A stretch of DNA of 64,000 nt from Phorcus lineatus. Its lineage: Eukaryota; Mollusca; Gastropoda; Trochida; Trochidae. A program made the position numbers and the translations under genes. The notes under the pieces are model-generated. The model searched no databases, was not told the origin of the DNA, and worked only from the letters and a program-made list of their open reading frames with translations. This document shows, in pieces, positions 1 to 64,000 of this stretch (positions within the stretch are counted from its first letter, which is position 1; each line of letters starts with the position of its first letter). The stretch spans positions 24,121,158 through 24,185,157 of the forward strand of contig OV121081.1 of assembly GCA_921293015.1 (NCBI GenBank), in the 5' to 3' direction.

Positions 1-388
1 GGAAATAAATTATTTACACATTAAATGTGTCAATGATGAACTGTGGGTACTTGATATATGTTTTAGGCACCCTAACGAGGATAACGAGAAGCTGAACATC
101 AAGTGTGAAGAATAAAGAATAAAAGCCCAGGGTAAAGTTAGCTAGTTCAGGAGAGGAGTGAATAAAAAATCAGATTGCAAAAAGCTCTTCTACAACGACA
201 TAATGACACATAACCTCAGGGCACCCTTGGACATTTGTATTTTTTATTTATCTTTCTTTATTTTACGTAAAGAAATACATTTGATTCACTGATCAATAAT
301 TTCTTCATCAACGTTAACGTCTTATTATTTCTGTTTGTCATGCACATCTCTAAGCTGTTCTTAACTTTTAGGAGAACAAGCATGAGAT
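1..388. other. No gene seen
   Basis: AT-rich sequence, nothing recognised. Confidence 0.7.
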
Positions 389-1990
389 ATACAGCTGCAT
401 GCCAAAAGTTTGTTCACATACCTGAATATACTAGTGCAAATATCAAGTAATTTGAGGTGCCGTAGCGTTGCGAAAAAAAAGCCGTATAATATTGAATTTT
501 CTTTACACATATTCAGATCCATTCTTCTTTAAGGCAAATGTTTATCGTACCCAACAATTACCCGTAACAGTTTTGGCATGTCATTGATTTGACCAGGGGT
601 CAAAATTCCGAAAACACATTTTCATTTTTCTCCATAAAATCCATTATACGTCAATGTGATTATGTTGGCTTTAACTTTAGAGATTCGAAATGGAACATTT
701 TATTTGACATTTAACGAAATCGAAATTTCGAAAATGTGACCCCTTCTGTTTATATCAATTTGCCAAAATTCGAATTATTGCACGAGTGACCAGACAATAC
801 CATAATGAGTTCAAGAATGGCTATTTCTCATATGGACAGTGGGTGCTCCATTGTCAGTCTTGCTTAAGTTATGCTATTTACGTTGAAAGGAAACCCAAAT
901 TACATGATATTTGCACTACGATTCAGTGGTAAGTAAACAAACTTTCGGTATGCAACTGTACATGAAATTTATGGGTTTTTTTCTGTTTTCCTCCTGTATT
1001 TATTATTATTATCAGAAGGCACTTGAGTGAACTTCTCTATAAGTTTGTTTTCTGTTCATAAAAATGCATTTATCTGGCTTAAATGAACCAAATAAATCAT
1101 GTCTTCCTTAATCAGTCAAATCAAATGTGTTTTACGATAAATCAGTTCATAACAGTAAAAACGTATAAAAAGTATTTAGGTTGACAGTTTGATTAAATGG
1201 ATCTCTATTTGTGCATTCTTAAATGATAAAGAATTGACCCGCATATCATACATTTCAATTTGTAGAGAGAATCGATTATTATGGTAAAATACATTATTGA
1301 CATTACTAACCATCGATCAATAACACATTTGGCCTAAAACTGTCATCTTCGTCACTAAAAGGTCCTACAACTGCATACCGAAAGGTTGTTCATTTACCAC
1401 CAAATATCATGTAATTTGGGTTTCGTTTGGACGTCAAAAAATAACTTCAGCAAAACTGATAAAGGATTATCCTAGGCCTTTGTCCATGTGTGAAATAGCC
1501 ATTCTTGAAATTACTTAGGGATAGTCTTGTCTCTCGTGCAAAAATTCGAATTTTGGCATATTGAAATAGACAGAAGGGGTTATATTTTTTAAATTTCGAT
1601 TTTGTTAAATTTCTAATAAAGTGTTCCATATCGACTCTCTGAGAAGACAATCAGCACAACCACATTGACTTAGTGCAAAGTATCAAAAATGACAAATTTT
1701 CAAAGCAGTTGATAACTTATAAAGGATTTTGTAGAGAAAAAAATAAACTATTTTTTTCGAAATATTGACCCCAGGTCACTTCAGTGACCTGCCGAAACTG
1801 TTACGGATAATTGTTGGGTATGATAAACATTTGCCCTAAAGAAGAATGGTTATGCACATCTGTATTGAAAATTCAACATCATTCGTTTCTTTTTGGCAAT
1901 ACTACGATACCTCAAAGGCATTCCAAATAACATGATATTTGCAGTAGTATTCCCAGGAGAGTGAACAAACTTTTGATATGCAGCTGTAAC
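389..1990. mobile_element. Long palindromic (foldback) element
   Basis: Left arm about 389-961 and right arm about 1366-1990 are diverged inverted copies around a ~400-bp centre. Paired words: 'cagctgcatgccaaaagttt' (391) with 'aaacttttgatatgcagctg' (1969), and 'ttcttctttaaggcaaatgt' (522) with 'acatttgccctaaagaagaa' (1827). The outer ~65 bp of the arms also recur as inner pieces at 901-961 and 1366-1435, making four related copies. No coding capacity. Confidence 0.8.
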
Positions 1991-3735
1991 TATTCTCAGG
2001 TCTGTGTGGGCAAGAATTACAGAAGAAGATTACTGAATATTTGATAAAATTGATAAGTCTATCCAATTACTATACTGTTTTGTAACAACGATGGTATGTG
2101 ACAAGACAAGCCATAAATCTTCAATTATCGGTACAAAAAGAGATTTCAATTTTCGGCGTGACATAAAATATTCATATGAATATATTGGTATACTGACATT
2201 TGTCATTGGTAAAATAAATTTGCTTTATTACTTTGATTACATTCTTCAAAAATTAGAGAATTGATTGATTAATGATAAAGTACAATGTTAAAGCATATGG
2301 TGGGACCAAACTACCGCACCCATATGTTATTTTAAAAGGGATTGTGCGTGTATGTCTAGGTTTGTTATAATTAGAATGTGTTTTATAGCTTATCTATAAT
2401 TATCTACTTAAATTTGAGACTAGTTTACAGTTAATCTGTCTCACCTCTTTTAGAAATGTTTGAAGATCTCATTTATTTGGGTGTTTATGCTTTATACACA
2501 GACTACTTCAATAAGACTCTTTCAATGTTTTATCAAGTACGAACATAGGGAAAGCCAATGGAACCTACAATAGAAAACAATATCAACAATTTCACCATTT
2601 AATCATAAGCTTCATTCTCTTTTTTTCATTTCGCCCCTTTCTTTTTACTTTGCCAGCTATGAATAAGGCCTATCAATCGAGACTCAACTTTTTGCTAAAA
2701 AAACTCGAATAAAGTCAGCAAGATTTGATAAGGCATATTTCTAATATCGCCCTTTCTTCAGAAATGAAAAGATAAATAAATTGACGATTTAAGTATTCAT
2801 GTTATCAAATCTTATGTCACCATTTTAAAAATACATTGACAAAGATAGCGGAAGGAGGGAGCGGGGTGCACACCCCAAACCCCCATGTGGAGTTAATACT
2901 TAATGTAGTAAATGTTACAAGTCGTATTCATTTTACATGTTAAAGTGTGAAAGTAAAGTGTAGTACAGTAAACATTTCATTTAAAAAATTAAGAAATTGC
3001 ATAATAGTTAACTAAATTGTAACCTGAGATACCCATACAGCGCAACAAAAAACGAAAATGAAAATATGTATCCGTCTCGGAATGACCTTCACACATGTCG
3101 TGGTAAACACAGGCATTGATTAGTTCAACATTCCTTATCCTGTGGCCTCATGGCATGGGAAAATCCAGAGGCTTGATTATCATTGTGTGAAACTGGTCAT
3201 GCAATCAGACTTTAATTAGATGACTGCATCTTCAGGCAAAAAAACTGATAACTGTTTTTCTCGTTGTCTCCATTCCTTGTATGCCATTTTGCTTTCAGCT
3301 AAGTTATATGTTCGTCTATTCTTCTGTACAGATTACATGCTGTTGTAAGTTTGCATTTTCTTCACGTTGTTTAGGCATTATTGCGACTTTTGAACTTATA
3401 TCCATTATTAATCATTGCTTATTATGCCTAAAATCCACAGAAGGTCGAATATACATTACGTTGATCATCTGTAAAAATAATTCCTGGAATATTTCAACTA
3501 AAGATCAAGACCCAGTTTAAATTACTTCAAATATATATTCATAACTTTGAAGACTACATGCTTTTCTTTGAATGAAGTTTATAAATGATAGATACCAAAT
3601 TCATATGATGAGTATCAATAGTCAACTACACTTAATGAAGTAATTCGGTTTAACTATGACATGGATATTGAGACAAGCACTGACATAATCAGAGATTATT
3701 GTAATTTATTATTGGTAAGACTCTTTGACATATTA
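1991..3735. other. No gene seen
   Basis: AT-rich. A short open frame at 3281-3520 has no recognisable content. No repeat family noted. Confidence 0.7.
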
Positions 3736-3739
3736 GAAG

Positions 3740-4232
3740 CAAAAATTGTAAGGATTTTTTACGATCTAAACATGATGACACCTACGCCTAATATGAAACG
3801 CCTAAGGTCATAGATAATATCATCAGATCCTATGTCTGAAATCATACGATTTGAAAACAATTCAAAATAACATCTATGTATCAAGGGGATACGACATTCG
3901 CGGAATATTAATCAGCTAAATTTCAATTTTTCAATAAAATAATTGTTGGAGTGTATCAAAACTTTTGATAATTTTGGCATATAAGATGCAAAAGTGTATT
4001 GACTTTTTACGATCTAAACATGATGACACCTACGCCTAATATGAAACGTCTAAGGTCATAGACAATATCATCAGATCCTTATGTCTGAGATCATACGATT
4101 TGAACACAATTCAGAATAACATCTATGTATTAAGGGGAAATGACATTCGCAGAAAATACATAAGCTAAATTTCAATATTTCAATAAAATAATTGTTGGAG
4201 TGTATCAAAACTCAAATTTTGGCATGTTGATA
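3740..4232. repeat. Tandem duplication, 248-bp period
   Basis: Two copies, about 90% alike by eye. 'acgatctaaacatgatgaca' occurs at 3761 and 4009, and both copies end near 'aataattgttggagtgtatc'. Confidence 0.9.
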
Positions 4233-4825
4233 AAGTTTCAGTCTCTCATTTGCACAATTCATGTTTAATCTGTTTAATCAAGCAAGTTTAATCTATGGTA
4301 CTCTGACTGAAAGGAATACATATTTGGTATTTTGCTGATTCTCGTCATTGTAACACGCACTAAGTTAATAATTCTGAAAATATGGATTTTCTTCTCTTCA
4401 TATTAATACAAATCCGAATTGTCTTATATTATCTTACTTATCAATTGCTGGTTTGTTTTGTCATCACAAAAATATTGCCGACAATAAAGTTATGTTTGAT
4501 AAATAGTTATTTCTTAAATAGGGAGCAAATAATTAAACCCAAAGTGACCTTTATTAAAAGAAGGATAGTACGCAAGGGTTGCTTAAATTGAGCAGAAAAC
4601 AATACGGTAAAACATCTGCCACTCCAGTAAGTATTTGAATCCTGTGAGTGGACCAAACACGGACCAAATTCACTGAAAAGACGTTCTAACTATCAACTCT
4701 CCTCGTGTTTAATAACTGAAATATCTTTGAAAACAGGCAAACTCGCTCGCTCGTTCTTTCGTGAAGAGGTATTTGCATTGAATTAGAACATGACCACAAA
4801 CATTCACAGCATTATACAGTTCTCT

Positions 4826-4974
4826 GAGGTGAGGTGAGGTTGGTTAGATTTCAACGCGGCTTTCAAGATTATTTCACTAATATCACGCCCGCAACACCAT
4901 TGTAGTTCTGCATTGCGGTGAAACCTACGAGCATCGACTGCAGGTAGCGAAGCATGGGTTGTACTGTGCTGAAA
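4826..4974 (-). mobile_element. 5'-truncated tRNA-SINE (family S1)
   Basis: Contains the S1 tail '(gaggt)n' and body (gctttcaagattatttcact, attgcggtgaaacct) but lacks the tRNA head. Flanked by 'tacagttctct' on both sides (4815-4825, 4975-4985). Ten of those bases also occur inside full-length S1 copies, so the flank may reflect microhomology. Confidence 0.8.
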
Positions 4975-4985
4975 TACAGTTCTCT

Positions 4986-6911
4986 TAATGTCCAGTACTG
5001 TACCATCAAAGCAGACTATTGAACGGATCAAAATTACGTGTGTAAACAATGCATATTTGATGCATTTCATTTGTTGATTACAGTGAATACAGACAGTGTT
5101 AATGGCGCAATTTTCCTATATCCATATCCGTGCTTTGGTGACAGCAATATTGCTAAGTAGTTATGGAGTAATTGGGGTTTCAATCTGCTACATCAGCGTA
5201 TTTGAATCCACAGACTTCCCTTCAAATACCCTGATATCATACGGGCCAAAGGATCATATCTCTGACAGCTGTTTATTTGAGGCTATGTTTAGCTAGTAAT
5301 TACCTCAGCCAATGAAATGTAGTTATGCAGGCATGATAATCTACCGAACAGTATGCAGGGAATAAACAGTAACACCTTTACACTTGCTTCATAATCACTA
5401 AATAATCTATGTCAAAACCACTACTATTAAGAGTAAAGCGATTGTATATACAATGCGAAGTCAACTTAAATTAATAGTTATACTGAGTGACTGAACAGCC
5501 GCTAACCTCGACTTTATCACTTCTTGATTTCGTTCAAAGATTTTTTCAACAAAATAAGAACTGGGCTTGATTTTGGTTAATTTGTCCAATTGACACCTTT
5601 AATTAGCCTTTAGATAAGACAGCGTAATAATCGGCTGTGAAAAAACCCGTCCGGGCTAGGGGCCACAAAATTCGCGCGGGTGTGACGTAAACAGACTGTA
5701 CAGAGTGGCGCATCATTATTTGAACTGAAATACCGCCTTAAATATTTGTTTAATTACCATTGATGTGGATATCTTTTTACACCAAACGCTTAATAATGTT
5801 ACATTGTCAAAGGATTTATCTAACTGAGTGGAAAACATTCTCTGAAAATCGTTAATTAATGGGTTTTTTCTGTGATTGTTAAGATAGATGTATAGATCAA
5901 GAGGCAACAATTCTGTTTATGACGTCACAAAAAGGGCGTGTGAACAGGCATGCATTCACTGGTTTGTGGCCAGATAGATCTATGCGGTGGCATTCAAACA
6001 CGGCTTTCATTACCAAACTGAACATATTTGAGTGGCGACCTTTGACGCACTATACAATATTGTAATCAGACTTTTATGTATTACAAAGAAAATAGTGAAA
6101 TATGTTTGCGTTTATGTGAACTTTGAGGATCGCAAGGCTGGGTTCATGAGCTTTTACTGAACTTGTACTTAGTTTACAGAAACTGATAATAAGGACAGAA
6201 TAAACACATGATGGTGTTTGCTGTTATTCCATCAATAACCTGTGCTATGTTTTAAAGGGGACATATTTCTGCCCTGATCATATCTATTGTAATGGCCTCT
6301 GGGGCTCCAAGAAGAGATGCTTTCTTACATTGGAATAATAGTGTCAGTGTATTTAATTACTCCATAATTTTTTTTCCTTTCAAATTGATTCATGAAACAA
6401 TATCATAACACGTTTCTGTATTTCATGAATGAACTATATAAAGAGTGTTTAGTATTAGGCACATGATAAATAAATTATTTATTGGAAAATGAAATTTGCT
6501 TAATCAGTTCTATATGAGTTTTTAGTGAAGGCTTGTATTTGAATTGGTAATGATCATTTCAAATTATGTCCAATATACAAGAATATTGCAAAGCATCTGG
6601 GAAGTCTGTCTTCAGGAATTATATTTGGTCGCTGGACAGAAGATCTGTAATAAAAGTAATTATATCCGTAGATATCTGCTCTTCATATCAGTTATGAGGT
6701 ATCTTGTCGTTCGAAATGATTTGATTCTAATGAAAGAAGACGAGGAACAGAAAGCTGTTATTAATCTTATTATTATAATTTCAAATTGCAGAAAGCTCTT
6801 TTAAGTTAGATAATGCTATTCTTAATGTGATTATTGTTCATTTACTGCGGTTCAATGCATATCAATTTGAAGGGTGTTATCCAGTAACAAGTATATATAG
6901 CATGTATAGCA

Positions 6912-6913
<2 letters not shown>
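4986..6913. other. No gene seen
   Basis: AT-rich, apart from a short more GC-rich patch at about 5640-5710. No conserved coding signal. Confidence 0.7.

Positions 6914-6940
<27 letters not shown>
6914..6940. repeat. (TA)n microsatellite
   Basis: A TA run next to the left inverted repeat of the 6941-7912 element. Confidence 0.9.
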
Positions 6941-6942
<2 letters not shown>

Positions 6943-7912
6943 TAAAAGCAAACTGTTATAGAACTATACTAAGTAGGGTATTAACGATTGGAGAAGTTGT
7001 TGAGACTACTCAACAACTTTTACCTCATTTATACGTTCTTAGAAATAATAATATGGCAGTCAAGCAATGTAACATTACACCGTTTTCTTTGTTGTGCATT
7101 ACTCCAACTGAAGGTAAAATTACAATTTCTTACAGATTTATGTCAATCAGCTTTTGACACACCTTTTCCTTCACGGAAATCATGATATGCTGTTTTCAAA
7201 TCATCTTAAGTCCCCGACTTGTTTGATTTATCTATTGGTCATATATCAATATATAAAAATTAACTATTCAGTACCGAAACCAGTAATTTCATTTGAGCAG
7301 AAAATCCGTTAGATCGAGAGTCTAATATTTTGTTTTAGTTTCAAAGTTTGCTCTTAAAATGTAATATTTGGTAAAATTAAAACAATGTATTAAATGAATA
7401 ATCGCATTAAAAGTCACTTTTTTGTTTCTGCTAACTTTGGTTAATAAAAATTGATAGCAACTTTCAGAATGAATCTAAATACGACTGATAAACCACTTAT
7501 GAATTTTTCAAAATCTAAATGAACAACTTTGTACAACTTCCGAAAAGGTCGTTAAGTCCTTTGTTCTTTTATTAAAAAAAATAGCATAGGAAGTTTTCTA
7601 GAGACAAAGTATTTTTTAATTTGTCTCAATCACTTCACTAAAACTGTGGCTTCAATCTGGGATCGGTATAACATGAAAGCCTATTGGTGTGATACGCATT
7701 TTGCATATCTAACTACATAATATAGAATCAAAACTCAGCGAAAGTCAAAATGTGATAAGAACCGAAGCCAGTGAACCCTTAAAAATACAAAATACTATTT
7801 ACAGAAATATCCCTCGTCCATGTGCATCTTCTAAAAAAAACCTCTAGTCTCAACAAATTCTCCAATCGTTAATGCCCTACTTAGTATAGTTCTATAACAG
7901 TTTGCTTTTAAT
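6941..7912. mobile_element. Non-autonomous DNA element with 68-bp terminal inverted repeats
   Basis: 6941-7008 is the inverse complement of 7845-7912 with few mismatches (left 'aagcaaactgttatagaact', right 'agttctataacagtttgctt'). It is inserted at a (TA)n tract (6914-6940), compatible with a TA target duplication. The interior has no long open frame, so it is probably a Tc1/mariner-type MITE. Confidence 0.8.
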
Positions 7913-9080
7913 ATTACCTTAAAAAGCTATAAAGCCATTCCATTTCAGTATTATCACTCACTAAAAGATCATGTTTAGAAGGCTTACTTATCTTAGCATT
8001 AAATAAGGTTTGCCTTCATAAACTTTAGGAAAACGAAAGTATTCGAGATTCTAAACACCATGCAAACAGGTAACAGTTTCATTCATTCATTCTGATATAC
8101 AACAAACCTACAAGAACAGAAATAATAGTCCATAGTCAAAGAATAAAACGTTTGACCCACAAATTATGGGAAAGAAATTAAAGCAAACTATCTAAATGCT
8201 TTAATACAATAATTAAAGATGCCTGTTGGGGAAATGATTAGATATACTGAGAGTTATTAATTGGCATTAACTAGGATCGGAGAGATCTAGCCCTTGAGAC
8301 TTTAGCTTGGGGTTCTTTTTGAGAAGTGTCGAAATGAGGTGTAATTAGATTCGTTAGGAATAAAACAAACTTTTTTGGAGCTCGCAATGAATATTCAAAT
8401 TAAGGACAAAATATTGGGAAACCTTTTTGCAGTTGTGAAAATTGTCTTTTCTCATTTTCATACTTATGGTTTTAACAAGTAAATCCTTATTTGAGAGAAA
8501 ACAGTAATAATGTTAAAATAGTTCGTAAGGAGTGTCCTGAAACATGTAAGAATGTACAATTGACTAGATAACCCTCTTTCACTAATTCTTTATTAGATGA
8601 ATAATTTAAGAAAAAGTCTGTCTTAAATATGAAATGAAAACCTTATGAAATCGAATTTAATTCACGATCTTAAAATAACACTTTTCTTCCCTGAGATTCT
8701 CGTAAATTATTGAACTAAATTTGGCTGTTATACATGACGAAGCACTACAGAGGAAAGAAAGGTTTGCGATTAAAAAGTAAAAAGTCGTAACCAGTAAAAG
8801 CAGGGTAAGGTTTAAAAAACTGGATAAGTAATGACTCTTTACATTACTTTTGTAGCAGATTTGATCCTGGATATGTAACGATCATGGATGAATGATTAAG
8901 TCTTCATGGTCCCTTAGAATTCCATGTAACGAGTTGAGTGTTTATTTTATTTGTTTATCCATTTCATACATCAATATAAAAAGAATATTCTTTTAAAAAA
9001 GTGTTTTCTTTTTTCTACACGAAAACCCTTTTCGTATATGTCTTTGTCTTTTTTCTATCTTTTAATTACCCGCATTCAAT
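7913..9080. other. No gene; one diverged repeat block
   Basis: 8220-8370 resembles the part of the 8-20 kb repeat blocks around 'gtaattagatt(t/c)gtta'. The rest shows nothing. Confidence 0.5.
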
Positions 9081-9084
9081 AATG

Positions 9085-9205
9085 AAAGAGTGTAGGCCGC
9101 AGATGTCACAAAGGGATGTCCACACCTTTTAGTGTCGACTGTGAAACATTGATTGTTGAAAACGGTCGAGTTAGGAATATGTTCAGCTTCTGTATACCTT
9201 AATGT
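9085..9205. repeat. Dispersed repeat R1, fragment
   Basis: 'attgattgttgaaaacggtc' and 'aggaatatgttcagc' match the end of the R1 copy at 22400-22720. Confidence 0.6.
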
Positions 9206-11104
9206 ATTACATGAGTGCAAAGGATGAAATATTTAACAATATATATAGTTGTCACTTCACCCATTTCAGATACACAATATAAGCATTAAACATAGCAGAA
9301 ACCGTTTTAGCTTTTTAAGATGTCTGCAAAAATATTAATATATCCAAAACCGTAGTTTATTCTTATTTAATGCGAAATAACAGAATTAATGTTATAGCCT
9401 GTGAATACATACATATTTTCCAAAATATATGGTTTATTACTTGAGTGGAGATGGTTGGTTATATCGTTTGATATGTGTGTTTAGATGGTGGATATGAGGA
9501 TGCTCGTTGTATGAAAATCACCTACATCACAAGGTTTCTAAATTTCCTTTGGCATGAGCTCGTGAGTCTGATACTTACCTTTTGTGTTTTATCTGAACAA
9601 AAATTGTAAAAGTAGTAAGGGTGCACATCTTTTGAGAGGCTCGCAGAAGTTTCATTGTTTTAAGCGAATGAAAGGCGGGTAATTTCAGTACAGATTTTGC
9701 TGATGAAAAGTCCTAGGGATGATAAAGGGAAGAGCATCGGAACATTCAGCCCTGAATATCCGTGAATGAGTGTTCAACGACGGTGGAAAATTGTCAATTG
9801 CTCTTCATCAAGAATTATATGGACATTACCTCGGTGAAACCATTCCTCCAGAAAAGGCAAGACCCAACGGCAACTCCTAGAACGTATATTTAGCGGACGA
9901 TATTTCAGCGAGCGTGTGTACGTGGAAACCCAGTTTTTTGGACATCACATAAGCCTCACACGGTTATATCGTGTCAGATAGCAGCTGAGTATTGGGCTTT
10001 TGGTTTCAATACCACTGTCTGGATTAGATCACAAAGTCTTTTCCGCTAAGTGTTTAAGACGAGCTGCACCTACTCAAGCTATCACTTAGGGTTCAGTTCG
10101 TCGCACGAGGCTTCAGCCTCTTGCTCCATCAAGACTTTTGTGAAAGGTCTTATGAACATATGATGGTTTTACGAGTGTATACAGTGTAGAAACACACAAC
10201 TATCACTTGACTACCTTGACCTTTTGATGTTCCTGGTAAAACAATTATATGTTATCATACCGTTTCGATGCATTTTATTAAATGTTGTTTTTTATAGAAA
10301 AAATTAGTATCTGTTTCTTGCCTTGAAGTCTCTTTTAAGTAATTGTTAGACCTTGTGCAAACAAAATCAATTTGTAAATATTATGCATTTTTATTAAATA
10401 GGCCCCAAGGAAAAAAGGTCGTTTGAGCTGTGTTTTGTAGTGTTTATAAACACTGGCAGTATTATAAATAGAAATATCAGAGTAAACATATTTTCCAACA
10501 TCTGCCTCACTCAAGATTGATAATATAAAAACATAGCTAACCATGACATTTCCCAGATAAAACAATTTTAGTTTTAAGAAAGTCTGATATAACTAAATAT
10601 GCAGGCCAATATTTGGAAAGAGTTAACTTTTATGAACCTGCAAGTACGTTAAAATAAAGAAAACTCTTCTCCAAGTTTGAACCTTGTAGATTCATTCAAT
10701 CTGAAGGACTATTTCAAGAATTTACTGAAAAAGGCACTTTATATGTAGATAGTAGATATCTCTTTGACCTTTCACGCGAATTTAAGTGCCCGGTTCTTAA
10801 AATACTGAATTTCCAAGTTACATGAAAGTAGTGGTTTTACAACGAAATACTCTCCAGAACCAAAGTTGGAAGCGGGTTCTAAAGAAGATTAAGTAAAACA
10901 TTTAAGTCATAAAACAATTTTTTTTTCACGCGAAGGTAATTCATCTCTTTCGAATAGTCAACATCACTCTTACAGCAACGCGAATAATTCATGTACATCA
11001 GAAATAACATAACATCATCATCTGCCATGAATGTAACACATGTAATTTTCTAATTCCAGAGGAATGGGCTCGTTTTGAATTTTCAATTGTTAAGTAAAGT
11101 AGAT

Positions 11105-11266
11105 ATGTCTTTGTTGGTTTTCATTTGTTGGTTTTCCCTTGGAACTTTCTTTTGTAATTCTCGTGTTCTTCCTAACAACTCGCTGAAAATGTCTTTAAAT
11201 GTCTCGAAAGACATTCACAAAACTTTTATCATTGAGGAAAATGTTCATACCACTCCTGTTACTTGA
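11105..11266 (+). other. Small open frame with signal-peptide-like start
   Basis: From an internal ATG the frame reads MSLLVFICWFSLGTFFCNSR and then 33 polar residues. This looks like a signal peptide, but the frame is not preserved in the related repeat block at 18.1 kb, so a gene is unlikely. Confidence 0.12.
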
Positions 11267-11980
11267 GAAACTTAATGTTAATTTTATTCAATATACCATC
11301 AGATGGATCAGCTGATTTTGAATTGATTGAATTGAAGGTCAAATGACACTTGTTTTACTGACTAATAATGAGGGGAAATATGATAACAAAGAAACGCGTA
11401 AAACGCTTTTAATGTAATATCCTGAGATGCCCGCGAGTACATTGCTGAGACATGCTTAGATTGGTTTTAAATGCATCAACAAAGATTAGAGAAATCTTTC
11501 CCTAGGGACTTTGTGGTGGGAATCTCTGGTGAGTACTATAAAATGTAATTAGATTTGTTAAAGATGTAAGTCATACCTTAAGGGTATGGATGGTAACTTA
11601 AGTTGTAAATATAGCAGCTAAGGGAGTAATAAGGTTAATTTTCCTGCTGTTTTATTATTGATTTTAGGGAAGCCTAAATAATCCTACTTAAGTTTGGGGT
11701 TTGTTTTTCAAAATATATACAAGTTACAGATGTTAGGCCAGATTACGATAAGAACATCTTCCACTTCTCTCAAACTCATTTTTATTAATTAATTATTAAT
11801 CATTATCATTAATACTCTACTTCTAGCTTAAAATGACAATGAAAATAGGAATACAACAACTTGCCTAACCTCTAATAATCATTACAAGATAATGATGTTT
11901 ACATTTTCCTTTACATGTGTATATACAGCTCTGTTTTGCTTATAAGTATGAGTATCAACTTACTGTGAAATTTAAGTTTA

Positions 11981-12025
11981 AGGATTGCCTTTATCTAGTG
12001 TATCTTATACATTAAAGGCAATCCT
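11981..12025. repeat. Small perfect hairpin
   Basis: 13-bp arms 'aggattgccttta' and 'taaaggcaatcct' around a ~19-nt loop, inside repeat block A. The corresponding site in block C (about 19625) has only the first arm. Confidence 0.8.
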
Positions 12026-12260
12026 GGCTATTAAGGCTGGTATTGTCACTGGAATATAGTTCTCTTTATCAATAGTATTTATTAAGATGCAGCTTCAATA
12101 TCATTTACCATATCTTTTTCTAGATCTTTTTCAACAGTGCGAAAGTATTATCGGATTGGCTAGGCACAGGAATAGACATTTGACTTTTGATATATGTTTA
12201 TATTTTTTGACAACAGAAGAAAGTGGATTTTTGTCATGATGTTGCTTGGAATCCTAACAT

Positions 12261-13540
12261 AATTATTCATACCATCACAAGAAACGTGGACTAACTATGC
12301 ATACCATTGATGTTGTTGCTTTACATTGCCAACCTTAATCTTAAGACTTATCCCAGCTCAAGCCATAAATTCTCTGTGTACCATTCCCTATACGTAATGC
12401 AAACGCAATTACGCACCGATGCGTAATCGATGTCCCGGTGCACTTAGGTCCACACGAATGCTCATTGTTCTTCAGTTCCGAGGGCAGACGATGTTATGAC
12501 ACCTTATAGAGAGTCACACAAGCTAGTTCATTAGTTCCTCATTGGTGCTCACAGTTTACTCTCATATACATGTGTGTGTGTGTATTGACAAGCATATTCC
12601 ATCTCCCATACACGACATACAAAACAGAATACATAACTATCTTTAATACCTACGAGGAAAATCATATCGGGGTTCATATTTTTTAAATATCCCTTTTTCA
12701 TTGTGACGGTGCGTTAAAAAAAATGCTTTGACGTCACTTGTAGTTCGCCTATGACGTTGTGTTCCAAATGCGCCTATGCCTATGCTTGGATGTTGATTTT
12801 GATAAGTTTCATTGATTTCTCGACTCCAATAAAAAAAGAATATCATTTTCCTATCGATGACATACCCTGTTTACGACATTCGGGCCTCAATATCAATATA
12901 TCACTCGCTCTCGCTCGGGAAATACCAAGATTAAGCACTCGTGCCGTAAACATGGTATGTCAAGGACACCCATTTAATATCCTCTATAACTCAATAGATC
13001 CAAGATCATGGAAACACATTATGTTACGTTTTTCACTTTAGGAACGAGAAACTAAACTTTATTTCCTTAGCTCTTGCAATGAATATAAATTCATGCTCTG
13101 TTATAAACATAATCCGTTTTTCTGATGCAATTTCATGTTTCTATAAAGCAAAATAAAGTATACATCAACCGCCAACCATATCATTAGAACCATACACTGA
13201 TATCACATTATCACTAACCTGTTTAGAAGACGCTAAAATGCTTGTATCGAAGTGTTACACAAAAGTAACTTTTAAGGTCGATATTGATCTCAAATTGTTT
13301 ATTTGATTGCAAAAAGGAATATCAAAATTTCTATATAACATACTCTCGTCTTGCTTTAAGGAAACTGGCTGAATTCCATCTCTTTGCTTATACTTTCATA
13401 CTCTCAGCCAATTAGGAAAAAAGGTTTCCTTTTAATTTCAAAGTTGATTTCTGAGCATGTGGACAGTTTACAATTCAGCGTTACTAAATGCATATTTTGA
13501 CAACCCAAATCAAGCTCATCATTATTCATTTTAAGTTATA
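12261..13540. other. No gene seen
   Basis: Holds the hairpin at 12859-12961. A 96-codon open stretch across it (12751-13041) is not credible as a gene. Confidence 0.65.
12859..12961. mobile_element. Short hairpin element, MITE-like
   Basis: Ends 'gacataccctgtttacg' and 'cgtaaacatggtatgtc' are inverted repeats (one mismatch) around ~70 bp containing 'tcgctctcgctcggg'. No target duplication noted. Confidence 0.5.
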
Positions 13541-14900
13541 ACAAGATGGGTAATTTGAGTACAATTTTCCTGATGAAAAGTCCCAGTGGTAATTGTGAAG
13601 AGTAGAGTTACATTCAGCCCTGAATATCCAATGATGAGTGGTCAACGACAACGGCAAATTGTCTGATACTCTTCACGATATCAAGATCTATAAAGACATG
13701 GATTTCGTGTTATCAATCCTTCAGAAAAGACAAGACCCAGTGAATGTAAATTTCGCAGATATCAGCAAGCGTTTGTGTGAAGACACCCAGTAATTTGGAC
13801 TTCACCTAGCCTTATAAGGTTATTTCGTCTCAGACAACAGGTGAATGTTATTGGTTTCAATACGCCTATCTAGATTAAGATCACAAAGTCTTTTCCGCTG
13901 AGTGTTTCAAATGAACAGCAGCTACTCAAGCTATCAATTAAGGTAAGGTTATTTGTGTCGCGCTTCAAATCAATGTAAACCCTAAGGAACCAAAGAGGGG
14001 AGCATGATTTGTAAATACATTAGTTCCTAAAACATAGTGTCATTCATCTGAAAGAGCAGAGCAAAACATTCCAATAGTCAACGTCACTGTTAAAGTAAGG
14101 TACACAGTGCATGTGCATAAGAAAAAACATACTGAACGTGGTTTGTGCCCAATGATATGGTAAGAACAAACCAGACATGTATGGAATTGCAAACAAGTCA
14201 TTTGGTGACGGTATTTTTTCCATTTTGTCATGCCTGAGCAATGATATATGTATATTGTCTTGGCGAGATAGAGGATATGCAGACGATCCTTCTTCGGGCA
14301 TTACTGGTTATATTTCAGTATCTCTAATGACTGTATTTCTACTAAAATTTTCTAAACTGATAGTTTCTTTTGGTGTGACATCTACCATAATATACCAAAA
14401 TGAAATAAATTATAAACGGTCAAATAATACTTGTTGTAAGTACAAATTATGGGAATAGAAAATATAACAACTTTGAAACGCGAAAAAACGCTATTAAGTT
14501 ATTAAGGATCTCCAGAGACGTCTTTGAGTAAAATTTTAAGAATTGCTTTGAATGGTATTAATTATGAATTGGGATAAGACATATGCCTTATGAATTTTTG
14601 TGGTGATAATCTCTGGTCGGGTTTCTATTGGAGAATCAACCAAAAAAAATAAAAATTGGATTTGTTAGAGACGATAGACATTTCTTTTCAGCTTAAATGT
14701 TAACTTAAGTTGAAAATATGCTAGTATAAGGTATTAAGCAGCGTCGGAGAGGCGTACATGTAAAAAGGTAAATTTTCAGGTGACTTAGTGTTAATTTGAG
14801 GGAAGCCTGTAACATTCTGCTTATGTGCCATTCTCAAATATTTGTAAGTTACAGCTGTTAGGCCAGATTAAGATGTGATCATTATGCTGGGGTCGTTGCA
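13541..14900. repeat. Repeat block copy B
   Basis: Shorter diverged copy of block A. It keeps the first part (13541-13950) and the last part (14370-14870, ending in 'gttaggccagatta') and lacks the middle. Confidence 0.7.
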
Positions 14901-16199
14901 CAAAGTAACTTAACATTGCACTAAGGCTACCTAAGTGATTTAAGGTCACCTCAGAACAATATTCACTTTGATCAGTTATCATTATTTCTATAAAATGAAG
15001 GTTAATATCCACATCAGTGCCTTCCTTCAAATAAATCGCCAAACATCCTTTTCTCCTCCCAATTAAGTTACTATTCACTAATCAACCTAGTAATTAAACT
15101 TAAATCGTATATTAGCCCCTCATGTTGGCTTACGGCATAAGCATATATATTCACTGGGGAAAATTAGAAGAAATGAAATTTTCTTAAGAAAACCTTCTAC
15201 AGCCCCTTTAAGTCTTTATGATGTGAATAAAGTGATAGTCTGGAGGTGCTCTTAGCTCATGTATACGTGGGGTTGAGTGTTTCAAGATAACGACAAGCAG
15301 TCTGGATTAGATCACAAAGTCTTTTCCATTGAGACGAACTGCAGCTGCACAAGCTATCAATTAAGGTATAGCTCTAAGTGTCGCGCGAAGCGCTGATCAC
15401 TGGCGGAAACAAGAAATCTTTCAGAAGTCTTATTTTCATATGTAACGTAAGTAAGTAAGTAAGAGTGAACACAGTGTAGAAATGTTTTCTTTTCACATTC
15501 AGCTATCAATTCAACCATGACATATTGATGTTTTGGTAGAAAAAAACATATTTGTTATAAAACATCTTCGCAGTGTTGGCCTTGCTTGAAATTTAACATT
15601 TCCTTCTATTATTTTTATAATATATAAGCATTAGTGTTACACTTATTGCAACGTCTTGAGAGGCTTCCGATTTAGTCCTGTGTTCTGCATGTGTTTCTAA
15701 CATGGGCATTTTTCCAAAGAAAAACAATGGGTAAAAATATTCCTCTGAAAACCACCTCTCTAAAAGTTTTGTCTAATTTATGACAAAACTTGCCTTGATA
15801 TTTTCCAGCTATAACATATTCCATTAGCACTAAATCTGAAATATTGACATGCAATAGCAGGTTAAACAGCCTAACTCAATATTCAGATCCAATATTTGGA
15901 AAGAGTTCAGTTTCATGAACTTTCAAGTACATAAGAAATTAAGAATATAGAAAGTAAGTCTGAACCATGTGGATGTATTCAGTCGAAAAGACTCTTTCAA
16001 GAATTGAAGGAAAAATGCACTCTATATGCAGATACCAGTTAACTCTTTGCCCTTCCACGGGAATTGAAGTGTTCCCTTCTTGGAGTACTGAATTTCCAAG
16101 TGAAATGAAAGTAGTATATTCTTCAGCAGTCCAAGTAAGGAACTGGTTCTAAAGATAAAGATTAATAGAAAAATATATTCCTAAAACATATCGTCATTT

Positions 16200-17290
16200 A
16201 CTCGAAGGTACAATGTAGTGCATAGACTTTCACTTTTCAGTAGTCGGCATCGTAAATAATATTACTCATGGAAAAAGCTAACTACCCCGACGTTTTTTAT
16301 GAGACAACGTTGCTTGACAATGTGTCAGTATAAGCAATCGTATGATATGAAAGAATCATAATCTGGCCTTTTAAGAAAGAACATTTCTTACAAATAACGA
16401 TTCCCTTCTTTTGATATTGACATTTTAAAAAATTGAGTATTATATGTGTATATGTTACATTAAACTGAGAAATGAAAGTTAACATTTGTAGTTGTAATAT
16501 GAGTGAGTAAATCGATTTTATCAAGCCATCTCGTCAAACTTTCGAGAATGACTTTAGGTCAAAAGTGACTACTTGAGACTCTTAGATACGTCAAAATCTC
16601 GATACGTTCAAGAAAAGAGGCTTAATAACAAAATCTGTAATGACCAATCAAAAGCAAAGAAAAATCGCCAAGGATTGTTGAAAAAATTGATACCATTTCA
16701 ACAACTAGTTACTCTCTTATTTTGAAAGGTAAAATGTGTTTTGATGTGTGAAAGTAAATACGGTAGCACAGATGTTGCTTTTGATATCAGAAACCAAAGG
16801 TTTATCGCGTAGTTTAGGTAGAAGGAAGGAAGTTATTCTTTCAGTGCCATTACAACTTAAGTCGTAATTTCTTAACATCTCAACATCTCTTTCGAATACA
16901 GGGGTGCTTAATTATTTTCCCTATGTATACTTTACCCGTCAATTCAGATTCATCAACATTATCAAACGAGAGGCACGGTCAATAATCTTCAACAATACTT
17001 TTTGTTATTATCTCACTCGCTATCAAACAATCATGATCAAATAGTATGCAAAATTAAAGATTTTACACTAGATATGATGGGACTCGAAACCGCTCCTTTT
17101 CTCCATAGACTGAAGACTCTACCAACACGGTTAAGCCGATACAGAGAGCACTTATAATAAATTTATTCATAGTCACATAATAAAGCAATTGAGGGAGACA
17201 TAAAACGCAACAATGCATTGAACCCACGAAAGGTTTCGTGAAAATACCCCAGGAATTGGTCACTTGATGTCAACAGCCTCCATATATTGT
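16200..17290. other. No gene seen
   Basis: AT-rich sequence inside interrupted block C. No recognisable element. Confidence 0.65.
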
Positions 17291-17610
17291 GGAGCATGGT
17301 GGTGTAGTGGTGTAGTGGTCAGTGCTGGCCTCTCATGTAAACGGTTCGAATCCATGCAGAGACACCAAACATTTGTGACCTGGGCTTTACACTGTGTTGT
17401 GTCATTGGGCGAGGCACTTCATGCACGTTGCACTCAGTCCACCCATCTGTACAATTGGGTACCTGAATGCGGGATGTATGGACCTATATGGTCGTGCGAA
17501 GCGCTTAGTAGCTGCATCGAAAGTACAATTCCCTCAGGGTAATTAATGTTTAGCGCTTTGAGCATGTGGCTTGTACATGGAAAAAGTACATTTATCATTG
17601 TTATTATATA
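17291..17610 (+). mobile_element. tRNA-derived SINE, second family (S2)
   Basis: tRNA-like head with A-box-like 'tggtgtagtggtcagtgctg' and B box 'ggttcgaatcc' (17343-17353). A body with 'gcgaggcacttcatgcac', 'ctcagtccaccca' and 'tgggtacctg' follows, then a tail with 'gcgctttgagcatgtgg' and an AT-rich end. This body type is widespread in invertebrate SINEs. Confidence 0.8.
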
Positions 17611-20199
17611 TCGTTTATCCGATAAAACCATACTATGCGTCATTGGCCTGTCAGTATCGATGTTCTTTATTGATTTTAATTCTATCTAATCTCTGAAGGT
17701 TGATAGGTATGACAAACATTCCTAATTGGACTTACCAGAGATTTGAACCCAGAGAGGAGCGGCAACCCGGGGACGCGAAAGAAGTGGTTTCCCGGTAACA
17801 TAAATGGTCAACCTCTGATTTGTAACAACGACTTCTGGTGCCAATTTAATCTGGCAAACGAACATGACGTTAACTGACTCACAAAATGCCAAAATGTCAT
17901 TTCTCTCTTTACGTCGAAGAAAGTGACGCACAATCACTATCGTTTTCTTTTATGTCTCTAGAAGCTGTTTATCGTGATTAATTTTGCGAATGTATTAGGC
18001 CTTGGTGACTAGCATTACTTGTAGGAGGTATTACATCTGTGGCCCTGTTGTTCTTTTTTAGAAACTATTTTTAACTCTTTGTTAGGAAAAAATATCCTTG
18101 ACTTGTTTGTTTTTATTTACTTGTTAACTCTAGCCTTTTGACTTTTTTTTGTAACTCTTATTTACTATGTAACATTGAAAACATTCAAACAACATTTATC
18201 TAAGAGTTTCATTAATTCCAAACTTGATACCAGTGTTGTTACTTCAGCAACTATATGTTAATTTCTTTCAACTTAAAATCAGATGGATCAGCAAATTTTC
18301 CGGGTTTTTTTACTAATTCATATTCAGTGTTTTCTACCAAGTTTCTTTTATTAAATGATACTCTCTTAAAGAGTTATGTGTAATATAACCTAACTCAATC
18401 GAAATTGACTTAAAAAGGTCAAATAATACTTGTTTTACTGACAAATAATTGGGGGGAAATATGATAACGTAGAACGCGTAAAACGCTTTTAAATGCTTTA
18501 ATGTAATATGCTGAGATGCCCGCGAGTAAAATGTTGAGACATGCTTAGATTGGTATTAAATGCATCAACTAAGATTAGAGAGATCTTTCCTTGGGGACTT
18601 CGTGGTGGAAATCCATAGTCAGGGTTCTATTGGAGAATTATCATTAAACATAATAAACATAATTAGATTTGTTAGAGATGTTAGTCATTTCTTAAAGCTT
18701 GGATGTTTACATAAGGTGAAAATATTGGAGAATTCGTAGTTTACAGCGTCGGAGAGGTGTAATAAGGTCAATTTCCTAGTGAATTGGTGTTAATTTGAGG
18801 GAAACCTGTAACAAAATGAACTACACGTACTAAGAACTCCCGATCTATATTTGTCGCTTTGGCTGCTATAAATACGTTCCTGATATTACGTCTGAGTCAT
18901 TGTCGAGTTTTCGATCACAAATCGCGACTTTAACCCGTTTTTTGTCGCTTTACTGAACCCATAAGCATTAAAATGCTATCTTTAAAAACAAACACTACTT
19001 CTCGATTGAATAGCAATATTTAATAAGTTTGACTTATTTGACAAGGTGCCCCTTTACGCTACTCAAATCTATTTCCCTTCCTTAAATGATTAAGTGTTGT
19101 GACTTATAACATTGATTTAGTGGCCCCTTTAAATCTTTATCATATGTATCAAACGATTATTTACGACGTGAGAGCTGGTTTGTATGGCATGTTTTCTCAC
19201 CAACGCCTCCTCTCTGATAGATTTCCCAACATTTCCCTTCCTTTAATTCACTTACTTTTCACTAATTGTCACGGTAATCCAAAAGCACTTTTCCATGTAA
19301 TATATGCCTCTTCCGTGATTCAGAAATATAATATACTTTATGATTGTTATTTTTCTGAAATAGAATAAAAGCTTCACTTTATCAGCTTATTTTTTAAACA
19401 AATTGTGTAAATAATATCGGAATATATTTTCTCTTGTGTCGATACATCGATGTATGATGGAACCTCACGATATAAATATCCTGATATATCGTCTAAATGT
19501 GTTTTGTATCGAGACACTCTTATCGCGTAGTAGACGATGCAAACATCAAAACTGTGGATGAGTTGTTATACCACTATAACATACAGCTCCGTCTGTTTAT
19601 CATGACCAGGATCAAGTTACTTTAAGGATTGTCTTTATTTTGTGTATAAGAATAAGAAAATAGAGCGGATTTCTTCTTGCAATATTAATGAAGCATCTCA
19701 TCCAACCTCCAACTTTATGGATCAAAGTGATCCGACCCCGAGGACGTACATGCAAGAAATTGATCCAGGTTTTATTGATTAAGTGCAAAGAACGTTTAAT
19801 GAGATTCCCAAATGATATCGCAGATTAGAAGATTTAAAGCTGGTTTGTATGAGCAGTTGATAAAGTATATACATGTACATGTTACGATGAGCCGATAAGA
19901 CCTTTGCATGACTTCATAAGTTTAATGTCCTTTGAATGTTTAATGTTCTTTATATCGATACAGCTTCATTATGTTTTACCCATGAGTTCCTGTTTTTTCA
20001 ATCGTGAGAAAGTTTCAACTAAAGCTTTTTTATTACACCGAAGTTCTGAGTGTAATCATCCGGTTGGTTAGGAAAAGGAATACTCATGTGACTTGTTTCT
20101 ATTCCTGACTACAGAGTGTTTTTGTCTTGACTTTGCTTTTACTGAAGTGAAAGCGTTTAGTTTGAGAGATATAATTATTTACAAATTTGAAAACATTCA

Positions 20200-22390
20200 A
20201 GGAATAGTGAGACCTGCATTGCCATGTTGAATAAGATTTATATCAATTGTGTTTCTAACAATATTTTCTAATGATGTGGAATTTTTTTCTCTTTGTGCAA
20301 TATACAAGGGGTATTGAAGGAAGTAGTGACAAACATTACGTTTGTGTGTGTATTGATATCAAAGCAATCTACAATCGCACACTACAGATCCTATTTCACA
20401 TTTCGTTACGCTTTTCACTACATCAGTCCAAACCTCGATTGCTTGGCTACTACAATGAATGAGACTTCATGTTTTGTGTCAAATTGCAGTAGAATTTTTT
20501 ATACAGAAATGAAGTGATCTCGTGAAAACGAAAAAAATGCTTCCAATTGCAAGACCATTTTTTTTTTTCAATAAAAAAAGCAGTTCTAAAACGAAAGGAC
20601 CATGATCGGTTAAGCTATCCGAAGCCATTACCTAACTCAAATGATTAAAAGGTCTTCACACAAAACTGGGCACCAGTGGTTTTTTGATTGATGCTTGATT
20701 ATCTCCTCTACGACCTCGGATGATCGGGTTGAGTAATGAGATGTTTTCAGCCTCCCAAGATAATACAGTTTTGGATAAAGTTATGATCACTATAGAAAAT
20801 TTCAAGAAATAAAGTTTTGGAAAAACGTGCTACTGCCCCTTTCTGATTGGTTCTAAACTCAGAAAGTATCTTTGATTGCAAAATGATAATTTAACATCCT
20901 CTGCCTGGGTTTATGTTCATTTCATTGAATAAGGAAAATATCCTCATAAGTTAAAGCAGTCCCCTTTGAGCTTTGATAAAAATGTAAAGCGTGTTAAGAT
21001 GAAGAGAAGACACAACGGACAGCAGAACACAACGAGACATCTGAGATATCAACATTAATGAGACGACCTACCTGAAGGAGAAATATTTTTAAGTTCCCTT
21101 TTATCTTATATAATGTCCTACAACAAAAAAGACTGTAACGAACCCGTATAATTGAATTGCTGTTCTTGTTAAAATGCTGGTAACAAATTAAATCTCTTGA
21201 CTCAGCAACTATTTCTTTGTTTAAGGTTATCCCAACCTCATTTCAATGTTTGTATCGGCCCACTCAACGTGTATCTGAAAATATACTTAAGATTGAAATG
21301 CTTAATGTTTGAGATGACATTCGTAAAAAAATAATATAACAAAACAGAACTTCAATGGATCATGGAAACCGCCCATATCTTATTTAGAAAAACTTTGTTG
21401 CAATTTTGTCAGCACTTATCCAGGAATTCAATTAACCAGGTTTTACTAAACGAGTTGCAGAGGCTAAAAATTGTTTCACGAAATTATAACTGAATTAAAT
21501 TTGTTGTGAATATTTAAAACAACATTATAATTTTAAGAGCCTGGTATTCAATCTCTTTTATCACTTTTAAACCAGGGGAGTAGACATGAATTAGTTTTCA
21601 GGTCGTAATGAATATAAGAATTCTGCCACAGAGAGGGAAGTGCTGCAGGGAGAAAGGCCGCAACTCTTTTGCTTTTTTTCTCGTTTTCAGTAATAAAATA
21701 TGCCTGTTACGATCGAAGTATGGCAGTTCCGTTCGTTTTCAGTACGTTGGTACTCTGTTTAATTTCATAACGGAAAGAACGTTGGACATGTTTAACGTTT
21801 TTGAGCTCCCTTCCGTTTTGGTACCTCCCTAGTCCGTCCATATAAAGTTCATTAACAGTCGTCACTAAGTCCATTCCGTTCTCGCACAGTTTGGGTCTGA
21901 TTTCAAGGATTTCAAGGATGGAGGTATTACGCTTAAAAACATTTAATCTCCTTGACCACTGTCCATCTAACCTTTCTACTCTATCTCACTCATTCACTGC
22001 TTGGAACGTAAATCACAGTGTGTCATTCATCTGTTTAGGAGGACGAGAAACAGCCAAGAAACGCAGTGTTATAAGAAAAGCCATATCGAATGCTTTTATG
22101 TCACCTACCAACTTCTAAATGCCGATATTAAAAGAAGAAAGTGTTTGTTGTGATTTGTTGTCTAAACCTTAACCTACATTTACGAGACTAAGTGATTCTC
22201 TGTTGAAGACAAAGTTCCCTAGCCACCTAGATTTCGACCAAATGCCTCTGAAGCTTATCATTAAAGTCTCCCTCCTCATATTTAATTAACGGATAGAAAA
22301 CAACCACAATCCACGAATACCAATAAACCTAACAGAAAATATTGACATGTGTATAAGAAACGGGAAGAACTTTCAGATAAATCTTGAAGG
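20200..22390. other. No gene seen
   Basis: AT-rich. Short open frames (for example 21608-21832 and 21891-22118) show no recognisable domain. Confidence 0.65.
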
Positions 22391-22399
22391 CAGTATTTC

Positions 22400-22720
22400 A
22401 CGCTTTTTCGGTTAAAATTGGTTAATTCTAGGTATATGAGGATCAAGGCACTCACTTTAGGTTTTTATCGATGCAATAAAATACTTTTTATTCTTTACAA
22501 TTGACCTGTAATCAACAATGAAAAAAGTTAAGGCGGTTGAAGCCATAAAGTGATGTAGAAAATCTTAAGTGTCGGTTGAGCACGATTCGGAAATATTGAT
22601 TGTTAAAAACGGCTAATCTAGGAATATGTTTAGCCTTATAATCTCTTTGTGAATTTAAAGTCTTTGATTACAGATATAAGTGATGAAGAAAAACATGCAT
22701 AATTAGCAATTTATTTAAGG
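22400..22720. repeat. Dispersed repeat R1
   Basis: Shares 'tatcgatgcaat(a/g)aaatact', 'ttctttacaattgacctg' and 'aatcaacaatgaaaaa' with copies at 25370-25560 and 57365-57600. Its end matches 9085-9205. Confidence 0.75.
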
Positions 22721-25220
22721 AAAACGTGAACTCTGAGCTTGCAACTTTGATCTCTTCTTATTAAGTAGAGTTCATGTCAATGTATGAAAAGTAAAGATCT
22801 CAAATATTGGTGTAAATCAAGAGATGAACAAAAGTCTTTTTGAGGAGCAATGATTGGCTCTTTTCCTGGTTTTCTTTACTGGTAGCATTGCAGGAGTTTT
22901 CTCCCTTTACTAAACGTCCACTGTTGCATTTGCTGCGGCCTATATTGTTACTACATATACATATGCAATCAATGCATTTTTAACATTATCCAAATGTTCG
23001 TACACTGATAACTCCATCATCTATTTACGACTCTTTCATTAAGTCAATTAAAAGTTTACTTTTGAATAAAGTCACCAAAAAAATTGATACTTTCTTCATG
23101 TATATATTTTTGCATTACGGAAATATACAAACACACAGATAAAACTCCGAAAAGCTCTTACTTCAATGATAAATTCTGATCGAGACTAATTAATTAGATA
23201 TTTTCCTTACCTGGCATATTTGATGTATTGTTATGAAACATACAATTACTGACTGCAAGTCTGAAACTAGCATTTGGCACTGCGATTTATTCCAAACCAC
23301 ATCACTACTACACAATGTACCGATATTTTCCTTACAATACCTTTCTTACATGTATGATAATTTATTTAGATATATCAAAGCATTTTTTCCATCGCTTGAG
23401 AGGGGACATCTTGCTCTTACACTCGATTTCCATTCGTATATTCATTTTTATACTATCTCGTATTGTCTATGGTATGCACGTGCACGTATTTTTTGTATAT
23501 GAAATTAATTTTAGTTGAGACTTTACTTTTCAAATCAAAGCGGAAACACTTATTAAAATTGAATTTTTTCAATACTGGAATCCCCTAAACCTCTGGATCC
23601 TCCACTGGGCTCTTGGAGACCGGGGTCATAACGACAACGGCTATTCATTCTAATGCTGTACATTTCAACGGAGTGCACGCGCAGCACGTGAAGCACATGC
23701 CAATGCGAGCTACTTGAAAAAGACATTTATCCGATTCAGCGAGAGAGGAGTCGGCGTTTACTTAAGCTTCAGTATAAGTAATAGGTATTTTGTTGAAACA
23801 TATTAAAAGTTTATTTCTAGAAAACAAACACTTCACAATAAGTCATGTGAGCGTCTCGCTGTAGATAATTTACAACTTCATTTTGATTGTCACCTCCTCT
23901 GGTATGTAAGGCGACTGTCTATTAACTACCCCGTGTTAAATTGGCGTGTATCTCCCATATAAAAGGAGCAGCCGCTTATGATTGATAGTCAGCATGTACA
24001 TAATAACATATTTACTGATGCATTACGTGTGTATCTATGCTCATTAACAAGAGGTCAGGGAGGCCATCAAATTCACAATCATTGGCAAGGTCCTCTAATT
24101 ATGTGTTCATTAGCCATTATCATTTTCGTCCGCATCATACATACGACATATCACAAAGTTCCCTTAATCAACAAGGCTTTAGGGTAGAAACATGATTATG
24201 GTTTAATGTCCTTATGAATGATCCATATGGTCACTTTCCAAGGTTTCACATTTCTCCAACAGATTCATGACATCGCCCGAACTAACTGTAGTCTCTGATT
24301 TCATAGATAACCAACTCTCATAAAGATATCCACGAAGGGAGCTATTAATCTTTTTGATTAAGAAGAAATCATTTTAGTCAGGTAAATAGGTAGGGATGCG
24401 GTAAGATTTGGAAGCTACCGTATCCTGCGTTAGTAGCAGTCGTCTGATGGTATAGGCTGGTGCATTGTAAGCTAACAGGCGTACTACTTTGGTGAGCATA
24501 ACTCGGTGGTCACTATAGGCTGCCAGTGTTTTAAACCAGAGGTTGATACGGGTTATAATTTGCCAGAGAAATTGCAGGACCAATGACGTCACATTACCCA
24601 AACCATTGTGAGGGGACTTAACGCCTTAACGACAGAGTATCAAGCACTGCATTTGTGCTAAAAGTAGGCCTTCGCTTTAAATGATGTTATGTGACTGTGA
24701 ACTGATTTTTTAAATGATGACGTTATGATCATACTGTGGACATTATAACTGCTGTAAAATGTCGTATATATTTATGAACATTATGTATACGCACTTCTTT
24801 GCATTATGATAAATTATGACAAGCCCTAAAAAGTTTAAGTCACCATTCCTTTTAAGCTTGAGTTAAAATCTTGTGTAATGTTGTTTGATAACATAATGAT
24901 ACAACAATAATAACGTTTTATAAGGTTAAAAATGTCACTGTCAAATTCATATGGACTGTAATAACATTTAACCAAATGCGACATTTTAAGTGGAGTTTGG
25001 CAGAACGGGCGTTTGTAAAATTTATGTTGCGAAACAGGTTGATTTCATGATATGAAAATACGACAGGACAGAAATTTACACTCCATAGTACAGATGCATA
25101 GACTTTATTACAAATGCCTTTTAAAAGGTTTGTATGTTGCTCGTAGCATTCAGTTGGTTAATGTCCCAGGGTATATGAGTGGATCGTATATGTATGACCC
25201 TGAGACAGTTTGTTTTATCA
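22721..25220. other. No gene seen
   Basis: Includes a somewhat GC-richer patch at about 23580-23760 and a unique-looking stretch at 24370-24600. No coding signal recognised. Confidence 0.6.
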
Positions 25221-25223
25221 CAT

Positions 25224-25306
25224 TGCAGGGAGAAAGCCCGCAACACTAATGTGGCCATGCGTTATGGTGAAACCAACGAGCATAGGCTGAAAACTAGCGA
25301 ACCACT
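25224..25306 (-). mobile_element. S1 SINE fragment
   Basis: Body only: 'gcagggagaaagcccgcaac' and 'gtgaaaccaacgagca'. Confidence 0.75.
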
Positions 25307-25369
25307 TTATTATCTCGAACCATAAAGAGAAGGAAATGTGAACTTTTAAATGACGTTAGAGGCACGAAA

Positions 25370-25560
25370 TTTCGTACCAAAATTGGCTATTTTAGGGTAC
25401 ACAATGATGTACAGACTACTTTAGCCTCCTACCGATGAATTAAAATACTTAGTATTCTTTATAACTGACCTACAATTAATTATGAAAAGTTTAAGAAGTC
25501 ACTAATGGATATACGAAATCTGTGGGCTGTTGTGCATAAAATGGAAAATAATATTGTTTT
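25370..25560. repeat. Dispersed repeat R1, diverged copy
   Basis: 'attggctatttta', 'ttctttataactgaccta' and 'aatctgtgggctgttgtgca' match the copies at 22400 and 57365. Confidence 0.65.
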
Positions 25561-25814
25561 AAAATGGCTTGACTAGGATTGTGTGAAGCTCATTTTCTTA
25601 ACTGAGAACAATTGATGAATTATTCTGCTACGGGTTTGGGTTCGCAAAGTGTATGCATATCGGATTTAATTTGACGTTTCATTTATTCCCCCTCAGTCTG
25701 ATAAACATGATTTTATAAACTGAATGAGTACACATTTTCTTAAATGGTAGATAACCTTAGTGCTGATGAAAGTGCCTTAAGTGCCTTAAGCTTGGATTAC
25801 ATTGCAAAAGCTTG

Positions 25815-26126
25815 GAGGTGAGGTGAGCTCGGGTTTAACGCCGTTTTCAAGATTATTTCATTTACATCGCGGCTGCTAGTATAATTGCAGGGAGAAAGCC
25901 CACAACACCATTGTGGTTATGCATTTCGGTGAAATCTGCGAACACCGGCTGGAATTAGCGAACCGTGGGTGGAACTGCGCTGAAATTCATTGTAGCACTG
26001 CACCCAAACCTGAATGCCTGTAGAACATTTTTCTACTGCAGACAAAGTTGCCGAGCCCCTGGCGGGATTCGAACCACGGGCCTCTTGATCCGAAGCCGTA
26101 CGTTCTAACCACTGCGCTATCCCGCC
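25815..26126 (-). mobile_element. Full-length S1 tRNA-SINE
   Basis: Read on the minus strand: a tRNA-like head with A box 'tagcgcagtggttaga' and B box 'ggttcgaatcc', the anticodon-arm word 'cttcggatcaag', the S1 body, and a tail of (CACCTC) repeats. Non-coding, transcribed by Pol III in this class of element. Confidence 0.92.
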
Positions 26127-26477
26127 CCTATAATCTTGGAAGATGTGAAGAAAGACAAAAGGGTCATTATAAAAGTGAGAGATCTAAGCTTTCAAGATTA
26201 ATTAGACGGCCGGCAATGAAAGAGAAATCGGTATAACGTTACCTTGGTAATAATGAGCATACAAAATGAATTATAACAGCATAGATTGTCCGAAAGCCAT
26301 TACAAATTGAATCTCTGTAATTGTTAAGATGTAGCCATCACACCTCGAAACTCAGGAATTGAATCATTGTAAAATCGTTATTAATATCGATAAATAATCA
26401 ACCGAGTATAATTCATATGTACGAAATATTGGCATTATTCAGTGTTTTTAATAATAATGGGGAAGAATGACGTATAG

Positions 26478-26778
26478 AGGTGAGGTGATTTTGGGTTTAA
26501 CGCCGATTTCAAAAGTATTTCAAGTTTATCACTGTTGCTAGTAATATTACAGGGAGAAGTCCCACAACACTCTTATGGCTATGGATTGCGGTGTCAAACC
26601 TTCGAGCCTCGGCTTGAACTAGCGAACCGTGGAACTGCGCTGAAATTCATTGTAGCATTGTACCCTACCTTACAGTCTGTTCTCTACTGCTGACAAAGTT
26701 GCCGAACTCCTGGCGGGATTCGAAGGCCGGACCTCTTGATCCGAAGCCGAACGCGCTAACCACTGTGCTATCCTGCCC
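26478..26778 (-). mobile_element. Full-length S1 tRNA-SINE with target duplication
   Basis: Flanked by the perfect 12-bp duplication 'aatgacgtatag' (26466-26477 and 26779-26790). The B box has decayed to 'ccttcgaatcc'. Confidence 0.95.
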
Positions 26779-26790
26779 AATGACGTATAG

Positions 26791-28470
26791 AATGCTGCTC
26801 GTCATACAGCGTTCTCATTGCTTCAGCACAGAGAACGTATAACTCGTCAAAATTCATCGAATTAAAAAACCAATTTAGTTTGGAATACCTAGTCGATCAC
26901 TTGACTTTTTCACTAATATTTGAGATAGACCCAAGTTTAAAGCTTCAAATGCAAGCCATGCATGATTAGCAATATTCGTGTTGATGTTCCTGCATTGGTA
27001 TCAGACTTGTTAGAATGTATAATGATGACAGAGGTTAAATTCTTACGATTTTGGAAAGCGGTTTCCAATAGTGTTCGCATTGTATAACCCAATTTACTTG
27101 ATGCTTCAGAAAAGTCACTTGAGGTTATGTTCACTTTGATGACAACATATTTTTAAATTTTGTGACAGTTGGTATTGAGCATGGGTAATGAAGTATCTTT
27201 TTTCAGTTTGATCATAATTTACACACTTAGAAATGCGAATTGGTCAATTTCAATTTGAATTATCATTAGACAATTTCATAATATAATGGAGAGAAAACAC
27301 GTAACACAAAAACTGAAATCATACAATTTTATTAGCAAAAACGTAAAAATATTATGACAACAAAATATTTCATAAAATATTGTTCTGTTCATATCGTACT
27401 GTATTCGATTCTGTTTATCGAATGTAACAAGTAATAGAGCCTTATCACACATTATAAAATAACAAAAAAACCATGTCATCAGCAATCTACAGCTATGAAA
27501 TGTGCTTCAAAGATTCGATACCTTATTTTTTCTTCATCCTGTCATTGTTTTGTATACACATGATAAACTCATTGAACATGATAAACTCACAGTACAAAAC
27601 AGAGTCAAATCGTACTGATCGCTAAATACATGATGAAATGTTTACCATTATTGAGTACAGGGCAGGAAACAAAGCCTACCCTTGTTAAGCGTTAGAACTC
27701 TACTGTTTTTCTCACAGTGAAAAGCAATTGTACCAAGGTTGCTTGACCCATGGACAAGGTCGTTTTTAGTAAAAAGTAGTTCTGTACTGATAAAGTAACC
27801 GACTAACGTTTCCGTGAAAACAGATGAAAAAAGCTTTACTAATCCTTAAAAGAGAATGGCGCATCTTAATTGTTTGCTTTAATATATAGTCAATACTTTT
27901 TTGGAATTCTGGTTCCAAGTCTATGATCCACCTTGATTCCAAGGTAACATATATAAGTGGTTTCCGCACAGATCTATTTTAGTTAGGTGATGTGGAGGAA
28001 TAATCACAATTTCCTTGATGCAAAATGCTATCAGTCTTGGATTGATTTACTTTTCCCGAATAGTTTTTGATAACATTGCCGTAAGGTAAGTGAGTATTTA
28101 TGGAATTGTCAATGACAAATATGAATATCAATGTCACACCTCTATTACAATGTGACCTCAAACTAAAAACGAACGTCTTGATATTTTAAATTTACTTTTA
28201 AAGGGATGTAATAATGAACAGCTCTGTTTCCACGAACAAGAACATTTCAGCTAGTCAAACAACCCTGTATGTTTTAGTGAATGTACATAATGATGGGGTA
28301 CTTTGGACGTGCCACCACTGAGTATGGCAGTGTACACATATTGCACATAACGGGTCATCCGACACCAGGTACCCTCCGCGTTGATCAGGGAGGTTTGTGA
28401 GTAAGATGCTATTTTGGATAAGGCACATATTTATTTATCTGATGGTACAGAACTACCGGCCAGTTGTTGA
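26791..28470. other. No gene seen
   Basis: AT-rich intergenic sequence with short open frames only. Confidence 0.65.
28430..28435 (-). promoter_or_regulatory. Possible AATAAA poly(A) signal for the transporter
   Basis: First canonical AATAAA I find on the minus strand downstream of the stop. It would imply a 3' untranslated region of about 1.27 kb. An unnoticed variant signal nearer the stop is equally possible. Confidence 0.3.
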
Positions 28471-28474
28471 TCCT

Positions 28475-28680
28475 TGGTTAGTCAAGGTCTCGGTGGCTGT
28501 TTGGGAAAACAGTTGAGACAGGGCTGGCGACGAGTGTCTGACTCTTAAGGCGTTGGTTCGAGTCCAGGAAGGGACTCGCCTCGGAAGAGTCAATAACTTT
28601 GTGCAGAGAGTATATTATATGAAAATATCGTATTAATTCAGTTTAACGTGGTGTGGTTTTGAGTATTTTCCATATGTGAA
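28475..28680 (+). mobile_element. tRNA-derived SINE, third family (S3)
   Basis: A long tRNA-like head with 'ggtctcggtggctgtttggg', an extra-arm-like stretch 'gggctggcgacgagtgtctg' and B box 'ggttcgagtcc' (28555-28565), followed by 'ggactcgcctcggaagagtc' and an AT-rich tail. Resembles Leu/Ser-type tRNA heads with a long variable arm. Confidence 0.7.
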
Positions 28681-29106
28681 TAGTATCACAATTCGGTGAT
28701 GAAAATATCTCCCAACTTTCGTCTTATATAGAACTGCATACAGTTTTATCCAGCTCCACTTAGATTTGTATGTACATTCCTTACTTCGGTGGTATTTCTG
28801 ACATGTCAATTAAACAGTCTGTTGTCTGTCGTCGAGATTGGCCTTACCATGGGATCAAGACATAATTTAAATGAGTTTCATTTTCATGATGTCATGTGGA
28901 CCTATGTACGTGATTAGTGTAAAATTGAGTAGCGCTGTTCCACTGGGAAGGGTATCTCAAGCGAATAGGTTTATGTGACCTTAACACATCATTGCTAGTC
29001 CTCTAGATCCTTACAATCAGGTTAACTTCATCCAAAATCACAAAGTTTGTCAATGGTATCGCCATTCTCAATCATCAAAGATGCAAGTAACCATTAGGAC
29101 TTTGTT

Positions 29107-29780
29107 TTTATATTCTAAAGACTATATACTTTTGGATGCATCAAATAACACCAAATTATCCGTGGTTGCTTCCTTGATATTCCACACAACCATTGGCGAG
29201 GAACATGATCACTTTTGTTTTTTGTTGTCATAAACACGTCTTATTCTGGGATGAACCCAACACATCAAAGCGCGTGAATTGGTGCCTTTTTGCAATTTCC
29301 TATCATCAAGATCACTTTAGTTTGGTTTGAGAGTGTTTTCACCACTATTCTTTTGGATGCACTCAACAACACCAAGCTTGTTCTTGGCTGCCTTCTTATC
29401 ATTCACAATCACTGAAGACGATCGTAGCTACTATAGTTTCTTGTGATGGTGATCTCAACACTATTCGTTTGGATGCACCTAACACCGCCAAGCTTGATCG
29501 CGATTATAACAACACAGTCTATTTTGTGACTGATCTTAACATTATTCTCCTTGAAGGATCCAACATCAACAAGCGTCACCATTGCTGCCTCCTTCAGAAT
29601 CCCAATCATTTAAAACGATTATAATCACTATAGTTTGTTTTGAGAGTGTTCTAAGCCATATTTTCAACCGCTAAGCTTTTAAAGCTCTTACTTGTCATTG
29701 AAGATGATCATAACCTATAGTTTGTCTTGAAACTATTCTCACCACTACTCGTTTTCGTATGAGGTCCAGAGTCAACATTC
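29107..29780. repeat. Degenerate tandem repeats over the transporter stop codon and 3' flank
   Basis: About six diverged units of 80-120 bp. Recurring pieces include 'tagtttgttttgagagtgtt', 'caccactattc', 'ttggatgca' and 'caacaccaagcttg'. The last unit overlaps the final ~70 nt of exon 11, so the transporter C-terminus appears to derive partly from a repeat unit. Spacing is irregular and boundaries are approximate. Confidence 0.55.
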
Positions 29781-30069
29781 TCCTCGATAGAAAACACAGG
29801 GTTATCAATACCAACCTCAGTCACATAAGACTTGGATGTGCTTTCATCCTTGTCAATGTCAAAATCTTTAGGAGGCTTGTACATAACTAATGCAAGAAAG
29901 AAGAAAAGTGTGGAGAAGGCTTTGATGACCATCCCGACTGACATCAGGTAGTAACTCATGTTCTGGTTGTCGTAAAAAAAACAAGACCCATTTCCGTCAC
30001 AGCGTTGCTGCCACAGTAGGCAGGACAAGTCAATCATCTTCCCGAATATTATGGGGCCAGGGATTGCTC
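29708..30069 (-). CDS. SLCO4A1-like: SLCO4A1-like terminal coding exon 11
   Basis: 362 nt including the TGA. Reads GPIIFGKMIDLSCLLWQ, a cysteine-flanked loop, the last membrane segment (FSTLFFFLALVMYKPP) and a ~50-residue acidic Ser/Thr-rich cytoplasmic tail ending in NYRL. The last ~70 nt of coding sequence resemble the degenerate repeats found downstream of the stop. Confidence 0.95.
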
Positions 30070-33000
30070 CTGAAATAGACAAATAATGGATTATTTTGCA
30101 GATTTAACTTTACAGACATCTTAAAGTTTAAAAATATTCAAGATATATATCATTTCATAAAGATTTTCTAGTTGATATTCTCTTATAGCAAGTTATTAGG
30201 TAAAGGAGGGATGTTAAACCTACCTAGACACCTGACGACCAGCCACTGGATCCCCATTGCAAAGGAACGTTGGTCACCTGGAACACACCTGTGGAACAGA
30301 AAAATGCATAAATTGACATGTATAGTTTAGCTTTAACTGAATACGAAGACAGATAATTATCAACAGATGATTGTGATTGAGGAAATTTAACACCAGAGTG
30401 ACAGTCAGATTTGCATAAACCATCAACGGATGACTAAGTAAGGACTGCGAGTGAGGGCATGAATTTACTTCACTGTGATTGTGAGCTAGGGCATTATTTA
30501 CCCGAGTGAGACTGAGTGAGGGCATGTATTTACTTCCCTGTGGTTGTGAGCGAGGGCATTATTTACCTGAGTGTGACTGTGAGTGAGGGCATGTATTTAC
30601 TTCACTGTTGTTGTGAGCGAGGGCATTATTTACCTGAGTGTGACTATGAGTGAGGGCATGTATTTACTTCACTGTGGTTGTGAGCGAGGGCATTATTTAC
30701 ATGAGTGTGACTGTGAGTGAGGGCATGTATTTACTTCACTGTGGTTGTGAGCGAGGGCATTATTTACCTGAGTGTGACTGTGAGTGAGGGAATGCCAAGA
30801 AGAAAAGTGAGGAACATTATGATGGCGAAGACAGGCAGGAACAAAGGAAGCCACGGACAGGGACTCTCACAGGTGGTTAACTCGGCCATGTAGTCTGTGG
30901 CGTTGGTCATCACACAGGAACAGTTCATAAATCTCTGGAATATTAAAAAAAATATTACAAGTCATGGCAAAAACAGTTGACGGAATCGGTTATGAATGAT
31001 AATTTAACATGAGCATGACAAATCTGAGGCATAACATTACCGTGACTTCCCCAGTCTGCTGTTCCTGACAACCAGCATAACAGGGGGAGAAGTACATGAC
31101 TCCGTCCCGGCCACACACTGGTCTGTAGTCCTCCTCAACACAACCACATCCGGAGTTGCACCCAGAGTCCAGCTGCTTTTCAATGTATCCCACAGATCTG
31201 TGACAACAGAAATGTGCCGATGTCCTGATTTACATTATTTGAGAGAAGTCATGTCTTACAGTTGATTGATATTTGATAGCTTTATTAAGACATAAAAATA
31301 TACATGACTCGAGAATTATGGCTAACTTTCTCTTTGACTCTACGAAAACCTTGATGAAGAATTACAAATGTATTGATTTTTTTAATTAACAAAATTCATA
31401 AATGACGGATGAATATTCAATGTTTAAGCATTCAAAATCAACTAGCAATCAACATAAACCATTGTGAAATGCGTTCGTAATAGGAAATTAAAAGTCAAGA
31501 AGTCAAATGCACAAATGTTAGACATATTGTATTTTTTCGAATTTACCGAGTCACTCACAGAGGGCTAGACTGGTTTTGGTAATCCACGTTGATGCCGGCA
31601 AAGGGGACGTTGTCACAGTGGACTAGGAAAATAAAAGCCAGGATCATAACCGTCGCCGAGGAAGCGATGCAGAACTTGAGTATCCCCGGTACCTTGAGGT
31701 TGAAGCGTTTCACCAGGTACCCTCCTAAAAAGGTACCTCCGCCCCCTGCGGGGATAGCTGCGAGTCCTTAACGGAGAGATACAAAGAGTCTGCATTATAC
31801 AAATCAGTTACTCAGACATTGGCGTACGATTGTGTGGTTGTCTTCAAGTAACAGCGATTTCATTATATAACATATTGTTATGTTGCCTATGAAAGATAAT
31901 TCTTTTAAAGTGCACAAATTATCAGTATTAAATTAAAAAGCATTACCCGTGAAAAGTGAAAAGCATAAAATCGGACTTCGAAAAATCGAAAAAATAAAAT
32001 ATCCCAAATAAAATGTCATTTATATAATGATGTTATATATTCAAAGTATATAACCTAAGATCTTAACTCTCAGTTTATAAACAAGGTGAAAATATCGTCT
32101 CGACAAAAGCATTAATCCCATGCGAACAGGTTGAGAAGGATACATTACATTGTACACTAATTACAGTTATTACCGAAATTTATTTCATAATGGTGTCTAC
32201 TTACCGACATATTGGGCGGCTCTAGATGCGGGTATGCTGAACTGATACTCAAGAAACTTGGGCATGAAGGCCGAGAAGCCCCCAACTACCATAGCTACAA
32301 CACAAACAACACGTACCTCAGTATATAACTGTACTCAGGTGTACTGTAATTACCATTTTACACCTAGCGGCGCTCTGGTGTCAAGCTGCCAGTTTGTTTT
32401 ATATAATAGCCTCAACACAAGTATCAAGAAACATACGGGCTATTAGAATTTGCATTACAAAGAATGGTTTTGTTTCAGCTGTTCTTGTAGAACTGAAGAT
32501 GAAGTGCACGTTGTGATATTCCGCTCCGTTAATTATTATAAAAGACAAGGGAACTTTTGAGGCCTGCAAACTGAAATTACATGATTACAATTTTTTTTTT
32601 AAATATGTATCTTATCAAACTGTGCAATGTTGTTCCGTACAAATCATTGCTTTTTTTTAAAAAGAGAGGAAAAAAATCAGTCTGTCTGTCTTGACGGTTT
32701 ATGTAAGTTGTATATTATCGGAAACTATGTTTTTGGCAGAGTAGAAATTTGTGATATGCACTGACTCTGGCAATAATAAACTTTTAATAATGATACCAAT
32801 AGAAACACGTAAGGTAATATTTATGTAATCGGGAGTTTCTGGTTGTAAGAACACACTTGTCAGACTAGTAAATTATACCTTGTTTCTCTTGTAACAGGCA
32901 TCGTTGTATAATATGCTCTGTCTAGACGTTAGGTTTAGTCAAGACTCGTCACAATGTACACAGACGACACACATTGATACAGTCACAACTATTTAAGACA

Positions 33001-36000
33001 TTTAAAAATAAGTTTTAGGTAATTCTATAATTTGAAAGCAAATATGTCGTACCTTCTGTTGCCCCAACTAAATTGATAAACATAAAAGTGGGGTTTGTGA
33101 GAAGTACTTTCGCCGAGTGGAGGATCTTCTTCAGCGAATGTCTCTTAGACTCGGTATCATTTTGTCCCTCAGGTTTTCCAGAGTCTTTTTCGTAGGAGTG
33201 CTTTGAGTCCTTTCCGGTTGCCTTCTCCTCTGAGTGCTCCTGTTCTTCGCTCCTCCTGGTGTGTCTGCGCCAGCCTGGACACGATCAAGCATTGAGAACC
33301 ACATGAACCATCTTTATTTGCTCAGATATCATTGGAATAATTTGTGTAACTTCGCTTATTAACTATGAAGACAGATTCCTTAAAAGGCTCAAGGAAAATG
33401 TAAAATCAAAATGATGTTTTGAAATAATGCAAGGAAGCACAGATAATGTCTTACTAGTAAGTACGTACAATATGGGCCTACGTGCGTTGCAAATATGACA
33501 ACGAGAGTTAATGGGTGTAGCAATCACTCTTCAATGATCGTGTAAGGCAATATTACAGTAGCAAGCAAGTTACCTGGTAGCGCCCTGGGGAAGCCGGCGA
33601 GGGGAACCGAGATAAAGACAGCCAGAAATCCAGACAGGAGGAAGCCGATCCACCACGCGCCCACCCACTTGATGTTGTCTGGGGTGATATCCAACCTTAA
33701 TATTAAAACATTTTCTCAAATTTGTGGTAGTTTTTTTAATATATTTCCAACTTTTGTTGATAATATAATAATATAATGATTGTCATCATTACATCGTTAT
33801 TTCGGAATTCTTGGTGATTCATAGGCACCCGGCAGCCAAAGTGCAGCACCGGATTAAGCCATGTTCTATCCTTATAATGCCGAATGTCAAGCAAGGAAGT
33901 TTCATCTCCCATCTGTTAACGTCTTTTGGTTTGAAGCGGCCGAGAAGCGAACCCCGGATGGAGAAGCGAACATTCTACCAATGGAGCTACATCCCTGATG
34001 ACATCCCATATATGACAGGAATATGTCACCACTAACCATCATAATAATGCTGCACCTGTCAGTGCTAGAAATAAATATAATTACTTATATTAAGAACTCT
34101 TGTAACACAACGTTATCGCCCTCCCCTTAGGCAATTCAAAAACTTCAACCACAAAAAGGTCATTTCTGCACTAGTAATGTATAATGTCTATCAAGGGAGA
34201 AGGTACTATCATTGTAGCAAAGATGAAGTTTACAGAAAGGATACAGCTAAATCACATCATGGAGTCAGCAGAAATCAGAGAGTTACAGGGAATAACATTC
34301 AAAATTGACCTCGTTACTAGTTTGTACATTAAGAGGTAATAGTCCTTACAAAATGCATCCTCGTTTTGAGTCGTACCAGACCTTCTGTCGGTCTCTCAAT
34401 GGATATAACATGGACCCTATCATACAGTAAGAAACGATATAAGGACGATTGTGGATGACAAATAAAATCTCACCCTCGTGTCTCCGCAAGTAAAATATAA
34501 TTTGTAAGCCTCAGACACTTGTTAATTTCATCCATTGGTGATGAAATAAATGTGAGGGTATTTCTTTCTTTATTACTTGGCCATCCTGCTAAATCAGCGT
34601 ATATCATAATACCCTGGTCTTTTTCAAGCCAAAAAACCTCGTATCGCTAGCAATCTAACCAGCCAATGAGACGACTCGCATCCAGCAACAGCGGCACGAC
34701 CCGGATTGAAAATCCGTTGGGTCAAGATCGTAGCTTCACGCTCCCTGCAAAACGATATTCCATTGGCTGAAATAATAATAGGTGAACTAAGCCACGACTA
34801 TCAAGCCGATCCAGCCGAGGCATTGGGCCCGAAAGAGATCAGTGTATTAGGAAGAAGCTGAACGGATTCAAATACGCCGATTTAGCAGGATGTAACTTAG
34901 CATCTCAACTGTATTTGACCAGAAACCTCGTGTCCTGAGCAGGACCTGAATTTTCGAAGCTCTCTTACTGCTAAGATAGACCTAAGTACCATACACTAAA
35001 ATTGATCTACGACTATCTTAGTACTTCGAGAGCTTCGGAAATCTAGGACCAGTTGTCTTACCTGGAAGTGTCCACAGCTCCCACGTCTGTCCAGGTGTTC
35101 AGCATTTCCCCTCCAGCCAGGTAACCGACCGCCGTGCCCAGAATTACGAAGGCAAAGTATACACCTGCAATTTTGATTATCAGGGATTATTACCTCGGTG
35201 CGATACGATGAGAACCCTTATAAAGACTACAACGTTTCGCCGAAGAGGGCGTTGCAGGCATACATTGATGATTGAAATATTGCGTTTAGCAGCAAGGTTT
35301 GTGATTAGCAAATGATTAATGCCTTGCCTAGGAGGTTGTATCAACTTTAAATTTAAACATACAGTTTAACAACGCCTGCCCACTCTGTAGAATAAGGGTA
35401 TCTGTATCTTCTCCTACAATTTCTTATTGTGTGTGTGAGTTTAACTAGCATATGATTGAGTTTACTATTGCCGATACTGATAATTAAGTCAAGTTAACCG
35501 GAGGAAGGGTTTTTCTTTTAAAACATCATCTTGGTATTATTAAGTTTATGTTGTCTGACAACAACTAACATAATCTATTCCATACATGCCCTGCTTCATA
35601 GAGATCTAACAGCCTTATTGATGTAACAGGTAGGAAAATGGAAATCGTGAAATAATGAATAAGGTCACTGTATGGAATATATCGTGCAGCGTTCACTTCA
35701 TGTGAAAAGGAGAATTTCAAAACATGCGAACGCCAATGCAAGCAATAGAATAAGGTAACCATACCTGCTTGTTATGTGAAAAACATTAAGAGATCGGAAT
35801 TTGCTGTAACGAATTTATCGCGTGTGGATTGTTTCATATCGGCTTTTTGAAAAATGACACCAGCAGAAAACATGAACCTGCACGCTTACACACAAAAGAC
35901 CGACAATCAAATCTACCAACAAACAAAGGCGTAGGTGAATATAGCGTATGCAGAGTTGTATACATTGTCATTCTTTATAACAATGAAGCTAGGCAAGAAA

Positions 36001-39000
36001 AACTTATAAGGTTTTCAGGTTTACATGAATTGAGTATTACATGTCGTTTACCAAAAAAATACAACAGATCGATTCATCAAACTGTAAAAACCAAAATTTA
36101 TTTTTATTTGGGTTTGTATCTTACGACCTTAATTAAACGTTAAAATACATTAGCAGAAGATATTGATATAAAAGGTGCGCTCGATGTAAAAGTATTACTA
36201 TGTATTAAACAATTTTAATCCTTGGGACGCTGTGTGGTTTTGGATATGGTTTTAAAAAATAAACGACATCTTCCCCCGCATGGCTTTAAATTGACAACAA
36301 GAACAAACAGGTCAGAACAACCAAAATCAACATTGCAATTGAGCAATAGAATAAGAGTTTTGCAGTGCTAGAAACCCAAGTTAGGAATTCATTTTCTTTT
36401 CGCCCTACGTGGAATAATGAAAGGAGGTCGTTGTTTCTTGGTCGTATCAAATAACTTGCTATAATTGTACCCAAACTGTGCCATCTATCTCGTTACACTA
36501 CGGGAAACAGCACATGATCTGACCAAGCCGTCAAGTAAACATTTTTCAGGATTGACCTCAACATCTGATTGGTTTGATGATTTTAGATTCGACAAATGCA
36601 GTACGCCTTTCGAAGGACAATGCTTTGAAAATCTTTACAAAAAGGGTCTTGAATAACTTTTAGATTGAACTACATGCCCGATTTAAGTAACGGTCTGTCG
36701 TCACTCAAAAAAGAGGGGGAAAGTCGCCGACAAGTTGATAAGAATGATATATCAAAAACTGGCATTTGTTATCGCGCTTGGTCCAATCTTGCTACGTTGT
36801 ATTGCGTAATGAAAGATATTATTTTAATGAGATTTATTGTGACATTGACATGGCGGACCACTCACCATTGTACAGCGGAGATGACCTTAGCGGCAGATTC
36901 TCGTCAAGGTAGGTGACCCCAAGTGTGTAGAAGGGCGTGGCCCCAGCTCCATGCAGTAGCTGGGCCAATATAAACACGTATTTGTAACTAGAGATCCCTC
37001 CGTTACTCGACCCCTCACTCCCACAGGTGTTGGTGTTGTTGTTGGCGATGTCGCACACGGTGTCACGGGCCACGTCGAATGTGTACAGGTCGGTGGTGAA
37101 GTGGGGCAGGGCGAAGAGGAAAGACCCCAGTCCAAGCGTGAACACTCCGGCAGCTACATACCTTGGTTTGATGCCGTAGCCACCGAAATAACTTACAGGA
37201 AGTAAACATATCGCCGAGGCAATGTCGTAACCGCTGACGATGGTGCCACTTTCAGTGCTGCTGATTTGAAAGCGTCGTTCTATCGTTGAGAGGATGACGT
37301 TGACTACACCGCTGACCACGAACCCCTGTTGAACACAGATTTCATTAGACCTGTCATACTTACACTAATGAAATGTTATGTGATTTTGGAGCTGATTCAT
37401 TGCTTCTGTGAACACAATTTTACACTGAAATTTACCATGAAACGTTCAAGCAGTGCATGAAAAAAGTTTGACTGACCATAAAACTTGGTTTTCATTCACA
37501 TTACGTACTGGCCCTTACATAAATTGGGAGGGTCTCGATTGGTACCGATCAAGATATATGGAACCCCTTAATTAACGCCTACCTAAATGCCTTCCTGTAC
37601 AGCAATAAACCAATTGCTGTATTGTACCAAACATACATCATATAGCAAGTGTAAAGACTCAATAGTCGGTAATTGTTTATCCCCGTTTGTGTAATTTCTT
37701 AACAATTAGCGGAGAGACTCAATCGATCCTGTATAAAATTGCAGTCTAATATCCGGTCTCTAAGAACGTTGATGAAAAAATTGTATTTAAATTTCTGAGG
37801 TAACGATATTTTTTATTTATAACATTTTTTGCTAATGATAACACCATCTTATATCTTTCTGGACAAGTAATCTGCGGGCTTGGAACCAACACTCTCAGAG
37901 ACAGATCACCATTGCAAGCTTTCCCAACAGCTTACCAGCTCAGCCACCAAGACTTTGGCAAAATTAATTATTTGAACGTTAACAAGCTGGTAAAATTCTG
38001 TCAAATAGTCATCATTTTCTTGTTTTTACTTCAACTCTGCCAATGTCGATGACGCCAATTATCATCGATAAATTCAGTGCCACCATTAAGTGTTGTGGCA
38101 ATATTCAGCTATACAGACCTATCCAATAATTCCCATGCGTTTCTAATGGTAAAACGTGTCTCTTAACTGGTGACATTTACCATTTCTAATAAGGGGCCGT
38201 GGATAAACTTCTACATATATTATCATGAATTAATAATAATCACAATTCAACTAGACTCTTTTCATATGACACGGAAAACCCGAAGGTAATGAAAACTGTC
38301 AGCTAAACCACCACGAACCTTTACCCAAACAAATGTTATTTTCATAAAAACTTTAATCCATAGTAATCCTTAAAACTTGCTCGGGGAATGTCTCTTTCAA
38401 ATAAACAATATTTTAATAAGTGTTTTGTGAACCTTCCCAAAACAATTTCAAAGAAATTTAAATCCTTGTTAATCCTGAACACTAACGACCCGGTCCTCTT
38501 GATGTGACTCACTAATGACACCCGAGGCGAGATATAGATATATGAATCTGCATGTATATCTACATCTAGTCCGGGTCCAGGTGACCTTTCCCCAGGCTTC
38601 GTAATCTTTGACCTCTCTAACATCACAGGTAAAACGTCTACCGCCAAAACAAATATCAGATCTTTAAACTGCGTCAACGGCGGCGGTTTTATAAAGAAAA
38701 CATATTTTTGGATTAACTCTTTAACAGCAGCTAACCGAAGTATGTCTGAAGGACATTTCTAGCTGAAAACAAGCGACTAGACAGTAATCATAGTCTTTCA
38801 TGCTATGATCAACAATGCTTGATGTGGATTACAACTTCAGATATTGAAATTCCCTATTCATCCATTATTTTTGCACGCTGCTATACCATGATGTCTTTGT
38901 AATTGGTCCACTTGTCTAAAAGATTTTAAGAAAAATATTTGTAGTTATTATATATATACGTTTGATGGTCATGCATGGATTTGTAGTTATTATATATATA

Positions 39001-40291
39001 CGCTTGATGGTCATGCATGGACTAACTGACTGAAGGACAGAATTAGTTCGAGAGTTATTGGTAATGTGGCAATATATCAACTCTGACCGATATTTGGATG
39101 GAAACCTTTTGACATCGCTTGTTGTTGAAAACCTTGACGAAGTAAACAGGTGCAATGAAGCATGGTGTTTTTTAGGGTGTGCAATCATCGGGAACGGGCG
39201 TTCGCAAGCTTGGTGTTGAGAGAAAAACATATTGCTGACTCATTTATCAATAACAAAAACATGGACATATTTTTTTGGACGAGTCACTGGCTCACTTACC
39301 CTACACAGCCTCGCTTTGAAACGGGTTTGAGAGAACAGTAATATTTCAAAGTTAATATTTGGAAAACAATTTAATCATACCCAAACACGAATACCGGAGG
39401 CTTTCGAAATAAATCATGTACATTATCAAAACGATTAGTTTGAATTTGTCAAACGTAAGTAAAAGTAACACACTAAAGATAATAGCGAATTAAGGGGATA
39501 AATGAGAAATAAAGATAACAAATCAATATCTATGTTATAACCACAAGCAGTGCAATTATTTGAATGTTATTTCTATACCGATCGATATCAGATCTATTAC
39601 ATCGATAAAATCTATAGAGAATGCATTATATTCCCACCTATTCCGCATATAAACAATACAAGTAATTGGACAGGCCATGAGAAATCGATGTGTCGGAATT
39701 TGAGACTGCCTCGAGACGAAACGTTCATAAAATCCACACACTTTCGATGTTTAGTAACATAGTTATCAAAAATCAGTTTGGCTTATTCGGATTGTATAAG
39801 GTTTTTCACTGGGGTTTGTAAATATCATCACCTAAGCTGGTATTACATGCTAGCGGTTAGTTTATTGTTTTTATCGATATACTTCTATGCTTGTATTGAT
39901 TCTATTAAATATGTAAAGAAAAGTATGCCAACATTAGGCCTAATATTAGTCCATAGTGCAGTAAAAACTGTGATCATGCATAGTTTGTATTGAAGATGTA
40001 ATGTTAATGCATTATCACTGAAATATAGCTGAAACAATTTAAACAGAACTGTCGCTATCTAGCTCAACCCACGATGGCTGTCAACTCTAATTAAGGTAAC
40101 CGTGAATAATTAAACACGCTAGTCGTTACCTGCAACGCTCCTGCCCAGCACAGCCAAAACAGCACAATCTTTGGGTTCCTGAATCTCTGGCAACAAGATG
40201 GTTGTATGGGTCCCCATTTACACTTTCCCCCGTCATCAGGGTCAACATTATTATCCTGCATCGACTCGGGGACGGGTGTTGAGTCGGCCAT
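29708..40291 (-). CDS. SLCO4A1-like: Solute carrier organic anion transporter (SLCO/OATP), SLCO4A1-like, 11 coding exons
   Basis: Plasma-membrane carrier of the OATP family, which moves amphipathic organic anions such as hormones and conjugates without sodium. I joined 11 exons: 40130-40291, 36866-37325, 35062-35164, 33574-33695, 33053-33274, 32205-32294, 31559-31766, 31041-31197, 30768-30934, 30224-30288 and 29708-30069. All introns are GT-AG and all phases close, giving 705 residues plus TGA, within the family range. Visible family marks: STIERRF in exon 2, [10 protein letters not shown] near the end of exon 2, the signature WVGAWWIGFL at residues 252-261, IPAGGGGTFLGG in exon 7, and an extracellular Kazal-like loop (residues ~469-534) with ten cysteines. 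Further marks are FAMGIQWLVVR in exon 10 and GPIIFGKMIDLSCLLWQ in exon 11. The GGGGTFLGG and CLLWQ stretches favour subfamily 4A. The start ATG at 40291 is the first in frame with the family N-terminus. Substrate cannot be read from sequence. Confidence 0.95.
30224..30288 (-). CDS. SLCO4A1-like: SLCO4A1-like coding exon 10
   Basis: 65 nt. Encodes CVPGDQRSFAMGIQWLVVRC, one of the most conserved OATP blocks. Enters in phase 2 and leaves in phase 1 at CTAG|GTAGGT. Confidence 0.95.
30440..30795. repeat. 67-bp minisatellite spanning the exon 9 splice donor
   Basis: Units start at about 30500, 30565, 30632, 30699 and 30766, with 67-bp spacing (65 in the most distal), plus a partial unit from 30440. 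Each carries 'gagtgtgactgtgagtgagg' and 'gtgagcgagggcattattta'. The exon-proximal unit contains the last ~25 nt of exon 9 and its donor, so intronic units repeat the donor. It is intact at 30565 and 30632 and altered at 30500 and 30699. Use of a distal donor would meet TAA directly after the junction codon. Confidence 0.9.
30768..30934 (-). CDS. SLCO4A1-like: SLCO4A1-like coding exon 9
   Basis: 167 nt. Completes the Kazal-like loop (NCSC, NATD, TCESPCPW: four more cysteines and two possible glycosylation sites), then a membrane segment and GIPSLTVTLR. The last ~25 nt of the exon and its donor CTCAG|GTAAAT are the first unit of a 67-bp minisatellite that continues into the intron. Confidence 0.94.
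31041..31197 (-). CDS. SLCO4A1-like: SLCO4A1-like coding exon 8 (Kazal-like loop)
   Basis: 157 nt. Encodes the extracellular Kazal-like domain, with cysteines at residues 469, 473, 475, 484, 495 and 499. It includes [20 protein letters not shown], the core of the large extracellular loop in OATPs. Ends in phase 0 at ACG|GTAATG. Confidence 0.96.
31559..31766 (-). CDS. SLCO4A1-like: SLCO4A1-like coding exon 7
   Basis: 208 nt. Encodes IPAGGGGTFLGGYLVKRFNL, a diagnostic OATP block, then a membrane segment (ASSATVMILAFIFLVHC) and the start of the large extracellular loop. Donor GTGAGT. Confidence 0.95.
32205..32294 (-). CDS. SLCO4A1-like: SLCO4A1-like coding exon 6
   Basis: 90 nt. Encodes GGFSAFMPKFLEYQFSIPAS, the conserved family block before membrane segment 8. 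Donor GTAAGT. The acceptor, TTGTAG, is weaker than the others but the reading frame requires it. Confidence 0.93.
32295..33052. other. SLCO intron 5
   Basis: AT-rich intron with several T or A runs. I see no repeat family or conserved element in it. Confidence 0.8.
33053..33274 (-). CDS. SLCO4A1-like: SLCO4A1-like coding exon 5
   Basis: 222 nt. Encodes a highly charged intracellular loop rich in Lys, Glu and Ser, and then the next membrane segment, LLTNPTFMFINLVGATE. The NPTF...GATE block matches the family. The loop looks low-complexity and poorly conserved. Confidence 0.93.
33574..33695 (-). CDS. SLCO4A1-like: SLCO4A1-like coding exon 4 (OATP signature)
   Basis: 122 nt. Carries DNIKWVGAWWIGFLL, the OATP superfamily signature at the extracellular edge of a membrane segment, followed by the hydrophobic run SGFLAVFISVPLAGFP. 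Ends in phase 1 at CCAG|GTAACT. Confidence 0.95.
33811..34010 (-). mobile_element. tRNA-derived SINE remnant in SLCO intron 3
   Basis: On the minus strand, 'tagctccattggtaga' (33974-33989) resembles a Pol III A box and 'ggggttcgcttc' (33944-33955) a decayed B box, at tRNA-like spacing. A body without coding potential follows. Too degraded to be a tRNA gene. Confidence 0.5.
34582..34892. mobile_element. MITE-like hairpin element in SLCO intron 3
   Basis: Terminal inverted repeats of about 21 bp (catcctgctaaatcagcgta against tacgccgatttagcaggatg, one mismatch) enclose about 310 bp. A second inner inverted pair lies around the words 'ccagccaatgaga' and 'ccattggctg'. There is no coding capacity. 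Target duplications are not clear. Confidence 0.6.
34940..35050. mobile_element. Small palindromic MITE, diverged copy, in SLCO intron 3
   Basis: About 111 bp, with arms built on 'ttttcgaagctctctta' and 'ctaagatag' and their complements. It is the same family as the better preserved copy at 44991-45103. It ends about 11 bp from the exon 3 donor. Confidence 0.75.
35062..35164 (-). CDS. SLCO4A1-like: SLCO4A1-like coding exon 3
   Basis: 103 nt. Reads VYFAFVILGTAVGYLAGGEMLN after the split glycine codon, corresponding to membrane segment 4 of the family, and ends in phase 2 at CCAG|GTAAGA. A palindromic MITE lies 11 bp into the following intron. Confidence 0.93.
35165..36865. other. SLCO intron 2
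   Basis: AT-rich. A 104-codon open stretch on the plus strand at 35829-36143 has no recognisable domain. Nothing else seen. Confidence 0.75.
36866..37325 (-). CDS. SLCO4A1-like: SLCO4A1-like coding exon 2
   Basis: Largest internal exon, 460 nt, residues 55-207 plus one base. It begins GFVVSGVVNVILSTIERRF, completing membrane segment 1 and the first loop, then carries SGYDIASAICLLPVSYFGGYG, GLGSFLFALPHF and [21 protein letters not shown], all conserved OATP blocks. A cysteine-containing extracellular loop (residues about 136-160) has NNNT, a possible N-glycosylation site. Acceptor TTCAACAG, donor GTGAGT. Confidence 0.95.
37326..40129. other. SLCO intron 1
   Basis: First intron, 2.8 kb. Apart from a two-copy 42-bp tandem repeat at 38937-39020 I recognise nothing. 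A 111-codon open stretch on the minus strand (38342-38677) matches no family known to me. Confidence 0.75.
38937..39020. repeat. Two-copy 42-bp tandem repeat
   Basis: Two near-identical 42-bp units (one difference noted) containing a (TA) run and 'ttgatggtcatgcatgg'. Lies in SLCO intron 1. Confidence 0.9.
40130..40291 (-). CDS. SLCO4A1-like: SLCO4A1-like coding exon 1
   Basis: Encodes residues 1-54: an acidic cytoplasmic N-terminus, a CKWGPIQPSCCQRF stretch, and the first half of membrane segment 1 (VLFWLCWAGALQ). It ends in phase 0 at the donor CAG|GTAACG. The ATG lies at 40289-40291. No upstream ATG in frame was preferred. A 5' untranslated exon or promoter could not be identified. Confidence 0.9.
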
Positions 40292-40599
40292 GTTGCACAC
40301 AGTATGTCAGTGTGTGTGACAGATCGAGCTCCTCTCAGCGTTGAGGGACACCGAATCCTACAAAGGTCTCCCTGCTTGACTGCACACAGGTAAAGCGTCA
40401 GGTGAACAAAGGCTGCTCTCAGGTAACCGGTTCCAGGACACTGCGTCCCTCCGGCCTTTAATGCAACTCCCCCGCTCAGGTAAACTGGTTCTGTAAATAC
40501 GTAATAAATAATGCAGTACCGTCCATACGCTAATCTGTGCAATAGAGACTAAGCTATAAAAGAAACGTATTTACATATAATCTTCTTCAGTAGAATCAC

Positions 40600-41930
40600 G
40601 GCTCGCTGTCAGCTTCTTGCATCTATATCCACGAAACACTTTGTTCACGATTTTTGAAAGAGGTTTATCATTTATTTGTTATCACTGAATCAATGGTAAT
40701 CCGTTGCATCTGTAGCAACTTATTGGTATCAAATAGCCGCATCGATATCCACGAATTATGTCAATAAATTGCACATTGTCAATAAATGCATTAGATTCAA
40801 TGAATCATTGCAAATCTGTTGCATTTTAAACCACTTATCATTGTCAATCACATTCGTATATTTCCTCGAATCATTATTAATCAATTAAATCCATAACCAC
40901 GAATAAAATTATCAATCAGGTACATTTATTTCCACAAATCGTTTTCAGTTTTTTTTAATTTTTTTTCCACGAATCATTGTCAATCTGTTAAATCAATAGC
41001 CACTAATCTGGGAACCTATTATGTCTATATCAACAAATTTGCCAACTGGTTGAATCTTTATTAACGAATATGTAAACTACTTGAATCTATTTAAACGAAT
41101 ACGTAAACTGGTTGAATCTATATCAACGAATACGTAAACTGGTTGATTCTATATCAACGAATGTGTGAACTGGTTGAATCTATATCAACCAATCTGTCAA
41201 CTGGTTACATCTATATGAATCTGTCAACCTGTTGTATCTACACAAACGAATCTTTCAATATGTTGCATTTATATCAACGATTCTGTCAACCTGTTGTACG
41301 TCCATCCACAAATCTGACTATCTGCTGCATCTATATCCACAAATCTGTCAACCTGCTGTACGTACATCCACAAATCTGTCAATCTGTTGAATCTATTTCC
41401 CCGATTATGTCAACCTGCTGTACGTACATCCACAAATCTGTCAATCTGTTGAATCTATTTCCACGACTTTGTCAACCTGCTGTACGTACATCCATAAATC
41501 TGTCAATCTGTTGAATCTATTTCCACGACTATGTCAACCTGCTGTACGTACATCCACAAATCTGACTATCTGCTGCATCTATATCCACAAATCTGTCAAC
41601 CTGCTGTACGTACATCCACAAATCTGTCAATCTGTTGAATCTATTTCCCCGATTATGTCAACCTGCTGTACGTACATCCACAAATCTGTCAATCTGTTGA
41701 ATCTATTTCCACGACTTTGTCAACCTGCTGTACGTACATCCATAAATCTGTCAATCTGTTGAATCTATTTCCACGACTTTGTCAACCTGCTGTACGTACA
41801 TCCACAAATCTGTCTATCTGTTGAATCTATTTCCACGAATATGTCAGTGACAACAGGTTTTGTCATATCCATGCATCGATCAACATATTCCATCTCTACA
41901 CTAATCTGTTACAACCTCCGCCTGAGTGGA
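40600..41930. repeat. 62-bp minisatellite with higher-order structure, upstream of SLCO
   Basis: Core at about 41280-41850 has exact 62-bp spacing (for example 41349, 41411, 41473, 41535). Each unit consists of two related ~31-bp halves: 'caacctgctgtacgtacatc' begins one and 'caatctgttgaatctatttc' the other. Units 248 bp apart (4 x 62) are more alike than neighbours, a higher-order repeat. Flanks degrade gradually to about 40600 and 41930. Long plus-strand open frames here follow from the repeat and are not taken as genes. Confidence 0.9.
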
Positions 41931-43548
41931 TGGTGGATTTTTCACCAAATATGATTCCATAGATTTAAGTGAACTAGTGTCATCCGTGCAACAGTCACGT
42001 GGAAGAAAATGTAAGCAATACATTAATATTCTCCGTCAATCTATTTGAGTAATATCAATGAATATTTGCTCGACCAACCTGTTGACCCCAAGGCGCGCTG
42101 TCGAAGGGAGAAGGAAATATGATTTTCTCAAAATGTCGTCAATTTTCTCACGGGCTTGTTATAATCCGTATTTGTCAGAGAGACTCGAGAGAGAGAACGA
42201 CACCTTAATGATGTCACCTCGCCTTGAAATGAATTTAAACGAAACTGCCATCTCTAGATTTAGCATCGTATGTATAGAAACGTCTCAATAACGTCAAAGA
42301 AATGAAAATCATGTTTCTGCAGTATAACGACACGTAAATATACACGGAAACAGCTAAAGATAAAAAATAAATTCAGTTCGCTGACCAGCTGGCAATGGCG
42401 TAAGAGACCCTTTTAAAAGAATAACATTACCTGCTAAAGCTCTTAAATAGGACTGCATAGAACATGGAGATCATTTAGAGAAGTTGGCGTATGGTATAGA
42501 TTGTCCGTTTTGAGTAATGGAAGTTTTCCTGTACCGAGTACACAGCAAAGCGGAAAGAGGTGAACATATTGAGAAAACTGTTATCTTTATCTCTTGTAGA
42601 CAGTTGATATTGAGAGAATCTGTAACAAATGTATATATAGCAAAAGGAAAATCGGATACGCCGGGAATTGTATTGCTGAAAAATAAGTCCTAGAAAAACT
42701 GCATCAAAGGAAACAATATTTTGACACCTATCATGCGTTACAAATCAGCAGAGTAGCCTCCATTACTTTTTTTTCATATGCATGGAAGTTGTCTATGAAC
42801 GAATTTGTTTTACCGCGGACGTATTTTTTCAGTGATGCAAATCCATGAGCTCTGTAACATGTGAAGGCTTTTGGTTTGGCTTGATTAACAGAAATGTGTT
42901 TGAAAGCAATCAAAGTACTTTGAAGAAGTAACGACTTGGTTCCATACTTGAAATTAACCTTTATTTCTGGGTCCCCTCCGCCGATTTAAAACCGGGTTCC
43001 CTCCGCTGCCTTGTTGATTTCTTAATTTGGCAATAACTAATTACTTACTCAAGCAAATCACTTTGAATTGCACTGAAATCTTTTTTTTGCGACCGATAAA
43101 AACTGTGTATGACGATATTTTTAACATTCAAGCTTCTTAAGGATAGGAAAATACACTTTTAGACTGGCCATCCCCGCTTCGAAAACAAAAGTGCGATATA
43201 CTTCAACTTTATATGGTAATTTTTCTTGAAGTTTGTGCAACCAAACGCTGTACCAATATATTCATTTTTCATATCCTGACTATTCTCAGTTAAATTCAAC
43301 CATTTAAACCTCGACAATTAGGAGAAACGAGCAATGGTATCGGACACCTATCTTTGTCGTAATGTTAGGGCGTTTTAGATGGTACCAATATAAATTGACA
43401 TCATTATGCTGAAATATCAAAAACCAAATTCCTGACGGTTGAAATATACTAAAGGTAAAATTGAAACATTAAAAAAGATGAATTGGAAAGATTGGAACTA
43501 GAGGATTTTAAGAAGGAACTGAAGGAGAAAACGTCTGTGATGTATTGT
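41931..43548. other. No gene seen
   Basis: AT-rich intergenic. A 60-codon minus-strand frame at 42731-42913 is not recognised. Confidence 0.6.
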
Positions 43549-43784
43549 GAGATGAGGTGATTTTGGGTTTAATGCCGCTTACGAGAGTATTTAACTAATA
43601 TCACGACAGCAAGTGTTTTTGCAGGGAGAAAAGCACGCATAGCTATATGTGGCTATGCATTGCGGTGAAACCTGTGAGCATCGACTGGAACTAGCGAACC
43701 ATGGGTGGTACTGCGCTAAACTTCGATGAAGCATTGCGTGAAGGAACAGTTCTCTACTGCAGATAAAGTTAGACCCTGGCGGGG
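43549..43784 (-). mobile_element. S1 SINE lacking the tRNA head
   Basis: Tail and body present ('gcatcgactggaactagcga', 'gttctctactgcagataaag'). It stops at 'ctggcgggg', where the head should begin. Confidence 0.85.
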
Positions 43785-44434
43785 TTCTATGTATATTGCG
43801 AGAAGTCCTCGCTAAAATAAGAGAAAGTAAAATAAAATAAAATTTATCAACGTATTTCTAACGGTTTTGGTACTCAATGAATTATTCTTCTTATATTGTC
43901 ATCTCAAACCATTATCAGCTCGTTAATTTCTATATTGAAACACTTTCTCAAAAGACTCCAAGTGACCTAGCCTAACCCGAAAGATAACAATGGTCCTAAG
44001 AGGCTGAATACTGCACCACAAGATAAGTCGACGATTATCTCCAGGTATTCGTTCCGAAAACTCGTTTTCATACCTCACTGCGCATTCTCACAGTTGGCAA
44101 TTAGACAGCAGCGGCGGGTCAAGATGCCCCGACCCACCTTCTTGGTCCGTGTTCATACGAAGTACGATTGAGTTTATATCATATTTTGTAAAAGCCTGTT
44201 ACGCTCTGTATCGGCGATTATACCTTTATCTGCTTAAAAATACCATTTGAGATAAAATCAAATCCTTAAATCAATTTATTTCTGAAAATATCATTAACTA
44301 TTTTCTTGTCATTACTATTTAGCGATGTCAAAATTGTTCCTAGAAATGGAGAAAATGGGATACGAAAGAAGCGTACGTAAAATATCAGCTTGTACTCATG
44401 AATGTGACAAAAGGATGTACATGGTATGTATAAG

Positions 44435-44740
44435 GTGAGGTGAGTGAGATGAGTTGGTGTTCAACGCCGCTTTCAAGATTATTTCACTTATATCGCGGCT
44501 GCTAGTATTATTGCAGGGAGAAAGCCCGCAACACCATTGTGGCTATGCGTTGCGGTGAAACCTGCGAGCATCGGCTGGAACTAGCGAACCATGGGTGATT
44601 CTGCGCTGAAATTCAGTGTAGCATTGCACCCAAACCTGACTGCGTGTAGAACAGTTCTCTACTGCAGACAAAGTTGCCGAGCCCCTGGCGGGATTTGATC
44701 CGAAGCCGAACGCGCTAACCACTGCGCTATCCCGCCTCCG
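44435..44740 (-). mobile_element. S1 tRNA-SINE with B-box deletion
   Basis: Flanked by 'gtatgtataag' and 'gtacgtataag' (44424-44434, 44741-44751; one mismatch). The head joins 'ggcgggatt' to 'gatccgaagccg', so about 17 bp including the B box are missing. This copy could no longer be transcribed from its own promoter. Confidence 0.92.
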
Positions 44741-44990
44741 GTACGTATAAGTAAAGAGGTTTTAGTATCTTTTAGCTTTGAACGGAGTGTATTAAGGATG
44801 GCAAATCTCTGTGTGAAGAGCTGTGTGAATTGTTTGGACTCGCATTCGGCGAAATTATGAATAGTATCATAGTAAAGCTTATCGGGTTTGAACAGTGACA
44901 CTTTGAGGTTATAAAGTTGGAAAACCAGACAAGATTAAAGTAAACTTGTCAAACGTAATTTTAGACTTTTTTTCTAAGCAGTCTACAGAA

Positions 44991-45103
44991 CAGGGCCTAG
45001 ATTTTCGAAGCTCTCTTAGTGGTAAGATAGTCGTAAGCCAATGCTAATTGATGGTACTTACGACTATCTTAGCGCTAAGAGAGCTTCGAAAATCTAGGCC
45101 CTG
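44991..45103. mobile_element. Near-perfect palindromic MITE (113 bp)
   Basis: Arms of about 47 bp ('cagggcctagattttcgaag' and 'cttcgaaaatctaggccctg' at the ends, 'taagatagtcgtaag' further in) pair almost without mismatch around an ~18-nt loop. A diverged relative lies at 34940-35050. Confidence 0.9.
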
Positions 45104-45182
45104 ATAGATAGGTGTTTTATAGATTATGTAATTAGTGTGCATGAAAACAAGTATTTTTATCGTATATTTTTCTTTTCATGAC

Positions 45183-46010
45183 TGTCACGGTGTAACGATA
45201 TCTAAACTCAGACGAGACCCGTTTATCCGACAGAAAGATAAAAAAAGAAAATAATCAAGCCAATAATAACTAGATAGAAGCAAATCAGTGAATCAAGTGA
45301 TTTATTTGCAGTCTTAACAAGACGATAACCGGGTACAGCAACAAGCTACCCGTAATCCACTCAACAGGAGTGAACGACTAATTATGAAAGTCAACAACCC
45401 ATGAATAAACAAATAGGCAAACTGTAGGGAATCACTCTAGCATACCCCCAGACGTTGTAACAACAAGATAAGCTAATGGCCGTCTTAACGAGATAGCATC
45501 AATAAGACAAATCAACACTTGGCGGGATTGTACAAGGGGAGTGACGGGACACAGGTGGACTAAAAATAGGGATGAATAAACAACAAGCACACAGTACTGT
45601 AGATGATCCCTTATCACTAATTGAGTGAGTAAATGAATAAGAACACTAGTTTAGGTATAGAAGAACTTATAAAATAATAGGAGGGAAGGTAAGGTCAAAA
45701 CTGTAAGTTCTTAAAGGAAGTGATCACATACTCCAGAAAGGTACAGAGAAAAAATAAAGGAATATCAACCTCACCAATTTACTTCCAGCGTCCCAGGTCA
45801 ACCCGTGACCTCACCCCGCAAGGATCAAGTCAAGACTCAAGGTACCATAGCTTAGCCCGCTATTTATAGGCTCCGTTCGGACGTCGGAGAAAACCAGGCC
45901 GTGCCCCAAGAGAAGATGATAGCTTATCTTAAGGATATCGCGAAGCTGTGTTTCTTTGCGAAACTAAATTATCCCTAGCTCCATAAATATTTAAGTTATA
46001 GAGCCCTACA
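45183..46010 (-). mobile_element. Solo LTR
   Basis: On the minus strand it starts TGTAGGGC and ends CCGTGACA (TG...CA), with a TATA box 'gcctataaatagcg' and AATAAA downstream. Flanks 'atgac' (45178-45182) and 'atggc' (46011-46015) look like a 5-bp target duplication with one change. There is no primer-binding site or internal region on either side, so this is a solo LTR of a retrotransposon, 828 bp. No protein-coding part remains. Confidence 0.65.
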
Positions 46011-46551
46011 ATGGCTTATTGTAAAGGGCGCAAACTCCCCTATAAGTAGATATAAATAAATATAACATGAGCATTGGCATATTAATGCTACATGTAAAAA
46101 GGCTGATAAATGGAGCATGAAAATGACATTTGAACATATAAAAATAGCCACAGTCAGCGAATAAAGACATGAATGTTAAAAATGGATACATGAATGTAAA
46201 GTACATAATGTGTACTTTCAATATATACAATAATTGGTGACATTACATAAAAGTACATTAGAGGAGGGGCGGGAAAAAGGTCGCACGCTCGAACCGCGTG
46301 AAAATGACTAATATACGAGATGTTTTTAATTCTTATCACCCAATATAGCATTATGATTCGTATCGAAGCTGATTAAATGAAAGTCACAAATCCTAATTAT
46401 AAAATGTTAAGAATTGGAATACAGAGTTTCAGTGTTGGAATGACCATTTACAGTTTACATCCCTTTTGTTTTACTCATTTCACTTACTAATTAGCAAAGT
46501 GATCTAATCAAGCATTTTGCAAATTCAGTTGTCTGGTTTTATAACATAGCA

Positions 46552-46932
46552 GGGGGCGAGATAGCGCAGTGGTTAGCACGTTCGGCTTCGGATCAATAGG
46601 TCTGTGGTTCGAATGGATAACGCAGTGGTTAGCGCGTTCGGCTTCAGATCAGGAGGTCCGTGGTTCGAGCCCGTTCGAATCCCGCCAGGGGCTCTGCAAC
46701 TTTGTGTGCAGTAGAGAACTGTTCTACACGCAGTCAGGTTTGGGTGCAATGCTACACTGAATTTCAGCGCAGTACCACCCATGGTTCGCTAGTTCCAGCC
46801 GATGCTCGCAGGTTTCACCGCAATGAATAGCCACAATGGTGTTGCGGGCTTTCTCCCTCCAATAATGCTAGCAGCCGCAATATAAGTGAAATAATCTTGA
46901 AAGCGGCGTTAAACCCCAACTCAATCACTCAC
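46552..46932 (+). mobile_element. S1 tRNA-SINE with duplicated tRNA head
   Basis: Flanked by the perfect 12-bp duplication 'tataacatagca' (46540-46551, 46933-46944). The tRNA-like head occurs twice in tandem ('gcagtggttagcacgttcgg' near 46566, 'gcagtggttagcgcgttcgg' near 46622), each with its own A box and B-box sequence, before one S1 body and tail. Confidence 0.92.
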
Positions 46933-46944
46933 TATAACATAGCA

Positions 46945-49286
46945 TGCACAATAACCACCCTACTCAAATGGTAGTTACAGCATAGAACTTTTAACTAAAA
47001 CAAGACAGATTTTTAACACCACCATTTGTCTTCAGGTATGCGACATCGATTTATTGCCATAAAAGACATTATATCCCAATACTGTTCGAACAATTAGTTT
47101 CAAACAACTAACTTAATAACTAAAAAAGTTTCTATTCTATTTCAGAGATCACAATGATTACCAAACAGTAAATATACAATATTTCTGATATTTAATCTGC
47201 TATTTTTGTGATTTTCCTCCATGTAATGTTTATGACAGTTTGGTGTTTTAAGAAATAACATTACTTTTCTATGTCTTATGTATTCTTCTTTCAAAAACTG
47301 TAGAGTATCAGGATATGTATTGTTTAGCAACCATGGTATCTTGATGGTAATCGTCTTCCAGTGTCCTTGATAATACTTCCATGATATATACAATACTTCC
47401 ATGATATATTGTCTCGCCTAATAAAACTTTAATCGGGATATATCGTCTTGATACACATGTCTAATGACTTGATCTTTGGTTGAATTTCCCACATGGAAGA
47501 ATACATCCTTTGTTAACTATAGCATAATGTTCTTATACTCCTCACACATTCACCCCTAGTACCATTTACCAGAAAACCAATTATCTCAGATCATCTTCCC
47601 TTGAGTATTACAATGAACAGAACTAACAAATAAAATTGTTGGTATTAGATGAGGTATTACCATTCTTTCTATCCCGAGGATGGAAACCTTACTATTTGGA
47701 ACAAACTAAGGAATAAGACTTTAAAAGTGGGGAGAACTTGCCACTTCATTGGCAGCAAAAAAAAGGTATCAGTGAAGAGTTGTAACTCTAAGCAACTTTC
47801 TTTACATCAAGACCAAAGCACACTGTAACAAGTCTAAGCAATGCTCACAGGAGCAGTTTCATTAGCTTATAAAATCTCAATGAAATCTTATTCAATTAGA
47901 AGCTTTCCTGATAAAAAGTCCAAGGGCCAATATGTGAAGATATTAAATCGAATCACCTTTGGTGATGCTAGTAACTGATCATTACAGCAAATATTTCATT
48001 CCTGAAAGCAACCATAGCATTTCATTAAGAATTATTTGGTTTTAGTGTTAAAATACCTTAAATGTGAATGTTGTCAACTTTCTAAAATTACGACTAGGTC
48101 ATATAGGTCTGTATGAAAGTCAAGCCATATTGTCAAGCCAGGTTTTTGGTTTTTTTGCTCAAAAAGTAGTATGTCAGTGACATAGGACTTCAAGATTTTT
48201 AAAAGCCTTGATAAAAAGGAACTGCTGAAATTAACTTTATTTGCAAATACAACTAAAAGTCATTCTACCATGAAAACGCAGGATACTCGATTTCGATTGG
48301 TTGCTTTGTCCGATTCATGGGGTATCAATTCATGATTGAAGTTGCTCTGTTTACCTGAAATCAGTTTACAAAGTATTAATACATACATTGACTTCCGACT
48401 ATCCGACTGGTAATTTCTGAGTTGGTATTCTGCATTTAAGTGCGATATTACTCTTTCCAACAGGAATAAACCGTATTTGATTTCGTGTGTTTACATGGAG
48501 ACAGCAGACTGTTCTGATTATATGTCATATTGTGCAAAATAAGAGATTGAGTGATCAATCGGCGTAAACTAAGCTTTCTGCTACGGGGCATGCAGCAGCA
48601 TTCCTTCGAATATGGCAACAAAACAATGACGTCATTCTGCGAGTGTCTGACGTCAATCCTCATCACGACCTCATAGTGGTTTACTGTTAAAGAGTCATCT
48701 ATTTGCTTCATAGGGATGTTTCGGTCTTTGTTTGCTATCAACCCAAGAAAACAGACTGTTTATACGATTCTATAGTTACATTTGTACTACGTACTATGAC
48801 AAAACCATTTAGTGAACATGCAGTATTAGTTTTAACTTTGTTGACGGTTAAATTTATTTTTAATACTAAGACGCAAAATCCCTGATACAGACAAGTTCAT
48901 TTTGTTTCCCAAAGTCTGAAACTTTTACACTGTGCTTTTCGCTAGGAAAAAGAGTTCATCATTAAAATCGTCATGGTAGAATGGAGATAATCCTAGTGTC
49001 TTTTTAAATTGAAACCTCATGCTGCGCATTCAGTTTCAGTTGTGTTCGGTTTCAATTTAAAATTTACTCGCCATCAATCAAGTATAACATGTCTCTGATT
49101 TTCAAAAACACTAGGTTTATCTGCTAAATGACAATTTTGGAATCCTACCTTTTTATCCAAAGTTTGTAAGCTTTGGGTAATATCTCACAACATGTCATGC
49201 AGAAAATCTGTCTTCCAATGTTTTTTTTTTTAAAATAAAAGGTTATTTCACAAATACAAGAAAGATTGATGTTGAAGAGGTATTTG
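46945..49286. other. No gene seen
   Basis: 2.3 kb downstream of IF1. An 86-codon minus frame at 47142-47402 and a 97-codon minus frame at 48448-48741 are not recognised. Confidence 0.6.
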
Positions 49287-49292
49287 TTTATT
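49287..49292 (-). promoter_or_regulatory. ATP5IF1: AATAAA poly(A) signal for IF1
   Basis: Canonical hexamer on the minus strand about 305 nt downstream of the IF1 stop, giving a 3' untranslated region of roughly 320 nt. Confidence 0.6.
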
Positions 49293-49597
49293 ATACAACT
49301 GTCATCCTGTAGCACTTATGTGAACTGCCACTTACAGCAGTCATACAGCCTGAGGGACTACAACACACACACACTTCTGGTCGATGAGGGGACAGATGTC
49401 CCCAGCTCCGAATTATTGACATTTTGACTTTTGTCAGAGATCACTGCCATTTTTTAACTTAGCTCTACACCTTGACATAAATATCTCTCTTGCTACTGTA
49501 TTACCAATCAGAACCAAATACACTTTGTAGAAAATTGATTTTCATTTATAAGTTATGTTGAAGTTCAGCACTTAAAGCAACAATTAAGTTCTAAAGG

Positions 49598-49666
49598 TTA
49601 TTTCTTGTTCTCTGCCTCCTGGTGCTTGAGCTGAGTGATCTTCTTCTTATGTCTTTCAATGGCATC
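49598..49666 (-). CDS. ATP5IF1: IF1 terminal coding exon 7
   Basis: Reads DAIERHKKKITQLKHQEAEN, KK and TAA. IERHK aligns with the bovine segment containing His70. Acceptor TTGCAG, phase 0. Confidence 0.95.
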   Translation of the reverse strand, partial: DAIERHKKKITQLKHQEAENKK

Positions 49667-52600
49667 CTGCAACATAACATCAGGTTGTTTAGATAGATCG
49701 TAAATTTTTCTCCAAGGGTGGTAAAAATTCATTTATATAATGATATATTTTTGGGGAATCAAGTGATCAAATTTACTCTTCTCAATTAATGTATCATGAT
49801 CTTTGATTGGCTAACGTCATTCATGTAGGTTTCCATTTGTATTAATTTATTCTAATCTACTAGTCTTAATGAATTTCTAATTTCAATTATCTTAAATATC
49901 AAACTTTAATTAAATGCTAAGTTTCCAAGAAATAGATAGGTTAAATTTATTAATAGATGACTTATGTGCAAGAAACGTGAATACTGTTTACCATAAATGC
50001 AGGGTTAAAGATAACATGCTGTTTTTTATTTCGAAAACTCAATAATTTTAGGATTGAGTCGGCTTTAAACATGCCAGAGTAGGATATCAGAGTAAATGTA
50101 CAATAGATACAGTTGATAGAGGTACAACAATTCACAACATCTAATACAATGTGATATAAAATAAATGGGTTAAAGAGAGAAATAAGTTGGCTCTAAGAGT
50201 TGATCGGAAATAGGTGAATAAAGAGTTTAATAAACAACATTTACACTGTATGAGTGCAAATGTTACTATCAATAGAAATGTGAAATGTAAAAAAAAATAT
50301 GGTACATGTGATGTTATCTATTAAGTAACACCATCGTTATAGCAGCTATAATTGTAGCCAATAGCATGGCAAAGAGCAATGGATGATAAGGCTTCACACC
50401 AAAAAACATCTGCTGAAAAGCTGCCAGAAATGAAATGTGAAAACTATGTAAGTCTTGTTAAATGAAAATAGTTAAGCAAAAGATTTGAAATTTTATGGTT
50501 TAACTGTCATGACTGCATTATTATAAGAGGCTAAATAGTGACAAGCATGCTATCATCAATAGCATATTTAATTTTACAAACCTTAATAGCAGTAAATACA
50601 GTTTTTCTAAAAATAATTGGAGGTCTTGTTGGCTGGCAAGACTACTTTATATTCATCGATTCAAGAGTACCAAAACTATTCTTAAATATGACTTGGGTGA
50701 GAAATGAATAGCCACCTCAAAGCTCAGAATTACAGTTCTCATGAATTATTGTCATAGATTCCTCACAAAAGCTCAGACCTTATCCCAACAATCCACTCTC
50801 CGGACAGGTGAAACGTTATCCTTGCATCTTGTTGATTATTCTTACAATAATACCTCATGTAACTAGCATTGGTTGCATCTTTAATACAACTGACTGAGCG
50901 AAAGATTAAACCTGGGATAAAGTATGAAACCCACTGAGTGAAGGATTACTATATTGTGTCCCATATACTACCTTATGATACTTTACAACATATTATACAA
51001 CTAATATCAAATGAGACTATCATGTGATACTTTACAGTGTACAACCTATGATAACCCTGCATCGTGCCCCATATGACTACCTTGGTTAACATTACAATGT
51101 AAACCCTTAGTGTGAATGATAACCCTGCATCGTGTCCTCGTATACATGACTACCTTGTGATACATTACAATGTAATCCCTTAGTGTGAATGATAACCCTG
51201 CATCGTGTCCTATACGACTACCTTGGTTAACATTACAATGTAAACCCTTAGAGTGAATGATAACCCTGCATCGTGTCCCATATGACTACCTTGTGATACA
51301 TTACAATGTAAACCCTTAGTGTGAATGATAACCCTGCATCCTTGTCTTCATATACATGACTACCTTGTGATACATTACAATGTAAACCCTTAGTGTGAAT
51401 GATAACCCTGCATCCTTGTCTTCATATACATGACTACCTTGTGATACATTACAATGTAAACCCTGAGTGTGAATGATAACCCTGCATTGTGTCCTATACG
51501 ACTACCTTGGTTAACATTACAATGTAAACCCTTAGAGTGAATGATAACCCTGCATCAAGTCCCATATGACTACCTTTTGATACATTAAAATGTAAACCCT
51601 TAGTGTGAATGATAACCCTGCATCCTTGTTTTCATATACATGACTACCTTGTGATACATTACAATGTAAACCCTTAGTGTGAATGATAACCCTGCATCGT
51701 GTCCTCATATATATGACTACCTTGTGTTGGTTAATCTGCAGCTCGTGATGCTTCACCTCCTCCTCCAGGTGATTGTGAAGAGCCTCAATCTGGGAAGCTT
51801 GCTGGGGGACCAGACCAGACACGTTATCGTGGATAGATTACATTACAACATGCACACAACACTCACAGGGGATAAGAGATGCAGATACCAAACAATGACA
51901 ATTCTCAGTTTAACATCCATCCATTAGCTACCTCTTTTTAAAGTAAGGTGTGGGGGGAATCCCATCCCCTGCCCTCTGTAATAATATTACCTATCAATGA
52001 CTGTAAACAAGTTGATAATAGAGGAAGGATCTGATGTGCTAATAGTTTTCAGGCTAGATGTGTATCTGAGTGCTGCTGGTGTTTGGTATCTGATCAACTC
52101 ATGGAACATGCTCAGAGACAGCATGCAGGATTCTGCAGGACCCGTTCCGCTAAGTTATAAGAAAGAAAAGAAAGAGTTAGAGAAAGTGCCAGGGAAAGCA
52201 GCTATTCCTTTCATGGCCATTAAACCATACATGATACCAGTGTCAAAACTTCAACATTAGAATAGGCTGTCCCATAGATAGAACAAGTTTTTCAATGATG
52301 AAATGTCCTTTTGGGTTTTTTCAAAATACCAACGAACTACATGTTTCTTTTGGGCGAGAACAGTACAATCATTTTCCTTGAATGCCTGAAGTTGACTTCA
52401 CTGGTGATCATGTTTGATCAATGGGACATGTAACAATGTTTGAAGCATGGTTGGGTGAACGTCAAACCTTGTGCATTTTCATTTGTTTTTCGTGGAATTC
52501 AACTTCATCCTCCATCATGTCCCTCAAGTTTTCTAGTTGCTTTCCTCGCTACATCAGGTAGCAAACAGTAATGTCACAATTCATTTTAGATTATATAAAC

Positions 52601-55600
52601 ATAGAATCTTTACTTGAAATAAGCCTGAAGGCTTTTCCTCAGAGAAAGGATAACTTAATCCTGAATGCAAAATATGGAAGAGGACACATTTAACTTTATA
52701 GTTTAAAGTGATCTACTGAATGATTTTTGTATATGTCATGATAAATGAACATTACTTAGCCAAGTAGATAATGAATTAATACAAGCCAAAGCTTATCCCT
52801 GCTCCATGATTTGTGAACATGGCTAAGAGTTAGCCATTCTTAACTCTTTGGTAGAAGCATGTTGGAATAAAGCATGTGTCTCATGACATTGTCCAAATTT
52901 CAATATCAGAATGATCTGATGAGAAAATGAATAAATTCAAAATTTAAAAAATTATAGCAAATTAGTGACAGAGTCCTGCAAAAAAGCTTGTTTTTAATGA
53001 TTTTTCTCTGCAAAAGTTTTTAAAGTCATGCATGTGAAGTTGCAAAAACCTACAATCTACTTCCAACATTTGGGGTTGGGGGAAGGAAATTAAAAACTAA
53101 TTTAGGTTACCGTACTCTATGTAAAAGCTCGGGTTTTTAAACAGGGAGGAAGCAAAATATCTTCCTAATAATCTAATCTTCATGAACTTTGAAGTTAATT
53201 CACTGCAATCAAACTCCCCTGTAATATCAACATCATCGTAAGTACAAAAATCATGTTCATACTGCAAATAATAAATTCATATAGTTAATGATCATTACAA
53301 ATAATCTTATCAAACCAGGGACAAAAAGAGGAAACAAATCATTCATATGTGAACAGATACTTCTACCTCTTGAAGAAAATCCTTGACAATTAAATAAACA
53401 GTTTCCTTTCTTTTAACCATATTTCATTCCTTACTTATTGAATCAAATAAAAGTCAAAGCAATGCAAAGCAAAATTCTCCCACTGATAAAAAAAAGTAAT
53501 TTCATGTTACTAGTCAAGAGCTAGTATATACATACCAGTTTACGGAAGTACTCCTCTTCTCTTGCGGCTTCCATCTTGCCAAAGCTGCCTCCTGCCTCTC
53601 TGTTCAAACATAACTATGCTCATTTTGTATCCTCATAAAACCAATTCTCTCCCAAAACAGGCTATTCTTGTCATTTCTTTCCACAAAACCTCTGTTCTGG
53701 AGCAGGATAGTGGATTGCCACAGAATCCTGACTCAGTCTAATTAAAATTGACCCTGTTCTGAGAAATACAAGTTTTGAAAAATTGACTCTATAAATATAA
53801 CTCCTTCATATTGAGACGTATATGAAACTGTCATTTTATAACATCAAAGTATCTATTTGTGTCAGATTTACCATCCAGAACCATGTTCTTCAAAAATCAA
53901 ACTTCTTGAAAGAAAGAATATTATGTATTGGTGTAGAAGTTAATACAATTGTCAAGCAAGTTTACTCCATCAGTAATGGTGTTAGTATCTCCACTAAACA
54001 CTTCAGTTATTGCAACAAAGATGATGACTTTCAATACAACCTAAATGTTCATGAGAGACATGTTCATTGTTAAAATTGGACTGTTAATGCATTAATTTGC
54101 TCTCTCTTAATTGTGCTAGATCTCTCAATGTCAATTTAACAAAGTCACAAAGACTACCATAGTTTAAAGAATGAACAATATAAATGTAATAATGACGTTG
54201 CCATGGTTACCTCACTGATCCTCCACCACCTCCACCCTGAAAAGAAATAAATTAGAAAAATATAAGGACTTCTGTTGGTAAGCTTTCTGCAAGAAGCTTT
54301 TGAATTGGTAAGCATTGGAGAGAACTTTCGACCTTATAGTCCTGATAAGCTAAAAATGTTAAACAGCCTTGTTAACTCCTTAAATGTTCAAACACAGGTA
54401 GCTTGAGATAAGGGCCTGACAATGGGTTTAGAGCAACAGTTTTGTTTTAGTAGAAAAGACATTTTTTCTTGACTTCTTTGCAAGTTGAAAATATGTTTTG
54501 AAGTATTTAAAAATATCCAATAACGGGTTCATTTTTCGCCAACCATTCATCTTCAATAATTTTAATTGTACCATTTTACAACATGGCTGGATATAAAAGG
54601 GTAGACTCCAAATTGTAAAACCCACCTTGCCGGCACCAGAGCCCCATTCTCCACTCATGTAGCGAACTCTGCAATGTTATAAAAAATGGTATCTTAACAG
54701 ATATTTCATAAGAAATTTTTATAGATTGGAAGGGAGTGTCTTCTCCATGTAAGAAAACTAATTAATGGATTAAATCAATGAAATCTGTGATTAAGTAAAA
54801 TAGATGAATTCTAATGATAAAAAAAACTTAAGTGGCCAATTTTAATTGCTATAAGAAAGGGAATTTAGCTATTTTTGTACATAGATTGATTGGGGTTTGC
54901 TGGCCCCACGTTCACTCTTAAGATATATTTATCGCTATCAGTACAATAAAGAAGTTGATTATCCATAAAATAACTTGTCTTCCTTATACTGACAACTTCT
55001 AGAATGCCACTCAAACAGCATATATTTATCATCCAAAACTGTGTTCCACAGGAGATATCGCTTGCAGAAGATCGAACTATATGTCCTAGGAGATAAACAT
55101 GATGATGTCACAGCTAGTGCTATGTCATCAATGCACTGAGAGTCTAAGAGTAGTGCAGTGTTCAGAAATATATTTTTCACGGAATGGAAATGAAAAATGA
55201 TTTCAGATGATAAATAGAATCTCACCCTCATGTCTTCAAATATCAAACACATTGATAAAAGTAAAAATATCCATGGCAATATTCTCTATATATTTTTACT
55301 AATACACAATAATGAATTTCAATTATTCTGTTATAACTAATAGTTAATAGGAGCCTGCATGTAGTATTCTTTTTTCTTATCTTTTACACAACAATGCATT
55401 ACTAACTGCTTTTTCTCCTTTTAAAAATCAAGTCTGTGATGACATGAACAAATCTCTATCACAATTACTTCTATTATGTCAACTTTAAAAGGTTAAAACC
55501 TATAACCATACATAAGGAGAAAAAAACTTACAAAATTTAAAATTTGTTAAAATTTTCAGACTTCGTAACTATCAAATAGCATAAAATTCGTATTCACTCA

Positions 55601-56027
55601 ATTATGATCGACTTACAAGTTTTCAAAACGATTGTGAAAAATTACTTGGGAATAAATCATCTAAAACAAGATAAATGTCAGATTGAGACCTCAAACAAAT
55701 TAAAGAGCAATAATCACAACTTATTTTATTTTGTTTTCTAACATTATCACAGATAGCAGGACATATGCCATAAAAGAAATGACATCCAGCAACAAACTAA
55801 ACTTGTCCTCTGATTTCACTATTTACGACGACCTCAGATAAATTCATTTCCCTCCCACCAATTCTTCAAATTAGAGTGTCACAAAAGCTCTTAAACAAAA
55901 TATTCATAACAAACATTAAATTCGACGTTGATAGTTGTGAGGAACAATCTTCAAGTTTAGCATGAGTGTAGTAACTAATATTTTACCCAAAGAGACGCAA
56001 CGTGCTTGGTAGTCTTCGAGAGGCCAT
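49598..56027 (-). CDS. ATP5IF1: Mitochondrial ATP synthase inhibitor IF1, seven coding exons
   Basis: IF1 is a small matrix protein that blocks the F1-ATPase when the membrane potential collapses and the matrix becomes acidic. Exons: 55987-56027, 54626-54668, 54211-54236, 53536-53599, 52468-52548, 51721-51801 and 49598-49666. All introns are GT-AG and all phases close. Residues 1-18 (Arg-rich, no acidic residue) form a mitochondrial presequence. SGEWGSGAGK and a six-glycine run follow. Residues ~35-58 (SVREAGGSFGK, EEEYFRKL) form the inhibitory segment. A coiled coil ends in AIERHKKKITQLKHQ. Exons 5 and 6 are paralogues of equal length. One of them gives 107 residues, matching mammalian IF1 without gaps; both together give 134. 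I therefore infer mutually exclusive splicing. Confidence 0.95.
50314..50412 (-). CDS. Candidate alternative IF1 terminal exon encoding a membrane tail
   Basis: After the acceptor GCTTTTCAG|CAG the sequence stays open in phase 0, the phase at which exons 5 and 6 end. It encodes 32 residues and then TAA: QMFFGVKPYHP, a ~20-residue hydrophobic run (LLFAMLLATIIAAITMVLL) and NR. Spliced to exon 5 or 6 this would replace the normal C-terminus by a tail anchor. A tandem CAGCAG acceptor and AATAAA (50035-50040) are present on the same strand. Its use is unproven: it could be a chance open stretch or belong to an unrecognised transcript. I know no matching protein. Confidence 0.35.
   Translation of the reverse strand, partial: QMFFGVKPYHPLLFAMLLATIIAAITMVLLNR
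50940..51720. repeat. 68/74-bp minisatellite beginning on the IF1 exon 6 donor
   Basis: At least ten units. The marker 'actacctt' occurs at 51076, 51149, 51217, 51285, 51359, 51433, 51501, 51569, 51643 and 51716, so unit length alternates 68, 68, 74, 74 in a 284-bp higher-order pattern. Each unit holds 'gtgaatgataaccctgcatc'. On the minus strand every unit carries AAG|GTAGT, a copy of the exon 6 donor with some exon-like bases before it. Degraded units reach about 50940. Confidence 0.9.
51721..51801 (-). CDS. ATP5IF1: IF1 alternative coiled-coil exon 6 (His-rich)
   Basis: 81 nt, phase 0-0, 27 residues including QIEALHNHLEEEVKHHELQ. I chose the acceptor CCCCCAG at 51802-51803 because it has the better pyrimidine tract and makes the exon exactly as long as exon 5. 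A second in-frame AG 12 nt inside would give 23 residues. It keeps His at the bovine 48, 55 and 56 positions (Leu at 49) and so resembles the mammalian pH-sensing segment more than exon 5 does. Its donor AAG|GTAGTC is the first unit of a minisatellite. Confidence 0.92.
51802..53535. other. IF1 introns around exon 5
   Basis: Apart from exon 5 (52468-52548) I find no third copy of the duplicated exon. An 87-codon open stretch on the plus strand (51997-52260) has no recognisable domain. Confidence 0.7.
52468..52548 (-). CDS. ATP5IF1: IF1 alternative coiled-coil exon 5 (His-poor)
   Basis: 81 nt, phase 0-0, 27 residues including KQLENLRDMMEDEVEFHEKQ. Eleven of 27 positions are identical to exon 6. 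Aligned without gaps to bovine IF1 from the YFR motif, the positions of His48, His49 and His55 are Met, Met and Phe; only His56 is kept. The acceptor (GATGTAG) is weak, as expected for a regulated exon. Donor AAG|GTTTGA. Confidence 0.9.
53536..53599 (-). CDS. ATP5IF1: IF1 coding exon 4 (inhibitory core)
   Basis: Reads EAGGSFGKMEAAREEEYFR plus KL after the split Arg codon. This is the most conserved part of IF1, the helix that inserts into the catalytic interface of F1. Donor CTG|GTATGT, phase 0. Confidence 0.96.
54211..54236 (-). CDS. ATP5IF1: IF1 coding microexon 3
   Basis: A 26-nt microexon encoding GGGGGGSV and two bases of Arg. Acceptor TTTTCAG, donor GAG|GTAACC. Together with exon 4 it keeps the frame (26 + 64 = 90 nt). 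Confidence 0.9.
54626..54668 (-). CDS. ATP5IF1: IF1 coding exon 2
   Basis: Completes the split glycine and reads VRYMSGEWGSGAGK. Cleavage of the presequence is likely close to the RYM|SGE region, which would give a mature N-terminus like that of other animal IF1. Ends in phase 0 at AAG|GTGGGT. Confidence 0.92.
54669..55986. other. IF1 intron 1
   Basis: AT-rich 1.3 kb intron. A 106-codon minus-strand open stretch at 54959-55279 is hydrophobic in part but resembles no family I know. Confidence 0.7.
55987..56027 (-). CDS. ATP5IF1: IF1 coding exon 1 (presequence)
   Basis: Reads MASRRLPSTLRLF plus two bases of a glycine codon. An Arg/Ser/Leu-rich amphipathic stretch without acidic residues is typical of mitochondrial import signals. 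Donor TTGG|GTAAAA. Confidence 0.9.
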
Positions 56028-56443
56028 TTTGCTATCCAAGGTCAACGAAACAGGGGTGGGTAACTCTTGCGGCAATACCTTTTTGCGTACCAGAAAGGAT
56101 AAATCGAAATTACTTTTATTTATTCAAGAAGGATGTCACATAGAAAGGGCCAAAATTGCAATTCACTTATTATCTAATATGAAAATCTTTTTTGCTATCA
56201 AGTACAGCATTTTCCCCTGAAAACAAGTTCTCTATTGCGTAAATGCATGCATCACATTTCAAAGTAAATGCATTAAAGTACTCGATCATTCCACTTCTAA
56301 AGGGCCCCAAAAGCCTAGATTTTTTAAACGTTACGTTTTGTAATTGATACTTGACATGTTAATCTGATTATCATTATTATTTATAACAATAATATGTATA
56401 TTCATATTTCATTCATGAGTTTACGCTCAAAGCGCTACATTTA
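56028..56443. other. IF1 5' flank
   Basis: Would contain the IF1 promoter and any 5' untranslated sequence; I see no clear TATA box or initiator. 'gctcaaagcgcta' at about 56425 resembles the tail of an S2 SINE on the minus strand. Confidence 0.5.
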
Positions 56444-56913
56444 AGAGCCACTCCGTAATTTTGACAACATATTATTTACCTTTGATACGAACCTAAATGT
56501 CCTATGTGGTGATATAAAATCAAAACATCTTAACTTTTCATGTCCAAAAGACATATATATGACAAATACTGGCTTTCAATGAAAATCTTAAAACAGCCTT
56601 ATAAATGCACAGAGGTGTAGATATCACGTCCAATATACATGGATACTAATTATATAACCTAACAAACACTATCAACTCCTAACTGCCCTCCTGGCTGTTT
56701 TAGATAAGTCTCCAAAATTACGTTTGACTTTTTGACGCGCGCCACTGTCCGTTTTTCGATCATAAATGCGACGTTCTGTCTTCATATTGTCACTGTAAAA
56801 AAACAAAAAGTTTTGAAATGTGTCTTTTCTGGTTACAGTCGATACTTCGCGATCAAATGACATCAATGATTAAGTTTGGCATATATGACTCTAACAACTC
56901 ACGGAGTGGCTCT
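56444..56913. mobile_element. TTAA-type MITE, copy 1 (M1)
   Basis: Ends 'agagccactccgt' and 'acggagtggctct'. Right flank is TTAA, left flank TTTA. The 470-bp body is closely similar to the element at 61101-61521 (shared 'gcacagaggtgtagatatca' and 'gtcgatacttcgcgat'). No transposase. Confidence 0.88.
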
Positions 56914-57364
56914 TTAAAAGTATATGGAATTATAAATTAAATTAAACATATGTATACAAAGAGCTGATGATGTGGCAAGATGTGCGTGTTTATACTATGA
57001 TATTTCCTGAAGAAGAAGTTTTAAATTTGAAAGATTTCAGGGAGATCAATATGCGAAAGCCCGAGGTCGAGTGGTAGTTTTTCCCAGAGTGTCAACCCTT
57101 GTCCGTATGGACAACCATTTTGGGATTTAAGTACTGTGTGTTATGTGTCTTCTTAGAAACCTTTCTGACAATGCGTGCTACAGAATTTTGTACTCTTTGA
57201 AGTTTGCAAATAAGTGATTCTGGCAATACCAAATTGATAACACCAGTGATCTAATGATTGCATGAGCAGCTGGCATCATTGAGGAGCTTCTGATATTGCT
57301 GATGTTCTTTATATTGTAATATTTGCGATGTCATCAGTGTGTGTCCATACAGGCACCGGTGCAC

Positions 57365-57600
57365 GCTTTTACGGTAAAAATTGGCTATTTTAAGTTTTAA
57401 GAGGACTTATGCATTCACTTAAGGTTTCTATCGATGCAATGAAATACTTAAAATTCTTTACAATTGACCTGCAATCAACAATGAAAAAATTTAGACAGCC
57501 GCTGTCGGCTTGGACATTAGAAAATCTATGGTTAGCTGTGCACAAAACGGATAAAATATAGACAGTTGAACGCGGCTGAACTAGTATTATGTGCAACTGT
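57365..57600. repeat. Dispersed repeat R1, inside the LINE remnant
   Basis: 'tatcgatgcaatgaaatact', 'ttctttacaattgacctg' and 'aatcaacaatgaaaaa', as at 22400. Confidence 0.75.
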
Positions 57601-58507
57601 TGAATTTACCTAAACTCTGAACTGTTATAAGCAAAATCTTAATATTTCCGATATTGTAGTTCATGCTGATTTAAAGTTACGTTGCATTAAATCCTTCCGG
57701 TCTTTAAAAATTTTACTTAGACCTTTTCTTCCTGAATACGAAAATATTTGTTAAATAACTTACGAGGTAGCTATCTCTAGAATGCCTGAGTGAGGATCTT
57801 GAATAATACCGAGAGATATGCAGTATCTGTGCATTCGTTGTGTTTACGAAATATTGGTGTGCACTAGTGCGTTTAAATCAGTGTCAAAGTAAGTCAGTTC
57901 AAAGTGAAGTCCAAGGTCTTTTGCACTCTTAGAGAATGGTATCAGGGAGTTGCATTTTGGAATTGCAGTTTCTGTGACGTACTCGAGATCTAAATGTGAC
58001 CTCCCAACAAGCAATGCCTCAGTTTCATCCTCATCTTACTTCAGCATATGAAAATTCATCCAGTTCTCTATGTATGAAGAACAGATAGAAATCCGACTGA
58101 AAAGTCCACTTGTGGCATCAAGCTTGCTAGAATCTAACAATTGAGTGTCATCGACATTCCTAAAGTATATATAGCTTTTTCGAATGATATCACAAAGATT
58201 TCCTGTACATTGAGTGAATATTACTGGTCGGAGGACCAATCCAGACCAGCAAAAACTATCAAAATGTTGATTTCGCTGATGATATGTCATTGCAGAATGT
58301 GGTCTATGGTATCAAAGGCAACCGATTATTCTAGATTTAAAAGAACAGCAATATTTCCGTTGTCCACCGAACACAGCAAATCCATGACGATTCAAGTGCT
58401 GTCTCGGTAAAAAGCTTTAGGCGATAAACAGATTGAAACTGTTCAAATTGTTTGTTATCTGCAAGAAGGGAACAGAGTCCGACCTTTACTGCCCTTTCTA
58501 GCAGTGG

Positions 58508-58881
58508 TTAGCGCGTTCGGCTTCGGATCAAGAGATCCGTGGTTCGAATCCCGCCAGGGGCTCGGCAACTTTGGTCTTCAGTAGAGAACAGTTCTACACG
58601 CAGTCAGGATTGGGTGCAACGCTGCACCGAGTTTCAGCGCAGTACCACCCATGGTTCGCTAGTTCCAGTCGATGCTCGCAGGTTTCACCGCAATGCATAG
58701 CCACAATGGTGTTGCGGGCTTTTTCCCTGCAATAATACTAGCAACCGCGATAGAAGTGAAATAATCTTGATAGCGGCGTTAAACCCCAATTCACCTCACC
58801 TCTAACACGATGCCAAAGGACGATAAGGCAAATGTGTAATCTTGAAAGCGGCGTTAAACCATAACTAACTTACTCACTCAC
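58508..58881 (+). mobile_element. S1 tRNA-SINE inserted in the LINE remnant
   Basis: Starts within the tRNA head ('ttagcgcgttcggcttcgga', B box 'ggttcgaatcc') and is flanked by 'tctagcagtgg' (58497-58507, 58882-58892). Removing it rejoins the reverse-transcriptase frame. The tail holds a second short copy of 'atcttgaaagcggcgttaaa' at about 58838. Confidence 0.9.
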
Positions 58882-59537
58882 TCTAGCAGTGGGGACAGGT
58901 GGGAGAAGTTCGAAACGGGTCTGTAGTTTTTTAAAAAGTTGTTTTCATCACCTCCAGGTTTCTTTATTGACGTTATTGCGAATTTTTTTAGAAGTCAAGC
59001 TTAAGCTTATGATTTATGTTATAGATGGCACTAAGACATAGCTGAACTCGGGTAAGAGTTTGGTTGGTGACGGGTCTAGATTGCACATGGTTGGTTTGCA
59101 GACCTTGAGAACGTTGTGAACTAATTGTTCTGTGAAAGGTTCAAGGGAATCCAGTGCGCAGTTTGTCACTTATTCTAGGAATGCATTAGGACTAAGTTTT
59201 TGATATATATGATATGATATGAAACCACAGTAGCTTGATGATATTCCAAGCTTTAAACTTTATGTTCTCCGAGAAACCTAAAAGTCAATCATTCAATCTT
59301 TATTCAAGGCCCTCTAGTACATCCATAAGTATATCACAATAACAAACGATTTGCTTGTAAAACATTGGTTCTTAGCAAAAATGCATGATAGATATACGAT
59401 GCAAGGTATGTTCTGTAAAAATTTAGTACTTGTGTTTGTTATTACTGACAATAATTTTGTAATATGTGGGTACTTATGATAGTGTGATATTTTGTCCGTA
59501 GACAGGGTATATATGTCAAGAGGAAATGAAGCTCATC

Positions 59538-59900
59538 TTATATAACATTAATGTTACAAAGTTGACACTTTCTTTTTTTCTGCCAGTATCTGTAAGTTTG
59601 AACAATCATTGCATGGGATGAATAACGAAAACGAGATAAAGCAATAGGAAACTTGTTTACATCTACTTTTGAAAAATAGCTTTCAAGACATCTTTCAGAT
59701 TTCAAAGGTCTATAAAATACATATTTAGTTAAAAATGACATGGATTGCAAGTACCGGTATATATCATCTTTCATTCTTTGTGATATTGAAGTGGTTAAAT
59801 CTGACTGTGAATGAAAACTTTGCTTGTACCAAATCTGACCATTTCCGATTTTATTGAGAAGCTCTCTTATATCAGTCACCAAATTTCACCATTTCTATCA
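59538..59900 (-). pseudogene. C-terminal remnant of a non-LTR retrotransposon
   Basis: Open for 114 codons. Reads LLNKIGNGQIWYKQSF, ISQRMKDDIYRYLQS, then ALSRFRYSSHAMIV and CQLCNINVI. The order (W.QQ-like helix, LSRFR.S.H.. then C..C) is that of the C-terminal zinc-finger region of LINE polyproteins common in invertebrates. The first conserved Cys of LSRFRC is Tyr here, and the frame ends before the final His/Cys pair. Confidence 0.6.
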
Positions 59901-59949
59901 TATAGTTTATCATCTTTGAGCAGTCATATTCAATTATCTTATCATATAT

Positions 59950-61096
59950 TTAACAGCTTGTATTGAAGAATAAATGAATAATGGCAATCTACCTAATTCT
60001 CCATAGACCATCGTGTTACATGTGCTTGGTTTAACGGTATCGTTCCAAAACGCAGAACGGTTAAAACAACAACATTTACACTAGTTGGCTGCACACACCT
60101 GGCCCCTCATACTATAATAGAATGGCCCATATGGTATCAAATACAGTTTTTGTTGCGTTTAATATTTATTTTGCATAATGTTTATTACTTTGATTTGAAC
60201 TTGATTTACTACATTTATAAACATGGCACAAGAGCTTGTTCGCTATTTAGACTTGTTCATTGATAACAGTTTACACATGTTCATGTACATTGTTGAAGTT
60301 TTCATTTGAGTCTGTGCATTCAAAAATTATAAAGGCTGAAATGCCTTTGTCCAAATCTATTTTGTTACAACACGTTAATACTCAGAATTAACCAACAGGC
60401 ATACACCATGTGAAGGAAGTCTTAAATACCGCCTCTGAAGGAAAACCTTTGAAAATAATAAAGAAACGTCTCGCACCAACTAACTCTGCAATCTGATTCC
60501 TAAATTAACACCAAGAAATGGTGTGCATGCATTAACATGAACCTTTTCAATGCTCATAGAATGTTTCAACCCCAATATTTCTTCATACCAAATATTTGTA
60601 AACTTAAAAAAGATATTTTCATCTTACTTAAAATTCACATATTTTTGTAAATACCTATCAATACTTTTCTCTATATTTTAAAGTTTTTAACCATTCTTTT
60701 TTTTTCTCCATTGACACACACCTTATTTTTGTCAGATATTTTATCTGATTCATCTCTGTTTCTGAAGACAGCTAATGGTTCAAAAGAATGATACAATATC
60801 ATCGGCAAAATGTAACAGGCAATTGGGCTGTATCAGGATGTAATTGGATTCTATTAGTACAAGTGCAACAACTTTGTTGTGTTAATTCATTTACCATTAG
60901 TCATCGTTTATCATGCTCTTATTCCAGAAGACTCACAATTCAAAAGCCGCCATATCCTCGGCAACCATGCAGAACCTGATGATTGGGTGCTCCTCACTTC
61001 ATCACCAATGGGACCACTCAAGCGTTCGAACACTGTTGTTTGTAACTGCCTAACTGGCTTGTATGTATTGATTGCCCAAAAGTGTGGTTGTATTAA
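59950..61096. other. No gene seen
   Basis: AT-rich. Short open frames only. Confidence 0.6.
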
Positions 61097-61100
61097 TTAA

Positions 61101-61521
61101 AGAGCCACTCCGTGATTTTCATAACATATTATTTACCTTTGATACGAACTTAAATGTCATATGTGGCGATATAAAATCAAAACATCTTAACTTTTTATGT
61201 CCAAAAGACATATACATGTATATGACAAAAATCCCATCAAAATCTTAAAACAGCCTTACAAATGCACAGAGGTGTAGATATCACGTCCAATATACAAAGA
61301 TACTAGTTATATAACAAACACTATCAACTCCAATATAACGTTTGACTATTTGACGCGCGCCATTGTCTGGTTTTCGATCATAATCTACCTTCATATCGTC
61401 ACTGTAAAACAACAATAAACTTTAGAATGTGTCTTTTTGGTAACAGTCGATACTTCGCGATTAAATGACACCATTGATTAAGTTTGGCATATATGACTCA
61501 AACAACTCACGGAGTGGCTCT
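61101..61521. mobile_element. TTAA-type MITE, copy 2 (M1)
   Basis: Ends 'agagccactccgtga' and 'tcacggagtggctct', flanked by exact TTAA on both sides (61097-61100, 61522-61525). That target site is used by piggyBac-type transposases. About 50 bp shorter than copy 1. Confidence 0.9.
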
Positions 61522-61960
61522 TTAACGTCTGATTACCAATCTGTAAATACATACAGAATTGGCATTGTAGGACCATCGTTTGTAGATGACTACAAAAGTT
61601 TTAAATCTGCTTTAAATGTCGAAAAATATGTTTTCTTTAATTATTTTCGGTGAAGGACTTGTTGGGGTTGTTTTGTAAATTCAGTTGTGGTTCTCATGAA
61701 TTGAGAGTAGTTACTCGTGTATACATTACGATATATAATCCTAATGCATTGTTAAGTACAAAATGCGTTCTCGGCTCTGCATGATTGATATGCACACAGT
61801 GTGCAGACTTTTCTGTTTTATAGCAATTTGATCTACGTAGACCAAAATGTAAATAAAAGGCCCTTTTGTCAATCTCCCTATGGCTCCTATTTTCGTACTC
61901 CCAGTAAATCAGGTCAAGGCGTCCTTTCAAATTTAAGTTTCAAGTTTCTTAGCATTCGCT

Positions 61961-62047
61961 GCATCCTGTCTCAGAGTAAGACGTATAGCTGACGCTCCAC
62001 TCTTTTGCATCCTGTCCCAGGGTAAGACGTATAGCTGACGCTCCACT
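61961..62047. repeat. Two-copy 46-bp tandem repeat
   Basis: 'gtaagacgtatagctgacgc' in both units. Two differences noted (ctcagag/cccaggg). Confidence 0.9.
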
Positions 62048-63088
62048 TCGTGATACCAAACACCAATTTCAATATCCTTTTATAAAAGCAGTTTCATTAG
62101 GTGCTTGTTTCATTAAAAAAATGTAAAGAGCGGATGATTTGAGTAAATATTTCCTGATGAAAATTTCTATCGGAACCTTAACAAGCCTCTCCGTCAGTTG
62201 TTGGAGTCATACATGCCAAACTTAATGAATGGTGTCATTTTTAGAGGATTGAGTGTTGCCGAAAAGTATCATTTCAATGCAAATTCGTTAGTAGTAGTGG
62301 CAATATAATTTTATAACTTCGCCGACATAGCAGCAAAAGAGGGGCATAAAACTACAAACGATAGTTACACGACCACTGCCACATACTAACAAAGGGGTAA
62401 AAAGCCTCGCCGAACTACATACCAGGGCCACATGGCACAAACAAATTAATACCTTAACAGCACCACAGCCAAATGCACTGGTCAAAGCAATCCTACCAAA
62501 ACCTCTCACAAAATGCAATATACATACAGCGTAACCCATAACATAGGCAGGAACATCGCCAAACTACAAACAGGGTATATTTAAAAAAAACTCAAACAAA
62601 ACTCAGCAACAAATAAGTCACACACAAAAACACATGTCCACACTGCATATACAAAGAAACAATAACACACTTAACAAGAAAAGCCTTTAAAAAGGCTAAG
62701 TTGGAGGCACCCTTGTTAGGCTAGGGAATACTGCGAAATCATAGGGTACAAATAGGATAGGATTTTCATTACAGCAAATAAGTAGATTAAGGCCATTAAT
62801 AGAACAAAAGATCTTCATTTTATCTTTTATTTAGAAAAAGTTATACAATTATTGGTTGGAGGCCCCACTGTTCCCTTTAAATTTTGAGATTTGCAGAGAC
62901 AATCGTTTTCCGTATTAAAGGTTTCCAATTATTTCGGAATACCAGCATGGTCACGTGGTTCTAAATTTGATACAGATGTGTTCATTGGTTTACGATATTG
63001 CCGAAATACAAAGAGGCTAAATATGATTGGTTGAAAGTTCCTTTGAAAATTCCAACTGTAATATAGAGAGAATTTCAGCTGTTAAGAT

Positions 63089-63117
63089 GGTTGGAGGCCG
63101 TTGGGGGCCTCCAACCA
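63089..63117. repeat. Short hairpin
   Basis: 'ggttggaggcc' and 'ggcctccaacc' around a 7-nt loop. 'ggttggaggcccc' also occurs at about 62854, so this may be the end of an unrecognised element. Confidence 0.7.
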
Positions 63118-64000
63118 ATAACACAATGCACGCACTATGTACAACATTAACCGCATACACCTAAACACTACACTACAACACAACCTTAATCCCACCAATA
63201 TACAAGAGATCCCTTATGTATAATATTTATTATTCATATTCAATATTTCAAAATTATAATTCTTAAATTGCCAGGGTCTAGAAATTATTTAAAAGAAAGA
63301 TGGTTTTTATTTTAAAAATATATAAATCTTATGTTTTACGGTAGTAGTAAATTTTTGTAGCTTACATAAGAGTATTATGAAATAGGATCGTGAGTGAAGT
63401 TATGATGTAATGCAATTATTCCTTGTCATCATGACATGGCAAAGGGAACGCTCCGGATTCTTGGAAAAACCCGCCTTCTACGATCTCAGCGATACTTGGA
63501 AACATCCGGCTCCGCGAAATCCGGGATCAACATCTCCATTCCTGTGTCAGAATTAACAAACCAGTTTCGCATTCGGTATCTTTTGATTGGGGATCCTGTA
63601 TTACATTTAGAATCGTTATATCCATAACCATGTTCGTATGCCCTGGATAGCTTATGCAGTCATACATGTTTAATGCTGCAGGTTTTAGTTCCCTAAGATG
63701 GGGCATAGTGGGGCATATTCGCAAACTGAAAACAGACAAACCGGTTCTCGAATCTGTTACCGATCAATCTGCGTTAGGTCATAATGACCCAGAGCTTCCA
63801 GGATGTTATAAATATAACGTACAGTACTTTCACTGTTGATACACAGCGCAGACAGTTTAACTCCTAACAGCTAGGTAGGTAGACATGTAAATCATTTGTT
63901 GAAATTACACTGAGTAGATTCAGAAATTAATAGGGAAGAGTTTACAATTATTAATTGTTTATAATTGCCTTATTGAAAGCCCGCAAAATAAGGTTTATGA

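What the first reader, a model, noticed from the sequence alone, without database searches (positions are those of the whole stretch)
51721..52548. Tandem paralogous coiled-coil exons in IF1: candidate mutually exclusive splicing
Exons 5 and 6 are both 81 nt, both phase 0-0, and 11 of 27 residues are identical without gaps. Either alone gives a 107-residue IF1 that aligns without gaps to mammalian IF1; both together give 134. This is the classic layout of mutually exclusive exons. I do not know of it described for this tiny, highly conserved mitochondrial regulator.
Basis: partly seen in the sequence, partly recalled or inferred. Interest (0 to 1): 0.87.

Follow-up and report, generated by a model that had tools for sequence, protein, structure and literature searches.

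The report
Two interchangeable exons in IF1 gene
The gene for IF1, the small protein that stops the mitochondrial ATP synthase from running backwards, carries here two related exons of equal size for the same stretch of the protein, probably used one at a time to give two IF1 versions with different numbers of acid-sensing histidines; no RNA data could be checked.

Summary
The minus strand carries a seven-exon IF1 gene (Pfam IATP). Exons 5 (52468-52548) and 6 (51721-51801) are both 81 nt, phase 0-0, GT-AG bordered, with 11 of 27 residues identical. Against five outside IF1 segments they rank first and second of 23,740 open 27-mers in the window. They differ at 21 of 27 third codon positions but 21 of 54 first and second positions: an old duplication, both copies kept as protein. 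The genome search found one IF1 locus.

Used singly, each exon keeps IF1's length, frame, main F1-contact residues and coiled-coil core. Used together they lower the Pfam score and shift the heptad register by one. I think they are alternative exons, mostly exclusive (about 0.7). This is inference: no RNA was available, and the simple devices that enforce exclusion were not found.

The exons encode mature residues 38-64. Exon 6 keeps histidines 48, 55 and 56; exon 5 only 56. A splice-selected change of pH response is the boldest reading, but both exons lack His49. The donor of exon 6 recurs ten times in an adjoining minisatellite. Searches of one open-access library listed no description of such exons in IF1.

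The parts
55987..56027 (-). IF1 coding exon 1 (start codon, presequence MASRRLPSTLRLFG..)
54626..54668 (-). IF1 exon 2, 43 nt
54211..54236 (-). IF1 exon 3, 26 nt (glycine run)
53536..53599 (-). IF1 exon 4, 64 nt (inhibitory segment ..EAGGSFGKMEAAREEEYFRKL)
52468..52548 (-). Alternative exon 5, 81 nt, RGKQLENLRDMMEDEVEFHEKQMKMHK (mature residues 38-64 by the 8h9e numbering); histidines at 56 and 63
51802..52467 (-). 666-nt intron between the paired exons
51721..51801 (-). Alternative exon 6, 81 nt, QASQIEALHNHLEEEVKHHELQINQHK (same residues 38-64); histidines at 46, 48, 55, 56, 63
51048..51726 (-). Minisatellite (nine units of 68-74 nt, then degenerate ones) overlapping the last 6 nt and the donor of exon 6; ten exact copies of AAG|GTAGTC counting the exon's own
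49598..49666 (-). IF1 exon 7, 69 nt with stop (DAIERHKKKITQLKHQEAENKK); polyA-like signal 374 nt after its start

Best explanation
Exons 5 and 6 are an old tandem exon duplication in an IF1 gene that appears single-copy, kept as alternative exons for residues 38-64, with one of the two chosen per mRNA in most transcripts. SHOWN: two intact, homologous, equal-length, in-frame exons with splice borders, and protein-level conservation between them. INFERRED: the splicing choice; it would be made by regulated use of two weak donor sites, not by a forced device. INFERRED further: the choice swaps the last F1-contacting turns plus the histidine-rich pH-sensing part of the coiled coil, so that the exon 6 form (His 48, 55, 56) would respond to matrix acidification more than the exon 5 form (His 56 only).
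For: (1) Both exons rank 1 and 2 of 23,740 open 27-mers against outside IF1 segments. (2) 33 of 54 first and second codon positions are identical but only 6 of 27 third positions (Fisher p 0.0009); 7 of 11 identical residues use different codons; dN 0.55 with synonymous sites saturated. (3) Pfam IATP: 5-only 89.4 bits, 6-only 90.1, 5+6 82.3, neither 65.9. (4) The core positions 42, 45, 49, 53, 56, 60, 63, 67, 70, 74, 77 carry I, L, V, M or H in both single forms; in 5-6-7 everything after exon 5 shifts by one residue, 27 not being a multiple of 7. In a 21-residue hydrophobicity scan the same register wins in 25 of 29 windows of 5-7, 29 of 29 of 6-7, but 5 of 56 of 5-6-7. (5) Each exon keeps Q41, L/I42, L45 (F1 contacts in bovine IF1, PMC3041923 passages) and H56. 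The front half of exon 6, which in a 5-6-7 protein would sit 27 residues further from F1, matches all 5 outside segments better than that of exon 5 does (22 against 10 to 8h9e, 30 against 13 to 9b0x, 18 against 15 to 7dtl). (6) Both donors are weak (2.8 and 4.7) beside those of exons 2-4 (7.0-10.6). (7) Of 7 rows of the genome search, 5 are exons of this gene and 2 (E above 6) lie elsewhere.
Against: No RNA evidence. Joint inclusion is in frame, the intervening intron is 666 nt and every intron is GT-AG. RNA pairing is no better than in shuffles: top helix 31.0 against 29.0-41.0 in 20 shuffles. Donor 1 is also weak (3.4), the acceptors of exons 5 and 6 are not weak (5.3, 9.1; exon 4 has 0.9), and the scoring matrix was recalled and human-like, not trained on this genome. 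Exon 6 is closer overall to 4 of the 5 outside segments, so point 5 is not independent of that. Human survey: 1,399 of 6,541 candidates verified with one junction read, 855 with three (PMC5740500 passages). pH idea: the critical His49 is Met in exon 5 and Leu in exon 6; histidines may not be the only pH sensor (PMC3433140 passages). Residues whose change weakens bovine IF1 strongly are altered with either exon: R25 to Met, K39 to Gly/Ala, E40 to Lys/Ser.
Confidence: 0.7

Rival explanations
1. Both exons are always included, giving a 134-residue IF1 whose coiled coil carries an internal 27-residue repeat.
For: All borders are compatible and in frame; no device against joint inclusion was found. 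Equal-length homologous neighbours that are not mutually exclusive exist: 90 of 16,180 exons, 6 of 1,705 genes, on the fly X chromosome (PMC3228551 section 13).
Against: Lower Pfam score (82.3 against 89-90), heptad register break, and the conserved F1-contact end of exon 6 would be unused.
Confidence: 0.14
2. One exon is the working exon and the other is a rarely used or dying cassette exon.
For: Exon 5 has the weakest donor (2.8) and lower similarity to the human segment (7 of 27 identical against 10 of 27 for exon 6). The array beside exon 6 could instead disturb that exon.
Against: Both frames are intact with splice sites. Each exon keeps 4 of 7 residues invariant in the five outside segments (shuffle P 0.001 for exon 5, 0.006 for exon 6). 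The exon 5 form is the better match to 7dtl (95.0 against 88.5 bits).
Confidence: 0.12
3. Skipping of both exons, or use of array donors, is a way to lower IF1 output rather than to swap segments.
For: The neither-exon product is an 80-residue in-frame protein. Six of the nine downstream donor copies would put a stop more than 50 nt before the last junction.
Against: Does not explain protein-level conservation of two paralogous exons. No evidence that array donors are used.
Confidence: 0.04

Closest known systems
OGDH mutually exclusive exons 4a/4b (2-oxoglutarate dehydrogenase E1)
   Same: An old exon duplication in a mitochondrial energy gene whose two exons switch a sensing property (Ca2+) on or off (PMC7969005 abstract and passages).
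   Different: Different gene and signal. [quoted passage not shown] here that intron is 666 nt and the AG-free stretch before exon 6 is only 60 nt. There the switch is measured, here it is inferred.
Tandem-duplicated mutually exclusive exon pairs in general
   Same: Equal length, same phase, homology, internal neighbouring exons (criteria in PMC3228551).
   Different: The transcript criterion (exactly one exon per mRNA) could not be tested.
Mammalian IF1 (ATP5IF1) and its pH sensor
   Same: Same family, gap-free alignment over 71 residues, same main F1-contact residues and coiled-coil core.
   Different: Residues 38-64 come in two versions here. Of histidines 48, 49, 55, 56, exon 6 has 48, 55, 56 and exon 5 only 56.
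PDB 7dtl 'PSK' (organism not shown by any search)
   Same: IF1-like protein, best structure match of the exon 5 form: shares EFH at 54-56 and lacks His 48, 49 and 55.
   Different: One segment only, in a separate protein; 10 of 27 identical to exon 5 and 9 of 27 to exon 6, so the preference is slight. Its gene was not examined.

Membership tests
Mitochondrial ATPase inhibitor IF1 (Pfam PF04568 IATP) | Match above the curated cut-off (25 bits) | tested here: met
   89.4 bits (5-only) and 90.1 bits (6-only)
Mitochondrial ATPase inhibitor IF1 (Pfam PF04568 IATP) | F1-contact (group 1) residues F22, A28, E30, Y33, F34, Q41, L42, L45 of bovine IF1 | tested here: met
   All present with either exon, except conservative I42 in exon 6 (alignment; roles from PMC3041923 passages)
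Mitochondrial ATPase inhibitor IF1 (Pfam PF04568 IATP) | Strongly acting non-contact (group 2) residues A21, R25, K39, E40, A43, A44 of bovine IF1 | tested here: not met
   S21, M25; G39/A39, K40/S40, E43/E43, N44/A44 with exon 5/exon 6. I do not take these as family-defining: in 7dtl position 25 is Leu and 43-44 are Glu-Arg
Mitochondrial ATPase inhibitor IF1 (Pfam PF04568 IATP) | Mammalian pH-sensing histidines 48, 49, 55, 56, 70 | tested here: inconclusive
   H70 in exon 7; exon 6 adds H48, H55, H56; exon 5 adds H56; H49 absent from both (role from PMC3433140 passages)
Mutually exclusive exon pair | Very similar length, same phase, compatible splice sites | tested here: met
   81 and 81 nt, phase 0-0, GT-AG
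Mutually exclusive exon pair | Sequence homology of the exons | tested here: met
   11 of 27 identical, 0 of 200,000 shuffles as good; scan of 23,740 27-mers
Mutually exclusive exon pair | Every transcript has exactly one of the two exons | not testable with these tools
   No transcript data were available
Mutually exclusive exon pair | A device that enforces exclusion (too-short intron, frameshift on joint inclusion, U2/U12 mismatch) | tested here: not met
   666-nt intron, in-frame joint form, GT-AG borders throughout; U12 signals were judged by eye only. Not required by the definition
Mutually exclusive exon pair | Competing RNA pairings between introns (known for some clusters) | tested here: inconclusive
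   No helix beyond the range of 20 shuffles; no relatives for covariation

The most novel reading that the evidence does not exclude
A splice-selected pH sensor on the ATP synthase brake: with exon 6 the animal makes an IF1 with five titratable histidines in the swapped segment (His 46, 48, 55, 56, 63), whose charge can swing by five units on acidification; with exon 5 it makes an IF1 with two (His 56, 63), less responsive to pH. Tissue or oxygen state would set the ratio, and the tenfold array of exon 6's own donor site would tune exon 6 use. The two exons would then hold in one gene two IF1 types that elsewhere occur in separate proteins (a vertebrate-like one and a 7dtl-like one).
Probability: 0.2. 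Interest if true: 0.82.

Novelty: new member of a known kind. Interest (0 to 1): 0.55.

Why it matters
IF1 decides whether mitochondria burn ATP when oxygen fails, and its pH sensor is studied with engineered changes such as H49K (PMC10417293 and PMC6156145 passages). If an animal makes two natural versions of that very segment by splicing, it offers a natural experiment on what the histidine region does, and shows that a protein of about 100 residues can be tuned by exon choice as OGDH is for calcium. A tandem exon pair with an adjoining array of repeated donor sites is also a useful splicing test case.

Tried and rejected
Family search with PF04568 in the own genome found nothing (0 of 1 genome) and rang in 0 of 14 control genomes, so it is uninformative; the protein search replaced it. 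Relatives: four scans confirmed no IF1 relative in genome contigs (114 and 596 pattern stretches) or viral contigs (11 and 262). These collections are prokaryotic and viral, so this says nothing about animals; the same exon pair in related animals could not be tested.

RNA pairing: a whole-intron duplex run timed out; of eleven planned rows two were printed whole with z -0.2 and 0.6 and a third with z 0.6, and they showed nothing. A helix scan gave 52 helices over the cut against a shuffle mean of 63, top score within the shuffle range; the minisatellite was masked in the real sequence but not in the shuffles, which are thus slightly longer. The best is a 13-bp perfect inverted repeat inside intron 5, which I do not interpret.

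False duplication of the assembly: rejected, as the exons are only 39 of 81 nt identical. A processed copy that would reveal the splicing: none found (only the best candidates are scored there). Selection on the array donor: not supported; the 9-nt donor is invariant in the nine units compared, but so are other parts of the unit, with runs of up to 19 nt (the printed 49-column run is alignment padding).

The source organism of 7dtl was sought (passages of the one paper listed, use it only as a helix template) and not found. One splicing paper that names ATPIF1 once (PMC12489129, passage) only mentions it as a complex V component. A listing for fly IF1 gene names recalled by me was not followed up. 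An isoform-only alignment split exon 6 with misplaced gaps and was not used.

Full report
WHAT IS THERE. The minus strand of the window between about 49.6 and 56.0 kb holds an IF1 (mitochondrial ATPase inhibitor) gene of seven coding exons: 55987-56027, 54626-54668, 54211-54236, 53536-53599, 52468-52548, 51721-51801, 49598-49666, all six introns GT-AG. The predicted product with one of the paired exons has 107 residues and matches Pfam IATP at 89.4 (exon 5) or 90.1 bits (exon 6), cut-off 25; with both exons 82.3 bits, with neither 65.9. The window lies in a 957.8-Mb genome of 74 contigs. A protein search of it gave seven rows: five are exons of this gene, two are weak matches elsewhere (E 6.4 and 6.8). 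No second IF1 gene and no retrocopy was seen (with DNA searches of each exon, one row each, itself); only the best candidates are scored there, so a diverged copy could be missed.

IS THE PAIR REAL. Exons 5 and 6 are both 81 nt and phase 0-0, and their peptides RGKQLENLRDMMEDEVEFHEKQMKMHK and QASQIEALHNHLEEEVKHHELQINQHK share 11 of 27 residues; 0 of 200,000 shuffles reached that. To avoid circularity I scored all 23,740 stop-free 27-residue stretches in six frames of the window against five outside IF1 segments only (from PDB chains). Exon 6 (50.8) and exon 5 (37.2) came first and second; apart from a shifted overlap of exon 6 (20.6) the next had 14.8. No third copy is among the top rows.

AGE AND CONSTRAINT. 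The exons agree at 33 of 54 first and second codon positions but at 6 of 27 third positions (Fisher p 0.0009). Seven of the eleven identical residues use different codons; synonymous change is saturated and dN is 0.55. I read this as an old duplication in which both copies stayed under protein-level selection.

ONE AT A TIME OR BOTH. Four sequence arguments favour single use. First, the Pfam scores above. Second, each single form aligns without gaps over 71 residues to the mature chain 8h9e_J, human by recall; the offset of 21 puts the exons at mature residues 38-64. Third, with either exon the coiled-coil core positions (42, 45, 49, 53, 56, 60, 63, then 67, 70, 74, 77 in exon 7) all carry I, L, V, M or H, whereas 5-6-7 shifts the register by one residue. 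In a sliding hydrophobicity scan one register wins in 25 of 29 windows of 5-7, 29 of 29 of 6-7 and 5 of 56 of 5-6-7 (the core positions are recalled and extended by periodicity, not taken from a structure call). Fourth, Q41, L42 and L45 touch F1 in bovine IF1 (PMC3041923, passages). Both exons keep them (I42 in exon 6), and the front half of exon 6, which in a 5-6-7 protein would sit away from F1, matches all five outside segments better than that of exon 5. That last point is weakened because exon 6 is closer overall to four of the five.

Against single use: no transcript was available, joint inclusion is in frame, the intervening intron has 666 nt, all borders are GT-AG, and no RNA pairing beats shuffled sequence. 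Published base rates point both ways: 6 of 1,705 fly X genes have such neighbours without exclusive use (PMC3228551 section 13), but in human only 1,399 of 6,541 candidates were verified with one junction read per exon (PMC5740500 passages). I set the chance of alternative, mostly exclusive use at about 0.7.

SPLICE SIGNALS. With a recalled human-like matrix the donors of exons 5 and 6 score 2.8 and 4.7, below exons 2, 3 and 4 (10.6, 7.0, 7.9), but exon 1 is also low (3.4). Their acceptors are not weak: 5.3 and 9.1, against 0.9 for exon 4, 4.8 for exon 7, 5.2 for exon 2 and 10.6 for exon 3. Weak donors suit regulated exons but prove nothing. Exon 6 has a second usable acceptor 12 nt inside (8.2), which would drop QASQ.

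THE DONOR ARRAY. The last bases and the donor of exon 6 are the first unit of a minisatellite running to about 51048. The exact string AAG|GTAGTC occurs ten times at offsets 0 to 640, nine of them downstream of the exon. One downstream copy (+147) would extend the protein in frame; six would place a stop more than 50 nt before the last junction; +73 and +215 would give altered ends without that (computed on the 6-only form). A search of the genome with about two units gave 6 rows, all in this array (that search skips simple repeats and very common words). Since exon 5 also ends in His-Lys (CAC AAG), the exon end is probably older than the array, which would have grown from it (inference). Whether it attracts or distracts the splicing machinery is unknown.

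WHAT THE SWAP WOULD CHANGE. In mammals histidines 48, 49, 55, 56 and 70 make IF1 pH-sensitive, with His49 critical, though histidines may not be the only sensor (PMC3433140, passages; H49K in PMC10417293 and PMC6156145, passages). Exon 6 has histidines at 46, 48, 55, 56 and 63; exon 5 at 56 and 63. The segment's charge swing on full protonation is thus five against two. The exon 6 form resembles vertebrate IF1 most: 9b0x_J 93.9 bits against 83.6 for the exon 5 form. 9B0X is the brine shrimp ATP synthase, whose authors did not find the shrimp IF1 and fitted the zebrafish IF1 model (PMC12325954, passages), so I take that chain to be zebrafish sequence. The same paper finds IF1 bound at pH 7.0 and absent at pH 8.0 in the shrimp enzyme, so pH dependence is not only mammalian. 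The exon 5 form resembles 7dtl 'PSK' most: 95.0 bits against 88.5; 7dtl lacks His 48, 49 and 55, but at segment level the preference is slight (10 against 9 of 27 identical). So the two exons look like two flavours of IF1. The cautions: neither exon has His49, and R25, K39 and E40, whose change weakens bovine IF1 strongly, are altered whichever exon is used.

KNOWN OR NEW. Library searches for IF1 with mutually exclusive exons (0 papers; 3), with molluscs (0) and with splice variants (15 of 2,608 listed; 3 of 4 listed) listed no paper that by title and abstract start describes this. The library holds open-licence papers only. Four IF1 papers have no word beginning with isoform, splic or exon in the main text (PMC9317440, PMC10417293, PMC9389554, PMC6156145). 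OGDH exons 4a/4b are the nearest functional parallel (PMC7969005, abstract and passages). The finding is a new candidate member of a known kind, in a gene where I found none described. The animal was not identified; a mollusc is likely from recalled repeat types only.

Noticed in passing
window 51048-51726: Minisatellite that starts at the end of exon 6 and repeats its donor site (AAG|GTAGTC) ten times; all 6 rows of a genome search with about two units lie in this array.
   Followed up: partly
window 51790-51801: First 12 nt of exon 6: a second acceptor of similar score (8.2 against 9.1) lies after them and would give forms lacking QASQ.
   Followed up: partly
window 29708-30103 and 36834-37364, minus strand: Pieces of an OATP (organic anion transporter) gene on the same strand (six of the eight ORFs were scanned, two matched).
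   Followed up: no
window 44686-44736, minus strand: Short tRNA family match (Rfam RF00005, 33.8 bits), the only Rfam match in the window at the gathering threshold.
   Followed up: no
window about 46555-46930 and 58500-58790: Two similar tRNA-like-headed repeats, by eye SINEs of a kind recalled from molluscs.
   Followed up: no
window about 56427-56912 and 61098-61525: Two similar copies of a repeat beginning near 'agagccactccgt' (by eye).
   Followed up: no
window 52080-52092 and 51882-51894: Perfect 13-bp inverted repeat in intron 5, within the range of shuffles.
   Followed up: partly
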